A stretch of DNA of 64,000 nt from Acidobacteriota bacterium (GTDB lineage: Bacteria > Acidobacteriota > Terriglobia > UBA7540): contig JAKCCV010000001.1 in assembly GCA_021838785.1 (NCBI GenBank), positions 62,001-126,000 on the forward strand. Reading direction: 5' to 3'. The number at the start of each line of letters is the position of its first letter. The first letter of the stretch is position 1. This document shows positions 1 to 64,000 of this stretch, in pieces. The notes below the pieces were generated by a model. The model did not search any database, was not told where the DNA came from, and was given only the letters and a program-made list of their open reading frames with translations. The translations under genes and the position numbers were made by a program.

Positions 1-560
1 AGAAAGAACGTGACTACCCCGCCCAACCCGGCTCCCATCATAAGCGCGACCGACCAAGTGGCCGAAGCTAAGGCGTTTGCAGGAAGAAGTTCTTCCGTGG
101 AAACCAGATCGGGCAAAAGCGCCGAACGGGCAGGCTCAAAAAATGAGGCAAAGATAATCTCGAGTCCCAGCAGCAAATAGATCAGCCATATCTGCGAGCG
201 GGCATGGACGGAGAGCAGTCCCAACACCACCACGCCTTGCAAAATGTCGGTCACAATCATCAGGCGGCGGCGCGAAAAACGGTCCACCACCGGGCCGGCC
301 AGCGGCGTCATCAACGCCCAGGGAAGGGTTTGAATAATCACCGCCCAGGCCACCGCCTCGCCACTGTGAGTCATTTTGTAGAGGAGGTCATAGACGGCCA
401 GGCTATAAAACCAGTCGCCGGTTTCGCTGACGAGTTGCGCGAGCCAAAGGCGTCGAAAATTTCGATTGGAGCGCACCAACCTCGCGTAGCGGCCGAGGAA
501 CCCGACCGCCGGCAAACCCTCCGCCGGACCGAATGAGGCGCTCGTAGGCTGGTCTTCCAT
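1..560 (-). CDS. MFS transporter, N-terminal part (cut by window edge)
   Basis: The frame opens at the ATG at 560 and stays open to the window start, giving 186 visible residues with no stop. After a basic, soluble N-terminus the protein shows the hydrophobic segments of a major facilitator superfamily permease. Between the second and third segments there is a motif A-like loop reading GPVVDRFSRRR, the family hallmark. A further helix reads LIYLLLGLEIIFASFFEPAR, as in the enterobactin-exporter/multidrug-type MFS branch. Substrate cannot be told from this fragment. It lies in the same orientation as the TonB receptor gene, which starts further right and ends 68 bp before it, so cotranscription is possible. 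Confidence 0.8.
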   Translation of the reverse strand, partial: MEDQPTSASFGPAEGLPAVGFLGRYARLVRSNRNFRRLWLAQLVSETGDWFYSLAVYDLLYKMTHSGEAVAWAVIIQTLPWALMTPLAGPVVDRFSRRRLMIVTDILQGVVVLGLLSVHARSQIWLIYLLLGLEIIFASFFEPARSALLPDLVSTEELLPANALASATWSVALMMGAGLGGVVTFF

Positions 561-628
561 GCGGTGAGGCGAGATTGTAGCACGCGGCAACCCGACAATG
601 GCGAGGGCCGCCCGACCTCTCAAAATTT

Positions 629-3154
629 TCAGTAAATGATATCCACCGATACGTCGTAGGTTCGGTGCTCGAAACCCACAAAATGTCCAAAATACGGCGA
701 GGTGATGTTGGAATATACATCGCGAGGGTTGAAATGGTTGGTCACATTGAAAATCTCCAGGTTGCCCCGCAGCGTGTGTTTTTTGAGCCAAGGAATCACT
801 GGGAAGTGGAAATCCTTCATCAACTTCATGTCCAAAGAGAGGAAGGTGGGAAAACGCAAGCGGTCCGGCGAGCCCACGTAATTTTGCTGTGCGTCCACAA
901 CCGAATAGGGGAACCCGGAATGAACGTCCAACAGTGGGCTAACGGTCGTCCGCCAAGGAAGGCGGAAACGACCCCAGGTCACCACCCGATGTGGAATGTC
1001 GGAAGGCAACGCCGCGAAAAAATTCGGACGGATAATCGGCTGCTCGAAGGGGACATAGATTTCCGACAAGGTATTGAGGTCGCCGCGCGTGCGGCTGTAA
1101 ATATAGGCCACATTGACGTCGGCGTTGCGGCCGGCCCGGTAGCGCAGCGTGGACTCAAATTCATGGTACCGCGCGCGGCCGGTGTTGCTGAGCAAAAGCA
1201 GCCCGCTCGAGGGGCCGGTGAGGCGAGGGCTGACCACAAATTCATCGTAGGTGCGGCTGGCAAGAAAGCTCAGGCGGAGAAGTAAATTGGGGGTGATTTC
1301 CTGGTCCCATTCGGCGTTCCAGGTGAGATTGTACGGCGTGCTCGCCAAGTGATGACCGGAGGGCACGATGGTTCCGTTTTCTCCCACCCGCTCATAAAAG
1401 TTTTGATAGGCGATGGGCGGCCCGAGCGGCACGCCCGAGGAATTAAATTCTGTGATGCGGCGAACAGGGTTATGAGTGAAGTCTCCCGCCAGCAGCGGCA
1501 CGCGGTCATAAAACACCCCAAAGCCACCCCGCAAGACGGTACGACCTTGCGAGCCGGGCGTATAGACGATGCCCAAGCGCGGTGAAAAGGCCGCGGCATC
1601 GCCAATCGTTTGCCCGCCATAGCGCAACCCCGTCTCAATGGCCCAGCGGTTGGCTAAAGCCCAATGGTCCTCCGCGAACGCCGCCAGTTCGGTATCCTCG
1701 GCATTGAGAGGCGCAGGCCCGGTAAAGTCAATCTGCTCGGCCAGTGACCCGTCCTGCCGTTGAACGAGGACCGGATGAGAGATGCTCACGCCATCGTAAG
1801 CGCGATGGACAAAATCATCTCCGATGGTCAGCAGATGCCTTCCCCAGCCGCGCCAACGCGGGAATTCATAAGTCTGCATGATTTCCTGCTGATTGCTCGA
1901 ACGGTTCCAAGCGTTAAAATAGTTTCCACCCCAGCCTTCCGGCGTCACCAGCATATCGCGCGGCCCTTGCCCGTTCGCATAACTGGAGAAGAGTGTCTCT
2001 TTGAGGATGGTGGTGAGAATGCCGCCGCCGGGCCGCAGGTAACGGTCGGTGAGCCCCACGGATTCGCCTCGCTGACCGTAATTGGAAGAGGCGGATTGAG
2101 GAATCAAGGAGTCAATGTTCGCGAATTCGCGGCGGAGGGGAAAGACGCTGACATTGGCGCTCAACAGGTGGCGGTCCGAAAAAATGTATTGGAAATCGGT
2201 TAACGAGGTCAGCCCTTCCGTTTTGATTTCGTTGTGCGGGTAAGGAAGCCCGCGGACAGGGTTGCGGCCATAGATATAAACCAAGTACTCCGCGAAATCA
2301 AATTTGCCGGGAATCAGAGGGCCGCCAAAACTGAGCCGCGGGCGGTCATCGGCAATGCCCGCGATGTGCCCGGCCTCGATGCGCGGCGTGGGCAGAAAGT
2401 CATTGAGTTGATACGTCCAGCGGTCCGGCGGAGCCTTGGTGTGAATCGTCGCCAACCCGCCGGAAAAACTTCCGTACTGGGCAAGGTAAGGTGATTTGTA
2501 AACTTGCAATGACTCAATGGCGTCAATAGGGACGTCAATCGAAAAACTGCCCGTCACCGGGTCCACGGTTTCTGCGGAATTCACCAGCAGCATCCCCTGA
2601 TTTTCGAGCGAACCCTTGATGCTCAGGCGGCCATCGGGAGTCCGCACGACGCCCGGCACCAACGGCAGAGCCGCCGTAAACTTTTCCTGCACCAGAGGCA
2701 AGCTCTCAAGGGCTGTGGAGTTCAAGGTGGACGCACGCGCGGCGCTCCTTGTGGAAATACGGCCTGCCTTGCCGTGAACCTCAACCGTCTGGCGCAGAAA
2801 TATCTCAGGAGGTAGGGTCACATCGAGCAAAGGCGAGGCTTGCGCGCCGATTTTGATTCCTCGCTTCTCGACCGGCTGATGGCGGATGGCAGCGCAGGTG
2901 AGATTGAACGATCCGGGGACCAGGCCCGTAAAGGAAAACCTTCCGCGCGAATTCGTCCGCACGGTGAGACCCTGGCTCAATCCCGGGCCGTTCAGGGTGC
3001 AAGCGGCTCCGGCGATGGGCGCTCCGCTCGCGTCTTTGACGGTTCCCGCTAAGCCGAACGACGAGGCCGCCGCCAGGCGCGGGCTCAAGCAGAGGAGCAT
3101 GAGGGCGATCGCACGGGCAAAAGCGCCGAGACATTGCCGATGATGAGAGGTCAC
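629..3154 (-). CDS. TonB-dependent receptor with carboxypeptidase-like N-terminal domain (Oar-type)
   Basis: An 841-residue outer-membrane protein. Residues 1-30 form a signal peptide with a hydrophobic core and an AAA-type cleavage region. Residues about 35-115 form a carboxypeptidase regulatory-like beta domain (GTVKDASGAPIAGA, then GRFSFTGLVPGSF), followed by a plug-like region (residues ~150-240, with IDAIESLQVYKSPYLAQYG) and a long aromatic-rich beta-barrel that ends in a tyrosine, as outer-membrane barrels usually end in an aromatic residue. This architecture is typical of the expanded Oar-like receptors of acidobacteria. The ligand is unknown; oligosaccharides or peptides are usual guesses. 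It is divergent from the secretin gene. Confidence 0.88.
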   Translation of the reverse strand: MTSHHRQCLGAFARAIALMLLCLSPRLAAASSFGLAGTVKDASGAPIAGAACTLNGPGLSQGLTVRTNSRGRFSFTGLVPGSFNLTCAAIRHQPVEKRGIKIGAQASPLLDVTLPPEIFLRQTVEVHGKAGRISTRSAARASTLNSTALESLPLVQEKFTAALPLVPGVVRTPDGRLSIKGSLENQGMLLVNSAETVDPVTGSFSIDVPIDAIESLQVYKSPYLAQYGSFSGGLATIHTKAPPDRWTYQLNDFLPTPRIEAGHIAGIADDRPRLSFGGPLIPGKFDFAEYLVYIYGRNPVRGLPYPHNEIKTEGLTSLTDFQYIFSDRHLLSANVSVFPLRREFANIDSLIPQSASSNYGQRGESVGLTDRYLRPGGGILTTILKETLFSSYANGQGPRDMLVTPEGWGGNYFNAWNRSSNQQEIMQTYEFPRWRGWGRHLLTIGDDFVHRAYDGVSISHPVLVQRQDGSLAEQIDFTGPAPLNAEDTELAAFAEDHWALANRWAIETGLRYGGQTIGDAAAFSPRLGIVYTPGSQGRTVLRGGFGVFYDRVPLLAGDFTHNPVRRITEFNSSGVPLGPPIAYQNFYERVGENGTIVPSGHHLASTPYNLTWNAEWDQEITPNLLLRLSFLASRTYDEFVVSPRLTGPSSGLLLLSNTGRARYHEFESTLRYRAGRNADVNVAYIYSRTRGDLNTLSEIYVPFEQPIIRPNFFAALPSDIPHRVVTWGRFRLPWRTTVSPLLDVHSGFPYSVVDAQQNYVGSPDRLRFPTFLSLDMKLMKDFHFPVIPWLKKHTLRGNLEIFNVTNHFNPRDVYSNITSPYFGHFVGFEHRTYDVSVDIIY

Positions 3155-3430
3155 GATTACTAGATGCGGCGACTTCCATCCGCGTCACTTGCATTGTACA
3201 CGCGATGGGCGTTCGACATTAGCCCCGATTTTGAGTTCGGGAGAACGCCTCCTGCCCGAAACGGACGATTCTTCCGGCGGCTCCCGCCGCGAGCCTCGTT
3301 CCGGCCTCCGCTCACCATCAAAAGAGCGCTCACATTTCGCGGCAAGGCAACTATCCGGCTTGCCTTTGCTTCTGGGTATGATGATAATGTTCTCCGAGGG
3401 GAATCGCCGCGGGCGGAGGGCCCAAAAGGG
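3155..3430. other. Divergent intergenic region between receptor and secretin operon
   Basis: This 276-bp stretch separates the outward-facing receptor and secretin genes and must hold promoters for both. The secretin frame is open back to 3164, but the lipoprotein-like signal sequence and the purine-rich site before 3431 argue that this part is untranslated. I found no promoter pair good enough to name. Confidence 0.4.
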
Positions 3431-5260
3431 ATGATCAGTCACAAGGTTCGCTGGGCAGCGGGGATTGTGAGCGTAGGAATGTGTCTCGCCTGCACCCCAG
3501 GGAATACGTTTTTCCGGCAGGGATTGAAAGCGGAAGAAAGGAAAGACTGGGATACCGCCGTCGTGGATTTTGACCAAGCCGTGAAGTCTCGGCCGGAAAA
3601 CGCGGATTATCGGCTCCATGAACGGTATGCCAGAAGCCAAGCGGCCATCTTTCACGTCGAACAAGGCAAACGCGACCTGAAAGCCGGCCGCACCGAACAG
3701 GCGATCGGTGAATTTCAGAAAGCCCACAGCATTGACCCCTCCAATCAGGCCGCCGACCAGTATCTGACGCGGCTTTTGGCCATGCAGGCGGCGGCGAAGG
3801 AGCAACGCACCCAGGCTTTGCGGAAAGCCATCCAAGCGAGTGAAGCCGCCGGTCAGCGCCAAATCGTCGAACTCCAGCCCCTGCCCCAAACCCCCATCGC
3901 GCGCTTAAGAATCAGCGGCGATAGTGAGCGGGTGTACGAAAGCCTCGCCAAATTGGCCAACCTGAATGTGGCGTTCACCTCAGATTTTCAGCCCCGTCCC
4001 GTGACGCTCGACTTGACGGACGTGAAGGTAGGCGACGCGCTGCGCATCCTTGCCCTTCAAACCCACACTTTTTGGCGCGTGATGACCCCCAACACCATTC
4101 TCGTGGTTCCGGATAACCCGGCCAACCGTCGGGAATACGAGCAAGAAATCACCAAGGCGATCTATTTGACCAACCCGATGCAGCCGGCCGACCGGACGGC
4201 CATCACCACCGCCCTCAAGCAAATTTTGGGCATTCAGCGCATCATTGATAATCCGCTGGCGAACGCCATCATCATCCGCGCCTCACCGCATCGCATAGCG
4301 GAAGCAGAGCGATTGATAGACGATTTGGATCGCGGCAAAGCGGAGATCTTGATTGATGTGGATGTGCTGGAGGCTGACGCGGACCGGATCCGCGATTTGG
4401 GCCTCAACACGACGCAGGCGTTGAATTTTCCGGCTTCGGCCGGCTTCCCATCCGGTACGCAGGCGGTCCTCGGTTTTACACCGCTAAAGGGAGTCACGGT
4501 CAACGGCATTACGGGGGTTCCGCTGAACCAACTGGGCAATTCGCTCAACAGCAAAAACTTTAGCATCGCCGTGCCGGGAGCCGTGGCCACGGCGCTCATG
4601 GACGATTCTCACACCCGAATTCTCGATAACCCGGAGGTTCGGGTGACCGACGGCGCAACCGCGACTCTAAAGATCGGCAGCAGCGTGCCGATCGCAACGG
4701 GCAGCTTTCTACCCTCTTTCGGGGGAAGCATCACCGGGGCCACGACCACCGGGGCAACGACGCCCAGCTTTGGGCTATTGGCCAGCACGCAGTTCACGTA
4801 CAAGGATGTGGGCGTCAGTTTGACGATCACGCCGCATCTCATGACCGACGGCGAAATTGAGCTGAAAACGAAGATTGACATTTCTTCCCTCGCCCAAAAT
4901 TTCAACATTGGCGGCATCGAGGAACCCAGTTTCGGCCAACGGCAGATTGAGCAAGATATCCGGCTGAAGGAAGGCGAGGTGAGTCTGTTGGGAGGGTTAA
5001 TCGAAAGGACCACGACCACCGAGACGACCGGCTTGCCAGGGCTGGGCGATATTCCGGGCCTCAAATATCTTTTTGCGCAAAATCATCGTGAGAAAGTCAA
5101 CACGGAGGTGCTGGTCATGCTGACGCCCCACGTCATTCGCTTGCCCGAACCGCCGGTCGAAGCCGCCAGCACCAACCCCGCCCCGGGCACGACTTCTTCT
5201 GCTCCATCCTTGCCGGCTGCCGGGCCGCCGGCGGCCGGTGTACCTCCGGAGTCTCCATGA
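3431..5260 (+). CDS. gspD: Type II secretion / type IV pilus secretin
   Basis: A 609-residue outer-membrane secretin, the export channel of the machine encoded downstream. I take the ATG at 3431 as the start because it directly precedes a hydrophobic signal segment with a lipobox-like cysteine (MCLAC, with an unusual Cys at -3) and follows a GAGGGCCCAAAAGGG stretch. The frame is open back to 3164, but that extension has no signal features. Tetratricopeptide-like helices (residues ~25-120) precede an N0/N1-type region (LANLNVAFTSDF, VGDALRILALQT). The secretin domain contains VPGAVATALMDDSHTRILDNPEV and the conserved GLIERTTTTETTGLPGLGDIPGLKYLF core, ending in VLVMLTPHVIR. The C-terminus is Pro/Ala-rich. 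It overlaps the next gene by 4 bp. Confidence 0.9.
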   Translation: MISHKVRWAAGIVSVGMCLACTPGNTFFRQGLKAEERKDWDTAVVDFDQAVKSRPENADYRLHERYARSQAAIFHVEQGKRDLKAGRTEQAIGEFQKAHSIDPSNQAADQYLTRLLAMQAAAKEQRTQALRKAIQASEAAGQRQIVELQPLPQTPIARLRISGDSERVYESLAKLANLNVAFTSDFQPRPVTLDLTDVKVGDALRILALQTHTFWRVMTPNTILVVPDNPANRREYEQEITKAIYLTNPMQPADRTAITTALKQILGIQRIIDNPLANAIIIRASPHRIAEAERLIDDLDRGKAEILIDVDVLEADADRIRDLGLNTTQALNFPASAGFPSGTQAVLGFTPLKGVTVNGITGVPLNQLGNSLNSKNFSIAVPGAVATALMDDSHTRILDNPEVRVTDGATATLKIGSSVPIATGSFLPSFGGSITGATTTGATTPSFGLLASTQFTYKDVGVSLTITPHLMTDGEIELKTKIDISSLAQNFNIGGIEEPSFGQRQIEQDIRLKEGEVSLLGGLIERTTTTETTGLPGLGDIPGLKYLFAQNHREKVNTEVLVMLTPHVIRLPEPPVEAASTNPAPGTTSSAPSLPAAGPPAAGVPPESP

Positions 5261-5739
5261 ACCGCGTTTTAAGACGAGTCAGTAAGCAGCGTAACTCTGC
5301 GGGCTTTACGTTCGTGGAACTGATCACCGCCGTCGCCATTATTCTTCTGCTGACGACCATGGCTTTGCCGGTGGCCGAGACGGAGGTGAAAGAACAGAAG
5401 GAGGTCGAGTTGCGGCGCGATCTGCGAGAGATGCGCAATGCCATTGACCGCTACAAGGATTTCTCCGATGAGGGCCTGATTCCTCCCACGCTCGACGGGT
5501 TCGGCTATCCCCCTTCCCTGCAAGCGTTGGTGAACGGCGTTAAACTGAAGGGGACCGATGTGCGCTACAAGTTTTTGCGCCGCATCCCGCGCGACCCGAT
5601 GACCGGGCATCGAGATTGGGGTTTGCGCTCCATGCAAGACAGCCCTGACTCGCAAAGCTGGGGCGGGCAAAACGTGTTCGATGTGTATTCAAAAAGTCAG
5701 GGCGTGGCATTGAATGGTACGCATTATGACACCTGGTAA
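5257..5739 (+). CDS. gspG: Major pseudopilin, GspG-like
   Basis: A 160-residue pseudopilin. The type III signal reads NSAG/FTFVELITAV, with Gly at -1 and Glu at +5, followed by a hydrophobic helix and an amphipathic spine (EVELRRDLREMRNAIDRYKD). The C-terminal part has the GspG-type layout, in which domain turns carry RIPRDPMTG and an NVFDVYSKS segment. It forms the periplasmic pseudopilus rod after processing by a prepilin peptidase, which is not encoded in this window. The ATG overlaps the secretin stop (ATGA), indicating translational coupling. Confidence 0.88.
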   Translation: MNRVLRRVSKQRNSAGFTFVELITAVAIILLLTTMALPVAETEVKEQKEVELRRDLREMRNAIDRYKDFSDEGLIPPTLDGFGYPPSLQALVNGVKLKGTDVRYKFLRRIPRDPMTGHRDWGLRSMQDSPDSQSWGGQNVFDVYSKSQGVALNGTHYDTW

Positions 5740-6157
5740 TCTTAAAAACTCGAAGGCCCATCCGCTCCGGCTGGAGACCGCCTTTACTTTCCTCGAAATG
5801 ATGGTGGTCATGACGTTGATTCTCATCCTGGCGGCCATGGCGGTTCCCACGCTTCGCACCACCATCATTCGCGCCCGCGAAGCCGTTCTCCGCGACGATT
5901 TGTTCACCATGCGCAAGCTCATTGACCAATACACCATTGACAAACAGCAGCCCCCGCAATCGCTGGACGATTTGGTTCAGGCCGGATATCTGCGAGGCGG
6001 CATTCCGAAGGATCCCTTCACCGGCTCCAATAAAACCTGGAAAGTCGAGACTGAAGACGTGCCCGTCGGAGCCGGCGAGGTCGTTCCCGGAATCGTGGAC
6101 GTACACAGCGGCTCGAACCAGATTTCGCTGGATGGCACGCCGTACAGTAGCTGGTAG
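5714..6157 (+). CDS. Second GspG-like pseudopilin with Ala at the -1 cleavage position
   Basis: A 147-residue paralogue of the preceding pseudopilin with the same overall form: hydrophobic helix, then a helix containing LRDDLFTMRKLIDQY and the segment GGIPKDPFTGSNKTW. The processing site reads LETA/FTFLEMMVV, with Glu at +5 retained but Ala where Gly is usual at -1. Two starts are possible: 5714 (overlapping the previous gene by 26 bp) or the ATG at 5726. Both leave the signal intact. It probably forms part of the pseudopilus with the first copy. Confidence 0.82.
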   Translation: MVRIMTPGNLKNSKAHPLRLETAFTFLEMMVVMTLILILAAMAVPTLRTTIIRAREAVLRDDLFTMRKLIDQYTIDKQQPPQSLDDLVQAGYLRGGIPKDPFTGSNKTWKVETEDVPVGAGEVVPGIVDVHSGSNQISLDGTPYSSW

Positions 6158-6159
6158 GG

Positions 6160-7368
6160 ATGACTGAATTCATCTGCAAACTGGGCGCCCCGAGCGGGCG
6201 AGTCACTGAAGAGACCCATCAAGCGACGTCGGAAAACGAACTGCGCTCCCGTCTGGCCGCGGAAGGTTATTATGTCTTTTCAATCCGACCCAAGGATTTG
6301 TTGCGGATTCGCCTCGGCCAAGCTCACCGTTCGGCCCCGGTGAAGGCGGATGATCTCCTGGTGTTCAACCAACAGTTTGTCACCCTGGCAAAATCCGGCT
6401 TGCCGCTGCAGAAATCGCTTGACCTATTGGCGCGCCAGGCACGAAGTGCCGAGATTGGGGGGATTCTCGAACAGGTTCGGGACAGAGTGCGCGAAGGAGA
6501 GATGCTCTCGAACGCCTTTGAGTCCACGGGACGCTTTCCCAAAATCTATTGCGCCACCTTGCGGGCGGGCGAGCGGAGCGGCAGCCTCGACAAAGTGCTT
6601 TCGCAATACGTGGCCTATCAGAAAGTCGCGCGAGGCTTCCGCAAAAAGTTTCTTTCCGCTCTGATCTATCCGGCATTTCTGCTCGTGTTTCTTGTGGGGT
6701 TGATCATTCTCGTGGACTTGTTCATTATTCCAAAGTTCACGGAGTTCTACGCCGAACTGAACGTTCCCTTGCCCGCGCTGACCGTGGTGCTGATCACCCT
6801 CGGCCAAGTGATGCGCAAATGGGCCATTGCCGCGCTGGTGGGTATCGCGCTAATCATCATAGCCCTCCGCGCCGCCGGACAATCGGGGATTTTTCGGATG
6901 GCCTGGGAAAGGCTTAAATTTCGCCTGCCGGTGGCGGGAAATCTTCTGCTGAAGTTTTCCGTGGCCGAATTCGCCAGAACGCTCGCCACCTTGCTCCAGG
7001 CAGGCACGCCGATCGTGGCGGCTCTTCAGACCGCGTCGGAAGCCTCTTCCAGCCCTTTGCTCGCGCGCGGCGTGGCGGAAGCGCGAAAGGATGTGACGGC
7101 CGGCAAATCGCTGAGCGCCAGCCTGCGCGCCACCGGCTTGTTCCCCGACATGGCGCTGGATATGGTGGAAGTAGGAGAAACCACGGGCGCCCTGCCTTCC
7201 ATGCTCGATGCAGTGGCGGATTTTTATGAGGAAGATGTGGGCATTGATCTCTCGGCTTTGGTGGCGCTGGTGGATCCCTTAATGATCGCCATTATCGCGG
7301 TCGCCGTGGGATTCGTGCTGGTGGGATTTTACTTGCCGCTGTTCTCTCTGGCGTCCCAAGTGCATTGA
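6160..7368 (+). CDS. gspF: Inner-membrane platform protein of type II secretion / type IV pilus (GspF/PilC)
   Basis: A 402-residue polytopic protein with two homologous T2SSF domains (about residues 65-190 and 270-390). Each carries the family pattern, seen as FNQQFVTLAKSGLPLQKSLDLLA and FARTLATLLQAGTPIVAALQTA. There are three membrane spans: FLVGLIILVDLFII, the region around AIAALVGIALIIIAL, and a C-terminal MIAIIAVAVGFVLVGFYLPLF. It anchors the ATPase and helps move pseudopilin subunits out of the membrane. It starts 2 bp after the preceding pseudopilin gene. Confidence 0.92.
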   Translation: MTEFICKLGAPSGRVTEETHQATSENELRSRLAAEGYYVFSIRPKDLLRIRLGQAHRSAPVKADDLLVFNQQFVTLAKSGLPLQKSLDLLARQARSAEIGGILEQVRDRVREGEMLSNAFESTGRFPKIYCATLRAGERSGSLDKVLSQYVAYQKVARGFRKKFLSALIYPAFLLVFLVGLIILVDLFIIPKFTEFYAELNVPLPALTVVLITLGQVMRKWAIAALVGIALIIIALRAAGQSGIFRMAWERLKFRLPVAGNLLLKFSVAEFARTLATLLQAGTPIVAALQTASEASSSPLLARGVAEARKDVTAGKSLSASLRATGLFPDMALDMVEVGETTGALPSMLDAVADFYEEDVGIDLSALVALVDPLMIAIIAVAVGFVLVGFYLPLFSLASQVH

Positions 7369-7386
7369 AGCGATTGCGAGGAGAAT

Positions 7387-8997
7387 GTGGAACCGAACGC
7401 CACGCCGGATGTGAATGCAGAAATCGCCATGGCCCGCGAGCGGGCCGCCCGCTACCACTTTGAGTTTGTGGACCTGGGCGATTTTCGGCCGGAACCCGAC
7501 CTGCTGCGTTCCATTCCGCTCGACTTGATGCTTCGGTACGAGTTTCTTCCCCTGGCCGCCCAGGACCATCAATTGGTCGTAGCCATCAGCGATCCCACGG
7601 ATTTGGCTCGGCTGGACGAAATCAGCGCCCGGCTCGACCGGCGCTTGATTGTGAAGGTCGCCTCCGCCAGCCAAATCAAGGAATTTCTGGCCAAGACGGA
7701 CCCCTCCCAGCGAGTTCTCGACGAGGCCACCAGCGAATTCCGCCTCGACGTGATCCGCGAGGAAGAGAACGGAGACGAAAAGCTCTCGCTCGAGCAACTG
7801 GTAGGCGTCAAGGACGTGAGCCCGGTCATCCGGCTGGTAGATTCGATTATCTTCGCGGGTTTGGAGCGACGCGCGAGCGATATTCACTTGGAGAGCCGGG
7901 ACAACTCCATGGTGGTGAAGTATCGGGTGGACGGCGTGTTGCAGCAAGCCATGGCGCCGCTCGGTCCGGAGTATCAATCGAACATCATCACGCGCATCAA
8001 GGTCATGGCGGAACTTGACATCGCCGAGCGGCGGATACCGCAGGACGGCCGATTCCGAGTCAGTTATCGAGGACGCTTGATTGATTTCCGCGTCAGCATT
8101 ATGCCCTCCATCCACGGCGAAGATGCCGTGCTTCGCATCCTTGATAAGGAGTCTTTGCATGAGAAGTTCCGCCAGCTTCGGCTCGACGTGCTGGGATTTT
8201 CCGACCACGAGATTCGCCGCTTGCGACGCTTCATCCGCGAGCCTTACGGCATGGTTCTGGTGACGGGACCGACGGGCAGCGGAAAAACCACCAGCCTCTA
8301 CGCGGCGCTTTCCGAAATCAAGAGCGATGAAGACAAGATTGTTACCATTGAGGATCCGGTGGAATATCAGATCCGCGGCATCACCCAAATTCCCGTCAAC
8401 GAGAAAAAGGGATTAACCTTTGCGCGCGGGCTGCGCTCCATCTTGCGGCACGACCCGGACAAGATTATGGTGGGCGAGATTCGGGACAATGATACCGCCC
8501 AAATCGCCATTCAGTCCGCGCTCACGGGGCATCTGGTTTTTACCACCGTCCACGCCAACAACGTGGTGGACGTGCTAGGCCGCTTTCTCAACATGGGCGT
8601 TGAACCTTACAACTTTGTTTCCGCCCTGAATTGTATCCTGGCGCAGCGACTGGTCCGGACGATTTGCGAAGCCTGCAAGCGGCCCTCCCCGCCGTCACGG
8701 GAGCTGATGGAAGAGTCGGGCCTGGTGGCCGCGCAATGGCAGGACGTCACGTTTTATGAAGGCACGGGCTGCCCCAAGTGCAATGGCACCGGCTACCGTG
8801 GTCGCACGGCCATCGGAGAACTGATGGCGCTGTCGGACCCGATCCGCGAGATGATCCTTGAGAAGAGGCCGTCGTCTGAAATTCGGCGGCTGGCCCGCGA
8901 CGAGGGGATGCGCACGTTGCGCGAATCCGCCCTCGAAAAGGTGCGAATGGGCGTGACCACGCTCAAGGAGATCAACAAAGTTACTTTTGTGGAGTAA
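7387..8997 (+). CDS. gspE: Secretion / pilus assembly ATPase (GspE/PilB)
   Basis: A 536-residue cytoplasmic ATPase that powers pseudopilus assembly. The start is a GTG preceded by GCGAGGAGA. An N-terminal MshEN-like domain (residues ~15-110) binds the membrane apparatus. The RecA-like core has Walker A GPTGSGKTT at 294-302, an Asp box (TIEDPVEY), Walker B (KIMVGEIRD) and a His box (TGHLVFTTVHANN). A four-cysteine zinc site (CEAC near 428, CPKC near 462) is typical of GspE/PilB and absent from PilT-type retraction ATPases. It lies 18 bp after the platform gene. Confidence 0.93.
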   Translation: MEPNATPDVNAEIAMARERAARYHFEFVDLGDFRPEPDLLRSIPLDLMLRYEFLPLAAQDHQLVVAISDPTDLARLDEISARLDRRLIVKVASASQIKEFLAKTDPSQRVLDEATSEFRLDVIREEENGDEKLSLEQLVGVKDVSPVIRLVDSIIFAGLERRASDIHLESRDNSMVVKYRVDGVLQQAMAPLGPEYQSNIITRIKVMAELDIAERRIPQDGRFRVSYRGRLIDFRVSIMPSIHGEDAVLRILDKESLHEKFRQLRLDVLGFSDHEIRRLRRFIREPYGMVLVTGPTGSGKTTSLYAALSEIKSDEDKIVTIEDPVEYQIRGITQIPVNEKKGLTFARGLRSILRHDPDKIMVGEIRDNDTAQIAIQSALTGHLVFTTVHANNVVDVLGRFLNMGVEPYNFVSALNCILAQRLVRTICEACKRPSPPSRELMEESGLVAAQWQDVTFYEGTGCPKCNGTGYRGRTAIGELMALSDPIREMILEKRPSSEIRRLARDEGMRTLRESALEKVRMGVTTLKEINKVTFVE

Positions 8998-9023
8998 CGC
9001 TTCCCGCTCGAGGCGCTCGACCC

Positions 9024-9986
9024 ATGGACTGGAAAGATATCCCGCGACGCTTTTTCGACCGCCGCTCGGCTCCCCGGCGCACCACGTTACCCGCCCTGGC
9101 GTTCGAGGTGGGCGCCAGCTTTGTCGCGGGAGCGCGCCTTGACCGCTCATCGCGCCGAATCAAACACATCGGAATTCGCCAGCTCCCCAGCAACGCACTG
9201 CCTGCCGGCCCGCCGCCGCACCAGGATCGGCTCGCCGGTATTCGGAATTCTTTTGCGGAGCTGGCGAGCGAGTTGGGCGGCGCGGGAGGGCCGCTCGGGC
9301 TTCTGTTGCCGGATGGCATGGTGCGCGTGGCGTCGTTGACCTTTGAGACTCTACCGAGCAGCGCTCGAGAATCGGATGCTTTGATCCGGTGGCGGCTGAA
9401 GGATTTGCTGCCCTACCCTCCGAACGAGGCCCGAATCAGCTACGAGATTGTGCGGAACGGCGCAGGTCCCATCGAGGTGGTGGCCATGGCGGCTCGATCC
9501 TCGGTGTTGGCCGAATATGAGAGCGTCATGGAACCCCTGAATGGGCAGCTTACGTTATTGCTTCCTGTGACCGCAGCGTTACTTCCTCTTCTGCCCCCGG
9601 CCACCTCGGCAGAGCTGCTCCTTCATATTTCCGGTGCAGGACTGACCACCGTGATGGTGGCCGGTGACCGGTTGTTATTGTGGCGGCACGAGCCCGTGGA
9701 CGCTGTTGATCAGCTCCCCCAGGCAGCGACGGATGAAATGGTGCGGGTGCTCGCCAGCGCTCAGGACCGACTGAAAGTTGAGGTTCGCCGGGCATGGCTT
9801 TACGCCGGACCGCTTTCGGAGGAAGCCTGGGTCGAGCGCTTGCGAGAGACCACGGACCTCGAGATGAACGATCTTCCCTGCCCGCCAGGGTATGCCGCGG
9901 CGCTTCCGCCGGATGAGCAAGACCTGCTGACGCCCTACGGTATGCCCTTTGCCGGACTCATCGCCAATCGTGGATCGAACCCATGA
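9024..9986 (+). CDS. pilM: PilM/GspL-like actin-fold assembly protein
   Basis: A 320-residue protein whose start is placed at the ATG at 9024. It has the ASKHA-fold pattern of PilM and cytoplasmic GspL (LAFEVGASFVAGARL near the N-terminus, GPLGLLLPDGMVRV, IRWRLKDLLPYPPNEARISYEIV, and LLLHISGAGLTTVMVAGDRLL as the second phosphate-loop region). No membrane span is present, so it is closer to PilM than to full GspL. It should sit on the cytoplasmic face and contact the PilN-like protein encoded next, with which it overlaps by 4 bp. Sequence conservation is low in this family, so the assignment rests on motif order and neighbours. Confidence 0.75.
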   Translation: MDWKDIPRRFFDRRSAPRRTTLPALAFEVGASFVAGARLDRSSRRIKHIGIRQLPSNALPAGPPPHQDRLAGIRNSFAELASELGGAGGPLGLLLPDGMVRVASLTFETLPSSARESDALIRWRLKDLLPYPPNEARISYEIVRNGAGPIEVVAMAARSSVLAEYESVMEPLNGQLTLLLPVTAALLPLLPPATSAELLLHISGAGLTTVMVAGDRLLLWRHEPVDAVDQLPQAATDEMVRVLASAQDRLKVEVRRAWLYAGPLSEEAWVERLRETTDLEMNDLPCPPGYAAALPPDEQDLLTPYGMPFAGLIANRGSNP

Positions 9987-10603
9987 AGGTTTCCCTGAAT
10001 TTGGCAACGCCACTTGGCTGGCACGAGCGTTACCGCCTGGCCGTGGGCACCTTGGTCCTGGCGGTTGCGCTCGGCGTTTTGGGAAGTTTAGTGCGCTCTG
10101 CGGTGGCGAACTACCGAGAAGATCAGAGCGTCGCAACGTCGTATGCCCAGGCTCATCAACGCCTGGTCCGTCTGCAAAAAAGGGTGTCATCGCTCCAGCA
10201 GTACCTCGCTCGGCCGGAGCTCCATCGTTTGGTTGAGGAAACAACCTACTTAAATGGTCTAATCGAACGGAAGCAGTTTTCAGTGGCAGGCCTGACCGCG
10301 CGGGTGAGCCAATTGTTGCCCCCCGATGTTCGAGTGGACGGGCTTTCGTTTTCAGTGACGGCTCCCCATCCAATAGTTCATCTCTCCGTGGAAGCCAAGA
10401 GCGAGCGGGCGTTCGAAGCCTTTCTGAACAACCTCGAAGGCGCGGCGGATTTTTCCGACGTTGTGGTGGCGAATCAGGGTTTTGCGGACACGGACACCCC
10501 AGGCAACAGCAGCACCGTGCTCGCAACCTGCACGGCAAAGTACCACGGAGCGGGAATCATTGCCGAGGGGCAAGGAATAACGGATGCTCAGACCTCGCCG
10601 TAA
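9983..10603 (+). CDS. pilN: PilN-like inner-membrane assembly protein
   Basis: A 206-residue protein with a short cytoplasmic N-terminus containing SLNLATP, which corresponds to the PilN motif that binds PilM. One membrane span follows (LAVGTLVLAVALGVLGSLV), then a coiled coil (LVRLQKRVSSLQQYLARPE) and a ferredoxin-like periplasmic domain (LLPPDVRVDGLSFSV...HLSVEAKSERAFEAFLNNLE). It should bridge the cytoplasmic PilM-like protein and the PilO-like partner. The genes on both sides overlap it (4 bp upstream, 20 bp downstream). Confidence 0.78.
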   Translation: MKVSLNLATPLGWHERYRLAVGTLVLAVALGVLGSLVRSAVANYREDQSVATSYAQAHQRLVRLQKRVSSLQQYLARPELHRLVEETTYLNGLIERKQFSVAGLTARVSQLLPPDVRVDGLSFSVTAPHPIVHLSVEAKSERAFEAFLNNLEGAADFSDVVVANQGFADTDTPGNSSTVLATCTAKYHGAGIIAEGQGITDAQTSP

Positions 10604-11132
10604 AACCCTCCGAAGATGGATTGAGCGCGCCGCGTTGCTCGTGCTGACGCTCGATGTGGTCGTTTACGCCGCGGTGGTGCGACCGCTGGCGCGCCGAGTA
10701 GCTCAGCACGAAGAGTCCTTTGACCGCGTGCGGCTGGCCGCCTTCGACGCCGAGGCCCAGGCCGCGCGCTTGGAGCGCTTACGCTCCTCGTTGCCGCAGG
10801 ATGCCCAGGACTTGCACGCTTTCTTGGCTCAGCATGTGCCGGCGCGGCGCTGGGGCTTCTCCCAGGCGGAGCAACTTGTCCGCCATCTGACAAGCCAAAG
10901 CCACGTGACGCTGGTCAGCGTCAGTTACAAGTTGAGTTCTGCGGGCCAGCAGCCGCTCGACCGCCTGGGAATACAGATGACCGCGACAGGATCATTTCCA
11001 GACCTTCTCAACTTTGCCCATGCCATTGAGACCGCCAGCGACTTGATTTTGGTGCGCGATTTTAGCTTTACGGCAAGCGGAGGGCGGAATATCTCGCTCA
11101 CCGTGGATGCGGATCTTTACTTGACGCCATGA
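10584..11132 (+). CDS. pilO: PilO-like inner-membrane assembly protein
   Basis: A 182-residue protein with one N-terminal membrane span (AALLVLTLDVVVYAAVV), a coiled-coil stretch (FDAEAQAARLERLRSSLPQ) and a small periplasmic alpha/beta domain ending SFTASGGRNISLTVDADLYL. This layout and its position after the PilN-like gene match PilO, which pairs with PilN in the alignment subcomplex. It overlaps pilN by 20 bp and the next gene by 4 bp. Confidence 0.72.
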   Translation: MLRPRRKTLRRWIERAALLVLTLDVVVYAAVVRPLARRVAQHEESFDRVRLAAFDAEAQAARLERLRSSLPQDAQDLHAFLAQHVPARRWGFSQAEQLVRHLTSQSHVTLVSVSYKLSSAGQQPLDRLGIQMTATGSFPDLLNFAHAIETASDLILVRDFSFTASGGRNISLTVDADLYLTP

Positions 11133-11686
11133 CAACATCTCGTTCCATTCAAAAGTGGGGGCCAATCGTGCTTGGCGTCGTATGCTTGTTCATGATCGTC
11201 AAGCTGGTGCGGGAGCTTAACGGTTCACCGCAACCGGCGGCGCGGGTGGATAGCCCGTCGGCCCACAGAGGTCGCAGGTCCGTAAAAATTCACGCCCTGG
11301 AGAACAACTTGACGGCATCGGGTGAACTCCGTTTGGATGTCTTAAAAGCAGCCAACCAACGGCCGCTCCCAACCTTCTCACGGAATCCCTTCGGCTATCC
11401 CCCGCCCCCTCCGCCGCCGGGCATGAGTCCCGGCGAGCGTCTGAGCGGCGATGCCTCCTCGCCACCCCCTCCGCCGCCTATTCCGTTAAAGGCTTTAGGA
11501 TATTCGCAGGACCAGGAAGGCAACCGACAGGCATATCTTTCCGGCCAGGATGAGGTTTACGCCGCGCGCGTGGGTGATGAAATATCCCACCGTTACAAGG
11601 TTCTGGCCATCACCCCCATGGCGGTGATTGTGGAGGACACCCAGTCTGGAGAAAAGGCCAGACTTCCGATTCCACAAGCTCAGTGA
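11129..11686 (+). CDS. PilP/GspC-like periplasmic linker protein
   Basis: A 185-residue protein with one N-terminal membrane anchor (IVLGVVCLFMIVKLV), a flexible region with two polyproline runs, and a C-terminal beta-rich domain (PLKALGYSQDQEGNRQAYLSGQDEVYAARVGDEISHRYKVLAI). The C-terminal domain resembles the homology region of GspC/PilP, which connects the inner-membrane platform to the secretin. The polyproline stretches would span the periplasm. Position directly after the PilM/N/O-like set supports the role; the exact family is uncertain. Confidence 0.65.
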   Translation: MTTSRSIQKWGPIVLGVVCLFMIVKLVRELNGSPQPAARVDSPSAHRGRRSVKIHALENNLTASGELRLDVLKAANQRPLPTFSRNPFGYPPPPPPPGMSPGERLSGDASSPPPPPPIPLKALGYSQDQEGNRQAYLSGQDEVYAARVGDEISHRYKVLAITPMAVIVEDTQSGEKARLPIPQAQ

Positions 11687-11693
11687 GGCTGCA

Positions 11694-12422
11694 ATGTTTC
11701 GCAAAAATGGATCACCCAAAAACCAAGGCTACGTGCTCCTGATCATCATGATGATGCTCGCCATCTTGCTGATCATGCTGACGGAGGCGATGGCCAGCGT
11801 CTATACGGAAGCTCAGCGCGAGCGAGAGAAAGAGTTAATTTTTCGCGGCCAGCAGTACGCCCGGGCGATCTATCTGTTTCACTTGCAGTTCAATCGCTAT
11901 CCGACGTCGGTGAAAGAGCTTTTGGAAACCAACGGGATGCGTTTTTTGCGGCAGGCCTACCGCGACCCCGTGGCGCGAAACGGCAAATGGCGGTTTATCC
12001 ACGCCACCGCCAATGGAATTGTCACCGATTCAAAAACCCTCACCCCTCCCGGCATGGTCAACGGCCAAGGCACACAACCAGGCCTCGGCGGTGGCACGGG
12101 GCCCATGCAAGGCAACGGCCCCAATCCGCTTGGATTTTCTACTCAATCCCAAAAAATCGAAGGAGCGTATATCGTAGGCGTGGCGCCGCTAAGCAACCAA
12201 CAATCCATCATCGTCTATAACCATCATACCCATTACGACAACTGGGAGTTTTTCGGAATTCCTGGGGTTCCGGGTTCGGTGGTGCGGACGGTGACCATTC
12301 CCGGCATCGCCCTTCCCTCACCTCAAGCTCAACCAGGCGCCGCGCCAACGCCGCAAGGCGCAGGCCCCGCCTCGCAATTTCCTTCTATGTCGCCTATGAC
12401 GCCCGGCGGCGGCCCACAATAA
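11694..12422 (+). CDS. Pilin-like type II secretion protein
   Basis: A 242-residue protein, taking the ATG at 11694 rather than the upstream frame start inside the previous gene. The N-terminus resembles a prepilin signal (NQGYVLLIIMMMLAILL) but lacks Glu at +5, as in GspK-type tip pseudopilins. The helix continues into EAQREREKELIFRGQQYARAI and FNRYPTSVKELLETNGMRFLR, a pattern common in acidobacterial secretion clusters. The rest is Gly/Pro-rich with a proline-rich tail. It is the last gene of the operon and faces dnaJ. Confidence 0.65.
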   Translation: MFRKNGSPKNQGYVLLIIMMMLAILLIMLTEAMASVYTEAQREREKELIFRGQQYARAIYLFHLQFNRYPTSVKELLETNGMRFLRQAYRDPVARNGKWRFIHATANGIVTDSKTLTPPGMVNGQGTQPGLGGGTGPMQGNGPNPLGFSTQSQKIEGAYIVGVAPLSNQQSIIVYNHHTHYDNWEFFGIPGVPGSVVRTVTIPGIALPSPQAQPGAAPTPQGAGPASQFPSMSPMTPGGGPQ

Positions 12423-12549
12423 AAGCATTCGGCGACAGGCGTGGCGGTCTAAATCGTAGCAACGCCCTGACCCGGTTCCCGGGCTCCCAACCGGTGGCAG
12501 CCCACGAGCCTAATAGTTATGGGGATTGGCAAACGAATGCGAGCGACCG

Positions 12550-13677
12550 CTAGCCGAAAACATCTCTGGCCTTTTCGCCCGCCGAGCGGCTGAGGGGTTT
12601 GTTTTCCACGCGGACGGAAGGGGCAAGCATTTCAAACAGGCGGCGCTGTTCACCTCGGAGTCGAGTGGGAATGACAACCTCAACGGCAACGTAGAGGTCC
12701 CCGCGGCCACGTCCATTCAAGGACGGCATCCCCTTGCCGCGCAAGCGGAACACCGCGCCCGGTTGAGTGCCCTCTGGAATCCTCAACTTCTGAGTACCGT
12801 CCAAAGTGGGGACAGAAATTTCGGCGCCAAGAGCCGCTTGGGCCACCGAGATCGGAATCGAAAGGTAGAGATCATCTCCGCGCCGTTCGAAATGGGGGTG
12901 AGGGCGAACTCGCAGAACGACATAGAGATCGCCTGGAGGGCCGCCAAAAAGACCTGCCTCACCCTCTCCCGCCACGCGCAGGCGGGTGCCTTCGTCCACG
13001 CCGGCAGGAATTCTCAGGTTGAGAACCTTTTCGCGCCGGACCCGGCCTTCGCCCGAGCAATCCGGGCAGGGGTCGCGGTTCACCTGTCCGGTCCCCTGAC
13101 ACTGCGGGCAGGTTCTCGAAACCACGAAGAAACCTTGACTGTGGCGAATCTGTCCGCGACCCGCGCACGCCGGGCAATTGGTCAGCGCGCTGCCGCCCCG
13201 CGAGCCACTGCCATGACAACTTCCGCAAATCTCGTTGCGCGGAATTTTAATTCTCGTGTCAAGCCCTGTGGCAGCCTCCTCGAAGGAAAGCTCCACCTCA
13301 TAGCGAAGATCCGCTCCCCGCTCAGCTCGACTCCGGCGCCCGCGGGAGCGGCCGAAAACCTCGCCGAAATCAAAGAAGGAACCAAAAAGATCCTCAAAAT
13401 CTGAAAAAATCGTCGCGGAGAAATCGGGCGCAGCGGCCCCTGACCCGCTCACAGCGGCAAACCCATAGCGGTCGTAAGCGGCTCGCTTCTCGCGGTCCGC
13501 CAGCACGCTGTAGGCTTCGGTGATTTCCTTGAATTTTTCCTCCGCCTCCGCCTTCCGATCCGGATTGCGGTCGGGATGATATTGCAGGGCGAGCCTGCGG
13601 TAGGCACTCTTAATCGTCTGCTCGTCGGCGTCTCGTGGAACGCCCAGCACTTCGTAATAGTCGGTCTTGCCGTTCAA
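12550..13677 (-). CDS. dnaJ: Chaperone DnaJ
   Basis: A 375-residue Hsp40 co-chaperone. The J domain carries HPD at 34-36. The usual Gly/Phe linker is short and glycine-poor. Four zinc repeats follow (CGSCHGSG, CPACAGRG, CPQCQGTG, CPDCSGEG), then the two C-terminal substrate-binding domains, including FERRGDDLYLSIPISVAQAALGAEI. It delivers unfolded substrate to DnaK and stimulates its ATPase. It is downstream of grpE by 61 bp, probably in one transcript with hrcA. DnaK itself is not in the window. Confidence 0.95.
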   Translation of the reverse strand: MNGKTDYYEVLGVPRDADEQTIKSAYRRLALQYHPDRNPDRKAEAEEKFKEITEAYSVLADREKRAAYDRYGFAAVSGSGAAAPDFSATIFSDFEDLFGSFFDFGEVFGRSRGRRSRAERGADLRYEVELSFEEAATGLDTRIKIPRNEICGSCHGSGSRGGSALTNCPACAGRGQIRHSQGFFVVSRTCPQCQGTGQVNRDPCPDCSGEGRVRREKVLNLRIPAGVDEGTRLRVAGEGEAGLFGGPPGDLYVVLRVRPHPHFERRGDDLYLSIPISVAQAALGAEISVPTLDGTQKLRIPEGTQPGAVFRLRGKGMPSLNGRGRGDLYVAVEVVIPTRLRGEQRRLFEMLAPSVRVENKPLSRSAGEKARDVFG

Positions 13678-13738
13678 AATATAACCTCACTGACCCTTGC
13701 CGAAGGTTTCGCTTCCCCGGCGGCTTGAAAGTTTCCCC

Positions 13739-14365
13739 TTACCCTTGCGACCTGGAACTCTCGCTCGCGCTCCCGGGATGGATGGCGACTTTGACCACGG
13801 CAGGCCGCAGCAACCGCTGTCGGAGCTTGTACCCCCGTTGTAATTCTTCAACAATTTCGTGGTCGCGGTGCTCCGGACTCACCACGGTTTCCACCGCTTG
13901 GTGGACATGCGGGTCAAACAGCATGCCCTCGGTCGGAATCACCGTCACGCCCGCGCGCTCCAGGACTTCGAGCAGTTCGCGGTGGATAAGCTTCAAGCCC
14001 TCGTAAAATTGGCCGGGAATTTTGTCGTCCCGATGCTTGAGCGCCCGCTCCAAGGAATCAACCGTCGGAAGCAAGGCTCGGATGAGGTCGGCGGTCGCGT
14101 GTTGCAGGAAATCCTGCTTCTCACGCTCAACGCGCTTGCGCAGATTCTCCAGTTCCGCCTGCTTCCGCAGCAGCCGGTCGAATAGCTCCTGCTTCTCAGC
14201 CTGGAGCTTGTTGTAAGCGGCCGTGAGTTCGCTCTTCGAGAGAGAACTTGCCGCTGCCGTCGGCGGATGCTCCTCCTCCGCGCTCGGTGCCGCCTTCGGC
14301 GCGGTGCTCAGAGGCGGAGCCTCGTTGTTTTGGCTTGCGTTGAATTCCTTTTCGTCCGGCATCAA
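13739..14365 (-). CDS. grpE: Nucleotide exchange factor GrpE
   Basis: A 208-residue protein. After an acidic, low-complexity N-terminus, a long coiled coil (NKLQAEKQELFDRLLRKQAELENLRKR) forms the dimerisation stalk. The C-terminal beta domain contains the GrpE signature region (FDPHVHQAVETV...IVEELQRGYKLRQRLLRPAVVKV). It releases ADP from DnaK. It lies between hrcA and dnaJ, about 80 bp downstream of hrcA. Confidence 0.94.
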   Translation of the reverse strand: MMPDEKEFNASQNNEAPPLSTAPKAAPSAEEEHPPTAAASSLSKSELTAAYNKLQAEKQELFDRLLRKQAELENLRKRVEREKQDFLQHATADLIRALLPTVDSLERALKHRDDKIPGQFYEGLKLIHRELLEVLERAGVTVIPTEGMLFDPHVHQAVETVVSPEHRDHEIVEELQRGYKLRQRLLRPAVVKVAIHPGSASESSRSQG

Positions 14366-14445
14366 ATCGAAACCCGCGATGCTCAGGTCCGCGTCGGCGT
14401 TCGTCCGCCGCGCTGGGCAACTTCGGAGTGCCCGCTCGGTGCTGG

Positions 14446-15495
14446 TCAGTTAAAGCTCAGCACCTGACTGCAACGCTGTGCCACGTAGGCGACCGTCGGC
14501 ACAGCGCGATCATACTCCATTCGTGTCGGGCCGACCACGGCGAGCGCGCCGACCGTGCGCTGACGATATTGAAGCGGCGCAATGATCAGGGCGCAGGACT
14601 GCATCTCACGGGCCGGGTTTTCCCGGCCAATCAGCACCTGAACACCCAGTTCCGCAGCGGATAAGCAAGCGTTCAGTATTTCTGTGAGTCGCGCTTTCTC
14701 CTCCAGCGCCGATAAGAGCGCCTGAATCCGCTCGCGGTCGCCAAACTCCGGCTGATTGAGGATGTGGGCCGTTCCTTCGACAAACAGAGCATCCGGTTCG
14801 CCAACATCCAAGTCGCCTTCTGTTAACAAACGCGCCGCGTTGGTGACGACGGCATCTGCAAAAGCGCGGGCCTCTTCCGCTCGCTTCGAGATTTCCAACC
14901 GAATGGCTCGCAGGGACCATCCGCGGAACTCGGTATTCAGGTAGTTGGCGGCACGGTCCAATTCCGTCTGCGAAAAGTCCTCCGGCAACCGAATGAGCCA
15001 ACTTTTAATCAGCTCCGGTTTTGAGACAATCACTCCCACGGCGCGCTTTTCGGACAGCTTCACGAACTTCACATGCTCGAGCAATTTCTCACTCGTCGCC
15101 GGACCCAAAGCCACGCCCACGCTCTTCGATACGTTGGAGAGAATCCGCGATGCCGACGACATGGTCTCTTCCGGGAGCGCGTCTTCGATGAGCAGCAGTC
15201 GGTCAATATGCCTTGCCATCTCTGAGGGAAGGCGGGGCACCCCCATCACGCAGTCCACATAAAAACGATAGGCCTTCTCGGTCGGAATTCGGCCTGCCGA
15301 GGTATGGGGCTGCGCGAGAAGCCCTTCCGCTTCCAGTTCTGCCATCACGTGGCGAATCGTCGCCGGGCTGAGCGGCTCCTTAATATCCAGCATGACCGCT
15401 TTTGAGCCTACCGGCTGCGCACTCGCGATATAGTGACGCAGAATCGCACTCAATACGTTGCGACGTCTCGCCTCGCGGTCTGGCTCGTTTCTCAT
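14446..15495 (-). CDS. hrcA: Heat-inducible transcription repressor HrcA
   Basis: A 349-residue repressor. A winged-helix N-terminus (LSAILRHYIASAQPVGSKAV, SPATIRHVMAELEAEGLLAQPHTSAGRIPTEKAYR) is followed by a GAF-like domain with an inserted dimerisation region. The motif SAGRIPT is diagnostic. HrcA normally binds CIRCE operators before heat-shock operons. I could not find a CIRCE (TTAGCACTC-N9-GAGTGCTAA) in the 140 bp before this gene, so autoregulation through a canonical site is not supported here. It is divergent from a secreted-protein gene. Confidence 0.94.
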   Translation of the reverse strand: MRNEPDREARRRNVLSAILRHYIASAQPVGSKAVMLDIKEPLSPATIRHVMAELEAEGLLAQPHTSAGRIPTEKAYRFYVDCVMGVPRLPSEMARHIDRLLLIEDALPEETMSSASRILSNVSKSVGVALGPATSEKLLEHVKFVKLSEKRAVGVIVSKPELIKSWLIRLPEDFSQTELDRAANYLNTEFRGWSLRAIRLEISKRAEEARAFADAVVTNAARLLTEGDLDVGEPDALFVEGTAHILNQPEFGDRERIQALLSALEEKARLTEILNACLSAAELGVQVLIGRENPAREMQSCALIIAPLQYRQRTVGALAVVGPTRMEYDRAVPTVAYVAQRCSQVLSFN

Positions 15496-15637
15496 CTCAA
15501 TCTAAACCCAAAGTTATCAGTGGAATAGCTCCAATCCCACAAGTCCATTTTATCACACCTCCGAGCCTTGTCAATTTAGGTTGAATTGAGGTGTTGAAGG
15601 GTCTATCCTGAAGCTGGAAGTGTCTAAGGAGGGTGGT

Positions 15638-16333
15638 ATGCTCCGATGGACCTTGATCCCGCTGGCTTTGGCGGCGAGCGCGCTGGCCGTGACCGCCGGT
15701 GCGCAGCGAATTAGATTTCAGGCGGCTCAACCGCAGGCTCGGCCCTACCCTGAACAACCGGCCTTTTCTCCGCTGATCCCACGAGCGCCGGCGATGAACT
15801 TTTCATTTCCTCACCCATTCGTTGCCAACCCCCAACACCCGGGTCCGTCCCCTCAACCGATGCTGGCTCCATCAGAAAGTCCGTTTAATCCGTCTTCGAT
15901 ATTGAAGCCGCAACCACCCAGCCGATTCATTTTTATGAACCCGTTTTATCCTTACAGTCCTTATGCTTTTTCATACCCTTGGGGTTACGCCGGACCCGGC
16001 TATCTGCCGTATGAGAGTCCTTATAACTACCCCTACGATTATTCTCCCTACGGTTACAACGGTTATTCTGGGTTTTGGAACGGTTATCAGGGCGTTTCTC
16101 CGGCCTTGCCGGAACAGACACCCCAGTTCTCTGCCCCACCGACGACTGAAAACCGAATCCCCCGCCCCCGTTTGACCAACCCAGCTTTCGCCATGCCCGG
16201 CGAACCTCCCTTGCCGTCCCAGGTTGCGGTGACGCTCGATGGACGCCGCCAGCCGGAACCATCCTTCGCTCACACTCTGACCATCGGTTCCGGCAAGCAC
16301 ACGCTCGTCATTAGCCCAAGGAAGAGCCCGTAA
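15638..16333 (+). CDS. Secreted Pro/Tyr-rich protein of unknown function
   Basis: A 231-residue protein. The ATG at 15638 follows AAGGAGGGTGGT, an excellent ribosome site, so this is preferred over the upstream GTG at 15620. The signal peptide (LRWTLIPLALAASALAVTAGA) is followed by a Pro/Ala-rich stretch and then a Tyr/Pro/Gly-rich block (residues ~95-150 with repeated YPY, YGY and YSP elements). The C-terminus has a small beta segment (HTLTIGSGKHTLVISP) like a PEGA-type end. No catalytic motif is visible. It may be a surface or cell-wall protein. Confidence 0.7.
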   Translation: MLRWTLIPLALAASALAVTAGAQRIRFQAAQPQARPYPEQPAFSPLIPRAPAMNFSFPHPFVANPQHPGPSPQPMLAPSESPFNPSSILKPQPPSRFIFMNPFYPYSPYAFSYPWGYAGPGYLPYESPYNYPYDYSPYGYNGYSGFWNGYQGVSPALPEQTPQFSAPPTTENRIPRPRLTNPAFAMPGEPPLPSQVAVTLDGRRQPEPSFAHTLTIGSGKHTLVISPRKSP

Positions 16334-16483
16334 ACCAATCGCACGCTCAATCTCTGGCCCGACGGCGGGTTAAAACAGCCAGCGAAAGTTTCACGTCCGC
16401 CGGGCAAAGGGCCCCGGCCAGCGGGGTGGATAGAGAATAAGTATTGGTGAGCTTTCCGATTTGCTATAAAATAGCGCCAGGGG

Positions 16484-16558
16484 TGGTGGGCGATAGAGGA
16501 CTCGAACCTCTGACTTCCACCGTGTGAAGGTGGCACTCTACCGCTGAGTTAATCGCCC
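16484..16558 (-). tRNA. tRNA-Val(CAC)
   Basis: On the minus strand the sequence folds into a complete cloverleaf: acceptor GGGCGAT pairs with ATCGCCC, D arm ACTC/GAGT, anticodon arm CCACC-TTCACAC-GGTGG with anticodon CAC, and T arm AGAGG-TTCGAGT-CCTCT. The 3' CCA is encoded. It reads the valine codon GUG. Confidence 0.95.
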
Positions 16559-16628
16559 CGAGGCGTACTAAGCTACCAAATTTCGGTCCGCCCGTCTAGA
16601 GAGAGTGGTTATCTTCCGCCGAGAGCCA

Positions 16629-17600
16629 ATGGAGCCGATCCCTGCAACAAGCCACGCGGCCGCTTCAGCCGAGCTCCTCTTGCGGGTGCAGCAATCCGTC
16701 GAAGGGGTAATCCGTGGCAAGCGCGAAGCCATCCAGTTTGCCCTCGTGGCCCTGATTGCGCGGGGCCATTTGCTGATTGAGGACGTGCCGGGTGTAGGCA
16801 AAACCACGCTGGCGCACTCTCTGGCGCGATCCTTCAACTGCACGTTCCAGCGAATTCAATTCACTTCGGACATGCTTCCTTCCGACGTCATCGGGATTAG
16901 CGTCTATAATCAGCAAACCCGGCAATTTGAATTTCGGCCCGGCCCCATCTTTGCGAATATTGTGCTCGCCGATGAGATCAACCGCACCACGCCCAAAACT
17001 CAGAGCGCCCTGCTCGAAGCGATGAATGAGTCTCAAGTCACCGTGGATAATCGCACCTACCCTCTGCCCAAGCCGTTCATGGTGGTGGCCACGCAGAATC
17101 CCAACGAGCACCACGGAACTTATCCTCTGCCTGAGTCGCAACTCGACCGTTTCCTCATACGGCTTCGCATCGGCTATCCGCCGGCCCAGAATGAAAAGGA
17201 GATTCTGCGGAATTTTGCCGCCAATAACCCCTTGGCGGCCGTTGAGCCTGTGATGAGCGCGGAAGAGGTGGCGGAGATGCAGGAACAGGCTCGGAACATC
17301 ACCGTGGATGATGCGCTGGTGGGCTATCTGCTGGCCTTGGTCGAGAAAACTCGCCAGCACGAGCATCTGACGCTCGGGGTCAGCCCTCGAGGCTCCATGA
17401 TGCTTTACCGGGCGGCCCAGGCGCTGGCTCTGCTTGAAGGCCGGCATTACACCATTCCCGACGATTTCAAACGTTTGGTTCTGCCTGTCTTTGCTCATCG
17501 CTGCGTTGTCAGTTCGCGCTATGCTTCGGCCCTCCGCAAAACCGATCAAGCGGAGGCCATCCTTCGGGACATCATCGAATCCACTCCCGTCCCACTTTAG
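16629..17600 (+). CDS. MoxR-family AAA+ ATPase
   Basis: A 323-residue ATPase from the ATG at 16629; a GTG eight codons upstream (16605) is also possible. Walker A lies at about 52-60 (DVPGVGKTT). Walker B is IVLADEINRTTPK near 111-122, followed by the MoxR signature ALLEAMNESQVTVD and sensor 1 VVATQNPNE. The C-terminal lid has GVSPRGSMMLYRAAQALALLEGR. MoxR ATPases act as chaperones in maturation of metalloenzymes or von Willebrand-domain proteins. The usual partners (DUF58, VWA proteins) do not follow it here, so its client is unknown. Confidence 0.92.
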   Translation: MEPIPATSHAAASAELLLRVQQSVEGVIRGKREAIQFALVALIARGHLLIEDVPGVGKTTLAHSLARSFNCTFQRIQFTSDMLPSDVIGISVYNQQTRQFEFRPGPIFANIVLADEINRTTPKTQSALLEAMNESQVTVDNRTYPLPKPFMVVATQNPNEHHGTYPLPESQLDRFLIRLRIGYPPAQNEKEILRNFAANNPLAAVEPVMSAEEVAEMQEQARNITVDDALVGYLLALVEKTRQHEHLTLGVSPRGSMMLYRAAQALALLEGRHYTIPDDFKRLVLPVFAHRCVVSSRYASALRKTDQAEAILRDIIESTPVPL

Positions 17601-17704
17601 GCGCTGGAGTTCCGTTAACTCCCTCAGCTTTGGAGTGCCTGGCTAGAAGTACGAATTCCGCGCTTTTAGGCTGAACGAATCGAGGCCCATCAGCCATCGT
17701 TGGG

Positions 17705-18172
17705 CTAGTCGGCCCAGGCTAAAATGCCCGGCAAAACAAAGTTGGCGAGCGGAACAATGATGAGGATTCCCAGCCATTCCGGCTTCTGACGAGCTTTTGC
17801 CATCGCCATCCAAACAATGACGGTGATGACGATATTGACAAGCGGGACCAAGAAAAGAAGAATCCACCATAGCGGCTTTTGAGCGATGTTTAACATCAGG
17901 ATGATATTCAGCAGTGGAATCCATGCCAGCCAAGCGTCCTTGGTATGCGTTCGCTGCGCAATGGTTTGGAGGGCCAGTGCGAAATAGATATACGCGGCGA
18001 GACCGAAAATGACGGCGACAGCCAGCATCGTTCCGAAGGCCATCATGCGTGGTGGGTACGCGGCCGGTCCAAATTGAAGACTTGCTGCCAACGCCGGAGA
18101 CGCCATTCCTGCCCACGCCAGCATGACTCCCCACCCCTTGCGCAATGCCCAGCCCGTGTGTGATTTCTTCAT
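17705..18172 (-). CDS. Small integral membrane protein, DUF5684-like
   Basis: A 155-residue protein with an N-terminal signal-like segment (GVMLAWAGMASPALAA) and four membrane spans. The spans surround the loop KDAWLAWIPLLNIILMLNIAQKPLWWILLFLVPLVNIVI and the closing PEWLGILIIVPLANFVLPGILAW. The repeated pattern WIPLLNI / PLVNIV / PLANFV is typical of DUF5684 proteins, which have no assigned function. It stands alone, convergent with the MoxR gene. Confidence 0.65.
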   Translation of the reverse strand: MKKSHTGWALRKGWGVMLAWAGMASPALAASLQFGPAAYPPRMMAFGTMLAVAVIFGLAAYIYFALALQTIAQRTHTKDAWLAWIPLLNIILMLNIAQKPLWWILLFLVPLVNIVITVIVWMAMAKARQKPEWLGILIIVPLANFVLPGILAWAD

Positions 18173-18430
18173 GTCGCCTCAGCGCGTTGCAGAAGTTCCT
18201 GGCGGCCGACATGCCTTGACCGATGGCCTTCGGCGAGCGTTCGCCTGTTGCCGACCTGCGCTAAAATCCGATGTCGCGGCCCGGACTGCTAAAGCAGGTC
18301 AAAATCTATCCTTCGGCGGTCGAGAAGTCAAATGCCGGCACAGCCGGGCATCGGCGTCGTCAACCTTGTGGGATCGGCGAGGGGCGCCTTTAAGGGCCGG
18401 AAGCCGATATCCTGCAACCCGAGGGCGCTT

Positions 18431-19840
18431 CTACAGGCTGGCAGATTTTTCAGACGTGCCCGGCCCGGAGCCCGAGCTTGACTCTCGATGCAGGTGAATC
18501 GTTCCATACGTGGTGGCAAGTTTGATGAGCGGTCCGCCGTGCCCGTAATCGCCTGTAATCGAGGGGCGATCGCCGCTGTTGGAGACGGTCAAGTTCGGGA
18601 AATTAGATTGGACGGCTCCATGAATGGAACGAGCGTCCACATGGAATGCGGAATCGGCCGGCAAGGCCAAATCAATCCCGCCACGTCGCAAATCCACCTC
18701 GATGGGCTGTCGGGGAGGTCCAGAGAGCCGCAAGTGGACATCGCCGTTCACGTCTTTGATGGTCAGCCCGGAGGCGAAATTTTCCACGCTAATATCTTTT
18801 TGGGCCGTGGAAATTTGCAACGGGCCTTCGATGCGCCGGGCCACCAGCGACCCCATGTCCATGCTCAGATGGCCGATGACTTTCTCGGTATTCAGATCCG
18901 TCCGTGACGAGGTGAATTGGAGCGTGCCCAACACCTTGGAAAATTGCACCGACCCGACAAAATCGCCATTCACAGCGACCGTGCCGGAGACGTTGGACAC
19001 CTCCATATCCTGTCCGCGGCCGTCAATTTCCACGTTTCCTTCCACGTCGCGCACTTCCGTCAGGCCGCTGGTCTTCCGAATACGAACCAAACCTTTGAGG
19101 TCCGAGGCGTGGAGGTCTCCGCCTTTGTCGGTGAGCGCTTGGTCGCCCACCAGGCCTTGCAACACCAGGTCCCCGCGCTCGGCGGTAATCTCGGTCCGCG
19201 TATCTTTGGGAACTTGCAGCGTGAAGTCCAGGCGAACGTTTCGGCCCGCATGAGGAAGAGAATCCAGATTGGATTGCAGAACGTAATCCGCTCCGCGCTG
19301 AACGATTTGAACCTTGAGTCGCCGAGACGTTTGGTCCGCCTCGGCGCGGTCTTGCGCGCGGATGGTTTCCTTGACCGTGACGTCAAGCGAGGAGCCGTTG
19401 CCGCCGCGAATCTGCACGTCCCCCCACGGATCCACCATCACCAGGCGCGGCGAGGTTCCCACCGGAACCGAAAAAGTGCGCGTGTACGCGTAGGAATTCA
19501 GGAATAAGCTCGCAAACCCGCGGTCGCTGAAACCCGACCAATGGTTCCAAGGATGCAAAATGATTTTGGAAATGAGGGTGCCGAGAATCAAAACCAAAAC
19601 CAACAAAACCACCTCGCTGCCTGAAAAAATTGGCGGTGAAATTTCGTCGGGATGCGATTGGGCGTGGAGGTAATCCACCAGTTTGGAAATTCCCCAAAGG
19701 ATAATCAGCACCGGCCAGAATTTGGCGATGACCTCCCAAGGATGCAACGCCGGATTGAAGTTCTGCGCGAGAAACAGAGCGCCCACGGCAATCAAAATCA
19801 GCGCCCAGAAAATGGTTCCGCGTCGGTATCCAGCACTCAT
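18431..19840 (-). CDS. LiaF/DUF5668-like membrane protein with DUF4097 beta-helix domain
   Basis: A 469-residue protein. The ATG at 19840 follows GGCAGGAGGTTGAAACC, so the upstream TTG frame start is rejected. The N-terminus has a DUF5668/LiaF-type pair of helices (IFWALILIAVGALFLAQN, FWPVLIILWGISKLV), then a further span (VVLLVLVLILGTLISKIIL). The remaining ~330 residues form the repetitive beta structure of DUF4097 adhesin-like domains (GDVQIRGGNGSSLDVTV, GDLVLQGLVGDQALTDKGGDLHASDLKGLVRIRKTSG, EGNVEIDGRGQ). It probably senses or binds something outside the cytoplasmic membrane. It is the last gene of the sigma-factor-led unit. Confidence 0.75.
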   Translation of the reverse strand: MSAGYRRGTIFWALILIAVGALFLAQNFNPALHPWEVIAKFWPVLIILWGISKLVDYLHAQSHPDEISPPIFSGSEVVLLVLVLILGTLISKIILHPWNHWSGFSDRGFASLFLNSYAYTRTFSVPVGTSPRLVMVDPWGDVQIRGGNGSSLDVTVKETIRAQDRAEADQTSRRLKVQIVQRGADYVLQSNLDSLPHAGRNVRLDFTLQVPKDTRTEITAERGDLVLQGLVGDQALTDKGGDLHASDLKGLVRIRKTSGLTEVRDVEGNVEIDGRGQDMEVSNVSGTVAVNGDFVGSVQFSKVLGTLQFTSSRTDLNTEKVIGHLSMDMGSLVARRIEGPLQISTAQKDISVENFASGLTIKDVNGDVHLRLSGPPRQPIEVDLRRGGIDLALPADSAFHVDARSIHGAVQSNFPNLTVSNSGDRPSITGDYGHGGPLIKLATTYGTIHLHRESSSGSGPGTSEKSASL

Positions 19841-19966
19841 GGTTTCAACCTCCTGCCGACCCCAGAGCAACCGCCAGCCTCTTTAGGGTGTGGTTTTTGT
19901 CCTCTCTTCACCACCACCCCTAAGAGGAGCTCGCCACGTGTTGCACGGGCCGGCCCGCCAGCCGGT

Positions 19967-20212
19967 TCAAACTCTGGGCCCCTCGGGCGGCCGAGGAGGC
20001 CCCGTCGCCTCGACCAATTTGACCAACCCGATGACGACCAGCAGCGCAGGCCAGGTACGGTGAATCTGCCACCCGGGAACCCACCGGTCGAGTAAAAATA
20101 AAACGCCAATGGCGATGAGCAAGACCGGACCCATCAAACCGTGGTAACGTCGGCGATGAAGCCTGCCGTCAACCCGTTGATGGCTTGGCGTGTTGCCCGA
20201 TGTCGTTTCCAT
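19967..20212 (-). CDS. Small LiaF/DUF5668-like membrane protein
   Basis: An 81-residue protein with two short membrane helices separated by a turn (MGPVLLIAIGVLFLLDRW and WPALLVVIGLVKLVEA), the same hairpin as the N-terminus of its larger downstream neighbour and the C-terminus of the B-box protein at 21286-21963. Function is unknown; such hairpins occur in envelope-stress proteins. Confidence 0.6.
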   Translation of the reverse strand: METTSGNTPSHQRVDGRLHRRRYHGLMGPVLLIAIGVLFLLDRWVPGWQIHRTWPALLVVIGLVKLVEATGPPRPPEGPRV

Positions 20213-20251
20213 AACTCACGATCCTGTGGCCGCAGCCAGCATCCGATGCCG

Positions 20252-20449
20252 CTAGTCCACGTCGCCGCGCTTTACCCGGTCGAGCTGTTGCTCCAGCTCC
20301 GCCATGCGGCGCCGATGTTCGTTTTCCGCCGCGGTGAGCGCACGTTTCACCCGATATTCCTTGTCCTTGACCTGGGCGGTATAACGGGCCCACACCAGAG
20401 CCGCGACGGCAGTAAAGATCGCCAGCGGAATGAGGAACGTGGGGTCCAT
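20252..20449 (-). CDS. Small membrane-anchored coiled-coil protein (paralogue 3)
   Basis: A 65-residue protein with an N-terminal membrane helix (TFLIPLAIFTAVAALVWARY) and a charged cytoplasmic helix (KEYRVKRALTAAENEHRRRMAELEQQLDRVKRG). Its layout matches the two genes upstream, and the motif EHRRRMAELE aligns with their EHQKRMKELE and EHERRMKELE. It has diverged most of the three. Function unknown. Confidence 0.55.
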   Translation of the reverse strand: MDPTFLIPLAIFTAVAALVWARYTAQVKDKEYRVKRALTAAENEHRRRMAELEQQLDRVKRGDVD

Positions 20450-20465
20450 GCTCCAAGGCCTCGTT

Positions 20466-20693
20466 TCAACCCGCTTTCGGAACGCCTTGCTGGGCGCGGG
20501 TTCTTTCGATTTCGAGTTCCAGCTCTTTCATTCGCTTCTGGTGCTCCATTTCGCGCAGGCGTAAGTCCTGATGCACTTCCAACTCACGCTCGCGCGTTTT
20601 GGCCCAATAAACGATGGCGACGATGGCGATAATCATCACCACTCCAAACACGGTTCCGACGATGGGAACAAGGAACGGATTATTGAGCGACAT
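20466..20693 (-). CDS. Small membrane-anchored coiled-coil protein (paralogue 2)
   Basis: A 75-residue protein: an N-terminal membrane helix (IVGTVFGVVMIIAIVAIVYW) followed by a strongly charged helix (TRERELEVHQDLRLREMEHQKRMKELELEIERTR). The start follows GAGGAGAAAAAAC. It is clearly homologous to the gene upstream and more distantly to the gene downstream, so this is a local duplication. Function unknown; the helix could recruit partners to the membrane. Confidence 0.6.
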   Translation of the reverse strand: MSLNNPFLVPIVGTVFGVVMIIAIVAIVYWAKTRERELEVHQDLRLREMEHQKRMKELELEIERTRAQQGVPKAG

Positions 20694-20729
20694 GTTTTTT
20701 CTCCTCGGCGCGGCGGCGGGCGCCCTGAT

Positions 20730-20957
20730 TTAATCGGCCTTGCCTTGCTTGGCTTTTTCCAGTTCGATTTTCGCCTTTTCGATTTCCAGTTCCTTCATGC
20801 GGCGCTCGTGCTCCATTTCCCGGCTACGAAGTTCGCGGTGCGCCTCGAGCTCACGTTCGCGCGTCCGTCCCATGACCTTGATGCCCACAATCAGCACAAC
20901 CATGACAAAAGCTCCCAGGGGAATAAGGAACGGTCCAAGGTTGTCGAACCAATTCAT
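20730..20957 (-). CDS. Small membrane-anchored coiled-coil protein (paralogue 1)
   Basis: A 75-residue protein starting at the ATG at 20957, which follows CTAGGAGGCTGAAG; the longer frame upstream is rejected. It has a membrane helix (FLIPLGAFVMVVLIVGIKVMG) and a charged helix (TRERELEAHRELRSREMEHERRMKELEIEKAKIELEKAKQ). TREREL and REMEH are shared with paralogue 2. Function unknown. Confidence 0.6.
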   Translation of the reverse strand: MNWFDNLGPFLIPLGAFVMVVLIVGIKVMGRTRERELEAHRELRSREMEHERRMKELEIEKAKIELEKAKQGKAD

Positions 20958-21011
20958 CTTCAGCCTCCTAGCGAATTTACAATCCGGAGCCAACCTTCGC
21001 GGCCGGTCGCA

Positions 21012-21239
21012 TCATGCCCGAGTGGTATTTCCAGCTCGCGCCGTCTTGGGCCGAACGAGCAGCCAAATGACAAGTCCCAATAACAGCAACGGCGCCAGGG
21101 GAAACATCAAGCCGAAAACAATCCCGAAGAAGGCTCCGGCCAACCCGAGAAGGGCTCCGACTCCGCCCGTGACCACTCCTAAAAACAATCCCATCAAACC
21201 CAGCCCAATCCCTATCACCACGGCCATCAAACGGAACAT
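21012..21239 (-). CDS. Small hydrophobic membrane protein
   Basis: A 75-residue protein, almost entirely hydrophobic and glycine-rich (residues ~5-61 form two or three helices), with a short basic tail. The ATG follows AGGAGGTTCCC, an ideal ribosome site. It resembles the small glycine-zipper-like proteins found near sigma-factor and envelope genes, but no family is recognised. It lies 46 bp downstream of the B-box protein gene. Confidence 0.6.
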   Translation of the reverse strand: MFRLMAVVIGIGLGLMGLFLGVVTGGVGALLGLAGAFFGIVFGLMFPLAPLLLLGLVIWLLVRPKTARAGNTTRA

Positions 21240-21285
21240 GGGAACCTCCTGTTCGGCGGCGCCGCGCGATCACGCCAAGTCCGCC

Positions 21286-21963
21286 TCATAGTTTGGGACC
21301 CTCCGGACCTCTCGCTTCGTTGGGCGGCGCCGGGGGTGCCGGATGCGTATCGGGCTCCGCGCGCCCCGCTGTCGTCCGCCGTTGCAGCAACAGAATCCCC
21401 ACCACAATCAACAGCACCGGCCAGAATCGGCCAATCGAATTGAACACCGGAATGCCCAGGTTATCGAGCAAAAAGAGCACGCCCAGAGCGATGAGCAAGG
21501 CAGGGCCCAACGGCTTTTTCATCGTCAAGTTTAAGTTCGCTTCACCCAAACCGAACCACTCTTCCACGGGCCGGCCCAACTCCTTGGCTCGCGCCGTTTG
21601 ATAGGAATCAATCACCATGTAAAAGTAAAAAGCGAACGCTCCCAGGCCAAAAATCACGCCAAACGGCCCGGGGATTCTGTTGCTTAATCCGATGAGCGAG
21701 CCAAAAATAAGCACCTGCACGATGGCTTTTGAGACCTGGCCATTATAGATGGCTCCCACCCCGGGGATGAATCCGAGCGCCAAGGCAACGCCGGGGCTGC
21801 CGGCCACGCCGGACGAGGTAAGAGGTGAATGCAGCCGTGCTGCCAGGCACGTCTCACAATAGACCGTTCCCGCCACTTCACGTTTGCATTCTGCGCACAG
21901 AGCCCGGCCGCATTGTCCACAGTAAGCGACCGCATCCACGGTCGGATGGTTAGCGCATTTCAT
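21286..21963 (-). CDS. B-box zinc-finger membrane protein with DUF5668 hairpin
   Basis: A 225-residue protein. The ATG at 21963 overlaps the anti-sigma stop (ATGA), so the longer frame is rejected. Residues 3-39 form a B-box-like zinc site (C3, H6, CGQC at 15-18, CAEC at 23-26, CETC at 36-39). Central membrane spans include VALALGFIPGVGAIYNGQ, a TM2-like sequence. The C-terminal hairpin (LGPALLIALGVLFLLDNLG, FWPVLLIVVGILLLQRR) matches DUF5668. In other bacteria similar proteins accompany ECF sigma/anti-sigma pairs. Confidence 0.75.
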   Translation of the reverse strand: MKCANHPTVDAVAYCGQCGRALCAECKREVAGTVYCETCLAARLHSPLTSSGVAGSPGVALALGFIPGVGAIYNGQVSKAIVQVLIFGSLIGLSNRIPGPFGVIFGLGAFAFYFYMVIDSYQTARAKELGRPVEEWFGLGEANLNLTMKKPLGPALLIALGVLFLLDNLGIPVFNSIGRFWPVLLIVVGILLLQRRTTAGRAEPDTHPAPPAPPNEARGPEGPKL

Positions 21964-22628
21964 GGGTTTGTCTTCCTTTCTCTCGCGAGCATGACGGCGA
22001 GCGTCGCTTCGCGCTCGGCGGGGGTCACGGCGGGAACCACCGATCGGGCAAGCCGGGGAACGAAAGGTGGTTGAGCGCTGCTGGCCCCCGGCGGTTTGGC
22101 CCCTGGCTTTGACGGCTCCGAAGGCGGCTGCGCTTCCAACTCGCGAAAGCGTGACTGAATCTCGTACACGAAGCGCAGATCGTAATAGAACTTCTCCGCC
22201 CGCGCGTACATCAGATGCCCGGCCCGACTCGCATTGTAGAGCCAAGTGCGAGGGTTAAGCTCGGCCAAGTTGAGCCTTCTCAGGTTCAAGCCTGCGGCAT
22301 TGATGATAATTGAAAAGGAAAAAACCGCCATGGCCAGGGCATAGACAAAGCGGGGGTTAAGGAGCGGGCGCGCCCACAGCGCCAACCGCTCGCCCAGCGT
22401 CGCCTTTCGTTCGCCGAGGGTAGCCAGGCGAATCTTTGCGACGAGCCAAGGCGGAGGAACAACGCTGCCTTCCTGGCGGCACAACTCGAGGGCGCCGCGG
22501 ACCTCGGCAAACAGGTCTCGGCAAGCCTCGCAAGCCGCGAGATGGTCTTCCACCTGTGCCCGGAGTTCAGCGTCAAGCTGCCCTTCGACGTAATCGCTGG
22601 CCAGGTTTTCAATCTCCAAATGCGTCAT
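21960..22628 (-). CDS. Zinc-finger anti-sigma factor
   Basis: A 222-residue protein with the zf-HC2 anti-sigma motif H29-x3-C33-x2-C36 in its N-terminal helix domain, which would hold the ECF sigma factor encoded just upstream. A single membrane span follows (residues ~93-113, FVYALAMAVFSFSIIINAAG). The remaining ~110 residues include AGHLMYARAEKFYYDLRFVYEIQSRFREL and should be outside the cytoplasm as a sensory part. It lies 18 bp after the sigma gene and overlaps the next gene by 4 bp. Confidence 0.88.
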   Translation of the reverse strand: MTHLEIENLASDYVEGQLDAELRAQVEDHLAACEACRDLFAEVRGALELCRQEGSVVPPPWLVAKIRLATLGERKATLGERLALWARPLLNPRFVYALAMAVFSFSIIINAAGLNLRRLNLAELNPRTWLYNASRAGHLMYARAEKFYYDLRFVYEIQSRFRELEAQPPSEPSKPGAKPPGASSAQPPFVPRLARSVVPAVTPAEREATLAVMLARERKTNP

Positions 22629-22646
22629 GGCCTTGCGCCTTGCCTT

Positions 22647-23207
22647 TCACTTATGAATACGCTTTAGGACCCTCGCTAGTTCCAACCGCCCGCGGTTGAT
22701 ACGGGATTTAACCGTTCCCACCGGAACGCCGAGGACTTGCGCGATCTCGGCATAGTCCAGGTCGCTTAAGTCACGCAAAATCACCGCTTCCCGCAAATCC
22801 GGAGAGAGGCGGCTCAAGCCCTCCTGCAGAAGCTCGCGCCGTTCCCGCAAATGAACGTTTTCTTCCGGGTGCTCGCCGGGGCCCGGCGTCTCTTCGAACG
22901 TGGACAGCGAATCTTCAATTGAAGAGGTCACGCGGTCTTTGTGCGTGCGCCGATAATGATCCACCAAATGATTCCGCGCCACGCGATGCAGCCAGGTTGC
23001 AAAGCTCCCTTGCGCGGGGTCATAGCTTTTGAGCGTCTGGAACACTTTGATGAAGACTTCCTGCGTAAGGTCCTCGGCGACCTCCGCGCGGCCGGTAAAA
23101 CGAAAGGCCACCGTATAAACCTTTGGCGTATAAGCCTGAAGCAATGCCTCCCAGGCCGAATTTTCTCCGGAGAGGCAGCGCCTCACCAGTTCCGGGTCCT
23201 GCGCCAA
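22647..23207 (-). CDS. ECF-subfamily RNA polymerase sigma factor (RpoE-like)
   Basis: A 186-residue sigma factor. Region 2 contains FTGRAEVAEDLTQEVFIKVFQ and FATWLHRVARNHLVDHYRR, for core binding and the -10 element. Region 4 contains LSDLDYAEIAQVLGVPVGTVKSRINRGR, the helix-turn-helix for the -35 element. The linker between them is short and acidic. It heads a nine-gene minus-strand unit and probably autoregulates it; the anti-sigma follows immediately. Confidence 0.94.
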   Translation of the reverse strand: MAQDPELVRRCLSGENSAWEALLQAYTPKVYTVAFRFTGRAEVAEDLTQEVFIKVFQTLKSYDPAQGSFATWLHRVARNHLVDHYRRTHKDRVTSSIEDSLSTFEETPGPGEHPEENVHLRERRELLQEGLSRLSPDLREAVILRDLSDLDYAEIAQVLGVPVGTVKSRINRGRLELARVLKRIHK

Positions 23208-23535
23208 ATTAAACTCCGATTCCTCGAACAGGCCCCGACCGCCTTTCGCTCAACCCTCCTTCGTTCGAGGCAGTCCAATGACCACGGATTTTAGCAGAGC
23301 CGGCAAGCCTTCGGCAGCCTCGTTCCCTCAAGGCGTCAGGCGGAGGCAACCGAAAGAAAGATGGCGGCGGCCCCTTCGGGTCTCCTGGCTTATCCACCAG
23401 GCGGGCGCGGCGGGTTGAAGCCGAGCCGAGCGTTCTCGGTTGAACGAGCGCCGTTCGATTTCCATGCCGCTTCCGACCTTGACATCCCTGGGCCCATCCG
23501 ATAGGTTGGCGAACGGTACCCGAACCAGGCATTGT

Positions 23536-24615
23536 ATGCGAAAAAAGAAATGGCGATGGTGGGGGTTGGGACTGGGCTTGGCCATCCTGGTCCTCGTGAT
23601 TTTCAATCTGCGCCATAGCCCGACTTGGCGGAACTTCAACTGGACGGGACTGTGGGATTCGGTGACCAGTGCCCGCCCGCAATGGCTCCTCGCCGCGGTT
23701 GCCGTTGTGTACACCACCTACCTCATTCGGGCCGTTCGCTGGAAATATTTCATGAGTCAAATTAAGAAGGCGTCACTCAAAAAGCTCTACGCGGCGCAAA
23801 TCCTCGGCTTCAGCTCGATTTATTTGATCGGGCGGCCGGGCGAATTTGTTCGGCCGGCCTACATCGCCAAGAAAGAAGATGTTCCGATTACCTCGATGTT
23901 GGCGGTTTGGCTGATGGAGCGCATCTTCGACGCGGTTTTCCTGGTGTTGCTCTTCTCCCTGGCGCTTTCACTGATTCCAGCCGCGGAAATGACGTCGCGC
24001 GGGACTCGTGTGTTGAGCGACCTGCACCATGGCGGAGAAGTGATGCTGGGCATTTCCGCGCTTCTGGTGGGCCTGATGGTTGCCTATCGCCTGCGCACCG
24101 AGCAGATTGCCGGTTGGCTGCTTCGGGGGCTATCGTTCCTTTCCGTCAAGCGCCGCAACCACGCGGAGCGGTTCTTGAAATCCTTTGCGGAGGGCTTGGG
24201 AGTCATTCGGGACTGGCCGTCCTTTTTAGCCAGTGTCCTGCTGACGGCGCTTCTGTGGAGCACGAATGCCACCATTTTCTGGATAGTCTTCCACGGGCTT
24301 CGAGGGGAATTGGCGGCCATGCCTTGGCTCGCCTCCGCGATGGTGATGTTCTGCGCGGCGTTGGGCTTGGCGGTCCAACTCCCCGGCATTGGTGGCGGCT
24401 ATCAAGTGGCCATCATTCTGGTGCTCACCGAGGTCTTTGCCATCGAAGCGGATGTTGCGGCGGGCGCTGCCATTTTGATCTGGCTGGTGATGATTGTTCC
24501 TGCACTGGCGCTGACCGTCGTCATCTTGGTCCGAGAAGGATTGTCCATCCGGCGATTGGAAGCCATTGCCGAAGAGGAGGAACGCGCCGCTGCCCTGGCG
24601 CAAAAAGAGAAATGA
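23536..24615 (+). CDS. Lysylphosphatidylglycerol synthetase-type membrane protein (UPF0104 family)
   Basis: A 359-residue polytopic protein from the ATG at 23536, which places a basic start (RKKKWRWW) directly before the first span. An ATG at 23464 in the same frame is an alternative. About eight spans are visible. Family motifs include YLIRAVRWKYFM, IYLIGRPGEFVRPAYIAKKE and ALGLAVQLPGIGGGYQVAIILVL. Members are flippase-like or transport lipid-linked compounds, often near glycolipid genes. It is divergent from the ECF sigma gene. Confidence 0.82.
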   Translation: MRKKKWRWWGLGLGLAILVLVIFNLRHSPTWRNFNWTGLWDSVTSARPQWLLAAVAVVYTTYLIRAVRWKYFMSQIKKASLKKLYAAQILGFSSIYLIGRPGEFVRPAYIAKKEDVPITSMLAVWLMERIFDAVFLVLLFSLALSLIPAAEMTSRGTRVLSDLHHGGEVMLGISALLVGLMVAYRLRTEQIAGWLLRGLSFLSVKRRNHAERFLKSFAEGLGVIRDWPSFLASVLLTALLWSTNATIFWIVFHGLRGELAAMPWLASAMVMFCAALGLAVQLPGIGGGYQVAIILVLTEVFAIEADVAAGAAILIWLVMIVPALALTVVILVREGLSIRRLEAIAEEEERAAALAQKEK

Positions 24616-24706
24616 TCGCCACCCGCCGACAACTGGGTGATGCGGCCGGGCCGCGAACTTCGGCATCGGGCGCCCAAAACTCTTTGGAGGCAATGGATTC
24701 CTCCCG

Positions 24707-25168
24707 ATGAAGTGCCCATTCTGCTCCCACCTCGAGGATAAGGTCGTGGATTCCCGCGCCGCCCGAACCGGCGACACCATCCGTCGCCGCCGCGAGTGCC
24801 TGAATTGCGGCCGGCGGTTCACGACTTACGAACGGTTGGACGAAATCCCTTATATGGTCGTCAAGAAAGACGGCAGCCGCGAGAAATTTGATCGGCAGAA
24901 GGCTCTGGCGGGCATCCTCAAGGCCTGCGAGAAGCGGCCCGTCGCCATGAGCCGCCTGGAGCAAATTGTCAACGAGCTGGAGAGCTACGTCGCCGAGTCT
25001 CCGACCCGCGAACGGCCGAGTTCCGAACTCGGCGCGATGGTGATGACCCGCTTAAAAAAGCTCGACAAGGTCGCCTACGTCCGCTTTGCGTCCGTGTATT
25101 TGGATTTCAAAGACGTCCGCGAGTTTATGGACGAGCTCAAAGACTTGCTCAAAGCCAAGGCGAAATAA
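24707..25168 (+). CDS. nrdR: Transcriptional repressor NrdR
   Basis: A 153-residue regulator of ribonucleotide reductase genes. The zinc ribbon has C3-x2-C6 and C31-x2-C34. The ATP-cone domain follows (YMVVKKDGSREKFDRQKALAGILKACEKRPV...VAYVRFASVYLDFKDV). Binding of ATP or dATP controls its oligomer and so its DNA affinity. Length and motifs match the family exactly. No nrd gene is in the window. Confidence 0.96.
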   Translation: MKCPFCSHLEDKVVDSRAARTGDTIRRRRECLNCGRRFTTYERLDEIPYMVVKKDGSREKFDRQKALAGILKACEKRPVAMSRLEQIVNELESYVAESPTRERPSSELGAMVMTRLKKLDKVAYVRFASVYLDFKDVREFMDELKDLLKAKAK

Positions 25169-25237
25169 CGACCTTCGGGTGCTTTCCCGGCTTGCTCTCC
25201 GGCCAATTGATGTGCGGTTCCTTGCGGCTTTAAGCCG

Positions 25238-26248
25238 TCATGGCAAAAAACGCTGAGGGTTGGCCGGAACTCGCTGCCAAACAAACGCGCCGAAGGTGCG
25301 AAAGGTGCGGAACCCAAATCGTTGGTACAAGCGAACAGCGCCTTGATTCAGACTCGTCACGGTCAGCGAGACTTCCTCAAAGCCCAGTTGCTGAAGCATT
25401 TTCAGGCCGGAGCCGAGCAAGGTCGTTCCTACCCCCGCCCTTTGAAACTCCGCCGCCACGGCAACCTGTGGAAGGTGCGCGGTGTTCCGCCTCACCCGCG
25501 TCGCCCCTAAAATGCCCGCCAACTTCTGCGTGAGACGGTGGACGGCCACCAAGGAGGCGCCGCTTAAAAACTCGCCGCAACCGTGGTGATAGATCACATT
25601 CTCCATCAGGCGCGATATCCCCTCGAAGCTGGCGTATTGTTCGTTAATCGCGGCATCCACGTGGTGACGGTAGGCGTGATAAAGAAGTTCGGTGGCCTCG
25701 CGGTCGTAACGCCTTTCCCAAGGTTCAATCCAAAAGTCACCCTCCGTGGAGCCGGTCATTCGGGCGACCTCGGCTTCCGGACCGCAGAGCGGCCTGACCA
25801 TAAACTCGCGCCCATAGCCGGCAAAGGCGCGTGAACCAAACCAGGTGTTGAGCCGGTCAAAGGCCAAGTGAGGAAGTTGAGCCTCTACCCGCTCAATTTG
25901 CGGCGAACTCAGAAGCTGATGGAGCGCCCGGTCAAGCAGCCCTCGCGCATAAGCCAGCGCCTCCGCCCCGGGCTCGACAAATAGGTCGGCAATGACCGCG
26001 CGAGGCCCTTCGGTGAAATAAAAGCAAAAACCTTTCATCTGGCCATTGGCGCGGATTGCGCAGCCGGTGAGTCGCCTTTCTTCCAACCATTGATAGATGA
26101 GGCGAAGAGTAGCTGAATAGTCCCAATGCAGCTCTGTTTGCCAGGCGTTGGCCTCGGCGCGGAGCAGTGGGTCCAGGTCCGCCGGTGCGAGGTCGAGAAT
26201 ATCCGCAGTCTCAAATTTCAAGCGTGAACCTGTCGCCGTGGCCGCCAA
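25238..26248 (-). CDS. GNAT-family N-acetyltransferase
   Basis: A 336-residue protein made of two GNAT-like halves. The C-terminal half has the acetyl-CoA loop (VAAEFQRAGVGTTLLGSGLKMLQQLG) and the following NQGAVRLYQRFGFRTFR segment. The N-terminal half is more degenerate. The start must be a TTG, either at 26248 or 26221, because a stop lies directly upstream in frame and there is no early ATG. The substrate is unknown. It is convergent with nrdR. Confidence 0.8.
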   Translation of the reverse strand: MAATATGSRLKFETADILDLAPADLDPLLRAEANAWQTELHWDYSATLRLIYQWLEERRLTGCAIRANGQMKGFCFYFTEGPRAVIADLFVEPGAEALAYARGLLDRALHQLLSSPQIERVEAQLPHLAFDRLNTWFGSRAFAGYGREFMVRPLCGPEAEVARMTGSTEGDFWIEPWERRYDREATELLYHAYRHHVDAAINEQYASFEGISRLMENVIYHHGCGEFLSGASLVAVHRLTQKLAGILGATRVRRNTAHLPQVAVAAEFQRAGVGTTLLGSGLKMLQQLGFEEVSLTVTSLNQGAVRLYQRFGFRTFRTFGAFVWQRVPANPQRFLP

Positions 26249-26432
26249 ATTCTAAGTATATCCCAACCGCTGGATGAGTTTTCTCTCGCCGCCCACTCTG
26301 GAACCCCCACGCCAGCCAGTCGGTCACAACCCCATTCGCAGGTTGATGGCCTCTCCAATTGAAAATGCGGTTATGATAACATCTCTGGCTTTTGGTCGGC
26401 GGTCGAGACCCTAGGGCCTCCGAAAATTCCGC

Positions 26433-27380
26433 ATGGCTCTGGAACGCAATCGAACGGTGGCTGTTCCTTCCCGCCTTTCGCCGCAGGTGGCGGCCAAGGT
26501 GCTTCTGGGAGGGCTCATCGCGGTCGGCGTACTGCTGGTCGTGTTGCTAGGCGCCAGTGCTTTTCTCACTTATAGCATTACCACCACCCACAATGATGTG
26601 GAGAATGTTACTCCGGCGACCTACTTGCTGCCCAGCTACTTGAGCGTTGGTTTTACCGATGCTCAAGGCGGCGAACATGCCGGCTGGCTGCTCATTGGCC
26701 TTCGCGGAGCCCCGGTCATCATTCTCTGTCCCGGATATGACATGAACCGGGCCGACATGCTTTCTTTAGGGGCCGTTCTTCAAGCGAATCATTTCAACGT
26801 GTACCTTTTTAATTTTTCGGGGCCTAAAGCGCGCGAAACGTTTTCGAACCTGGGCGTGCGCGAGGCATCCGATGTCGAAGCTGCCATTCAAGCCCTCACG
26901 CGCCGACGGGGCATCAATCCCCATCGTGTCGGCCTTTACGGACCCTCCGTCGGAGGTTTTGCGGCGCTGGTGGCCGCAGAGCGCGACCCAAAGGTGCAGG
27001 CTCTCGCCGTGGATGATGTTTACGAGCGACCGCTCCAGATGTTTGATGTAGAAATGGACCGCAAGCTTGGAGGGACGGGTTCTGTCTTCCGATTCATTTC
27101 CGGCTTGGTGTTTCGATTGTTCATGCTCGGCACGGCCAATCCCCCGGTTCGCCGGGATTTATCCAAGCTGGCGGGGCGCGCCAAGCTGTTCGTGGCGGGA
27201 GAAGATGTCCCTTCTCTGAAAGCCACCACGGAAGCGCTCTATCGAGCGGCCCCTGAACCGAAGGAAATCCAATTGGTGAACCACTCAGCCGGCAATATGG
27301 CTTCCTCCTCCGAGCGAAAAGCTTACGAGGATCGGATCATCACTTTCTTCTTGAAGAACTTGCCCTTGCGCGCCAATTGA
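26433..27380 (+). CDS. Membrane-anchored alpha/beta hydrolase
   Basis: A 315-residue protein with one N-terminal span (residues ~25-47, LLGGLIAVGVLLVVLLGASAFL) and an alpha/beta hydrolase domain. The oxyanion region is VIILCPGYDMNRADM and the nucleophile elbow is G170-P-S172-V-G174. The probable catalytic histidine is in VNHSAGNM near the C-terminus. It is related to the YqkD/BEM46-type serine hydrolases. The substrate is unknown. Confidence 0.8.
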   Translation: MALERNRTVAVPSRLSPQVAAKVLLGGLIAVGVLLVVLLGASAFLTYSITTTHNDVENVTPATYLLPSYLSVGFTDAQGGEHAGWLLIGLRGAPVIILCPGYDMNRADMLSLGAVLQANHFNVYLFNFSGPKARETFSNLGVREASDVEAAIQALTRRRGINPHRVGLYGPSVGGFAALVAAERDPKVQALAVDDVYERPLQMFDVEMDRKLGGTGSVFRFISGLVFRLFMLGTANPPVRRDLSKLAGRAKLFVAGEDVPSLKATTEALYRAAPEPKEIQLVNHSAGNMASSSERKAYEDRIITFFLKNLPLRAN

Positions 27381-27581
27381 ACAGGAGCCTTGAATGGCCG
27401 AAGTTGAAATCCTGTCCGTGGAAATCCCCTCCCGAGTCTGCATGGCCACGAGGGAAGGCTTGCAGGGTTCTCTCGGTCTGTTTCGAGCATCGCCTCTCCA
27501 CGCACCGAGGATTGACCCCGCTCGCACCACTCACCGGATACGAGGGATGGGGCTTTGGAAAGTCTGAGCCGCGCCCCCCTG

Positions 27582-28538
27582 ATGTCGAAACAAAACCCAG
27601 CCGGTCAACGTTCGGCCCATCGCGCGCGCCCACCCACTTTTCGGCACCGCTTGGAGTACGCCGTGGCGTGGGTTATCCTGAAGTCGCTGGGGTGGATGCC
27701 TCTCGAGTGCGCACGGTTGGTCTGCGCGGGCCTGGCGAGGCTCAGTTACGCTTGCTGGCCGAAATTGCGCAAGGTGGGTATGGCGAATCTGCGCCTGGCC
27801 TTTCCCGATTGGACCGATTCCCAACGCCGCCGCATTGTTCGCGGCGAATTCCAAACACTGGGCCGGATGCTGGCCGAATTTGCCCACTTCCCGCGCTTCG
27901 ACCGCAGCAACCTTCACAAGCTCATCGTGTATGATGGCTTTGAGGTTTTTGAACGCGCCCGCCAACAAGGCCGCGGCGTGCTCTTTCTAACGGCTCACTT
28001 CGGCAATTGGGAGCTAGGGTCTTTTGCCCACGGCATTTACGGGTATCCGTGCAACTTCGTCGTTCGAGAAATGGATAATCCCCTTTTGGATGCGCTCATC
28101 AACCGTTACCGATCCGCCAGCGGCGGGCGACCCATCGAAAAGAAGGATTTTGCCCGCGGCGTTCTCCGCGCCTTCGAGCGAGGAGAATCGGTGGGAGTGT
28201 TGATGGACCAGAACATGCTCCCCGAGGAGGGCGTCTTCGTGGATTTTTTTGGCCTTCCCGCCTCGACCACCACCGGCCCGGCGCGCATCGCCCGTAAGCT
28301 CAATGTTCCCATCGTCCTGGGGCTTGTGATTTGGGACCGCGAGCTTAAAAAGTACCGGCTCCACTTTGACGCTGTGACGTGGCTTGAGCGCCCCGACCCT
28401 GAAGAAGCCATCGTGGCCAATACCGCCCATTTCACCCACCTCATCGAGCAATATGTGCGCCGCTATCCCGACCAATGGTTATGGGTTCATCGGCGATGGA
28501 AGACCCGTCCCCCGGGCGCGCCGGAGTTGTATTCTTGA
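27582..28538 (+). CDS. Lipid A biosynthesis acyltransferase (LpxL/HtrB family)
   Basis: A 318-residue acyltransferase. The ATG at 27582 is preferred to a TTG nine codons upstream. The catalytic H-x4-E motif is H139-FGNW-E144. The substrate region includes [20 protein letters not shown] and the C-terminal segment is [16 protein letters not shown]. It transfers secondary acyl chains to the lipid A precursor on the cytoplasmic membrane. It is followed by lpxD, so the two form a lipid A module. Confidence 0.9.
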
Positions 28539-28600
28539 ACGGGCCGCCTCGCCGGGCAGCTTACGCATTCGCCCCGGCGCTGGGCGGTGGAGGAGTCAAG

Positions 28601-29602
28601 ATGAATGCCGAGGAAATTGCTCGCCTCGTTGGCGGGAAATTGCAAGGGGATGGCACCGTCCAGCTCCGCGGGATTGCCGCTCTGGAATTCGCCACGCCCA
28701 CGGATTTGAGCTTTGCCGAATCGCCGCGCGCTTTGGCGCGCGCCCGGGCATCCCGCGCCGGGTGCATTCTGGTTCCCGAAGGCGTTGAGCTTCCTGGCCA
28801 CCTTACGATTGCCGTCCAATCACCCAAAGCCTCTTTGGCCCACGCCGCAGAAATTTTGCTTTTGCGAGAAAAGCCCGCGTCGGGCATCCATCCAACGGCG
28901 TTGGTGCATGACACCGCGAAGATCGCCCCGGAGGCTTCGATCGGCCCTTACGTCGTGATTGAGAAGGAAGCCACCGTGGGAGCCGAAACCTGCCTCGGCG
29001 CGGGCGTCTATATCGGTTCGCAGGTTCGGATTGGCGAGCAGTGCGTCTTCTATCCCCGCGTCACAATTTATCCTGGGGCGATCATTGGCAACCGCGTCAT
29101 CCTCCATGCCGGCGTGGTCATTGGGTCGGACGGCTTTGGCTATGTCTTCACCGAGGGTCAGCATAAAAAATTCCCTCAAATCGGTCAGGTCATTATTGAG
29201 GATGACGTTGAAATTGGAAGTAATTCCACCGTGGACCGCGGCTCGCTCGGAGTAACGCGCATCTCCGCCGGAACCAAGATTGATAATCTCGTTCAAATCG
29301 CCCACAACGTTGTGATAGGCCGGGGCTGCTTGATTGCCGCCCAAACCGGCATCGCGGGAAGCGCTCAAGTTGGCGAAGGTGTTGTGATGGCCGGTCAGGT
29401 GGGTGTTGGGGATCATGCTCGCATTGGGGCGCGGGCCGTGATTGGCGGACAAGCAGGAGTTCTGCCGGGCAAGATCATCCCCGCTGACGCCACGGTTTGG
29501 GGCACCCCGGCCCGGCCGCTCGACGAATTTAAGCAGGCTTATCGTCTCCTCGCAAGAAGCGCGCGAAAGCAACATCGCAGAAACCCATCAAGCCGCCGAT
29601 AG
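28601..29602 (+). CDS. lpxD: UDP-3-O-acylglucosamine N-acyltransferase LpxD
   Basis: A 333-residue enzyme from the ATG at 28601, which follows GGTGGAGGAGTCAAG; the upstream frame extension overlaps the previous gene and is rejected. The N-terminal uridine-binding domain ([18 protein letters not shown]) precedes a left-handed beta-helix of hexapeptide repeats. The catalytic histidine is H235 in [12 protein letters not shown]. It adds the N-linked acyl chain in the third step of lipid A synthesis. The C-terminus ends in a basic helical tail. Confidence 0.94.
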
Positions 29603-30174
29603 CCGCGGTTAAAGCAATCCTTTCGCATCCCATTCACCGACTCAAGAGTTCTGAGGGCGACAAGTTCATGCAAGCCACAGATTCATTCTTTGATTTAGCG
29701 TTGCGTCCTCTCATTTTTACTTCCTCCGTCCCATGCAACCCAGCCCAACCGAGGGGCATCACCCCTAGCGTACCGTTCCGGCCGAGTTTTCGGTGCTGGC
29801 TGGCCGGGGGAGTGCTCTAAGCGTCAGAGATTGCTCCCATCCATCTGGCTTCCACGCGCAGGGTAGGCTGCCCGACGGGGTGGATGGACGCCAGGGGACT
29901 TCGTGATGGGGCAACCGCTCCACAAAGTCAACGAGTGGGCGGTACGAGAGGCCGCGTGTTCAAACTCCGTGGGACGTCTTGTAAGTCCGCCCACGTATTC
30001 TCGCGCTTCCTCGCCAGGCGGGCTGACGTGCGCCGCCCTCTTCCCAAGGTGACCGAGGACGGGCGGCCTGCTTGATCCATGACCGCAATGACGAAGGAGA
30101 GCCCTTCGTTGTGCTATTCTGGAAAGGTGTAGTAAAAGCCAACTTGTCGGCTCAAGGCCGAAAATTACGACGCA
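29603..30174. other. 570-bp stretch without a recognised gene
   Basis: Frames here are short and their translations show no protein-like pattern on either strand. There is no tRNA, no obvious terminator with a T-run, and no repeat shared with the rest of the window. It probably holds the leader and promoter of the following DUF2946-like gene and receptor. Confidence 0.4.
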
Positions 30175-30552
30175 GTGAAAGCTCTTTCTCCAACTAAAGG
30201 CACCTTGTTTTATCGCCACTCCCTGCTCCGCTTCGCGGTGGCGTGGATTTCTGTGCTATTGCAGTTGCAGATCTTCTTTGTCCTTGAACTGCACGACAAC
30301 GTCCTCAGTCCCCGCTTTCGGCGATTTCTAAACCCCGTGGCCAATAGCTGGAGCGGGCCGAGCCCGGCGCCGCCCCATCGTTCCTTTTGCCCGGCCTGCC
30401 AACTGGCGCGTCAAGGAGCCGTGCATCCCTCCACCGAAAAACCCGCGTGGGTGCTGCTCCAGCAAGTGGCCGCCGCGCGGCCGGCCTCCGTTCTCTGCCC
30501 TCCTTTTCTTTTCCTCTACCGGCCGTCCGGCCGCGACCCACCTTGTGCGTAG
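30175..30552 (+). CDS. Possible DUF2946-like small exported protein
   Basis: A 125-residue frame starting with GTG. A membrane or signal segment (LRFAVAWISVLLQLQIFFVLEL) is followed by a histidine near HD, then HRSFCPACQLARQGAV with a C-x2-C pair, and an ending YRPSGRDPPCA. This layout resembles DUF2946-type proteins, which have a Cys/His motif in mid-protein, end in a short R/P-rich tail and often sit beside TonB receptors. No clear ribosome site precedes it, so expression is uncertain. Confidence 0.42.
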   Translation: MKALSPTKGTLFYRHSLLRFAVAWISVLLQLQIFFVLELHDNVLSPRFRRFLNPVANSWSGPSPAPPHRSFCPACQLARQGAVHPSTEKPAWVLLQQVAAARPASVLCPPFLFLYRPSGRDPPCA

Positions 30553-30605
30553 CTTCGCTTCCTCCGTACGTCAAATCAACACCAAATCTCAATGGAGGTG
30601 TGACG

Positions 30606-33275
30606 ATGAGCGCATCAGGTTTATCGGGCATTTTATTTCATGGCGGGACCGCGCCGCCGACCGTGCGGCAATCCGGACGCAAGACCCATCTTGGACCGGC
30701 GGGGCTTGCCGGAATTCTCATCACGCTGCTTTTCGCGGGAACCCTCTTTGGGCAGGCTCTGGGAACTTCGGGAACGATTCAAGGAACCGTTCTTGACCCA
30801 TCGGGCGCCGCCGTCGCCGGCGCGACGGTGATGATTCAAAACCCGGTGAGCGGTTACGTTCGCTCGACAACCACCAGCAGCACGGGCCAGTTTGAGTTTC
30901 AAAATGTGCCTTTCAATCCCTATCACTTAACCGTGACACAGAAGGGGTTTCAACCCGCGGTGCAGGATGTCAGCGTTCGTTCCGGGCTTCCCGTTCAGTT
31001 GAAAATCACCCTGCAGATTGCTTCCGTCGCCACAACCGTCACGGTGACCACGCAAGCCAATGATTTGATCGAGAGGACCCCCGTTCAACACACGGACGTC
31101 AACAGCACCCTTATTGCGCGGCTTCCTATCCAAAGCCCGTCCATTGGCATGAGCGAGGTCCTGAGCAACGCCACGCCCGGTGTGGTGGCGGACGCCAACG
31201 GTTTTTTCCATCCATTGGGCGAACATTCCGACACCACCATTGTCGTGGACGGCCAGCCCATCACCGATCAGCAGGCTAAAATCTTTGCCAATCAAATCCC
31301 GATGGACGCCGTCCAATCCATGCAGGTGATTGAAGGCACGCCGCCGGCCCAGTACGGCGATATGACCAGCCTCATCGTCAACACCACCACGAAGTCGGGG
31401 TTGGGTCTTAAGACGCCCCACGGCAACTTCAGCAGCCAATACGGCACTTTTGGTTCCTGGTCGGAAGCTCTGACGCTCGGCGTGGGCGGGAGCAAATGGG
31501 GCAACTTCATCGCCGTCAACGGCGACGGTTCCAGCCGTTTCCTGGACTCGCCGGAGTTTACCGCCTTCCACGACAAGGGCAATGACGAGAGCATCTTCGA
31601 TCGCGTGGACTGGCAGCCGGATGCCAAAGACACCGCCCATCTCGACCTGGAAGTGGGCCGGTCGTGGTTTCAGATTCCCAATACCTACGACCAGCTCCGC
31701 GTCGGGCAGGACCAACGTGAGCAAATCAAATCCATCAATCTCTCGCCGGAATGGACTCACCTGTTCAACGACTCGACGCTCATAGCGATTCAGCCCTTCA
31801 TGCGCATCACGCACGTTCAGTATTACCCGAGCGCCGACCCGTTTTCCGACCTGCCGGCCACACTCAATCAGGATCGCCGGCTGGCCCATTTCGGTTTTAC
31901 GGCCGCCCTGACCTATTCTCACGGTATCCAAGAAATGAGGGCCGGCATGGAGTTGCTGAACAGCCCCATCACGGAGAATTTCGGTCTGGGCCTCACGGAC
32001 CCGACTTTTAATCCCGTTTGCCTCACCTCGACGGGCAGCCCCGTTCTCATCCCCACGCTGACCAACCCGGCAGATTGCGCTGCCGATGGGTTTGTGGTTA
32101 ATCCGTCGCTGGCTCCAGGCCTGATTCCGTATGATTTGACGCGGGGTGGCCACCTTTTCAACTTTCACGGCTACGCGGATATCAAGGAGGTGGGCCTCTA
32201 CGCGCAGGATGACATCACGCTGGGTCCCTGGCGGTTGGATGGCGGCCTGCGCGAGGACGTTTATCGCGGCCTCAGCCGCGCCAGCGCCCTCGAGCCGCGT
32301 ATTGGCATCGCCTATGACATCAAACCCACCAACACCGTTATTCGCGTCGGTTACGCGCGCCTTTTTGACACTCCCTATTACGAAAACCTCCTCCTTTCCA
32401 GCGCCACCGGCGCCGGCGGCCTGGCCACCACCGGCATCGGCGCCTTCGGCCAAGCGCCGCTCGTGCCGGGGCGGCGCAATCAATTCAACGTCGGCCTCGA
32501 ACAAGCCTTCGGACGCCACCTGGTCGTGGATGCCGGATACTTCTGGAAATACACTCGAGATGATTACGATTTTGACGTGCTCTTCGATACTCCACTCACC
32601 TTCCCCATCCAATGGCGGAAGTCGAAGATTGATGGCGCGGCCATTCGCGTGAACCTCACCAATCTCCACGGCTTCACCGCCTATTCCGTGTTGGGCCATG
32701 CCCGCTCGCGGTTCTTTGGACCGGAAGTGGGCGGCCTGATCTTTAATTCTCCTTTGGACACCGGCGTGTTCCGCATTGACCACGACCAGGCGTTCCAGCA
32801 AACCACGAATTTCCAATACCAATTTCGTCAGGGGCCGTGGGTGGATTTTAGCTGGCAGTACGAAAGCGGCCTGGTGGCCGGCGCCGTGCCGAACCTGGCG
32901 TCCGTCCTGGCGCTGGATGGCGATGAGCAGGCGGCCATCGGATTTTTCTGCGGCAACGAGGTGGCGACCTTAACCAATCCCATCACTTCGTGCAGCGTGC
33001 CGTATCCTCAATGGGGCGCCACCCGCGTGCGCATCCCCGCGCCGGGAACTTACAATCCGGACACCAACCCGCCCCGCGTGGCTCCCCGCAATCTTTTCAA
33101 TCTGGATTTCGGCATGGATAACATCCTGCATACCGACCGCTACAAGCTCAATCTTCGCCTCACGGTCATCAATTTGCTTAACAAGGAGGCGCTCTATAAC
33201 TTTCTTTCAACCTTCAGCGGCACCCATTTTGTGACCCCGCGCACCTTCCAAGCCGGCATCAAGCTGGTTTTCTGA
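30606..33275 (+). CDS. TonB-dependent receptor with carboxypeptidase-like N-terminal domain
   Basis: An 889-residue outer-membrane receptor. The ATG at 30606 follows TGGAGGTGTGACG; the longer frame is rejected. A long N-region leads to a signal helix (AGLAGILITLLFAGTLFGQA, ending near residue 51). The carboxypeptidase regulatory-like domain (GTIQGTVLDPSGAAVAGATV...GQFEFQNVPFNPYHLTV) precedes the plug (VVDGQPITDQQAKIFANQIPMDAVQSMQVIEGTPPAQYGDMTS). The barrel ends FQAGIKLVF, with a C-terminal Phe. It could transport a ligand connected with the small Cys/His protein upstream. Confidence 0.9.
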   Translation: MSASGLSGILFHGGTAPPTVRQSGRKTHLGPAGLAGILITLLFAGTLFGQALGTSGTIQGTVLDPSGAAVAGATVMIQNPVSGYVRSTTTSSTGQFEFQNVPFNPYHLTVTQKGFQPAVQDVSVRSGLPVQLKITLQIASVATTVTVTTQANDLIERTPVQHTDVNSTLIARLPIQSPSIGMSEVLSNATPGVVADANGFFHPLGEHSDTTIVVDGQPITDQQAKIFANQIPMDAVQSMQVIEGTPPAQYGDMTSLIVNTTTKSGLGLKTPHGNFSSQYGTFGSWSEALTLGVGGSKWGNFIAVNGDGSSRFLDSPEFTAFHDKGNDESIFDRVDWQPDAKDTAHLDLEVGRSWFQIPNTYDQLRVGQDQREQIKSINLSPEWTHLFNDSTLIAIQPFMRITHVQYYPSADPFSDLPATLNQDRRLAHFGFTAALTYSHGIQEMRAGMELLNSPITENFGLGLTDPTFNPVCLTSTGSPVLIPTLTNPADCAADGFVVNPSLAPGLIPYDLTRGGHLFNFHGYADIKEVGLYAQDDITLGPWRLDGGLREDVYRGLSRASALEPRIGIAYDIKPTNTVIRVGYARLFDTPYYENLLLSSATGAGGLATTGIGAFGQAPLVPGRRNQFNVGLEQAFGRHLVVDAGYFWKYTRDDYDFDVLFDTPLTFPIQWRKSKIDGAAIRVNLTNLHGFTAYSVLGHARSRFFGPEVGGLIFNSPLDTGVFRIDHDQAFQQTTNFQYQFRQGPWVDFSWQYESGLVAGAVPNLASVLALDGDEQAAIGFFCGNEVATLTNPITSCSVPYPQWGATRVRIPAPGTYNPDTNPPRVAPRNLFNLDFGMDNILHTDRYKLNLRLTVINLLNKEALYNFLSTFSGTHFVTPRTFQAGIKLVF

Positions 33276-33477
33276 CCGGCGGCTATCCGAACCCGGCACG
33301 GCGCGCTGAGGCCGCCTTCGCCGTCGCAGCCTGCCGCCCGCGCCCATCGAGGGTTCACGGCGCGGGAACGGTCGCGAGCTGAGCGTGTTCGCTCGGCTGG
33401 ATTTTAGCCGCCTGCTTGATTAAAATACGTGAGGGAACGTTGATGTTTTTCCGAGCCAACAAAAGGAGCGTAAATCC

Positions 33478-34581
33478 TTGAAAAAGACGCGTTGGAAGAG
33501 AGGGGGTATCGCCGGCCTAGCCCTCGTGCTGCTGGTCGGCACGATGATGGCGGCGCAGACCCTCGCGCCCGCGCAGCAGGAAGCTGTTCGGCAATCCATC
33601 CTTCGTTACGTGAAGGAGCGCTTCAGCATTCCCCCGAACGTCACCCTGACGCTCACGCCGTTCCGCAACGTCGGCTTTCAGGGGTTCTATCAAACCACCA
33701 TTCTGGTCAACGGGGGCAAGTCGAAGCAGATCGCCTACGTCAGCGCCGACGGCAAGCTCCTGATTTTTGGCAACATTTATGCCTTGCCCTCCGACCCGCC
33801 GACGCTCGCGGCGCGCCGCGCCGTCCTTATTCAATTCGTCCGCCAGCAATTCAAAATTCCCGCCAACCTGACGGTCGGCTTGAGGGGCTTTCGCGATTCC
33901 CCGTTCCCGCAGTTTTACCAAACCACCGTGCTGGTGAACGGCGGCCAGCAGCAGCAAATCGCCTATGTCAGCAAGGCTGGAAGATATCTTGTGTTTGGCA
34001 ATATCTTCCAGCTCGGCTCCAATCCGCGGCTCGCCGTTGAGCGCGAAATCAATCTCCACAATCAGCCGAGCGTGGGGCCGGCCAACGCGCCCGTCACCAT
34101 CGTGGAGTATTCCGACTTGGAATGCCCTATGTGCGCGCGCATGCACCAGTTCATGGTGAGCCAGCTCATTCCCAAGTACGGCAACAAAATTCGGATCGTC
34201 TTTAAGGAATTTCCTCTGGTGCAAATCCACCAATGGGCGCTCACCGGAGCGATTGCCGACCAGTGTGTTTATCAAATCAATCCCGCCGATGTTCTGGGCT
34301 TTCGCACGCTGGTCTTTCAAGATCAAAGCCTGCTGAATGCCACCAACGCCCGGGCCCTGCTTTTGGATTTTGGCGAGCGCCTCGGCGTGGACCGGACGCG
34401 GCTCGCCGCCTGCATAGATTCCAAGGCCACCTTGCCGCGCGTCGAGGCCGACATGCGCGAAGGCCAGCGGCTGGGCATCAACAGCACCCCTACGTTGTTC
34501 ATTAACGGTCAGATGATGGTGGGCCTGCCTCCGGCCAATGAGTTTTTCGCCATCATCAACCAGGATTTAGCGGACAAATAA
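33478..34581 (+). CDS. DsbA-like thioredoxin-fold protein with duplicated N-terminal domain
   Basis: A 367-residue exported protein beginning with TTG, preceded by AAAAGGAGCG. A signal peptide (residues 1-26) is followed by two homologous ~65-residue units (about 38-103 and 113-178). Both contain FYQTT-LVNGG, QIAYVS and FGNI. The C-terminal thioredoxin-like domain has the active site C216-P-M-C219 after VTIVEYSDLECPMC, and the cis-Pro motif in INSTPTLFINGQ. It should act as an oxidoreductase or isomerase in the periplasm; the duplicated unit may be a substrate- or dimer-binding domain as in DsbC/DsbG. Confidence 0.85.
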   Translation: MKKTRWKRGGIAGLALVLLVGTMMAAQTLAPAQQEAVRQSILRYVKERFSIPPNVTLTLTPFRNVGFQGFYQTTILVNGGKSKQIAYVSADGKLLIFGNIYALPSDPPTLAARRAVLIQFVRQQFKIPANLTVGLRGFRDSPFPQFYQTTVLVNGGQQQQIAYVSKAGRYLVFGNIFQLGSNPRLAVEREINLHNQPSVGPANAPVTIVEYSDLECPMCARMHQFMVSQLIPKYGNKIRIVFKEFPLVQIHQWALTGAIADQCVYQINPADVLGFRTLVFQDQSLLNATNARALLLDFGERLGVDRTRLAACIDSKATLPRVEADMREGQRLGINSTPTLFINGQMMVGLPPANEFFAIINQDLADK

Positions 34582-34839
34582 CGCCAGTCGTTCTTGGACG
34601 GTCGCCCACGCGCCCGCCTCAAGCAGGCTTTCTACCCTCAATTACGCTGCACTCCTTAAACCCTTCTCTCCCGCCGAAAATGCCTGCCCAACGGTTGCCG
34701 AATCTCCGACTCCCTCTCACGGGCCGAGGCGACAGTGGCCGGGTTCCGATCCATCTTTGAGAGGGTGCTGCGCTCCCGAACTCAGGTGATTCGGGCCCGA
34801 GTTGAACGAAGAAAACACCTTCAGGCGAGCGCCTGGCTT

Positions 34840-34888
34840 AGATTGGCTCCTCGGGTAGGACTCGAACCTGCAACCCTTCGGTTAACAG
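34840..34888. repeat. Left attachment site (attL): displaced tRNA-Asn 3' half
   Basis: Matches 42361-42409 at 48 of 49 positions. The only difference (T for C at 34856) breaks a pair in the T stem, as expected for a copy no longer under selection. The tRNA 5' half is absent here, so this is not a working tRNA gene. Confidence 0.9.
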
Positions 34889-35031
34889 ATGCGCGGACAC
34901 CAATTTTCAAGCACTTACGATAGTTGGTGATAGAGTGCGACAAAGCGCGATTCGCCCGCTATTTATGCGCCTTCCGTGAGAGTCTGACGCCTTGCCTGAT
35001 AGTGATGGATTGTGACGGTTTTTTATCGGGG

Positions 35032-35058
35032 GGTACACCAAAAAGTACACCAAATTTC
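35032..35058. repeat. Left copy of 27-bp repeat, probable integrase arm site
   Basis: Identical to 42298-42324. Each copy contains two direct repeats of GTACACCAAA. The copies sit just inside the two element ends, about 145 bp from the left core and about 37 bp from the right core, the places where tyrosine recombinases bind arm-type sites. Confidence 0.65.
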
Positions 35059-35305
35059 CTTGCCCTGTTATGGTGCATTCGCGCCGGGCAGAGGGGGAGA
35101 GGATTGCCTTACCGTTTACCGTGACAGAGAGAATCGCACAGCGGGCCGCCAGGCTTCACGGCGGGGCATTCTACGCGGACTTTGGCTCGCCCGCCCGAAG
35201 ATGCCGGAAAAAAGTTCAGGATTCGACCCCCATACCCGTTCTTTTTGGCGGGCGATTTCGCGTCCGTTCCACTCTGCCCGTTAAAATTTCAACCCCTTAA
35301 GACCT

Positions 35306-35311
35306 TATAAT
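35306..35311 (+). promoter_or_regulatory. Candidate -10 element before the HTH gene
   Basis: A perfect TATAAT lies 42 bp before the ATG at 35354; the -35 is poor (TTAAAA around 35281). A half-site GCACCAAATTTC, related to the arm repeat, begins about 10 bp downstream and could be an operator. Confidence 0.35.
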
Positions 35312-35353
35312 CGTTGTGTGGCACCAAATTTCGTGAAGACGATTCCTTGGACA

Positions 35354-35692
35354 ATGAAAAATAAAACCGTGAGAAAATGCGGCAGACCACAAAAGTTAAC
35401 GCCCGAACTGGAGGACCGTTTCTTGGAGCGTTACGGCTGTTCACGCTCCAGCATTCAGAGCATCGCCGCAGAACTGGGGATTAGTGACAGGACCATTTAT
35501 CGCGCCCTCCGCCGGGACGCCCGCTTTCTTCAGCGTTACGAGCGCGCGAGCGACAATCATCTTTTCGTCTGGTTTGACCACTTCGATTCTTCCGAAAACT
35601 ATATCGGGAACATGGAACAGGCATGGAAGGATTGGCGAATTTTGTCAGCCCTCATCGCGCGGGCGCGCGAGGGCAGACCTAGTAGCTACTGA
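35354..35692 (+). CDS. Helix-turn-helix protein of the integrated element
   Basis: A 112-residue protein from the ATG at 35354; an upstream GTG at 35318 is less likely because it sits at the expected transcription start. Residues ~8-50 (CGRPQKLTPELEDRFLERYG, then SSIQSIAAELGISDRTIYRALRR) form a helix-turn-helix like those of phage terminase small subunits or invertase-type regulators. The rest contains an aromatic, acidic stretch (FVWFDHFDSSENYIGNM). Its end overlaps the end of the convergent membrane-protein gene by 7 bp. It could be a regulator or a TerS-like packaging protein. Confidence 0.6.
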   Translation: MKNKTVRKCGRPQKLTPELEDRFLERYGCSRSSIQSIAAELGISDRTIYRALRRDARFLQRYERASDNHLFVWFDHFDSSENYIGNMEQAWKDWRILSALIARAREGRPSSY

Positions 35693-36315
35693 GCCGGGCA
35701 ACTTGAATGTTTGAATGGGGCCGAGAGCCTTTCGGCGTCCGCCACGTAGCCCGTTGTCACGTCCTTAAGCTCGCACACGGGGTAATCCGGCGTGAAGCCC
35801 TGCGGAAGTTGCAAAAAAACGTACCGCACCTTGTCACCTTGAATCATACGAACGTTTTCGGGCGCATCCGACAGCGCCCAAACGGTCCCGTCATTCATGT
35901 AGACTTGCGGGCCGGTTGTCGCGTCCGCGGGATGCAAAAACACCGCACGCACGGTTGCAGTGCGGTTCGCCGTGTGCCGCTTCCAAAAGGGCGCGACCAC
36001 AAGGAAGATCGTACCAGCAATCAGGAAAAAAAACGCGAATCTTATCACGTCTCGCACAAACCTCAAAAGCAATTTCTCCTTTTCAAGCCAGAAGACTAGC
36101 TGCGCAAAACCCGCACCGCAAATTGCGCCGGTGACTAACGACTGTCGGACGGAATAGGTGCCAGAGCAAAAAATGAGGGCGGCTTCCCCGCCAAGCATCC
36201 CGCCAGTGCCCGTCCACCAAAGCCAGTTGCGAACGGCAGGTGCGGCCCGCAGAAAGGCACGCCCCAGCCTTTTCCATCGGGTCACATTTTTCGTGGAACG
36301 GATAATATCGGTCAT
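35686..36315 (-). CDS. Membrane protein of unknown function (element cargo)
   Basis: A 209-residue protein with three membrane spans in its first half (WLWWTGTGGMLGGEAALIF, SLVTGAICGAGFAQLVFWL, VIRFAFFFLIAGTIFLVVAPFW) and a ~95-residue soluble C-terminal domain (YMNDGTVWALSDAPENVRMIQGDKVRYVFLQLP). No family is recognised. It lies 30 bp after the exported-protein gene on the same strand, so the two are probably cotranscribed. Position in the element's non-replication part suggests cargo such as exclusion or defence, but nothing in the sequence proves it. Confidence 0.55.
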   Translation of the reverse strand: MTDIIRSTKNVTRWKRLGRAFLRAAPAVRNWLWWTGTGGMLGGEAALIFCSGTYSVRQSLVTGAICGAGFAQLVFWLEKEKLLLRFVRDVIRFAFFFLIAGTIFLVVAPFWKRHTANRTATVRAVFLHPADATTGPQVYMNDGTVWALSDAPENVRMIQGDKVRYVFLQLPQGFTPDYPVCELKDVTTGYVADAERLSAPFKHSSCPAQ

Positions 36316-36345
36316 CGCTAGTCACTTGATCGAGAATGTAACGCA

Positions 36346-37080
36346 CTATTTGTCCGGGGTCGGACTGATGGCAAACTTTTCCACCTTGATTACGGCGTAT
36401 TTCGAAACCTTCGCCTTGCCCCCCAACCTCTCCTTTGTGCCCACATATACCGACCATTCTCCGTGCTTCTCGCGTTCTAGGACCACATGCACGATTGGGC
36501 CTTCCTGCATGATGCAAGGGTGTTTGTGCATGAAAAGAGCGCCGTATCCCAATGTTCCCAAAGCCAAACCCTTTTGACGTTTTGAGTAACCTGAGGTACA
36601 TGCGAGGAAAATGAGGTGCCCCGAACGCCAAGCACCGTTTTTACTGAGGCTTTGTTTTGAGTCGGCAACCGCTAGCACGACTCCGCTCTTTACATCATGC
36701 AACTGGCGACAAAGTGTATTCGAGTAGGTGTCAATATCATAGCTCTTTGACTGACTGTAAGACGGGCTTGCTGTACCTTCCCCACTTTCTGTGCAGACTG
36801 TTCGAACGTGAACTTTCTGCTCGCCAGAAGCGAGCAATTCGGCGCTGATGAGCGCCCATCGCTGCTTTTTCTTGTGGCGTTGATTCTTCTTATGGTGCTC
36901 GACCCTCTGCCACTGCAGGAGCAGGTTGTTGAGATAAGATGTTTGTTCGGTTGCTGGGAGTTCAATGAAATTGGTTCTAGCTAGTTGATTAGGCGGTGTT
37001 TTGCCTATGCCGGCAGGTAAAAACGCTCCAAGCAATCCCAAGAGAACGGTAAGCAAGACCAGGAGAAACCGGCGCTTCAT
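36346..37080 (-). CDS. Exported protein of unknown function (element cargo)
   Basis: A 244-residue protein from the ATG at 37080, preceded by GAGAGGGGGAGAG. A signal peptide (KRRFLLVLLTVLLGLLGAFLPAGIG) leads to a helical basic stretch (WQRVEHHKKNQRHKKKQRW) and a beta-rich part with four or five scattered cysteines (VRTVCTESGEG, SNTLCRQLHD, IFLACTSGY, HKHPCIMQEG). No catalytic motif is recognised. It looks less GC-rich than neighbouring chromosomal genes. It probably acts with the membrane protein encoded next. Confidence 0.55.
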   Translation of the reverse strand: MKRRFLLVLLTVLLGLLGAFLPAGIGKTPPNQLARTNFIELPATEQTSYLNNLLLQWQRVEHHKKNQRHKKKQRWALISAELLASGEQKVHVRTVCTESGEGTASPSYSQSKSYDIDTYSNTLCRQLHDVKSGVVLAVADSKQSLSKNGAWRSGHLIFLACTSGYSKRQKGLALGTLGYGALFMHKHPCIMQEGPIVHVVLEREKHGEWSVYVGTKERLGGKAKVSKYAVIKVEKFAISPTPDK

Positions 37081-37336
37081 CTCTCCCCCTCTCAATGATT
37101 TTCAAACTGGACAGCATATACAAGGATCGCTCTATGGGTCCGCATTCTATCATATTTGTGCCTTCGAATTCCCGCTGTGCTCCTGCTGGACCCTCACCGT
37201 ACTTCCGGTCAACCCGCCCGTGGAAAGAATCGTATTACCTGCCATCTGCCGATTGAACGTAGGTCAACATAGCGCGAAGCTTGGGCGAGTCCTTGATGCA
37301 TCCGGGGAAAATACCGTGTTTCGCGCCCGGCTCGCG

Positions 37337-37822
37337 TCAGGGAGGCAAATCATCGTCAGTCACCAATGGGCCGGAAGCGTTGACGAATGCCCCGGGCTTT
37401 TCAACCTGCAATTCCAACCCCGCCTCGGCCAGCTTCGCCAAGATGTCCGCCAGTGGCGGGCAGTGGTAGCCTTCCGGCTTCGCCAGCCGCCGGGATAGAT
37501 CGGCAAGGTAGGCCCGGTAGAATTTCCCGGCATTCGTTACCACCCTCACCGGCGCAACCGCGAAGGGCGCTTGCTTGGGCTGGTAGGAAACCAACCGGAC
37601 GCCAGCGGGCAATGCCGCCTGGACTTCCTCAAGGGTCGGCGGCTGGCTCTCGCTATCACGGAGCATGGCCGCCAGAGCCTCGCGATTCCGGCGAAGCTCG
37701 CCGATAATCTCGCGGGCCTCTTGGCAGTCGGCGGGGATGCGGTAGCGGACGGTTTCGCCATGAAGGAATAGCTCCCCGCCACGCTCTCTGAGACGGTCAA
37801 TCGGGCTGGAAATTGCACTCAT
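37337..37822 (-). CDS. Element protein with TubC-N-like N-terminus
   Basis: A 161-residue protein whose start overlaps the replication protein's stop by 4 bp, so they are translationally coupled. The N-terminus (IDRLRERGGELFLHGETVRYRIP...AREIIGELRRNREALAAML) resembles the TubC-N docking fold often seen in small proteins encoded beside mobile-element primases. The C-terminal half has a hydrophobic alpha/beta pattern with RLVSYQPKQAPFAVAPVRVV. Function unknown. Confidence 0.55.
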   Translation of the reverse strand: MSAISSPIDRLRERGGELFLHGETVRYRIPADCQEAREIIGELRRNREALAAMLRDSESQPPTLEEVQAALPAGVRLVSYQPKQAPFAVAPVRVVTNAGKFYRAYLADLSRRLAKPEGYHCPPLADILAKLAEAGLELQVEKPGAFVNASGPLVTDDDLPP

Positions 37823-39678
37823 ATTTGACCCTCCTCGATGTCGGGAACAAGAATCGGTTTTTGCTCCGAAGTGGGAACAAGATTCCGCTCAATATCCATG
37901 CGGGTCTGAGCCGGTTTTTCCGTTTCTTGTTCCCTTGTTCCCGCTATATGTTGGGAACAAGAAAACGAGAAATGATAACGGTAGGGGTCACCACGTTTTC
38001 CACAGCCGTCGCGGAACACCTTGCCTTGCTCCACCAATTGCCGCAGCGCCCGCCTCACAAACTTGGTTTTGCCCTCTACCGCTTCGGTAATCTCCGGCTC
38101 GGTTTTCGGCTCCCCGGCTGCCTTTAAAAAATCGAGGATGTCGCCACTCAGGGTTTCGGTTTCGGCTTCCTCCCGCGTTCCGCCGGTGGAGAGGCGCTTC
38201 GTGTCGGGGTCAAACTGCAAAACAGTTTCCGGCATTTCCTCTCCAAGCCGTTGCACGGTTTGAATCGTCCTGTATCTTTCTGCGCGCTTGAGATAGATAA
38301 GTGTCGCTGGTATGGCGCCAAGGGCAGTTGACCCCAGCGGGGAATCGGTCGGGTCAGCTTTCGGTGCCTTGGACGAATGGTGAAGGAACATAATGTGCGT
38401 TCCCGTTTGGCGGGCCGCGTCAATCAAAGGGCCAAGCACGGCGTAGGTTTCCCCATAGGCTTTTTCGTCTTTGATTCGCGCCAGCCTGATAATTGGGTCA
38501 ATGACTACCAGCCGAGGTTTGTGCTCCAATACCAGCTCGCACAGCGCCCGGATGCCCTCCGGCGGCGCCGCCGCCACGTGAACGTCAATCGGCTCGGTTC
38601 CGTCCGCGCCCATCGCGCGGAAGTCCGCTTTGACGTCCTGCTCCCGCTCTTCGAGGGCGAGATAAATGCACTTACCTTGCTTTGTGGGAAGGCCCAAAAA
38701 CTCCTCGCCGCGAGAGAGCGCAAGGGCAAAGTTGCGGGCAAGGGTTCCCTTGCCGACTTTGGGCTTGGCGAACACGCCGGACACCGTGCCCGCGACAAGG
38801 CGGCCATCCCAAACGTACTCAAGTGGCACGTCCGGTTTTTTCAGTAGCTCGCCCAGCGGGATAAGCGTGAAGCCGTTCGCGTTGGCGGGTTTGTCGGGTT
38901 GCCACTTCGCCACGTCCGCCGGCGTCAGTTCGGGCGTGTCCGCAATCGCCGCAAGCAAAAGTTTTTTGCGCGTGGCGTCATCGGGCAGCTTTTCGCAGAA
39001 CTCCGTCAGGTCTTTCGCTTCGGGCAGCGCTTCAATCAGCTTGACGCTGGTACCAAGTCCAATCAGTGAACGCGCCACGTCGCGAGCATGAGCCAGGCCC
39101 GGCGGATCCGCGTCCGCAATGATTGCCACACGCTTCCCGCGAAGGAATTTCGAATATTCACCCTGCCACTTGCCCGCGCCGCCGGCGTTGCAGGTTGCCA
39201 CAAAGCCGAGCTTGGCCGCCGTCAGGCAGTCCTTTTCGCCCTCGCAAACTATGACAGACTGCGCTTTTATCACGGCAGGCAAGTTAAAGGGCACGTGCCG
39301 CACCCCGCTAACGTTCCAAACCCATTCGCCGTTGCCGTTCCGCCGCCGCTGGCGGAAACCCTTCGGCTCGTAACGGACAACCTGGTACAGCACCTTCCCA
39401 GTTTCATCCGTATAATCATAGGTTGCGACAATCCGGCTCTCGCCCACACCGTTGTTGCTCGGCTTGGAATCCCCGAACAAGTCGGCCATCGTCAGGCCCA
39501 GCGCCGCGAGAATCGCGCCCGTTTCACAACCGGCATGGCAATGCAGAAGAATTCGCCCATCACGCTCGGAAACGCTCAGGCTCGGATTGCGGTCATCATG
39601 GCTGGGGCAACGCGCAATCCAGCCGTCTTTGACGGGCCGAACGTGATCGAGACGCGCGAGAAGTTCGCGGACGGTCAT
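37819..39678 (-). CDS. Zinc-finger / Toprim / RecA-like ATPase replication protein
   Basis: A 619-residue protein from the ATG at 39678 (preceded by GCGAGGACGCA); an in-frame ATG at 39771 would add 31 residues and overlap the excisionase gene. A CHC2-type zinc finger uses C24, H27, C47 and C51. A Toprim domain follows (VIVCEGEKDCLTA, then VAIIADADPPG). The C-terminal RecA-like domain has a Walker A variant PKVGKGTLA near 300 and Walker B LVVIDPI near 389, as in RepA/AAA_25 helicases. It ends with a winged-helix-like part. It should prime and start replication of the excised element. Confidence 0.85.
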   Translation of the reverse strand: MTVRELLARLDHVRPVKDGWIARCPSHDDRNPSLSVSERDGRILLHCHAGCETGAILAALGLTMADLFGDSKPSNNGVGESRIVATYDYTDETGKVLYQVVRYEPKGFRQRRRNGNGEWVWNVSGVRHVPFNLPAVIKAQSVIVCEGEKDCLTAAKLGFVATCNAGGAGKWQGEYSKFLRGKRVAIIADADPPGLAHARDVARSLIGLGTSVKLIEALPEAKDLTEFCEKLPDDATRKKLLLAAIADTPELTPADVAKWQPDKPANANGFTLIPLGELLKKPDVPLEYVWDGRLVAGTVSGVFAKPKVGKGTLARNFALALSRGEEFLGLPTKQGKCIYLALEEREQDVKADFRAMGADGTEPIDVHVAAAPPEGIRALCELVLEHKPRLVVIDPIIRLARIKDEKAYGETYAVLGPLIDAARQTGTHIMFLHHSSKAPKADPTDSPLGSTALGAIPATLIYLKRAERYRTIQTVQRLGEEMPETVLQFDPDTKRLSTGGTREEAETETLSGDILDFLKAAGEPKTEPEITEAVEGKTKFVRRALRQLVEQGKVFRDGCGKRGDPYRYHFSFSCSQHIAGTREQETEKPAQTRMDIERNLVPTSEQKPILVPDIEEGQI

Positions 39679-39760
39679 TGCGTCCTCGCGTTTCCCGAAT
39701 CGCCCTCGGCGTTGCGCCGGTTCGCCCAACGCGGCACGGGCGACGGGTTCGCACAAAAGT

Positions 39761-39979
39761 TTAGCGGCCATCGGCGCACCTCGCGGGGACGCGAGTCATC
39801 AAACGCTGCGCCTCGCCCTCGAAAATGCGGACGGACTTGCCGACTTTCATGTAGTTAATTTTCCGCAACAAAACCCAGCGCCGGATCGTCGCGGGCCGGA
39901 CGTTCAACAGGGCGGCGAACTCTTCGACTCTAAGCAGCCGGCCCGTTCCACCATCATGCTGAATACCTAGATTTGTCAT
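39761..39979 (-). CDS. Excisionase-like / MerR-type DNA-binding protein
   Basis: A 72-residue protein from the ATG at 39979, which follows GGGAGGTGTTTCGT; the long frame upstream is rejected. The core (LLRVEEFAALLNVRPATIRRWVLLRKINYMKVGKSVRIFEGEAQRLM) is the winged-helix fold of Xis/AlpA-type proteins. It probably directs excision and may activate the element's genes. It lies just upstream of the replication gene in the same orientation. Confidence 0.75.
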   Translation of the reverse strand: MTNLGIQHDGGTGRLLRVEEFAALLNVRPATIRRWVLLRKINYMKVGKSVRIFEGEAQRLMTRVPARCADGR

Positions 39980-40095
39980 ACGAAACACCTCCCGATTGCG
40001 ATGGTCGGCGAGCACCGGGTAACAAGAAAACCCCGCAGGGTCGAAAAATTCTTTGTAAACTTCTGATTTGAAAGGGGATATAATTTTTTTATGGG

Positions 40096-40803
40096 TTAGA
40101 TTTTCAAGGTTTGAGATTTGGATGAAGCCTGGGCAAGTTCTTGCTTGACCGCCTCGTGAATGCTGAACATATCCCAAACTTCTGAAGCCTCAAACTGACG
40201 TTGGAAGGCAGCTTCCATCCGCTGGACACTTTCGTAGGCAAAGAAGCGTTGTAGAGCGTTTTCTGATATGTAGCCGGCGTCTTCGCGGGCGGCATGGGCC
40301 AGTTCAACAAGCTCTGCCATTGTGAGATGAACGCCGCGGGCTTTTGCTCCAGCGCGCACTATTATCAAGAATTCTTTGCCGTCGTATCGCTTGACATTCT
40401 GCCGGGCCTTGCCGTTGTCAATAGTGGCCTCTTGCAAGGTTAGATTGCCAATGACAGGGTAGGCCGCCGAAGCATCGGCAAGTGTCTTTACTGCGGGGTT
40501 TTCGTAGGGCCATCTCGTGGTTGCGGCATTCTCCAGGACTTTCTCAAGCTTCCGTCGCGAGCCTCTCACTTGTTCCCGATCTGCCTTGATGGCATCTCTC
40601 AGCTTTTTTAACGCACGAGTGGTTTCACGAAGTCCGCGTCTTACAGGGCGCTTGAAAGGACGCCAGACAGCGTAGCAATAAAGGTGAAACTTTATGAAGT
40701 CCAGCAGGCCGGCACAGCGGAGCTTCTCCCATGCCTTCAAGCCATGAGGCTGCTGTTTGAGTCTTTCGATAAATCCTTGTTCCCACTCGCGCGGGTCTTT
40801 CAT
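40096..40803 (-). CDS. Unrecognised element protein
   Basis: A 235-residue protein; I choose the ATG at 40803 (GGGAGATGGC before it). The frame extends to 40920, but that part contains a perfect TATAAT (minus strand, 40906-40911) and does not look like protein. The product is mostly helical and charged, with RRGLRETTRALKKLRDAIKADREQVRGSRRKLEKVLEN, and a C-terminal part with TMAELVELAHAAREDAGYIS. No family recognised. Confidence 0.5.
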   Translation of the reverse strand: MKDPREWEQGFIERLKQQPHGLKAWEKLRCAGLLDFIKFHLYCYAVWRPFKRPVRRGLRETTRALKKLRDAIKADREQVRGSRRKLEKVLENAATTRWPYENPAVKTLADASAAYPVIGNLTLQEATIDNGKARQNVKRYDGKEFLIIVRAGAKARGVHLTMAELVELAHAAREDAGYISENALQRFFAYESVQRMEAAFQRQFEASEVWDMFSIHEAVKQELAQASSKSQTLKI

Positions 40804-40905
40804 GCCATCTCCCGCATGGCTCCCGGTTTTGGAATGAGGGCGGAAGGCGAGCCGGGATGCGCTCACCTTGTCGGCGGCCAACCTATCCGCCCTTGTTTCA
40901 GAATA

Positions 40906-40911
40906 ATTATA
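40906..40911 (-). promoter_or_regulatory. Candidate -10 element of the leftward element operon
   Basis: A perfect TATAAT on the minus strand about 100 bp before the ATG at 40803. The -35 position is AT-rich without a clear match. It would drive the unknown gene, the excisionase-like gene and the replication gene. Confidence 0.35.
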
Positions 40912-40973
40912 CACCCACATTTCCCCTTATTTTTCTCTTGACAAACCGAAATAGTTTAGGTTAGTTTTGAGGC

Positions 40974-41198
40974 ATGACAAAGCGCGAACTTCGGGAATTC
41001 ACAAGCTGGCTTGGCAAGCGAAGCTATAAGGCAAGGCTGGAGAGGCTAGGCTTGGAGCGAATCCAAGAGATTGCCCGCAAGAATGGCGAACAAGGCGGAA
41101 GGCCGCGCAAGCCGCTTAGCCAGCTTTCAGCCGCCGGGAAGTATCAGCGGCTCCGGCGGGAAAAAGCCAAGGAACGGAGGGAAGTGAGATGGCGCTAA
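40974..41198 (+). CDS. Small basic protein upstream of the integrase
   Basis: A 74-residue, strongly basic protein (TKRELREFTSWLGKRSYKARLERLG, ending EKAKERREVRWR). The ATG follows TTGAGGC. Its end overlaps the integrase start by 10 bp, so the two are coupled. The composition suggests nucleic-acid binding, perhaps a recombination accessory factor. No family recognised. Confidence 0.55.
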   Translation: MTKRELREFTSWLGKRSYKARLERLGLERIQEIARKNGEQGGRPRKPLSQLSAAGKYQRLRREKAKERREVRWR

Positions 41199-42358
41199 AA
41201 CGACGCGGGAAGGGCGGCATCTGGTGGTACAGCTTCAAATTCGGCGGACGGCGGATTCATGAAAGCAGCAAGTCCACAAGCCGGACCGTAGCCCGTGAAG
41301 CCGAGAAGCAGCGCCGTCGCCAGCTTGAAGAGAGTTTCAACCAACTTACCAGGCGGACCTTGCCACCAACGTTCGAGAAAGCCTCTGCCGATTGGCTGGA
41401 AATCAAGCGCCCGCACCTTGCGCCGCGAAGCGTGGAAATTGAGCAAGCCAACCTTGCGCACCTACTGCCGGTTTTCGGCGGGTGGCTGATTACCGACATC
41501 ACCGCCGCGAGCGTTGCGAGGTACCAGCAAGGCCGGATTGCCGAAGGCGCGTCACCCAAGACAATCAACTTGGAAGTCGGCACGGTCCGCGCCATCCTGC
41601 GCCGTCACAAGCTGTGGACCAACCTTCAGGTGGACGTGAAGATGCTTCCAACCCGTGATGACATCGGGCAAGCCCTCAGCCATGAGCAAGAATCCCGGTT
41701 GCTCGAAGAATGCAGCAAGAGCCGTTCACGGTCACTCTATCCCGCCGTGGTTTTAGCCCTATCTACCACGATGCGCTATTCCGAGATTCGACTTCTTAAG
41801 TGGAAGCAGGTTGACTTCATCGGCAGGCGGGTGTGGGTCGGCAAGAGCAAGACGGAGTATGGCGAGGGTAGGCCGATCCCGATGAATGATCGGGCCTTCC
41901 AGGTGATGACGATGTGGGCGGAGACATTCCCGAATCGCCAGCCGGAGCATTACGTGTTCCCAACCGAGAAGTACGGAGCCGCCGGGGATAAGTTCACGCC
42001 TTGCGCTTACGCTACCGACTCCACAAAGCCGATTGGCGATTGGAAAGAAGCATGGGAAGCCGCCCGCGAACGCGCCGGGCTATCCTGCCGGTTTCATGAT
42101 CTCCGTCACACGGCTTGCACGCGGATGCTTGAATCCGGCACGCCGCTTTCCGTTGTGGCTACCATCATGGGATGGAGTCCATCTACCACGGTGAGGATGA
42201 GCCGCCGGTACGGTCACATCGGGCAGGCCGCCCAACTTGAAGCGGTTCGGGCGCTAAATGGTCAAGGCTGTGGAAAAGTACCCAATTTTAGGGGCGAGGT
42301 ACACCAAAAAGTACACCAAATTTCAGGCGAGAAAAACGCCTCAGCCGTAACCAATTGA
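41189..42358 (+). CDS. int: Tyrosine-family site-specific integrase
   Basis: A 389-residue recombinase. An N-terminal arm-binding region (RRGKGGIWWYSFKFGGRRIHESSKSTSRTVAREAE) and a SAM-like core-binding domain precede the catalytic domain. Catalytic residues are R196 (TTMRYSEIR), H303 and R306 (HDLRHT), W329 in place of the second His (GWSPST), and Y341 (RRYGHIG). The last ~25 residues are encoded by the arm-type repeat, giving VHQKVHQI. Its stop lies 6 bp before the 3' end of tRNA-Asn, the site it recombines. Confidence 0.93.
   Translation: MALKRRGKGGIWWYSFKFGGRRIHESSKSTSRTVAREAEKQRRRQLEESFNQLTRRTLPPTFEKASADWLEIKRPHLAPRSVEIEQANLAHLLPVFGGWLITDITAASVARYQQGRIAEGASPKTINLEVGTVRAILRRHKLWTNLQVDVKMLPTRDDIGQALSHEQESRLLEECSKSRSRSLYPAVVLALSTTMRYSEIRLLKWKQVDFIGRRVWVGKSKTEYGEGRPIPMNDRAFQVMTMWAETFPNRQPEHYVFPTEKYGAAGDKFTPCAYATDSTKPIGDWKEAWEAARERAGLSCRFHDLRHTACTRMLESGTPLSVVATIMGWSPSTTVRMSRRYGHIGQAAQLEAVRALNGQGCGKVPNFRGEVHQKVHQISGEKNASAVTN
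42298..42324. repeat. Right copy of 27-bp repeat, inside the integrase gene
   Basis: Identical to 35032-35058 and placed in the last codons of the integrase gene, so the probable arm site doubles as coding sequence. Confidence 0.65.
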
Positions 42359-42360
42359 CA

Positions 42361-42409
42361 AGATTGGCTCCTCGGGCAGGACTCGAACCTGCAACCCTTC
42401 GGTTAACAG
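42361..42409. repeat. Right attachment site (attR) within tRNA-Asn
   Basis: The 49-bp core covers the tRNA 3' end, T arm and anticodon loop, and continues 4 bp beyond the CCA. Strand exchange should occur in or near the anticodon-stem part, as for many tRNA-targeting integrases. Confidence 0.88.
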
Positions 42410-42439
42410 CCGAATGCTCTACCATTGAGCTACCGAGGA
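42365..42439 (-). tRNA. tRNA-Asn(GTT)
   Basis: On the minus strand the acceptor TCCTCGG pairs with CCGAGGA. The D arm is GCTC/GAGC and the anticodon loop CTGTTAA gives anticodon GTT. The T arm is GCAGG-TTCGAGT-CCTGC, and the 3' CCA is encoded. The gene stays intact because the element restores its 3' half. Confidence 0.95.
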
Positions 42440-42548
42440 AAATGCTGGGGCAAGTGGGGTTCTGCGGCGGAGGAGATAGCGCCTGGCTCAAGCCTCCCCG
42501 CCCTTCCACGTCAAGCGCATCGAAACATCGCACCGGGCGCGCCCGCCG

Positions 42549-42737
42549 TTACGGAAGTTTTTTCGGCTCTTCTTTGTGCTCGTCCGTTCCGGCCATGCCA
42601 CCGCGGAGAGCGTCCTTAAACTCGCGGATTCCCTTGCCGAGCCCTTTACCCAGTTCAGGCAACTTGCCTGGCCCAAACAGGATGAGGACAATCAGCAATA
42701 TGAAGAAAAGGTGAACTGGCTCTAACAGTCCGTCCAT
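42549..42737 (-). CDS. tatA: Twin-arginine translocase subunit TatA (copy 2)
   Basis: A 62-residue protein with one membrane helix (LFFILLIVLILFGPGKLPELGKGLG), the FGPGKLPELG hinge and an amphipathic helix (KGIREFKDALRGGMAG). It starts after AAGGAGATTGCA. TatA multimers form the pore for folded proteins. The partner tatC is not in the window. Its second half is almost identical in DNA to the neighbouring copy. Confidence 0.93.
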   Translation of the reverse strand: MDGLLEPVHLFFILLIVLILFGPGKLPELGKGLGKGIREFKDALRGGMAGTDEHKEEPKKLP

Positions 42738-42775
42738 TGCAATCTCCTTCCTGTGCCCAGAGGACGACGAGCTGT

Positions 42776-42961
42776 TTACGCCTTCTTCTCTTCTTCTTTG
42801 CGCTCGTCCGTTCCCGCCATGCCACCGCGGAGAGCGTCCTTAAACTCACGGATTCCCTTGCCGAGCCCTTTGCCCAGTTCCGGCAATTTGCCCGGTCCAA
42901 AGAGAATCAGCACAATGAGCAGAATAAAAAAAAGGTGGATTGGTTGCAACAACCCGTCCAT
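42776..42961 (-). CDS. tatA: Twin-arginine translocase subunit TatA (copy 1)
   Basis: A 61-residue paralogue with the same helix, hinge and amphipathic region; the ATG at 42961 follows GGAAGGAGATGCTG, so the eight-residue upstream extension is rejected. The charged tail differs slightly (DERKEEEKKA). The two genes lie 38 bp apart and are probably transcribed together. Confidence 0.93.
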   Translation of the reverse strand: MDGLLQPIHLFFILLIVLILFGPGKLPELGKGLGKGIREFKDALRGGMAGTDERKEEEKKA

Positions 42962-43037
42962 CAGCATCTCCTTCCGGCGCCTCAAACGCTGCGCTGGTTA
43001 CGACCTCATTATAGCGCAAACGTTTCGGCGGATATAG

Positions 43038-43652
43038 TCAAGATTTCCTTTTCACCCGACGGGCCCTCGAAAACACCATGTTGCCCGGCCGGACTCCCGG
43101 GCGCTGGCAAACCTCCAGGTAGAGCTTTCCGTAGCTGGCGGTAATGTAATCCGCGGGCTTTCGCCGCAGCCGGCGGGCGATCCGATCAATCCCCCTGCGG
43201 GTTCCCTCGATCTCCACATAGTCGCCGATAGGAGTTTCATCCCAAAAAATTCTTTCTGAGCAGCCGCCCCGTCGTGAGGCAGCCGCGTAGGTGGTGCGAA
43301 ATTTCTGGTAGCGAAAAATCTCGTGCAGGCCCGCCGCCCGTAGCATCAATCGCAACCGTCGGGCCGTCTCCTCACTCATCTCCACTTCCATCTCTGGCCG
43401 CACTTTATAGCGACGAGCCGGCCGCGGTGGTCCCTTGAGGGTGAGAAGGCATCGGCCGTTTTCCCGCCGAAGCCGCAACAACAACCCGGCGCGCGTCAGT
43501 CGGCCATCCTCGAAATCGAAAATGAAATTGTCTTCGAATCGTCGAGGAACCGCAACTCGAAACCCAAGTTGCCGGAGAGCGTGATGAATCGGTTCGCCAG
43601 GCCGCAGCCGCAGCTTGATTTCAGTTTCCAGGGAGGCGGGGGCGCTTTTCAC
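43038..43652 (-). CDS. CYTH-domain protein (class IV adenylate cyclase / thiamine triphosphatase-like)
   Basis: A 204-residue protein with the CYTH ExExK signature (ETEIKLRL) at residues ~9-16. Charged strands typical of a triphosphate tunnel follow (RLTRAGLLLRLRRENGRCLLTLKGP, MEVEMSEETARRL, YVEIEGTRRGIDRIA). The fold binds triphosphates with divalent metal. The substrate could be inorganic triphosphate, thiamine triphosphate or ATP. It overlaps the polyprenyl synthase stop by 4 bp. Confidence 0.85.
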   Translation of the reverse strand: MKSAPASLETEIKLRLRPGEPIHHALRQLGFRVAVPRRFEDNFIFDFEDGRLTRAGLLLRLRRENGRCLLTLKGPPRPARRYKVRPEMEVEMSEETARRLRLMLRAAGLHEIFRYQKFRTTYAAASRRGGCSERIFWDETPIGDYVEIEGTRRGIDRIARRLRRKPADYITASYGKLYLEVCQRPGVRPGNMVFSRARRVKRKS

Positions 43653-44731
43653 GACTCGCGCTCAATAATAAAGTCCGGCAGCGACAGGAGCGCGTCTTTA
43701 TAAGGGGATTCGGGAAACTCTTCCAGGCGGCGCTTGGCTCGTTGCGCGAGTTCGAGCGCCTTGGCTTGAGCCGCCTCCAGCGCTCCCGATTGTTTGGCCA
43801 GCTCCAAAATCTCAGCGAAAAGCGCATCCGGAAACTCGCCGCGCTCGAAGGCTCGCGCGATGCGTCGCGCCGGGTCCCTCGGCAACCGTTTGAGCAGATA
43901 GATAAACGGCAAGGTCGCCTTGCCCTCGCGCATATCGCTGCCCACCGGCTTGCCGAGTTTGGCCTCGGAGGAGGTGAAATCCAGAATGTCGTCCACCAAC
44001 TGAAACGCCAGCCCCAAGTTGAGGCCATAGGCGGCGAGCGCGTCTTCTTCCTCCTGACGCTTCGCGCCCAGCGTCGCGCCCAGCCGAAGGCACGCCGAAA
44101 ACAAGCAGGCCGTTTTGCGATAGGCGAGATCGAAGTATTGCTCTTCGGTCGTGTCGGCGCGGCGGAGACCGTTGAATTGCAGCAGTTCGCCTTCCACCAT
44201 AGCCTGCGTCAACTCGATGAGAAGATCGAGAATCTTGAAGTTTCTCTCCTCGAGCGCCATGCTGAAGGCCTGCATGTAAAGCCAGTCTCCCGCCAGAACG
44301 CTCAGGTGGTTTCCCCAGCGGCGATTGATGGAGGGACGACCGCGGCGCATTTCGGCTTTGTCAATGACGTCATCATGGATGAGCGTGGCCGAGTGAAGGA
44401 GCTCCATCACGGCCGCCAACGGCACCGCCGCCGGACCCTCATAGCCGCAAAATTTTGACGAGAGCAAGAGCAGCGCGGGGCGCAATCGCTTGCCTCCTCC
44501 GGCCTGCAAGTATTGGCTGATTTGCGCGACCGGCGGAATCGCCCCCGAGCCTTGCAGCGCCAGCTCTTTCTCCACCTCTTGCAAGTCCGACCGCACCAGG
44601 GCGAAGACTTCCTTCACCGTCCAGCGCGGGCGGCTGGCCGGCGCGTCTTGCCCGGCGCGCTCGGCGCGAGGCTGCAAGCAGGCGTCTTTGGTTCCGGCAA
44701 GGATGGGAGTCACAAAGAGGTATCGTCCCAC
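43649..44731 (-). CDS. ispB: Polyprenyl diphosphate synthase (IspB-like)
   Basis: A 360-residue trans-prenyltransferase that makes the side chain of quinones. The first Asp-rich motif is D120-D-V-I-D124 (LLHSATLIHDDVID) and the second is D247-D-I-L-D251 (LAFQLVDDILD). The GGGKRLRP region for isopentenyl diphosphate is near residue 80. The start is GTG; about 35 residues before the family domain suggest the true start could be later (for example the GTG near 44617). Chain length cannot be judged reliably. Confidence 0.88.
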   Translation of the reverse strand: MGRYLFVTPILAGTKDACLQPRAERAGQDAPASRPRWTVKEVFALVRSDLQEVEKELALQGSGAIPPVAQISQYLQAGGGKRLRPALLLLSSKFCGYEGPAAVPLAAVMELLHSATLIHDDVIDKAEMRRGRPSINRRWGNHLSVLAGDWLYMQAFSMALEERNFKILDLLIELTQAMVEGELLQFNGLRRADTTEEQYFDLAYRKTACLFSACLRLGATLGAKRQEEEDALAAYGLNLGLAFQLVDDILDFTSSEAKLGKPVGSDMREGKATLPFIYLLKRLPRDPARRIARAFERGEFPDALFAEILELAKQSGALEAAQAKALELAQRAKRRLEEFPESPYKDALLSLPDFIIERES

Positions 44732-44960
44732 AAATCGAGATTAAAAGGAAGCCGCTTGCGCAGGTGAACATCCCCCAAATGAATTTGCATTTCCGGCGCG
44801 ACTCGCGCAAGATAGTGAGTTTGCGCTTGCCGGTGCCTCGCCCTCCAAGGCTGCGACGCGGTGCAACAGAGCGTCGGAAGAATTTGCAGCCTTCGGGAGC
44901 CCGAGGTTCCAGCAAGGCAACAGGATGGTTGCCAACCAAAGTTCACCGAAGGAGATTCGC

Positions 44961-46286
44961 GTGGCGAAAAAAGGAGTTTCCATCGAGGAACCCCAAGGGA
45001 AATTGGGCGTGCTCCTCTGCGGCCTAGGGGCCGTTGCAACAACATTCATTGGCGGAGTCGAAGCCGTGCGGCGCGGCTATGCGCAGCCCATCGGCTCTCT
45101 CACCCAGATGGGGACGATTCGGCTGGGCCTGCGCACCGAAAAGCGAGCGCCCAAAATCAAGGATTTCGTGCCGCTCGCCGAACTCAAGGATTTGGTGTTT
45201 GCCGCCTGGGACCCCATCCCCGACAACGCTTACGAGGCCGCCCGCAAGGCCGGCGTCATGGAGCGTTCTCTCCTCGACGACTTGAAGGATTTCCTCGAGC
45301 CCATCGAACCGCTGCCCGCCGTCTTTGACCAACGCTTCGTCAAGCGCCTGGAGGGCAAGAACGTCAAAAAGGGAAAGACCAAGATGGACCTCGCGGAGCA
45401 AGTCATGGCGGATATCTCCCGCTTCCGCGAAGCGAGCGGCGCGGCTCGGTTGGTGATGGTCTGGTGCGGCTCCACCGAAACGTTTTTAAGTGAGAAGCCG
45501 CCTCATCGGTCGCTCACGGCGTTCGAGAAAGCTCTCAAGTCCAACAGCCCTGACATTGCTCCCAGTATGATTTATGCCTACGCGGCGCTGAAAGCGGGCG
45601 TCCCGTTCGCCAATGGAGCGCCCAACCTGACGGCGGACATCCCGGCGCTGGTGGACTTGGCGGCTCGCCAGCGCGTTCCGATTTGCGGCAAGGACTTCAA
45701 GACCGGGCAGACGCTGATGAAAACCATCATCGCCCCCGGACTGAAGGCTCGGTTGCTGGGGCTGCGCGGCTGGTTCTCAACCAATATCCTGGGCAATCGG
45801 GACGGCGAGGTCTTGGAAGACCCCGGCTCGTTTAAGACCAAAGAAGAAAGCAAACTGTCGGCCCTCGAATATATTTTGCAGCCTGAACTCTACCCGGAAC
45901 TCTACCAAGATTTTTACCACAAGGTTCGTATCAACTATTATCCCCCGCGCGGCGACAACAAGGAGGGCTGGGACAATCTCGATATCTTCGGCTGGCTTGG
46001 CTATCCCATGCAGATTAAAATTGATTTTCTCTGCCGGGATTCCATTCTGGCAGCGCCTCTGGTTCTGGATCTCGCGCTCTTCATGGATTTGGCCCAGCGA
46101 ACCCCGGAGATGGCCCGTCGGGGCATTCAGGAATGGTTGTCCTTCTACTTTAAGAGCCCCATGCATGCTCCGGACCTCTATCCCGAGCACGATCTGTTTA
46201 TCCAATTGATGAAATTGAAAAACACGCTTCGCTATCTGCGGGGCGAAGAACTCATTACCCACCTCGGACTCGAATACTACGATTGA
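44961..46286 (+). CDS. ino1: Inositol-3-phosphate synthase (MIPS)
   Basis: A 441-residue enzyme that converts glucose 6-phosphate to inositol 3-phosphate with NAD. The GTG at 44961 follows GAAGGAGATTCGC and is preferred over an ATG at 44925. The Rossmann segment GVLLCGLGAVATTFIGGV is near the start. Conserved parts include PSMIYAYAALKAGVPFANGAPN, GKDFKTGQTLMKTIIAP, GWFSTNILGNRDG and FLCRDSILAAPLVLDL. The product could feed inositol phospholipids or compatible solutes. Confidence 0.93.
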   Translation: MAKKGVSIEEPQGKLGVLLCGLGAVATTFIGGVEAVRRGYAQPIGSLTQMGTIRLGLRTEKRAPKIKDFVPLAELKDLVFAAWDPIPDNAYEAARKAGVMERSLLDDLKDFLEPIEPLPAVFDQRFVKRLEGKNVKKGKTKMDLAEQVMADISRFREASGAARLVMVWCGSTETFLSEKPPHRSLTAFEKALKSNSPDIAPSMIYAYAALKAGVPFANGAPNLTADIPALVDLAARQRVPICGKDFKTGQTLMKTIIAPGLKARLLGLRGWFSTNILGNRDGEVLEDPGSFKTKEESKLSALEYILQPELYPELYQDFYHKVRINYYPPRGDNKEGWDNLDIFGWLGYPMQIKIDFLCRDSILAAPLVLDLALFMDLAQRTPEMARRGIQEWLSFYFKSPMHAPDLYPEHDLFIQLMKLKNTLRYLRGEELITHLGLEYYD

Positions 46287-46312
46287 CGCTCGTGCGCGGA
46301 GCGGCGCGTTCT

Positions 46313-46876
46313 TCAGGCGGGCGATCGCTTGCCCGCGCCGCCCGAGTCCGGCAGCAGGCTGAGGAGTTTGCTCAGGATGGTGGCGGCGCTAGTCAACTCC
46401 GCCAAATCGCGTTGCGTGAAGTCGCGTCCCGCCGACTCGCCGGTTCTGCCCTTCCGGCTCACCTGAATCACTCCCATCACCTTGCCGTCCGCCAGGATGG
46501 GCACGCTCACAATTTTTTGAATAGGAGCGGCTTTCCGCTCGGCGGAAAGATCCACCGCCTCAAAGACCGTGGGATGATGATAGCTGGAAAAATTGTTAAT
46601 GAACTCGCCGCGCTTCTCGCGGATGGTCTTCACGGCCAAGGAGTGAGAGTTGGTAATGGGAATCGAGCCTAGCTTGGACAACTTCACCGGCGTGACAAAC
46701 CGCAGCATCCCGTCGGCCGACAGGTGTAAAATGGCCACTTCGTCCGGCTTGGCCCCGAAGGCGGAGCCAAGCGTCGCCGCAAGACGCTCCAAAGCCTCCG
46801 GCGAAAACGGGTCACCGGCCTGGCGCATTTCCTCGATTAGTCGGACCAACTTGAAGCTTAAATCATCCGCGGCCAT
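46313..46876 (-). CDS. GAF-domain protein
   Basis: A 187-residue protein. The ATG at 46876 follows GAGGAAGCACTCACC; an ATG at 46915 has no ribosome site. Residues ~30-170 form a GAF fold (LERLAATLGSAFGAKPDEVAILHLSADGMLRFVTP, IQKIVSVPILADGKVMGVIQVSRKG). It has no output domain, so it may be a ligand sensor acting through a partner. It ends close to the inositol phosphate synthase gene and is divergent from larC. Confidence 0.82.
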   Translation of the reverse strand: MAADDLSFKLVRLIEEMRQAGDPFSPEALERLAATLGSAFGAKPDEVAILHLSADGMLRFVTPVKLSKLGSIPITNSHSLAVKTIREKRGEFINNFSSYHHPTVFEAVDLSAERKAAPIQKIVSVPILADGKVMGVIQVSRKGRTGESAGRDFTQRDLAELTSAATILSKLLSLLPDSGGAGKRSPA

Positions 46877-47215
46877 GGTGAGTGCTTCCTCAAAAGTGGC
46901 ATTCCGTTCCGGCATTATAGTCGAAAGGGTTCGTGACAAACAATTCAAATCACCGGCTCGCCCCGCGGCCAGGATGGGGTCGGCGAGATGGCGCGCGCTG
47001 GGCAAGCCCGACGCGCAGGCAGAACAGCTAAGCAACGTCGCGCGTCGTCGCCAACGCAGAATCCAATGGCGCCATCCGCCGTCTCGCGCCGGCTCATCAG
47101 ATTGACACGCTGGCGCGAGCGCCCTACTATCGAAGATTGTGCTCTTCATTTCTCCGCAGCCCAACGGCAGCACTTCCCATTTCCCTCTGCGGCTGAGATG
47201 GAGCGCTCGACGCCG

Positions 47216-48433
47216 ATGAAAATCGCTTATCTGGACGGCTCCTCGGGCATCAGCGGCGACATGTTCCTCGGCGCGCTTTTGGACGCCGGGCTCGACGCGC
47301 GTCGCCTCTTCGATGAGCTGAAAAAGCTTCCTCTGGGCTTTTATCGCTTCAAGCGAACGCGGGCCTTGCGCGGCGGCCTGGCCGGGACGCGCGTCGAAAT
47401 TGAGATTCCTCCGTCGCAGCCGCATCGCCATCTCGCCGACATTGAGGCGATGATTCGCGCCGCTGACCTGCCCGGCTCGGCCCAAGTCATGGCGCTCAAG
47501 GTCTTTCGTCGGCTGGGGGAGGCGGAAGCTCAACTCCACAACGTGCCCGTGGAGCATGTTCATTTTCACGAAGTCGGCGCCGTGGATGCCATCCTGGACA
47601 TCGTGGGAACTTGCCTAGGCTTGGAGCTGATGGGCATTGAACGGTTGATGTGTTCCGCGCTCGACGTCGGCGGCGGACGGGTTGAGGCCGCGCACGGCTC
47701 GCTTCCCGTCCCGGCGCCCGCCACGGCGGAACTGCTCAAAGGCATTCCGGTTTATTCTTCCGGCGTCCAGGCGGAACTCGTCACGCCGACGGGCGCGGCG
47801 CTGGTCTCAACCTTGGCGGCGGAGTTCGGCCCGATGCCTCCCATGAAGCTCCGGCGAATCGGTTACGGCGCCGGCCGGCAGGAGTTGCCGGGCCGCCCCA
47901 ACTTGGCGCGGCTCTCGATTGGCGAAGCCGTCGAAGTCTCTCACCCGCAAGCGGGCGCGCCGGGCGATGAAGTCGTCTCTATCATCGAAGCCAACCTCGA
48001 TGACATGAATCCGCAGCTTTTTGGCCACTTGTCCGAGCGGGCCCTCGCCGCGGGCGCGCTCGACGTCACCTGCGCCCCGCTTCAGATGAAGAAAAATCGT
48101 CCCGGCTTGCTCATCAGCGTCATAGCCCCACCCGACGACGCGGAAACGCTCGCCAATCTCCTCTTCGAGGAGACCACCACCCTGGGCGTGCGCATCTATG
48201 AGGCGCGGCGCAAGACGCTTGAGCGCGAGTGGGTTTCCGTCGAGACCGAATACGGTCCGGTGCGCGTCAAGGTGGCGCGGCGCGAGGGCAAGATCGTCAA
48301 CGTGGCGCCCGAATACGACGATTGCGCGCGCTTGGCCGATGACAACAAGGTCCCGTTGAAGCAAGTCATGGCCGCGGCGCTCGCAGGCTTTAAGCCGTCC
48401 GCCCACGGCTTACCTGACCCGACCAACGCATGA
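47216..48433 (+). CDS. larC: Nickel insertion protein LarC
   Basis: A 405-residue protein from the ATG at 47216 (an in-frame ATG at 47198 is an alternative). Diagnostic segments are YLDGSSGISGDMFLGALLDAG, VPVEHVHFHEVGAVDAILDIVG, VPAPATAELLKGIPVY, ANLDDMNPQLFGH and APLQMKKNRPG. LarC puts nickel into the pincer cofactor of lactate racemase and related enzymes. LarA, LarB and LarE are not nearby. It overlaps metG by 4 bp. Confidence 0.93.
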   Translation: MKIAYLDGSSGISGDMFLGALLDAGLDARRLFDELKKLPLGFYRFKRTRALRGGLAGTRVEIEIPPSQPHRHLADIEAMIRAADLPGSAQVMALKVFRRLGEAEAQLHNVPVEHVHFHEVGAVDAILDIVGTCLGLELMGIERLMCSALDVGGGRVEAAHGSLPVPAPATAELLKGIPVYSSGVQAELVTPTGAALVSTLAAEFGPMPPMKLRRIGYGAGRQELPGRPNLARLSIGEAVEVSHPQAGAPGDEVVSIIEANLDDMNPQLFGHLSERALAAGALDVTCAPLQMKKNRPGLLISVIAPPDDAETLANLLFEETTTLGVRIYEARRKTLEREWVSVETEYGPVRVKVARREGKIVNVAPEYDDCARLADDNKVPLKQVMAAALAGFKPSAHGLPDPTNA

Positions 48434-50715
48434 ACAGATTCTTTATCACCACGCCGATTTATTACCCGAACGCCCGGCCGCATCTCGGCTCGGCCTACAC
48501 AACCATCGTGTGCGATGTGATGGCGCGCTACAAACGCATGTGCGGTTATGACGTGGCGTTTCTGACCGGCACCGACGAGCACGGCGAAAAGCTTCAGCGC
48601 GCCGCGGATGCGGCAGGCATTCCCGTGGAGCGCTTTGTCGCTGAAAAGCGTGAGCTGTTCAAAAGCCTGTGGCGCACGCTCGGAATTCCCGAATATAGCC
48701 CGGAGCATCCCGCCGGCTATCGCTTTGTCCACACGTCGCAAAACCCCGACCACGTAGAGTCCGTCCACTGGATGATTCGCCAGGCGCAAAAGGCCGGCTA
48801 CATTGCGAAGAAGAAATACGAAGGCCGCTACTGCATCCACGATGAGCGCTACGTCTCTGACAGCACGGAACCGGCCAATTGCGATATCTGCGGTCGCCCG
48901 GCGGAACTCATCAGCGAGGAGAATTATTTTTTCCGGCTCTCGGCGTTTCAAGACCGCTTGCTGAAGCTCTACCAAGACCATCCTGAATTCGTCCTGCCCG
49001 ACTTCCGCATGAATGAAGTTAAAAGCTTCGTCAAAAGCGGCCTGCGCGATATTTCCATCAGCCGCCGACGCTTGAAGTGGGGCGTGCCCTGGCCGGATGA
49101 TGCCGAGCAGGTCGTTTACGTCTGGTACGACGCGCTCACGAGTTACTTAACGGGCATCGGCTTTCGCGGGCTTGATGCGACCGACCCGAATTCCGATTTC
49201 TACAAATATTGGATGGACCCGAGCGCCGAGCGCGTCCACATGATTGGCAAAGATATTTTGCGCTTCCACGCCGTCTATTGGCCGGCATTCTTGATGGCCG
49301 CGAACGAAGCCCTGCCGGAAGGCGACCGCCTGCCGTTGCCCACCACCATCTTCGCCCACGGCTGGATTTATTACGAGCAGGACAAGATGTCGAAGTCCAA
49401 GGGCAACGTCGTCTATCCCGAACCCATCGTCGAGGCGCTCAATTCCTTCGGCGCTCCCGGCAACGACGCGCTGCGCTATTACCTACTGCGCGATACGCCG
49501 TTCGGCCAGGACGCCAGCTTTTCGTACGAGGGATTGATTCAGCGCTACAACTCCGACCTGGCGAACGGCCTCGGTAATCTCGCCAAACGGACGCTTGACA
49601 TGGTCGCAAAATATTGCAGCGGCGTGGTCCCGGATGCGTCGGAAATGAACCTGCGGACGGGAGGGACGTGGTTCAGTCTGCAGGCCGACACCAGCCGCGC
49701 CCGATATGCCGACCAAGTTTCATCTGCGTATGCGAGTTTTCAGATCTCCACAGCCTTGGAATTGATTTGGACATTCGTCATTTTTTACGGTGGACGGAGT
49801 TCGCCTGCCGTGGAATCGGTGGACGCAGACGGATTTCTTTCCATATACCAGCCCTGGGCGGAGGCTGGCGACCCCACACAGCGCTGGCTCGTTGACGGGG
49901 TCCTGTACGTCACGCTCGAAGCGGTGCGAGCCGCAGCAGCGTTCGCTCACGCTGTTATCCCAGAGGCCACGCGCAGAGTATGGGCACAGCTTGGCGCAGA
50001 GCGCTATCTCGGCAATGTCGAAGACCAACGATTCACAGATTGGAGATGGAGAGGCCTTAAGCCCGGATCAAAAGTTGGCAAGCCCGAGCCGATTTTCCCT
50101 CGGCTTGACAAGGAAAAAACGCTGGCCAAGCTACACGAGCTTGCGGAAGCCGACCGAGTGCGCGAGCGAGCTGTAGCGCCGGCCTATGACCGGCGGCCGG
50201 CTGACAAATCCCCTACCAAAGGAGCAACCGTGGAACAGCAACCTGAACAAAAGCCACCCTCTGCCGAGCCGCTGGCGTCCCGTGGCACGGGCTTCCAGCC
50301 CGTGGAACAACCCACTCGTAACACGGGCTTCCAGCCCGTGGAACAGGCCACAGCCAAGATGGCCGTGTCCCAAGCGCCAGCCGACCAGAAAATCTCCATT
50401 GACGACTTCGCCAAAGTCGAAATGCGCGTTGGCGAAGTTATCGCCGCCGAGCGCATCCCGAAGGCCGACAAGTTGCTCAAGCTCCTGGTGGACATCGGCA
50501 CGGAAGTTCGGCAGGTTTGCGCGGGCATTGCGGAATACTACGAGCCGGAAAAACTCATCGGCCGAAAAGTCGTGGTGGTGACGAATCTCGCGCCCCGCAA
50601 GCTGCGCGGCGTGGAATCGAACGGCATGATTGTGGCGGCGTCGGTCGAGCCGGAGGGCCGCCCCGTCCTCGTGACGTTCCAAGAAGACGTCCCCAAAGGC
50701 GCCCGGCTCAAATAA
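48430..50715 (+). CDS. metG: Methionyl-tRNA synthetase
   Basis: A 761-residue class I synthetase. The HIGH-like motif is PHLGSAY near residue 17; KMSKS lies at 319-323. A CP insertion holds a reduced zinc knuckle (CDICGRP). The anticodon-binding domain has an unusual stretch (FVIFYGGRSSPAVESVDADGFLSI) where the family usually is shorter. Residues ~600-650 are a low-complexity linker in which TGFQPVEQ occurs twice, encoded by palindromic repeats. The C-terminal tRNA-binding EMAPII-like domain starts near 656 (ISIDDFAKVEMRVGEVIAAERIP). Confidence 0.95.
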   Translation: MNRFFITTPIYYPNARPHLGSAYTTIVCDVMARYKRMCGYDVAFLTGTDEHGEKLQRAADAAGIPVERFVAEKRELFKSLWRTLGIPEYSPEHPAGYRFVHTSQNPDHVESVHWMIRQAQKAGYIAKKKYEGRYCIHDERYVSDSTEPANCDICGRPAELISEENYFFRLSAFQDRLLKLYQDHPEFVLPDFRMNEVKSFVKSGLRDISISRRRLKWGVPWPDDAEQVVYVWYDALTSYLTGIGFRGLDATDPNSDFYKYWMDPSAERVHMIGKDILRFHAVYWPAFLMAANEALPEGDRLPLPTTIFAHGWIYYEQDKMSKSKGNVVYPEPIVEALNSFGAPGNDALRYYLLRDTPFGQDASFSYEGLIQRYNSDLANGLGNLAKRTLDMVAKYCSGVVPDASEMNLRTGGTWFSLQADTSRARYADQVSSAYASFQISTALELIWTFVIFYGGRSSPAVESVDADGFLSIYQPWAEAGDPTQRWLVDGVLYVTLEAVRAAAAFAHAVIPEATRRVWAQLGAERYLGNVEDQRFTDWRWRGLKPGSKVGKPEPIFPRLDKEKTLAKLHELAEADRVRERAVAPAYDRRPADKSPTKGATVEQQPEQKPPSAEPLASRGTGFQPVEQPTRNTGFQPVEQATAKMAVSQAPADQKISIDDFAKVEMRVGEVIAAERIPKADKLLKLLVDIGTEVRQVCAGIAEYYEPEKLIGRKVVVVTNLAPRKLRGVESNGMIVAASVEPEGRPVLVTFQEDVPKGARLK
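50286..50304. repeat. Palindromic repeat within metG (copy 1)
   Basis: Reads CACGGGCTTCCAGCCCGTG: an 8-bp perfect inverted repeat around TCC. It is in frame and codes for TGFQPV. Confidence 0.85.
50322..50340. repeat. Palindromic repeat within metG (copy 2)
   Basis: Identical 19-bp palindrome, 36 bp after copy 1 and in the same reading frame. Confidence 0.85.
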
Positions 50716-50785
50716 ATCCTCGGATGGTGCGGTGAGCCAAGCCTTCAAGGCCGATTCTTCCGGCGTCGCGCCGTCTCCTCTTCCG

Positions 50786-51580
50786 ATGAACCCTTGGCTT
50801 CTCGACGCTCACTGTCATTTGGATGACGCCGCTTTCGACGCCGACCGTGAGCCCGTCATCGAGCGGGCGCGCGCTGCCGGGCTGAAATATCTGGTGGCCG
50901 TGGGCGGCGGCCGCGGCCCGGATGAACTCGACGCGAGCCTTCCGCTCGCGGCCCGCTTTGATTTCATCTATGCGACCGTGGGCATCCATCCGCATGACGC
51001 GGCGCGGGTTGAGCCGCGCCATTGGGATCGGCTGCGCCAGGCGGCGCGAGCCCCCAAGGTCGTCGCTCTCGGCGAGATGGGTCTCGATTATCATTACGAC
51101 CACTCGCCGCGCGAGGCGCAGAAAAAAGTTTTCGCGACGCAACTCGACATCGCCCGCGAAGCGGCTCAGCCGCTGGTCATCCATTGCCGCGAGGCTTGGG
51201 GCGATCTGCGTCAGCTTTTGGACGGCTGGGCGGCCACGGGCCTGGGCGGCATCTTGCACTGCTTCACCGGCAGCCTCGAGGATGCCCGCATTTTTTTGGA
51301 CAGGGGCTTTTTGATTTCCTTTGCCGGCAATCTCACTTTCAAAAAAGCCGAGGACTTGCGCCGCGTCGCGCAAGCGGTGCCGTGCGACCGTTTGCTGAGT
51401 GAAACCGACAGCCCCTATCTCGCGCCCGAGCCGCATCGCGGCCGGCGCAACGAGCCCGCTTACGTCCGCTCCGTCACCGCCACGCTCGCCCGCCTCCACA
51501 GCCTCCACGAGGAAGCGATGGCCGACAAGATTCTGCACAATTTCGATGCATGGCTTCATCACCGACACTCGGCGCCGTGA
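50786..51580 (+). CDS. tatD: TatD-family metal-dependent hydrolase (DNase)
   Basis: A 264-residue TIM-barrel hydrolase from the ATG at 50786; a GTG at 50732 in frame would add 18 residues, and neither start has a strong ribosome site. Metal ligands are in DAHCHLD near the start, LGEMGLDYHYD, PLVIHCREAW, ILHCFTG and LLSETDSPYLAPEPHRGRRNEPAYV. TatD proteins have 3'-5' exonuclease or deacylase-type activity. It follows metG, a common bacterial neighbour. Confidence 0.92.
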   Translation: MNPWLLDAHCHLDDAAFDADREPVIERARAAGLKYLVAVGGGRGPDELDASLPLAARFDFIYATVGIHPHDAARVEPRHWDRLRQAARAPKVVALGEMGLDYHYDHSPREAQKKVFATQLDIAREAAQPLVIHCREAWGDLRQLLDGWAATGLGGILHCFTGSLEDARIFLDRGFLISFAGNLTFKKAEDLRRVAQAVPCDRLLSETDSPYLAPEPHRGRRNEPAYVRSVTATLARLHSLHEEAMADKILHNFDAWLHHRHSAP

Positions 51581-51674
51581 GGCGGGTTGCGAGCGGTCGG
51601 CGAATTTTCTTGCGCTGCAAAGGGCTTTTTCATTATCCTGAGATTTTCTGATTCAATTCCCAGGGAGGCGCTCC

Positions 51675-52820
51675 ATGGCGGGAGAGAAGATTGGATTTTA
51701 CGGTCACGTGCGTCAATACCATAACCTCAAGGATGAAATTGACCACGCCTTCCACGAGGTTCTGGAGAGTGGAACGTATGTGTTAGGGCCGCAGCTCAAG
51801 CAGTTTGAAGAAGAATTGGCCCGTTATGCTCATCAGCGCTACGCCGTGGGCGTCAATTCCGGTACGGACGCGCTTTGGCTGGTTTTTTACGCGCTCGGCA
51901 TCGGCCCTGGCGATGAAGTCATCACGACGTCGAACACTTTTTTCGCTACCGCCGAAGCCATCTGGCTGGCCGGCGCGACGCCGGTCTTCGTGGACATTGA
52001 CCCCAAAACGCGCAACCTGGATCCTTCCCTGCTCGAGGCCGCCATCACCCCGCGCACGAAAGCCGTGGTGCCCGTCCATCTCTACGGTCAGCCCGCGGAC
52101 ATGAGAGCCGTGTCGGCCATCGCCAAGAAGCACAAATTGCGAGTCATTGAAGATAACGCCCAGGCGCTCGGAGCGCGCGGCGCCGATTTCACCTTGGGCG
52201 AGTTGAGCGATGCCGTCTGCACCAGCTTCATCATTCAGAAAAATCTCGGATGCTTTGGCGACGGCGGCGCCGTGTTGACCAACGATGAAGCCGTGGCCAC
52301 GGCGCTGCGCCGGCTGCGCAATCATGGCTCGCTCAAGCGCTCGCATCACAGTCTCGGCTTCAACAGCCGCCTCGACGACATTCATGCCGCCACGCTGCGC
52401 GTGAAGCTGCGCCATCTCGACGCCTGGAACGACGCCCGCATCCGCCTGGCGCGGCAATACGATGAAGGCTTGGCCGGCACCTCGCTTCAGTTGCCCTGGA
52501 CGCTTCCCGGCTACCGCAACGTTTTCCATCTCTACGTCGTCGAGACCGACGCGCGCGATGCGCTGCAAGGCTGGCTCGAGCGCGAAGGCATCACCGCCCT
52601 CCCGCACTATCCCATTGCCATTCATCAGCAGGAAGGCTTCCCGTGGGGCCGGCCGGCGCGCATTGCGGGCTCGCTGAAGCACACGGAGCGCTCCGCGGCG
52701 CGGGTTCTTTCGCTGCCGATGTACCCGGAGTTGACCGAGGCCGAAGTGAACCGTGTGATTGAGGCCATCGTCGCGTGGGATAAAACTCAGGCGGGCAAGG
52801 CTCAGAAAGTGGCGAGTTAA
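51675..52820 (+). CDS. DegT/DnrJ/EryC1-family aminotransferase
   Basis: A 381-residue PLP enzyme that usually aminates keto sugars bound to nucleotides. The cofactor lysine is K189 (SFIIQKNLGCFGDGG). Other family segments are VGVNSGTDALWLVFYALGIGPGDEVITTSNTF, VPVHLYGQPADM, VIEDNAQALGA and FNSRLDDIHAATLRVKL. It is followed by a Gfo/Idh oxidoreductase, a pairing seen in amino-sugar pathways. The sugar substrate is unknown. Confidence 0.92.
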   Translation: MAGEKIGFYGHVRQYHNLKDEIDHAFHEVLESGTYVLGPQLKQFEEELARYAHQRYAVGVNSGTDALWLVFYALGIGPGDEVITTSNTFFATAEAIWLAGATPVFVDIDPKTRNLDPSLLEAAITPRTKAVVPVHLYGQPADMRAVSAIAKKHKLRVIEDNAQALGARGADFTLGELSDAVCTSFIIQKNLGCFGDGGAVLTNDEAVATALRRLRNHGSLKRSHHSLGFNSRLDDIHAATLRVKLRHLDAWNDARIRLARQYDEGLAGTSLQLPWTLPGYRNVFHLYVVETDARDALQGWLEREGITALPHYPIAIHQQEGFPWGRPARIAGSLKHTERSAARVLSLPMYPELTEAEVNRVIEAIVAWDKTQAGKAQKVAS

Positions 52821-52999
52821 ATCGCAGCACGGAGGAACCGCCGCGGGGCTGGGTTCTTTGCGCGCCAAACGTTTCCACCCAGAGGCCACAACGGTTCTCG
52901 AGCCCCGGGCGTTAAATCTTTTCAAGTCGAGACGGCCCGCCCCAGGGGAACCCAAACCTTCGCTCCCGGAGACACCTCCGCGAGCTTGCGCGAGGAACC

Positions 53000-54028
53000 A
53001 TGAGCGTATCCAAAAAGTACACCGTCGTGGTGGCTGGCATGGGCAAGCGCGGCAACCATCACGCCGACGCCTTTGTGAAAAACGGCCGCTTTGAGATTGT
53101 CGGCCTTTGCGACATTGACCGCGCGCGGTTGGACGCCGCTGCCAAGAAATTCGGCGTCTCGGAGACTAGCGCGGACGCCGCCTCGCTGGTCAAGAAAACC
53201 CGGCCGGACGTCTTCTGCTTTTGCACGCTTCCCGACCTTCGCCTGCCGCTGATTCGCGCTGGCGTCGAAGCGGGCGCCCGGTTAATCGCTTACGAAAAGC
53301 CCACCGCGCTTTCGACGAACGAGGCCCTCGACATCATGCATCTGGTCCGCAAGGCGGGCGTCAAAACGGTCGTCAGCCATCAGCATCGCTACGGCGCGCA
53401 CTATAAGAAGGTCAAGGAAATCGTCGCCAGCGGCGCGCTGGGCCGCGTCCATACCGTCTATGGCACGGCCACCGGTTGGATGATGCACATGATGACGCAC
53501 CTGATTGATTATATTCGTTGGTTTAACAATTACGCCGAAGCCGAGTGGGTCGTCGGCCAGGCGCACGGAAAGTCGAAGCTCGCGGATAATCATCCTTCCC
53601 CCGATTACGTCGCCGGCCTCATCCAATTTTCCAACGGTGTGCGGGGCATCGTCGAATCAGGCGACGGCGCGCCGGACGTCCCCGAAGTGGAATACTGGTG
53701 GCGCAAGTGTCGAATCGGCGCGCAGGGCACGGAAGGCTTTGCCGAGGTTCTAACCGGAGGCGGCTGGCGCGCCGTCACGCGCGACGGCGTGCTCTCCGGC
53801 CCGGGCGGCATGGATTATGAGCACGACATGGGGCCTTACGTCCAGGAAATGGTGGATTGGCTGGATGATGAATCCAAGGTTCATCCTTGCAACGGTGAGA
53901 GCGCCTACAAGGACCTCGAAATCATGATGGCCATTTGCCGTTCGGCGGTTCAGCGCGGAAAAGTGAAGCTGCCCCTCGGCCCCGGTGAGCCGGAACTTGA
54001 AGCCCTAGCCAAATCGCTCCCCGGCTAG
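53000..54028 (+). CDS. Gfo/Idh/MocA-family oxidoreductase
   Basis: A 342-residue NAD(P)-dependent enzyme. The Rossmann loop is VVVAGMGKRGNHHADAF, and the diagnostic EKPTALSTNEA motif carries the catalytic lysine. The C-terminal alpha/beta domain contains TGWMMHMMTHLIDYIRWF. The ATG follows GCGAGGAACC. The family oxidises or reduces sugars and inositols; linkage to a DegT aminotransferase suggests a sugar modification route. Confidence 0.9.
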   Translation: MSVSKKYTVVVAGMGKRGNHHADAFVKNGRFEIVGLCDIDRARLDAAAKKFGVSETSADAASLVKKTRPDVFCFCTLPDLRLPLIRAGVEAGARLIAYEKPTALSTNEALDIMHLVRKAGVKTVVSHQHRYGAHYKKVKEIVASGALGRVHTVYGTATGWMMHMMTHLIDYIRWFNNYAEAEWVVGQAHGKSKLADNHPSPDYVAGLIQFSNGVRGIVESGDGAPDVPEVEYWWRKCRIGAQGTEGFAEVLTGGGWRAVTRDGVLSGPGGMDYEHDMGPYVQEMVDWLDDESKVHPCNGESAYKDLEIMMAICRSAVQRGKVKLPLGPGEPELEALAKSLPG

Positions 54029-54202
54029 CCGACAAATCGCTCTGCTGTGGGGGTTGGTGCGGGGGGCCCGCCGAGCGGTCCTGCTGTTGAGACCTGTAGC
54101 TCTCCCGGGCGTGAGCAGCGGGAAGTGCGAAGGCAGGGGGCTGAGCGTTACCGGTGGCAAATCTGCCTCGACCCAGGTAGCGTATTCTTTCCCAAGGTGG
54201 AC

Positions 54203-54208
54203 TATAAT
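54203..54208 (+). promoter_or_regulatory. Candidate -10 element before the SDH-protease pair
   Basis: A perfect TATAAT about 60 bp before the ATG at 54271. No good -35 is seen at the expected distance. Confidence 0.3.
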
Positions 54209-54270
54209 AGTCAGAGATGTCGCCGCACGGCACCGGCAAGCAGTGGGGCCGACCGATGAGGAGCTTAGAT

Positions 54271-54465
54271 ATGCCACTCTCAATCCCTGACCTTCAGAAC
54301 GAGGCCGAGGTGCGCGAGTATTTTGCTCGACTGGAGAGGGACCACCCCGAGTTGATTGAGGCCATGAACGTGATGAACATCTCGTACCGCCAGTATTTGG
54401 AGGCGCTGTTGGCCCTCAGCGCCCAGACGTCTTTCTCGACCGGCTCCGCACTCCTCACGCTCTGA
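54271..54465 (+). CDS. Small acidic protein upstream of the SDH-type protease
   Basis: A 64-residue protein. The ATG at 54271 follows GAGGAGCTTAGAT, so upstream ATGs are rejected. It is helical and acidic (LQNEAEVREYFARLERDHPELIEAMNVMNISYRQYLEALLAL). It ends 1 bp before the protease gene begins, so the two should be coexpressed. No family recognised. Confidence 0.6.
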   Translation: MPLSIPDLQNEAEVREYFARLERDHPELIEAMNVMNISYRQYLEALLALSAQTSFSTGSALLTL

Positions 54466-54466
54466 T

Positions 54467-55492
54467 ATGCCGAAAGCGACTTGGAACCGCATCCTTGATG
54501 AGTTGACGCTTGCTGTTTTGCAAGACCAGCAGGCCCCACCGCAGCCCGGACAGCCCGGGCATGCGGACCGATATCGGCGACTCAAAACCGCTGCCGTCGA
54601 ACAGGTTACGAAGCGCCCCCTGGTCATCTATGCGAGCGCTTGCACGTCCCCGGGAAAACCCGTCCCGCCGGAATGGCTGATGATCGACTTCAGCGACAAA
54701 ATCGGGTTCAAGACCGTCATTGACAACATCGAGCCCCCGAATCTGGACGTCTTGATCCACAGCCCTGGCGGGATTGCGGACGCGGCGGAATCCATCGTTC
54801 ACCAGCTGCGGGCGAGGTTCACAAGTGTCCGCTTCATAATCCCTTCGTTCGCGAAAAGCGCGGCGACAATGCTCGTGATGTCTGGGGACGAGATTCTTAT
54901 GGACAGGGATGCAGAGCTCGGGCCTATTGACCCGCAAATGCGGACTCAGAACGGATTTTCGCCAGCCGAAGCCATCCTGGAGCAATTCAGGAAGGCCCAG
55001 GAGGAGTTGAAGGAAGATCCATCCAAGATCCAAAGCTGGTTGCCAATCCTCGCGCCGTTAGGCCCCTCCTTGCTGATTGACTCTCAGCACGCAATCAATT
55101 TGTCGAAGGAGATGGTCACACAGTGGACGCGAACTTACATGTTCGCCGGCGACCCTGAAGCCGAGAACAAGTCCAGGGAAATCTCGAGGTACTTGTCGGA
55201 CCATTCGGCCTTCAAGTCCCACGCACGAGCGGTGAAGATTGCCGACCTCCTGTCAAGAGGCGTCAAGGTGGCGGACACGAGGTCCGACCCCGCGCTATAC
55301 AAGGCCGTGGATGAGCTCTACTGCTGCCTCGACGTTCTCTTTGCGAACTCCCCAGTTTACAAACTATTTGAAAACAGCAAAGGAGATGCGTTGATCCGTC
55401 AGGCACCGTCTCCAATACCGCCTTCGCCCGTCTTACGGGGCGCCCAACTGCCTTTACCGACGCCCCCCAGCCCTACGCCACCCAACCCATAG
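54467..55492 (+). CDS. Clp-fold serine protease, SDH/PF01972-like
   Basis: A 341-residue cytoplasmic protein of the serine dehydrogenase proteinase family, which shares the ClpP/SppA crotonase fold. The oxyanion region is LDVLIHSPGGIADAAESIVHQL. The probable nucleophile serine is in PSFAKSAATMLVMSGDEILMD, followed by AELGPIDPQM. The C-terminus is a Pro-rich tail of ~30 residues. The small gene before it may be its substrate or regulator. Its codon use looks less GC-biased than the flanking sugar-metabolism genes, which may mean acquisition. Confidence 0.82.
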   Translation: MPKATWNRILDELTLAVLQDQQAPPQPGQPGHADRYRRLKTAAVEQVTKRPLVIYASACTSPGKPVPPEWLMIDFSDKIGFKTVIDNIEPPNLDVLIHSPGGIADAAESIVHQLRARFTSVRFIIPSFAKSAATMLVMSGDEILMDRDAELGPIDPQMRTQNGFSPAEAILEQFRKAQEELKEDPSKIQSWLPILAPLGPSLLIDSQHAINLSKEMVTQWTRTYMFAGDPEAENKSREISRYLSDHSAFKSHARAVKIADLLSRGVKVADTRSDPALYKAVDELYCCLDVLFANSPVYKLFENSKGDALIRQAPSPIPPSPVLRGAQLPLPTPPSPTPPNP

Positions 55493-55719
55493 GCGACTCG
55501 CCGGCGCCTTCCAGTCCGCCCTCCACGCGTGGGGCCAAGATTGCGGTGGGGACGATCCCTACGCGTTTTGATCGGCTGCGCCGAAGTGAGCGCGGCCCAT
55601 CCGTGCGCAGTAAGGTCAGGGCAGAGGGCAGGCGGCGCGGGTCTGCAAATCGTGTGCATCGGAGCTTCCCGTTCCAGGGTTGGCCTAAGTCACCCACGGG
55701 TAAGGTACAATGACCTGCT

Positions 55720-56754
55720 ATGTCGCGGATGATGGATGAAATCTTGGAGCAGCCGCGCGTGCTCGAACGCGCCTTGCGGGCGGAGCGCGACCATGCCCGC
55801 GACTTCAAGCAGTTTTGCGCTCGCCAGAATTTCCAATTGATTGTTCTGGTGGCGCGGGGCACCTCCGATAACGCCGCCCTTTTTGGTCGCTACCTCATGG
55901 AAATCACGACGGGCATTCCCGTCTCGCTCGCCGCCCCTTCCGTCCACACGCTTTATCACGCCCGACTCAACCTTCGCCGGGCGCTAGTGATTGGCATTTC
56001 GCAGTCGGGCGAAGGCACGGACATTAACCTGGTGCTTCAAGCGGCGCGCCGCCAGGGCGCCTGCACGGTCGGCATCACCAACGAGCGGCATTCGGCGATG
56101 GCGCGCTTGGTGGATGAGGTGTTCTTGGCGCGCGCCGGACGCCAGCGTTCCGTCGCCGCCACCAAGACCTACACCGGCCAACTCCTGATGCTCTACCTTT
56201 TGGCTTCCACGTTGGGGCCCAAAGTCACGCTGGAGGCGGTCAGCGAGATTCCCGGTCACGTGCGCCAGGCGCTGCGCCTCGAACCCGAAATCCGCGAACT
56301 CGTGGAGCGCTATCGTTACATGCGTGAGTGCGCGGTCGTGGCGCGCGGGCTCAACTACGCCAATGCCTTCGAGCTGTCGCTGAAATTGATGGAAACCTGT
56401 TACGTGGTCGCAGAGCGTTTTTCCGCCGCCGACTTTCTCCACGGGCCTATCGCCCTGGTGGAGCGCGATTTCCCGATGATCCTCTTCATGCCGCCCGGCA
56501 AAGCGTTTGCGGAAATGAAGCGCTTGGCCACGCGCCTCCGCAAGCTGCGCGCGGAAACCCTGGCCATCTCCTCGGCGGAAGCCAAGCTTCCGCCCGTCAC
56601 CCGCGCCCTCCGCATTCCGGCCGTCATCCCGGAACTTTACAGCCCCATTCCCTACATCGTTCCGGGCCAGCTTTTGGCCGCCTTGCTCGCCGAGGCCAAA
56701 GGCATTGACCCTGATCGCCCGCGCTCGCTCAAAATCGTCACCCGCACCCGTTGA
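55720..56754 (+). CDS. SIS-domain sugar isomerase (GlmS isomerase-like)
   Basis: A 344-residue protein with two SIS domains, equal to the isomerase half of glucosamine 6-phosphate synthase without the glutaminase part. Seen are IVLVARGTSDNAALFGRYLMEI, the sugar-phosphate loop VIGISQSGEGTDINLVL, SVAATKTYTGQL and FELSLKLMETCYVVAERFSAADFLHGPIAL. It could isomerise or deaminate phosphosugars. The start is the ATG at 55720 or 55732. Confidence 0.88.
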   Translation: MSRMMDEILEQPRVLERALRAERDHARDFKQFCARQNFQLIVLVARGTSDNAALFGRYLMEITTGIPVSLAAPSVHTLYHARLNLRRALVIGISQSGEGTDINLVLQAARRQGACTVGITNERHSAMARLVDEVFLARAGRQRSVAATKTYTGQLLMLYLLASTLGPKVTLEAVSEIPGHVRQALRLEPEIRELVERYRYMRECAVVARGLNYANAFELSLKLMETCYVVAERFSAADFLHGPIALVERDFPMILFMPPGKAFAEMKRLATRLRKLRAETLAISSAEAKLPPVTRALRIPAVIPELYSPIPYIVPGQLLAALLAEAKGIDPDRPRSLKIVTRTR

Positions 56755-56824
56755 AAAGGGCTGCGACGGCCCTTTGCTCTCTTCGAGGAGGCGTGCCGCC
56801 GCGCCAACGCGCGGAGGGATGACG

Positions 56825-57097
56825 TTACGAGGAGCGGAGTTGCAGTTCCTTGCCCGGCTTGAAGCGCACGGCCTTGCCCGGCTGGATCTTGACCACTTGG
56901 CCCGTGCGCGGATTTCTTCCCACGCCTGTCTTGCGCGCTTTGACGTTGAACACTCCGAAGCCTCGCAGCTCGATCCGTTCGCCACGCCCCAGCGCCTTCT
57001 TCATCGAATCGAAAATGGTCTCGACGGCGATTTCGGCTTTGACCTTGGAAAGCCCGGTCCGCCTGACGACTTCGTTCACCAGATCCAGCTTAATCAC
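56825..57097 (-). CDS. HU/IHF-family DNA-binding protein
   Basis: A 90-residue histone-like protein. The N-terminal helices (DLVNEVVRRTGLSKVKAEIAVETIFDSMKKAL) form the dimer body. The beta arm has GRNPRTGQVVKIQPGKAVRFKPGK, with the proline that intercalates in DNA. IELRGFGVFNVKARKTG is typical of IHF-alpha and HU alike. It bends DNA and might assist integrases. It is divergent from dcd. Confidence 0.93.
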   Translation of the reverse strand: MIKLDLVNEVVRRTGLSKVKAEIAVETIFDSMKKALGRGERIELRGFGVFNVKARKTGVGRNPRTGQVVKIQPGKAVRFKPGKELQLRSS

Positions 57098-57244
57098 CCT
57101 ATCCTCCTCGAATGGCTGGACTTCATCGTAAAGACCGCTTTAGTGATTGTCAAGTTTGGCGCGCTCGACTATCATTCATCGGGTCCTTAAGCGACCCCAT
57201 CAAGCCGCGGCCTTGCCCGCGCTTCTCTATTTGAGGTTGAGCCC

Positions 57245-57799
57245 ATGTCGGTTAAAAGTGATCGTTGGATTCGTCGCATGGTGAAAGAGCACGACATGAT
57301 CCATCCCTTCGCGGAAAGCCAAGTTCGGGAAGGCGTCATTTCCTACGGCCTTTCCTCTTACGGTTACGATCTGCGCGTGGCCGATGAGTTCAAAATCTTC
57401 ACCAACGTCAACAGCACCATTGTGGACCCCAAGCATTTCGATGCGCGCTCCTTCGTCGAATTTCGCGGGCCGGTTTGCATCGTCCCGCCCAATTCCTTCG
57501 CCTTGGCGCGTTCGGTCGAGTATTTCAAAATTCCCCGCAACGTCCTGACGATTTGCGTTGGGAAATCCACTTACGCCCGATGCGGCATCATTGTCAATGT
57601 GACGCCGCTCGAGCCGGAATGGGAAGGCTACGTGACGCTCGAAATCTCCAACACCACGCCATTGCCGGCCCGTGTCTATTCGAACGAGGGTTTGTGCCAG
57701 ATTGTCTTTTTCGATTCGGACGAAATTTGCGAGACTTCTTACAAGGACAAAAAAGGGAAATATCAAGCCCAGCAAGGCATCGTGTTGCCGCGCATTTGA
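57245..57799 (+). CDS. dcd: dCTP deaminase
   Basis: A 184-residue enzyme that deaminates dCTP to dUTP for thymidylate synthesis. Diagnostic stretches are [17 protein letters not shown], the active-site segment [22 protein letters not shown] with the catalytic Glu, and [12 protein letters not shown]. The C-terminal tail ([19 protein letters not shown]) closes the site. Length matches the family. Confidence 0.95.
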
Positions 57800-57810
57800 C
57801 GCCTGGCCTG

Positions 57811-59139
57811 GTGGGCGTTGCGGCGCTGCTGTTCGGCATTACCCTGGGCCCTCGGGCGTCGGCGGCTCCGCGGCTCGTCGCGCCTGCGCGGTCCAGCGCC
57901 ACCTCGAGGCCCTCCCTCTCGGTCGCGCGCTCTCCAACTTCGCCGCCGGTGCCGCTCCTGGGATATACGCTCACGCCCGCGCAGCGGGCGCGCGCGCTCG
58001 CTTATGCGCACGCTCAATACCGCGATTACTTTCTCGCCGTGGCCTTGGCCCTCGCCGTCTATTTCCTTTTCTGGGTGCTTCAGGTGGGTGCGGTCCTGCG
58101 GCGATGGGCGCGGCAAATCTCCTCTCGGTTCTTTGTGCAGTGCCTCATCGTCACGCCGCTTTTGCTCGGCGCCGCCGCCCTCGTGGAATGGCCGCTCGAT
58201 TACCATTCCAGTTTCGTGCTCGGCCATCGGTTCGGTCTCTCGACGGAAAGCTTCGGGGCTTGGCTCGCCGACTGGGGCAAAAGCCTGGCCTTGGAGCTTA
58301 TCGCCGCCAGCTTCCTCGTCTGGATGTTCTATCTTTTGGTCGGGCGCAGTCCGCGCCGTGGTTGGTTCTATTTTTGGTGTCTGACCCTGCCGCTCGGGCT
58401 ATGCATCGCGCTGGTTGAGCCTTACGTCATTGAGCCGCTCTTCTTCAAGTTCACGCCACTCGAGCAAAAGCATCCAGTGCTGGTCGAGCGCATCGAGCAG
58501 ATGCTCCATCACGCCGGCCTGCGCATCCCCCCGTCGCGTATTTTTGAAATGGACGCCAGCGCCAAAACCCGCGAACTCAATGCTTATGTTTCCGGCTTCG
58601 GCCCGTCCAAGCGCGTGGTCGTTTGGAACACCACCCTCCACGCCCTCAGCACCGATGAGGTGTTGGAGGTGCTGGGCCACGAAACCGGCCATTACGTTCT
58701 GCACCATATCGTCAAGGAATTCATTTGGGATGAATTGGTGGCGTTGGCCTTTTTCTGGCTGGGATTTCGCGTCTTTGAGTGGACGCTCGCCCGCTGGGGT
58801 CCACAAACGGGACTCGAAGGAACCGGCGATGTCGCCTCGCTCCCCTTGATTTTACTGATACTGACGCTTTTGGTGTTTTTCTCCGACCCGGTGGTCAACG
58901 CCATTTCCCGCCATTACGAACATCAAGCCGATAAATTCGCGCTGCAAGTCACGGAAGGCGTGGTGCCCAACCCCAACGCCGCCGAAGCCCAGGCGTTTCA
59001 AGTTCTCGGCGAGCGCGACCTGAGCGACCCGGACCCGAGCCCCTTCATCCGCTTCTGGCTCTATTCTCATCCGCCCATCGCCGACCGAATCCGATTTGCG
59101 GAAACTTATCGGCCCGCGTCAACCGCGCCCTCACGCTAA
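57811..59139 (+). CDS. M48-family membrane metalloprotease (Ste24/HtpX-like)
   Basis: A 442-residue protein from the GTG at 57811, 11 bp after dcd; the frame opens earlier but overlaps dcd. A signal-like segment (VGVAALLFGITLGPRASAA) and several membrane spans precede the catalytic motif H290-E-T-G-H294 (VLGHETGHYVLHHIVKEF). The third zinc ligand is E370 in YEHQADKFAL. Segments VEPYVIEPLFFKFTPLEQ and DASAKTRELNAYVSGFG match CAAX protease-type M48A enzymes. It probably degrades damaged membrane proteins. Confidence 0.9.
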   Translation: MGVAALLFGITLGPRASAAPRLVAPARSSATSRPSLSVARSPTSPPVPLLGYTLTPAQRARALAYAHAQYRDYFLAVALALAVYFLFWVLQVGAVLRRWARQISSRFFVQCLIVTPLLLGAAALVEWPLDYHSSFVLGHRFGLSTESFGAWLADWGKSLALELIAASFLVWMFYLLVGRSPRRGWFYFWCLTLPLGLCIALVEPYVIEPLFFKFTPLEQKHPVLVERIEQMLHHAGLRIPPSRIFEMDASAKTRELNAYVSGFGPSKRVVVWNTTLHALSTDEVLEVLGHETGHYVLHHIVKEFIWDELVALAFFWLGFRVFEWTLARWGPQTGLEGTGDVASLPLILLILTLLVFFSDPVVNAISRHYEHQADKFALQVTEGVVPNPNAAEAQAFQVLGERDLSDPDPSPFIRFWLYSHPPIADRIRFAETYRPASTAPSR

Positions 59140-59349
59140 ATGGCTACCCTCCGACTGCCCTGAGTTGTAAGGAGGGTGAATCATTCCGCGCCCTCCGCCC
59201 TCCCAAAGCCCTTGGCGGTCTTTGCGCCTTGGCGTGAAGCAGGCTTTGGTGGTGCATCGAACTTCGGTCTCGGGACACTACATCGTTGCTGCGCAACTTC
59301 GCTCGACCGGCGGCGGCCCTGCGCCCCAAGTCTGACCACCCGGGCTCGC

Positions 59350-60651
59350 TTAGGAAGCCACCTGCTGAAGAGTCTCGAAGAATTGCGGAAAGGAAATTTT
59401 GACCGAATCGGATTCGCTCAGCACCGTTGGGCCTTCGGCAATCAGTCCCGCGACGGCGAAGGCCATCGCAATGCGGTGGTCGCCGAAAGTGTTAATGGAG
59501 GCGCCGCGCAATTTTTGTCGGCCGGCCACGCGCAAGCCGTCGGGAAATTCTTCCACCTCGGCGCCCAGGCGACGCAGATTCTCGGCCACGGCGGCCAGTC
59601 GGTCGCTTTCCTTAACGCGCAATTCCTCCGCGCCGTGGAAGCTCAGCCCCGACTCGGTTTGCGTTCCGAGCACGGCCAGCACCGGCAACTCATCAATCAA
59701 CCCCGGCACCGTCTCGCGCGGAATCTCGCCGCCGCGAAGCGTGCTCGATTCCACCCGGACGTCCCCGATGAGCTCGCCCTGCAGCATTTCCATATTCACT
59801 ACCTTCACCCGCCCGCCCATGTCCGTCACCCACTGGAGCATGGCGGTTCGCGTCGGATTCAGCCCCACATTTTCCAGCACCAACTCCGACCCCGGCACCA
59901 TCAACGCCGCGGCGATAAAGAAAGCGGCGGAGGAGATGTCACCCGGAACATAAAGTTTCTGCCCGCGCAGCCGCGCCGGCCCTTCCAGGCGAATCGTCCC
60001 ACCGTGACGCCCGATGGTGGCGCCCATCCATTCCAGAGCAATTTCCGTGTGGTCGCGGGTTTGGGCGGGTTCGCTCACCTCCGTCGCGCCTTCCGCGAAA
60101 ACCCCGGCCAGCAGCACGGCCGTTTTCACCTGCGCGCTCGCCACCGGCATTTCGTAGTGAATCGGAGAAAGCTTGGCGCCTTCAATCTCGACCGGCGGCA
60201 GCCCGCCCGGTTGCAAGTGAACCTTGGCCCCCATGCGGATGAGCGGCTCGGCAATGCGCTTCATCGGTCGGCGGGAGAGCGACCGATCCCCCACCAACCT
60301 CGACCGAAACGGTTGCGCCGCCAGGATGCCCGAAAGCATCCGCATGGTTGAGCCGGAATTGCCCGCATCAAGGTCTCTTGTCGGCGCGCGCCATCCCTCC
60401 AAACCCACTCCTTCAATCGAGACCGCGCTCCCCTGCCGACGGCAATTCACCCCCAACCGCTCCAGGCAATTGAGCGTGGATTGGCAATCCTCCGCCGTCG
60501 AATAAAAGTGAATTTCGCTTGGGCCTTCCGCCAGCGCCGCCAGCATCGCGTAGCGGTGGGAGATGGATTTATCCCCCGGAAAGCGCGCCCGCCCTTGCAG
60601 TCGTTTGACCGGTTCGATTTTTTTTGCGCTGCCCTGACTTAAAAAACTCAC
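59350..60651 (-). CDS. aroA: 3-phosphoshikimate 1-carboxyvinyltransferase (EPSP synthase)
   Basis: A 433-residue enzyme of the shikimate pathway that joins PEP and shikimate 3-phosphate. The GTG at 60651 follows TCAAGGAGCAGG and is preferred to a TTG at 60735. Active-site segments are FPGDKSISHRYAMLAALAEG, LDAGNSGSTMRMLSGILA (the motif region that also contacts PEP), VASAQVKTAVLLAG, EELRVKESDRLAAVAENL and GDHRIAMAFAVAG. Length and motif order fit the family. Confidence 0.95.
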   Translation of the reverse strand: MSFLSQGSAKKIEPVKRLQGRARFPGDKSISHRYAMLAALAEGPSEIHFYSTAEDCQSTLNCLERLGVNCRRQGSAVSIEGVGLEGWRAPTRDLDAGNSGSTMRMLSGILAAQPFRSRLVGDRSLSRRPMKRIAEPLIRMGAKVHLQPGGLPPVEIEGAKLSPIHYEMPVASAQVKTAVLLAGVFAEGATEVSEPAQTRDHTEIALEWMGATIGRHGGTIRLEGPARLRGQKLYVPGDISSAAFFIAAALMVPGSELVLENVGLNPTRTAMLQWVTDMGGRVKVVNMEMLQGELIGDVRVESSTLRGGEIPRETVPGLIDELPVLAVLGTQTESGLSFHGAEELRVKESDRLAAVAENLRRLGAEVEEFPDGLRVAGRQKLRGASINTFGDHRIAMAFAVAGLIAEGPTVLSESDSVKISFPQFFETLQQVAS

Positions 60652-60816
60652 CCTGCTCCTTGATGGCTCCGTCCTGTGGCAACCTCCGCCGCGCTTGAAC
60701 GTCCCGCTGAAGAATTCACATTCTTCCCCCGCCAACTCCGCCGCGAGCGTTCTTCCTACTTTACTATAACTGCCCTATCGTCATCTCGCCGAGCGTGTTA
60801 TATTCGGCGTGTTGGC

Positions 60817-60890
60817 GGGCCTGTAGCTCAGGTGGATAGAGCATCTGCCTTCTAAGCAGAGGGTCGGGAGTTCGAGTCTCCCCAGGCCCG
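60817..60890 (+). tRNA. tRNA-Arg(TCT)
   Basis: The acceptor GGGCCTG pairs with CAGGCCC. The D arm contains AGCTCAGGTGGATAGAGC and the anticodon arm TCTGC-CTTCTAA-GCAGA gives anticodon TCT. The T arm is GGGAG-TTCGAGT-CTCCC. The 3' CCA is not encoded (CAG follows the discriminator). Hairpin repeats begin 7 bp after the gene. Confidence 0.95.
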
Positions 60891-60897
60891 CAGTCGG

Positions 60898-61133
60898 TAG
60901 CGATGAGGTGCGCGTTTTCTGCGTGCCTTGTAGCGATGAGGTGCGCGTTTTCTGCGCTCCTCAGCGGCTCTTCCTTTTCCCGATGTGCGCGCCTTGTAGC
61001 GATGAGGTGCGCGTCTTTTGCGCTCCTCAGCGGCTCTTCCTCAAACGCCGCAAAGGAAGCCAAACGCGGCCACCTTTGCGCTACCCCGGTCCGGTAGCGC
61101 TGAGGTGCGCGTTTTCTGCGCTCCTCAGCGGCT
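60898..61133. repeat. Hairpin repeat cluster left of the GH76 gene
   Basis: Four copies of a ~45-bp repeat begin at 60898, 60931, 60997 and 61095, starting TAGCGATGAGGTGCGC or TAGCGCTGAGGTGCGC. Three continue to GCGCTCCTCAGCGGCTC; the first is truncated. Each complete copy can fold, because TGAGG-T-GCGC pairs with GCGC-T-CCTCA around a short loop. No gene is supported here. Confidence 0.85.
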
Positions 61134-61179
61134 CTTTTCGTTCGTGTGCCCACGCGAGGTCTGCCGAGGCGTCTTCGTT

Positions 61180-62313
61180 TCAGGGTTGCGCGCCCACCTC
61201 ATCGGCGGCCAAAAAGCAATCCACGGCCGAGGTTTGCGCCGCCGCCGCGCCTTCTGACGGTGAGCTAAACGGCCCCGACCACACCACCCCGAACTGGTGG
61301 TTTGGCCCCTGATCGTTATTCCAGATGCTCTGGGCGTTGGTGGCGAGAAAGCTTCCATAGGACGATTGCGGCTGCGCGGCATTTAGAATCGCCAAGTTGC
61401 GGACAAAGATGCCCTTGAACTGCACGCCGTCGGCCCCGCAATTCGGCTCGCACGCATCGTGCAGGATGCCATTCGAGTCCGTCAGGTGGGTGATGGCCGC
61501 CTGCGCAATCATCTGCGCCCGTCCCAGCAAGGTGGAATGCCCTGTCAGTTGAGAGAGCGCCGCCAAACCGCCCAAAATCACGCCCTGATTGTAGCTCCAC
61601 ACCGTCTGTCCGTTGTTCTGGCAACTGGAAGGATTCGTGCTGCTGATGCTCAGCCCGTCGTTAATCAAATTCTGCGCATTGATCATGCCGGATTGGGAGA
61701 ACCATTGCCATTCTTCCTGCGCCCAATTGAGGTCGGCGGTTTTGGCGCTCGGATCGCTGACCCGCAGCGCCAAGTTGGCCGCCACATCGAGAAACAACTC
61801 ATTGGCAATCGCATTTTTATACGTGTGCGTTTTGTTCCACCAAATCCCGCCGCCGCAGGTGCTCGTATCCCAACCCGTCGTCATGTCGGAAAAGATGTCC
61901 TCCGCCATGGTGAGATAGCTCGCGTTGCCCGTCACGTCGTAAGCTTCAATCCATGCGAGCGCCCACCATCCTTCGTCGTCATAATAATTGTTCAGGAAGC
62001 CGCCGCTCTCATTGCGCGTAAAAGTGTTGGAAATCACCGGGAAATACTCCGTTGAACCGCTCAATTTCGAATATTCTCCGAGCACCGTGATGGAATTGGC
62101 CGCGTTCCACCAACCCGTCGTCTGCCACAGGCCGGTCGTCGAGTCGTACCACGTTTGCAGTTGCTGGATGCCCAACGCTGCCGCTTGGAGATATCCCGGC
62201 ATGGTCGGCGGCGGGCTCGGCAACGCCGGCGATGCGCCTGAACCTCCGCCACATGAGCTGAGCGCCAGCACCGCGCCCGCCAGCATCACCCATTTACCCA
62301 TCGAGGCTCGCAT
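61180..62313 (-). CDS. Glycoside hydrolase family 76-like lipoprotein
   Basis: A 377-residue exported enzyme. The ATG at 62313 follows AAGGAGGGACC; the upstream frame runs through repeats and is rejected. The lipobox LSSC puts the lipid on C21. The (alpha/alpha)6 barrel domain has the paired catalytic aspartates D112-D113 (NNYYDDEGWWALAWIEAYDVTG), plus GGGIWWNKTHTYKNAIANELFLDVAANLAL and VWSYNQGVILGGLAALSQLTG. Family members cut alpha-1,6-mannan or act as transglycosidases. Flanked on both sides by the hairpin repeats. Confidence 0.88.
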   Translation of the reverse strand: MRASMGKWVMLAGAVLALSSCGGGSGASPALPSPPPTMPGYLQAAALGIQQLQTWYDSTTGLWQTTGWWNAANSITVLGEYSKLSGSTEYFPVISNTFTRNESGGFLNNYYDDEGWWALAWIEAYDVTGNASYLTMAEDIFSDMTTGWDTSTCGGGIWWNKTHTYKNAIANELFLDVAANLALRVSDPSAKTADLNWAQEEWQWFSQSGMINAQNLINDGLSISSTNPSSCQNNGQTVWSYNQGVILGGLAALSQLTGHSTLLGRAQMIAQAAITHLTDSNGILHDACEPNCGADGVQFKGIFVRNLAILNAAQPQSSYGSFLATNAQSIWNNDQGPNHQFGVVWSGPFSSPSEGAAAAQTSAVDCFLAADEVGAQP

Positions 62314-62375
62314 GGTCCCTCCTTGACCCTCCCATTTTAAGAGAAACCCCGCCTCCCGCGCATAAGAATCATCGG

Positions 62376-63238
62376 TAGCGCCGAGGCGCCTGCCCTTTGC
62401 AGCTTTTGTAGCGCCGAGGCGCCCGCCCTTTGCAGCTTTTGTAGCAATGAGGCGTCCGTCCACGGCGGTTTTTGTAGCGATGAGGTGCGCCTTTTGCGCT
62501 CCTCAGCGGCTCTTCCTTTTCCCGAACCCAACCGCCAACCCGCGCGACGCGCCGTCAGCAACCAACCAACGTCTATCAAATCAACTCAAACGCCGCAAAG
62601 GAAGCCAAACCGCGGCACCCTTTGCGCTACCCCGGTGCGGTAGCGATGAGGTGCGCGTTTTCTGCGCTCCTCAGCGGCCCTTCCCGAGGCGTCGTCGTCT
62701 GCGCTCCATGTAGCAATGAGGCGTCCGTCCACGGCGGTTTTTGTAGCGATGAGGTGCGCGCCTTTTGCGCTCCTCAGCGGCTCTTCCTTTTCCCGAACCC
62801 AACCGCCAACCCGCGCGACGCGCCCTCGGCAATCAACCAACGTCTATCAAATCAACTCAAACGCCGCAAAGGAAGCCAAACCGCGGCCACCTTTGCGCTA
62901 CCCCGGTGCGGTAGCGATGAGGTGCGCACCTTTTGCGCTCCTCAGCGGCCCTTCCCGAGGCGTCGTCGTCTGCGCTCCATGTAGCAATGAGGCGTCCGTC
63001 CACGGCGGTTTTTGTAGCGATGAGGTGCGCGTTTTTTGCGCTCCTCAGCGGCTCTTCCTTTTCCCGAACCCAACCGCCAACCCGCGCGACGCGCCGTCAG
63101 CAACCAACCAACGTCTATCAAATCAACTCAAACGCCGCAAAGGAGGCTAAACGGCGGCCACCTTTGCGCCACCTTCCCACCGTGTCCCACCCCGGGTAGC
63201 GCTGAGGTGCGCGTTTTCTGCGCTCCTCAGCGGCTCTT
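62376..63238. repeat. Hairpin repeat cluster with ~270-bp tandem repeat
   Basis: Six further copies of the TAGCGATGAGGTGCGC hairpin (62475, 62641, 62744, 62912, 63015, 63197) lie among two related copies starting TAGCGCCGAGGCGC (62376, 62409) and three starting TAGCAATGAGGCGTCC (62442, 62711, 62982). The last three mark a higher-order tandem unit with a period of 269-271 bp, present nearly three times. Within each unit are the same spacer sequences. The many open frames here are translations of the repeat and not genes. Confidence 0.88.
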
Positions 63239-63339
63239 CCGGCATTCAACCGCCGCCCGGCTCCGCCGCAGAGACTCGAGAACTGGTCCTGGGTCACCCT
63301 CCGGCAGCGGTTGGCGAAAGTTTTTGGTATCATGCACCG

Positions 63340-64000
63340 GTGCCTCTATCGTGGAATGAAATTCGGCATCGTGCCATCGCCTTCTCCAAGGAATGGACAG
63401 GCGTCCGAAGCGAACGAGCCGAAAAGCAGACCTTCTGGAACGAGTTCTTCAAAGTCTTTGGGATTCCCCGGCGGGCCGTGGCGAGCTTTGAGGAGCCGGT
63501 CAAGGGAATTTCGGGCAGATACGGCTACATTGACCTGTTCTGGCCGGGCGTGGCGCTCGTCGAGCACAAGAGCCTCGGAAAAGACCTCGGCAAGGCAGAG
63601 TCGCAAGCGTTTCGTTATATCCAAGACCTTGCTCGCGAAGGTCGAACCGACGAGATCCCCCGCTACGTCATCGTTTCCGACTTTGCCCGCATCGCTCTGC
63701 ACGATCTCGAGCCCGAAGACCAGCGCCACCTGCCGCTTTTCGACCAATGGCGCGTGGCCACCGTCGAGTTCCCGCTGGCCGATTTCCACAGCAACATCCA
63801 TCACTTCGCCTTTATCCCCGGCTACAAGCAGCACAGATTTGAAGAGCAGGACCCCATCAACATCGAGGCGGTGGAGATCATGGGCCGCCTCCATGACACG
63901 CTCGAAGCCGGGGGCTACAAGGGACACCAGCTTGAGCGCTTCCTGGTTCGCGTTCTCTTCTGCCTCTTTGCGGAGGACACCGGCATCTTTGAGCGCGAGG
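63340..64000 (+). CDS. MmeI-like type IIL restriction-modification enzyme, N-terminal part (cut by window edge)
   Basis: The frame opens with GTG at 63340 and stays open to the window end, giving 220 visible residues. It begins MPLSWNEIRHRAIAFSKEW and matches the N-terminal nuclease domain of MmeI-type proteins, in which one chain carries endonuclease, methyltransferase and target recognition. The nuclease motif is D65-x9-E75-x-K77 (YIDLFWPGVALVEHKS), the exact spacing of MmeI. The next part (FLVRVLFCLFAEDTGIFE) is the start of the helical linker. The methyltransferase lies beyond the edge. Confidence 0.85.
   Translation, partial: MPLSWNEIRHRAIAFSKEWTGVRSERAEKQTFWNEFFKVFGIPRRAVASFEEPVKGISGRYGYIDLFWPGVALVEHKSLGKDLGKAESQAFRYIQDLAREGRTDEIPRYVIVSDFARIALHDLEPEDQRHLPLFDQWRVATVEFPLADFHSNIHHFAFIPGYKQHRFEEQDPINIEAVEIMGRLHDTLEAGGYKGHQLERFLVRVLFCLFAEDTGIFERE

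Follow-up and report, generated by a model that had tools for sequence, protein, structure and literature searches.

The stretch of DNA analyzed here (64,000 nt of a contig from an Acidobacteriota bacterium; the window) carries, as a single copy in the host genome, a 7.5-kb element integrated in a tRNA-Asn gene (Table 1). The sequence-only reading of this DNA had described a 49-nt direct repeat with an intact tRNA-Asn on the right and a displaced tRNA 3′ half on the left, and repeat comparison, ARAGORN and Rfam recovered all three exactly where it had placed them. The two repeat copies are identical at 48/49 positions and extend from the anticodon loop to four bases beyond the tRNA 3′ end; ARAGORN called no tRNA at the left copy, and an Rfam search returned nothing except the tRNA. 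The sole mismatch, in the T stem, is a T in the left copy and a C in the right copy, and since the intact tRNA-Asn genes of two same-genus genomes (G001 and G003) carry C, the left relic is the drifted copy, as had been proposed. The crossover point is the anticodon loop, the usual position for a tRNA-targeting integrase, and at the level of sequence this arrangement demonstrates insertion by tyrosine-integrase recombination at that loop, with the tRNA 3′ half being swapped. A second, partial tRNA-Asn copy is found in about ten related genomes and stops at one and the same base (near query position 70, corresponding to window position 42409); examples lie 9.3 kb (G011), 10.2 kb (G024) and 20 kb (G055) from the tRNA-Asn. 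This recurrence marks tRNA-Asn as a recurrent insertion hotspot and puts the 49-nt repeat far beyond chance.

Table 1. Features of the integrated element and its target, with positions in the window.
Feature	Position	Strand	Basis or remark
Far att core: displaced native tRNA-Asn 3′ half, one base drifted (T stem)	34840..34888	-	repeat comparison
Distal arm-type site pair GGTACACCAAAAAGTACACCAAATTTC, tandem, period about 12	35032..35058	+	143 nt inside far core
HTH protein, 124 aa, weakly like Sf6-type terminase small subunit; alternative ATG start 35354	35318..35692	+	family, PDB and phage searches
Predicted membrane protein, 209 aa, cargo, without family match	35686..36315	-	
249-aa protein, signal-like N terminus, cargo, without family match	36346..37095	-	
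Primase companion, 161 aa, kept behind the primase in several related elements	37337..37822	-	
Primase-helicase: CHC2 zinc finger, TOPRIM, AAA_25	37819..39771	-	domain matches
HTH_17/excisionase-family (AlpA/Xis-like) protein, 72 aa	39761..39979	-	domain matches
274-aa protein, between int and the HTH_17 gene	40096..40920	-	
74-aa ORF, overlaps int start by 10 nt	40974..41198	+	
Tyrosine integrase (int); residues 1-57 arm-binding domain, rest core-binding/catalytic	41189..42358	+	domain matches, integrase comparison
Proximal arm-type site pair, same letters as distal	42298..42324	+	36 nt from int-side core
IHF/HU-type site TGTCAATTGGTTA, one mismatch to WATCAANNNNTTR, lambda H′-like position	42348..42360	-	motif match
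Int-side att core, source of the working tRNA's 3′ half	42361..42409	-	repeat, ARAGORN
Intact tRNA-Asn(gtt), rebuilt by insertion	42365..42439	-	ARAGORN, Rfam

The integrase scored 97.5 bits against PF00589 (cut-off 27.1), while the 72-aa protein scored 32.1 bits against PF12728 (HTH_17; cut-off 27) and also passed the NCBIfam excisionase cut-off. Repeat and domain matches thus bear out the earlier description of an element with exact ends, an adjoining tyrosine integrase and its own replication gene, the CHC2/TOPRIM/AAA_25 primase-helicase. A small ORF overlapping int also occurs in the related elements L105 and L106, with an overlap of 4 nt. Family profile searches with the element's nine proteins gave no match to relaxase, capsid, portal or large-terminase families, nor did any of these proteins match a capsid, portal or protease, and relaxase or conjugation genes were absent from the Pfam and NCBIfam results. 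No viral relative was found for the 274-aa protein, and the two cargo proteins (209 and 249 aa) had no match in a defence library. The earlier statement that virion and conjugation genes are lacking stands in these respects, but one gene is weakly like a terminase small subunit (TerS).

This 124-aa protein found its best virus family in terminase small subunits (phrog_1482, 4.8e-8), its best PDB chains include Sf6-type small terminases (E 0.03), and among 50,697 phage records it matched just one protein, a small terminase encoded directly before a large terminase (E 0.01). A single-sequence AlphaFold model had a pLDDT of 60, and Foldseek with this model returned no match below E 0.001. The gene is confined to the window element. 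Given these weak matches, it is plausible that the protein is a TerS. Two further candidate matches were set aside: a viral one (L125), which runs across frames containing stops, and one to the defence protein mad1, which was the window's sole hit in the defence library, covers 23 residues only and was judged a generic HTH match.

Besides this far-end gene, the otherwise sound sequence-only reading had overlooked a perfect 27-nt direct repeat, with identical copies near both ends of the element. Such an arm-type pair was the best repeat between the inner ends in 12 of 13 elements when the window element is counted (11/12 relatives), and in those 12 both copies are themselves tandems with a period of 11-12. 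The copy next to int ends 28-46 nt short of its core, and 105-147 nt separate the far core from the start of the other copy. The exception is L045, which retains only an integrase remnant. Own-pair scores were 12-27, compared with maxima of 10-12 after shuffling; the weakest pairs, those of L129 and L131, lie narrowly above their own shuffles, yet their geometry fits. In 399 genomes the window arm motif occurs 4 times (reversed control, 0): two of these copies lie in the window element, one is next to the G031 integrase and one next to the G033 integrase. At 15 of 19 sites, a match to WATCAANNNNTTR that differs by no more than one base sits about 4 nt from the end of the tRNA, always in a single orientation; in 2000 base shuffles such matches averaged 0.77 and never exceeded 4. 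Lambda has its H′ site at this position. A search of the far side of the core turned up no consistent IHF-like site, a copy of at most one mismatch being present only in the window element and L105.

The element therefore has what defines an element with an arm-binding tyrosine integrase, namely the integrase, a duplicated att core and arm-type repeats on both sides, and its predicted attP is lambda-like, with a core, an adjoining IHF/HU-type site and paired arm-type sites to either side. It shares with attP sites of the lambda and mycobacteriophage L5 type the N-terminal arm-binding domain and the arm-type repeat pairs flanking the core (PMC3203893), and the arm repeats are in direct orientation, as in L5 and Giles (PMC3203893). 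The IHF-type site by the core, known here from sequence alone, is as in lambda; unlike in a lambda-type attP, the far-side IHF-like sites are inconsistent in the element family. In G031, a HicB/HicA-like toxin-antitoxin pair (L107 7460-7905; G031:C153) separates the integrase from its arm site, which therefore falls outside the integrase gene there.

In the genome collection the primase-helicase is present at 44 loci, of which the nearest all belong to Acidobacteriota. Loci related through the primase or the integrase include at least 12 further tRNA-integrated elements of 5.6-13.8 kb whose two ends both carry a tRNA duplication; they lie in tRNA-Asn (L044, 9.3 kb; L103, 10.0 kb; and the degenerate L045, 10.2 kb, with a broken integrase), tRNA-Lys (L105, 13.8 kb; L106, 7.1 kb; L148, 7.4 kb), tRNA-Glu (L129, 5.6 kb; L131, 10.4 kb), tRNA-Gly (L128, 8.6 kb), tRNA-Arg (L137, 6.2 kb), tRNA-Ala (L134, 12.8 kb) and tRNA-Pro (L109, 7.8 kb). 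Their common layout runs from the tRNA through int, a Xis/AlpA-like HTH gene and a replication gene to variable cargo, with an HTH_17 gene close to the integrase in many of them. The replication gene is a primase-helicase or, as read from the sequence of L105, a DnaB-like helicase. In a tRNA-Glu element of G031, a related primase (58%) and companion gene (65%) lie behind an integrase that is only 27% identical, and modules have therefore been exchanged. Several relatives carry anti-phage systems, and among the cargo of relatives are restriction enzymes of types IIG and III as well as PDC-S60, PDC-S37/Hhe-like and FRG/PDC-S15 proteins. Sequence comparison thus places the window element in a so far unnamed Acidobacteriota family with varied tRNAs and swappable cargo. 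A remnant of a temperate phage, immobile now and stripped of its structural genes, would account for the phage-like integrase, excisionase-like and replication genes, for the remaining TerS-like gene and for the one-base drift of the displaced tRNA copy. We consider this origin very improbable: independent decay would not produce a dozen elements of this size range that share one compact layout and precise ends across different tRNAs, and the arm sites are intact, unlike in L045 with its broken integrase.

Among described mobile elements, the PICMIs of Vibrionaceae, in which int, alpA, an int-overlapping gene and a primase are needed for satellite-particle production, share with the window element a small size, a core of int, int-overlapping gene, HTH_17/AlpA regulator and primase, a lack of capsid genes and few cargo genes (PMC10803314). 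The integrase (PF00589) and AlpA (PF05930 or PF12728) of the published PICMI model are both present. The window element is nonetheless not a PICMI, because the primase family and the site fail that model: the PICMI primase is of the DUF3987/DUF5906 type and insertion is downstream of fis, in a different phylum. PICMIs are also phage-inducible, whereas the window element was compared by genes alone. Gram-negative PICIs likewise have int, an alpA-type regulator, a replication gene and sometimes terS, without structural or lysis genes, but they are about 15 kb in size, while the window element, compared by genes alone, is 7.5 kb with a weak TerS assignment (PMC6092414). The set that defines a PICI (int, an alpA/merR-type regulator and a replication gene, with structural and lysis genes absent) was found in the window element. 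Its nine proteins include no P4-like satellite genes (psu, delta, sid, alpha primase), it has no capsid genes of its own as a cfPICI would, and Pfam and NCBIfam revealed none of the relaxase or conjugation genes of an ICE or IME. Tycheposons of marine picocyanobacteria are tRNA-integrated and combine a tyrosine recombinase and a replication gene with exchangeable cargo. By description they are alike in those traits, in hosts that differ from that of the window element (the name is given in PMC11389934).

The reading we favor, and hold to be reasonably probable, is that of a non-autonomous, satellite-like integrative element that is built like PICMIs and PICIs but is not a member. The N-domain of the integrase would link arm sites and core in a bridge, excision upon induction would be directed by the HTH_17 protein, and the excised circle would be copied by the primase-helicase; transfer would need a helper, most likely a phage, and the TerS-like protein might mark the element for packaging. 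This reading is argued for by the att repeat in the tRNA, the gene families and the 12 further precise elements with other tRNAs, by the arm geometry (12/13), the IHF-like site (15/19) and the confinement of the arm motif to these elements, and by the relatives' anti-phage cargo, the PICMI-like gene layout and the TerS-like protein. The integrase together with its own replication gene would also suit an integrative plasmid-like element, or an IME, that spreads through natural transformation or through conjugation in trans and not by phage; relatives of the primase do occur on plasmids (at most about 36% identity), and neither the window integrase nor its arm motif matched IMG/VR contigs. Such a route seems rather unlikely to us, given that no relaxase or other mobilisation family is present, that the relatives' cargo is anti-phage and not plasmid maintenance, and that one gene is TerS-like. 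For a satellite-like element, a helper is conceivable in the host itself, in a prophage-like region (L255/L256; G000:C38, about 178-202 kb) with a large terminase, apparent capsid and tail genes and a Mu-like look, to which a specific link was sought and none found. The host genome's only match to one large-terminase family lies in a Mu-like-looking region.

The sequence-only reading had looked to related genomes for an empty site joining 34839 to 42410. In G001 and G003 the tRNA-Asn is intact on the same right flank (tatA copies in both, with CYTH and prenyl-synthase genes also in G003), a flank that is also present in G012, G016 and G025; the 7.3 kb downstream of the G001 tRNA-Asn contain no integrase, and the element's primase is absent from both genomes. 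However, no genome joins 34839 to 42410. The window's left flank, with its DsbA-like gene, sits elsewhere in G001 and G003, and no conserved left flank was found in the sister genomes. Since the left flank is rearranged there, the junction is not visible, which is a limit of the sister genomes and no evidence against the element. In G003, methyltransferase and Vsr-type genes come after the DsbA-like gene, and beyond them stand tRNA-Arg and aroA, both in reversed orientation. This order suggests that the DNA between the tRNA-Asn end and the tRNA-Arg end has been inverted; such an inversion with respect to G003 may account for some of the rearrangement. By its neighbors, the element's spot beside the DsbA-like gene looks like a variable defence locus. 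The drifted left repeat copy would also be expected of a fixed, immobile genomic island retained for its cargo, an account made highly improbable by the intact integrase, the perfect 27-nt arm pair and the absence of the element from same-genus G001 and G003. Against the satellite-like reading, for its part, stand the IMG/VR negatives, a weak TerS-like gene unique to the element and the unseen empty site.

When window 34582-60891 was compared with L100 (G003:C40:1400-7981), aroA and tRNA-Arg (window 59350-60891) lay close to the G003 DsbA-like gene, downstream of which are methyltransferase, ParB-like and Vsr-type genes; a Cas9-like ORF lies downstream of the DsbA-like gene in L099 (G001:C16:1-3540). 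Beside the tRNA-Asn, window 42549-42985 holds two tandem tatA-like genes with 83% identity over 199 nt, a tandem also found in G001, G003, G008, G016, G024 and G033.

The integrases of the family fall into two parts. The G031 integrase in tRNA-Ile, which shares its arm sites with the window element, is 95% identical to the window integrase over residues 1-57 and 45% over the remainder. The integrases of L105 (Lys) and L108 (Ile) are related in the same way, at 87% in the N-domain and 44% beyond it, and identity falls near residue 60 in both pairs. Across 13 integrases, in a test made without the mistranslated L129 row of the first integrase matrix, arm similarity tracked the N-domain (rho 0.73, p 0.0005) and similarity of the tRNA tracked the rest of the protein (rho 0.71, p 0.0005), while the crossed correlations were 0.19 (p 0.06) and -0.01; these p values are optimistic because the sequences are related. 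The two chimeric pairs alone make the point that the integrase parts appear to be exchanged separately. How integrases change target has been approached mostly via laboratory chimeras and the lambda/HK022 pair. The double dissociation seen here, of N-domain with arm sites and of catalytic part with tRNA, offers a natural series in which to test such changes. That integrases have arm-binding domains and that arm sites come in pairs is well established (PMC3203893); what is new here is the apparent natural exchange of these parts inside one element family.

It is a tentative possibility, and one we would not yet bank on, that the family constitutes an undescribed phage-satellite lineage native to Acidobacteriota that, in nature, changes its tRNA site by exchanging the core-binding and catalytic part of the integrase, while keeping the arm-binding domain and matching arm sites, and that carries anti-phage cargo. 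A search of one paper collection for phage satellites and Acidobacteria together found no paper. Much of the mobile DNA that is still unexplained is made up of small elements that sit in tRNA genes and lack genes for virions or conjugation, and the exact ends, readable attP and defined core gene set make a systematic search for this family possible. Among the cargo of relatives, the tRNA-Glu element L131 (13266-16647) encodes several proteins without a family match, one of which, on inspection by eye only, resembles a scaffold or tail protein of virions, and the tRNA-Gly element L128 (13450-14304) carries a ClpP/head-maturation-protease-like protein.
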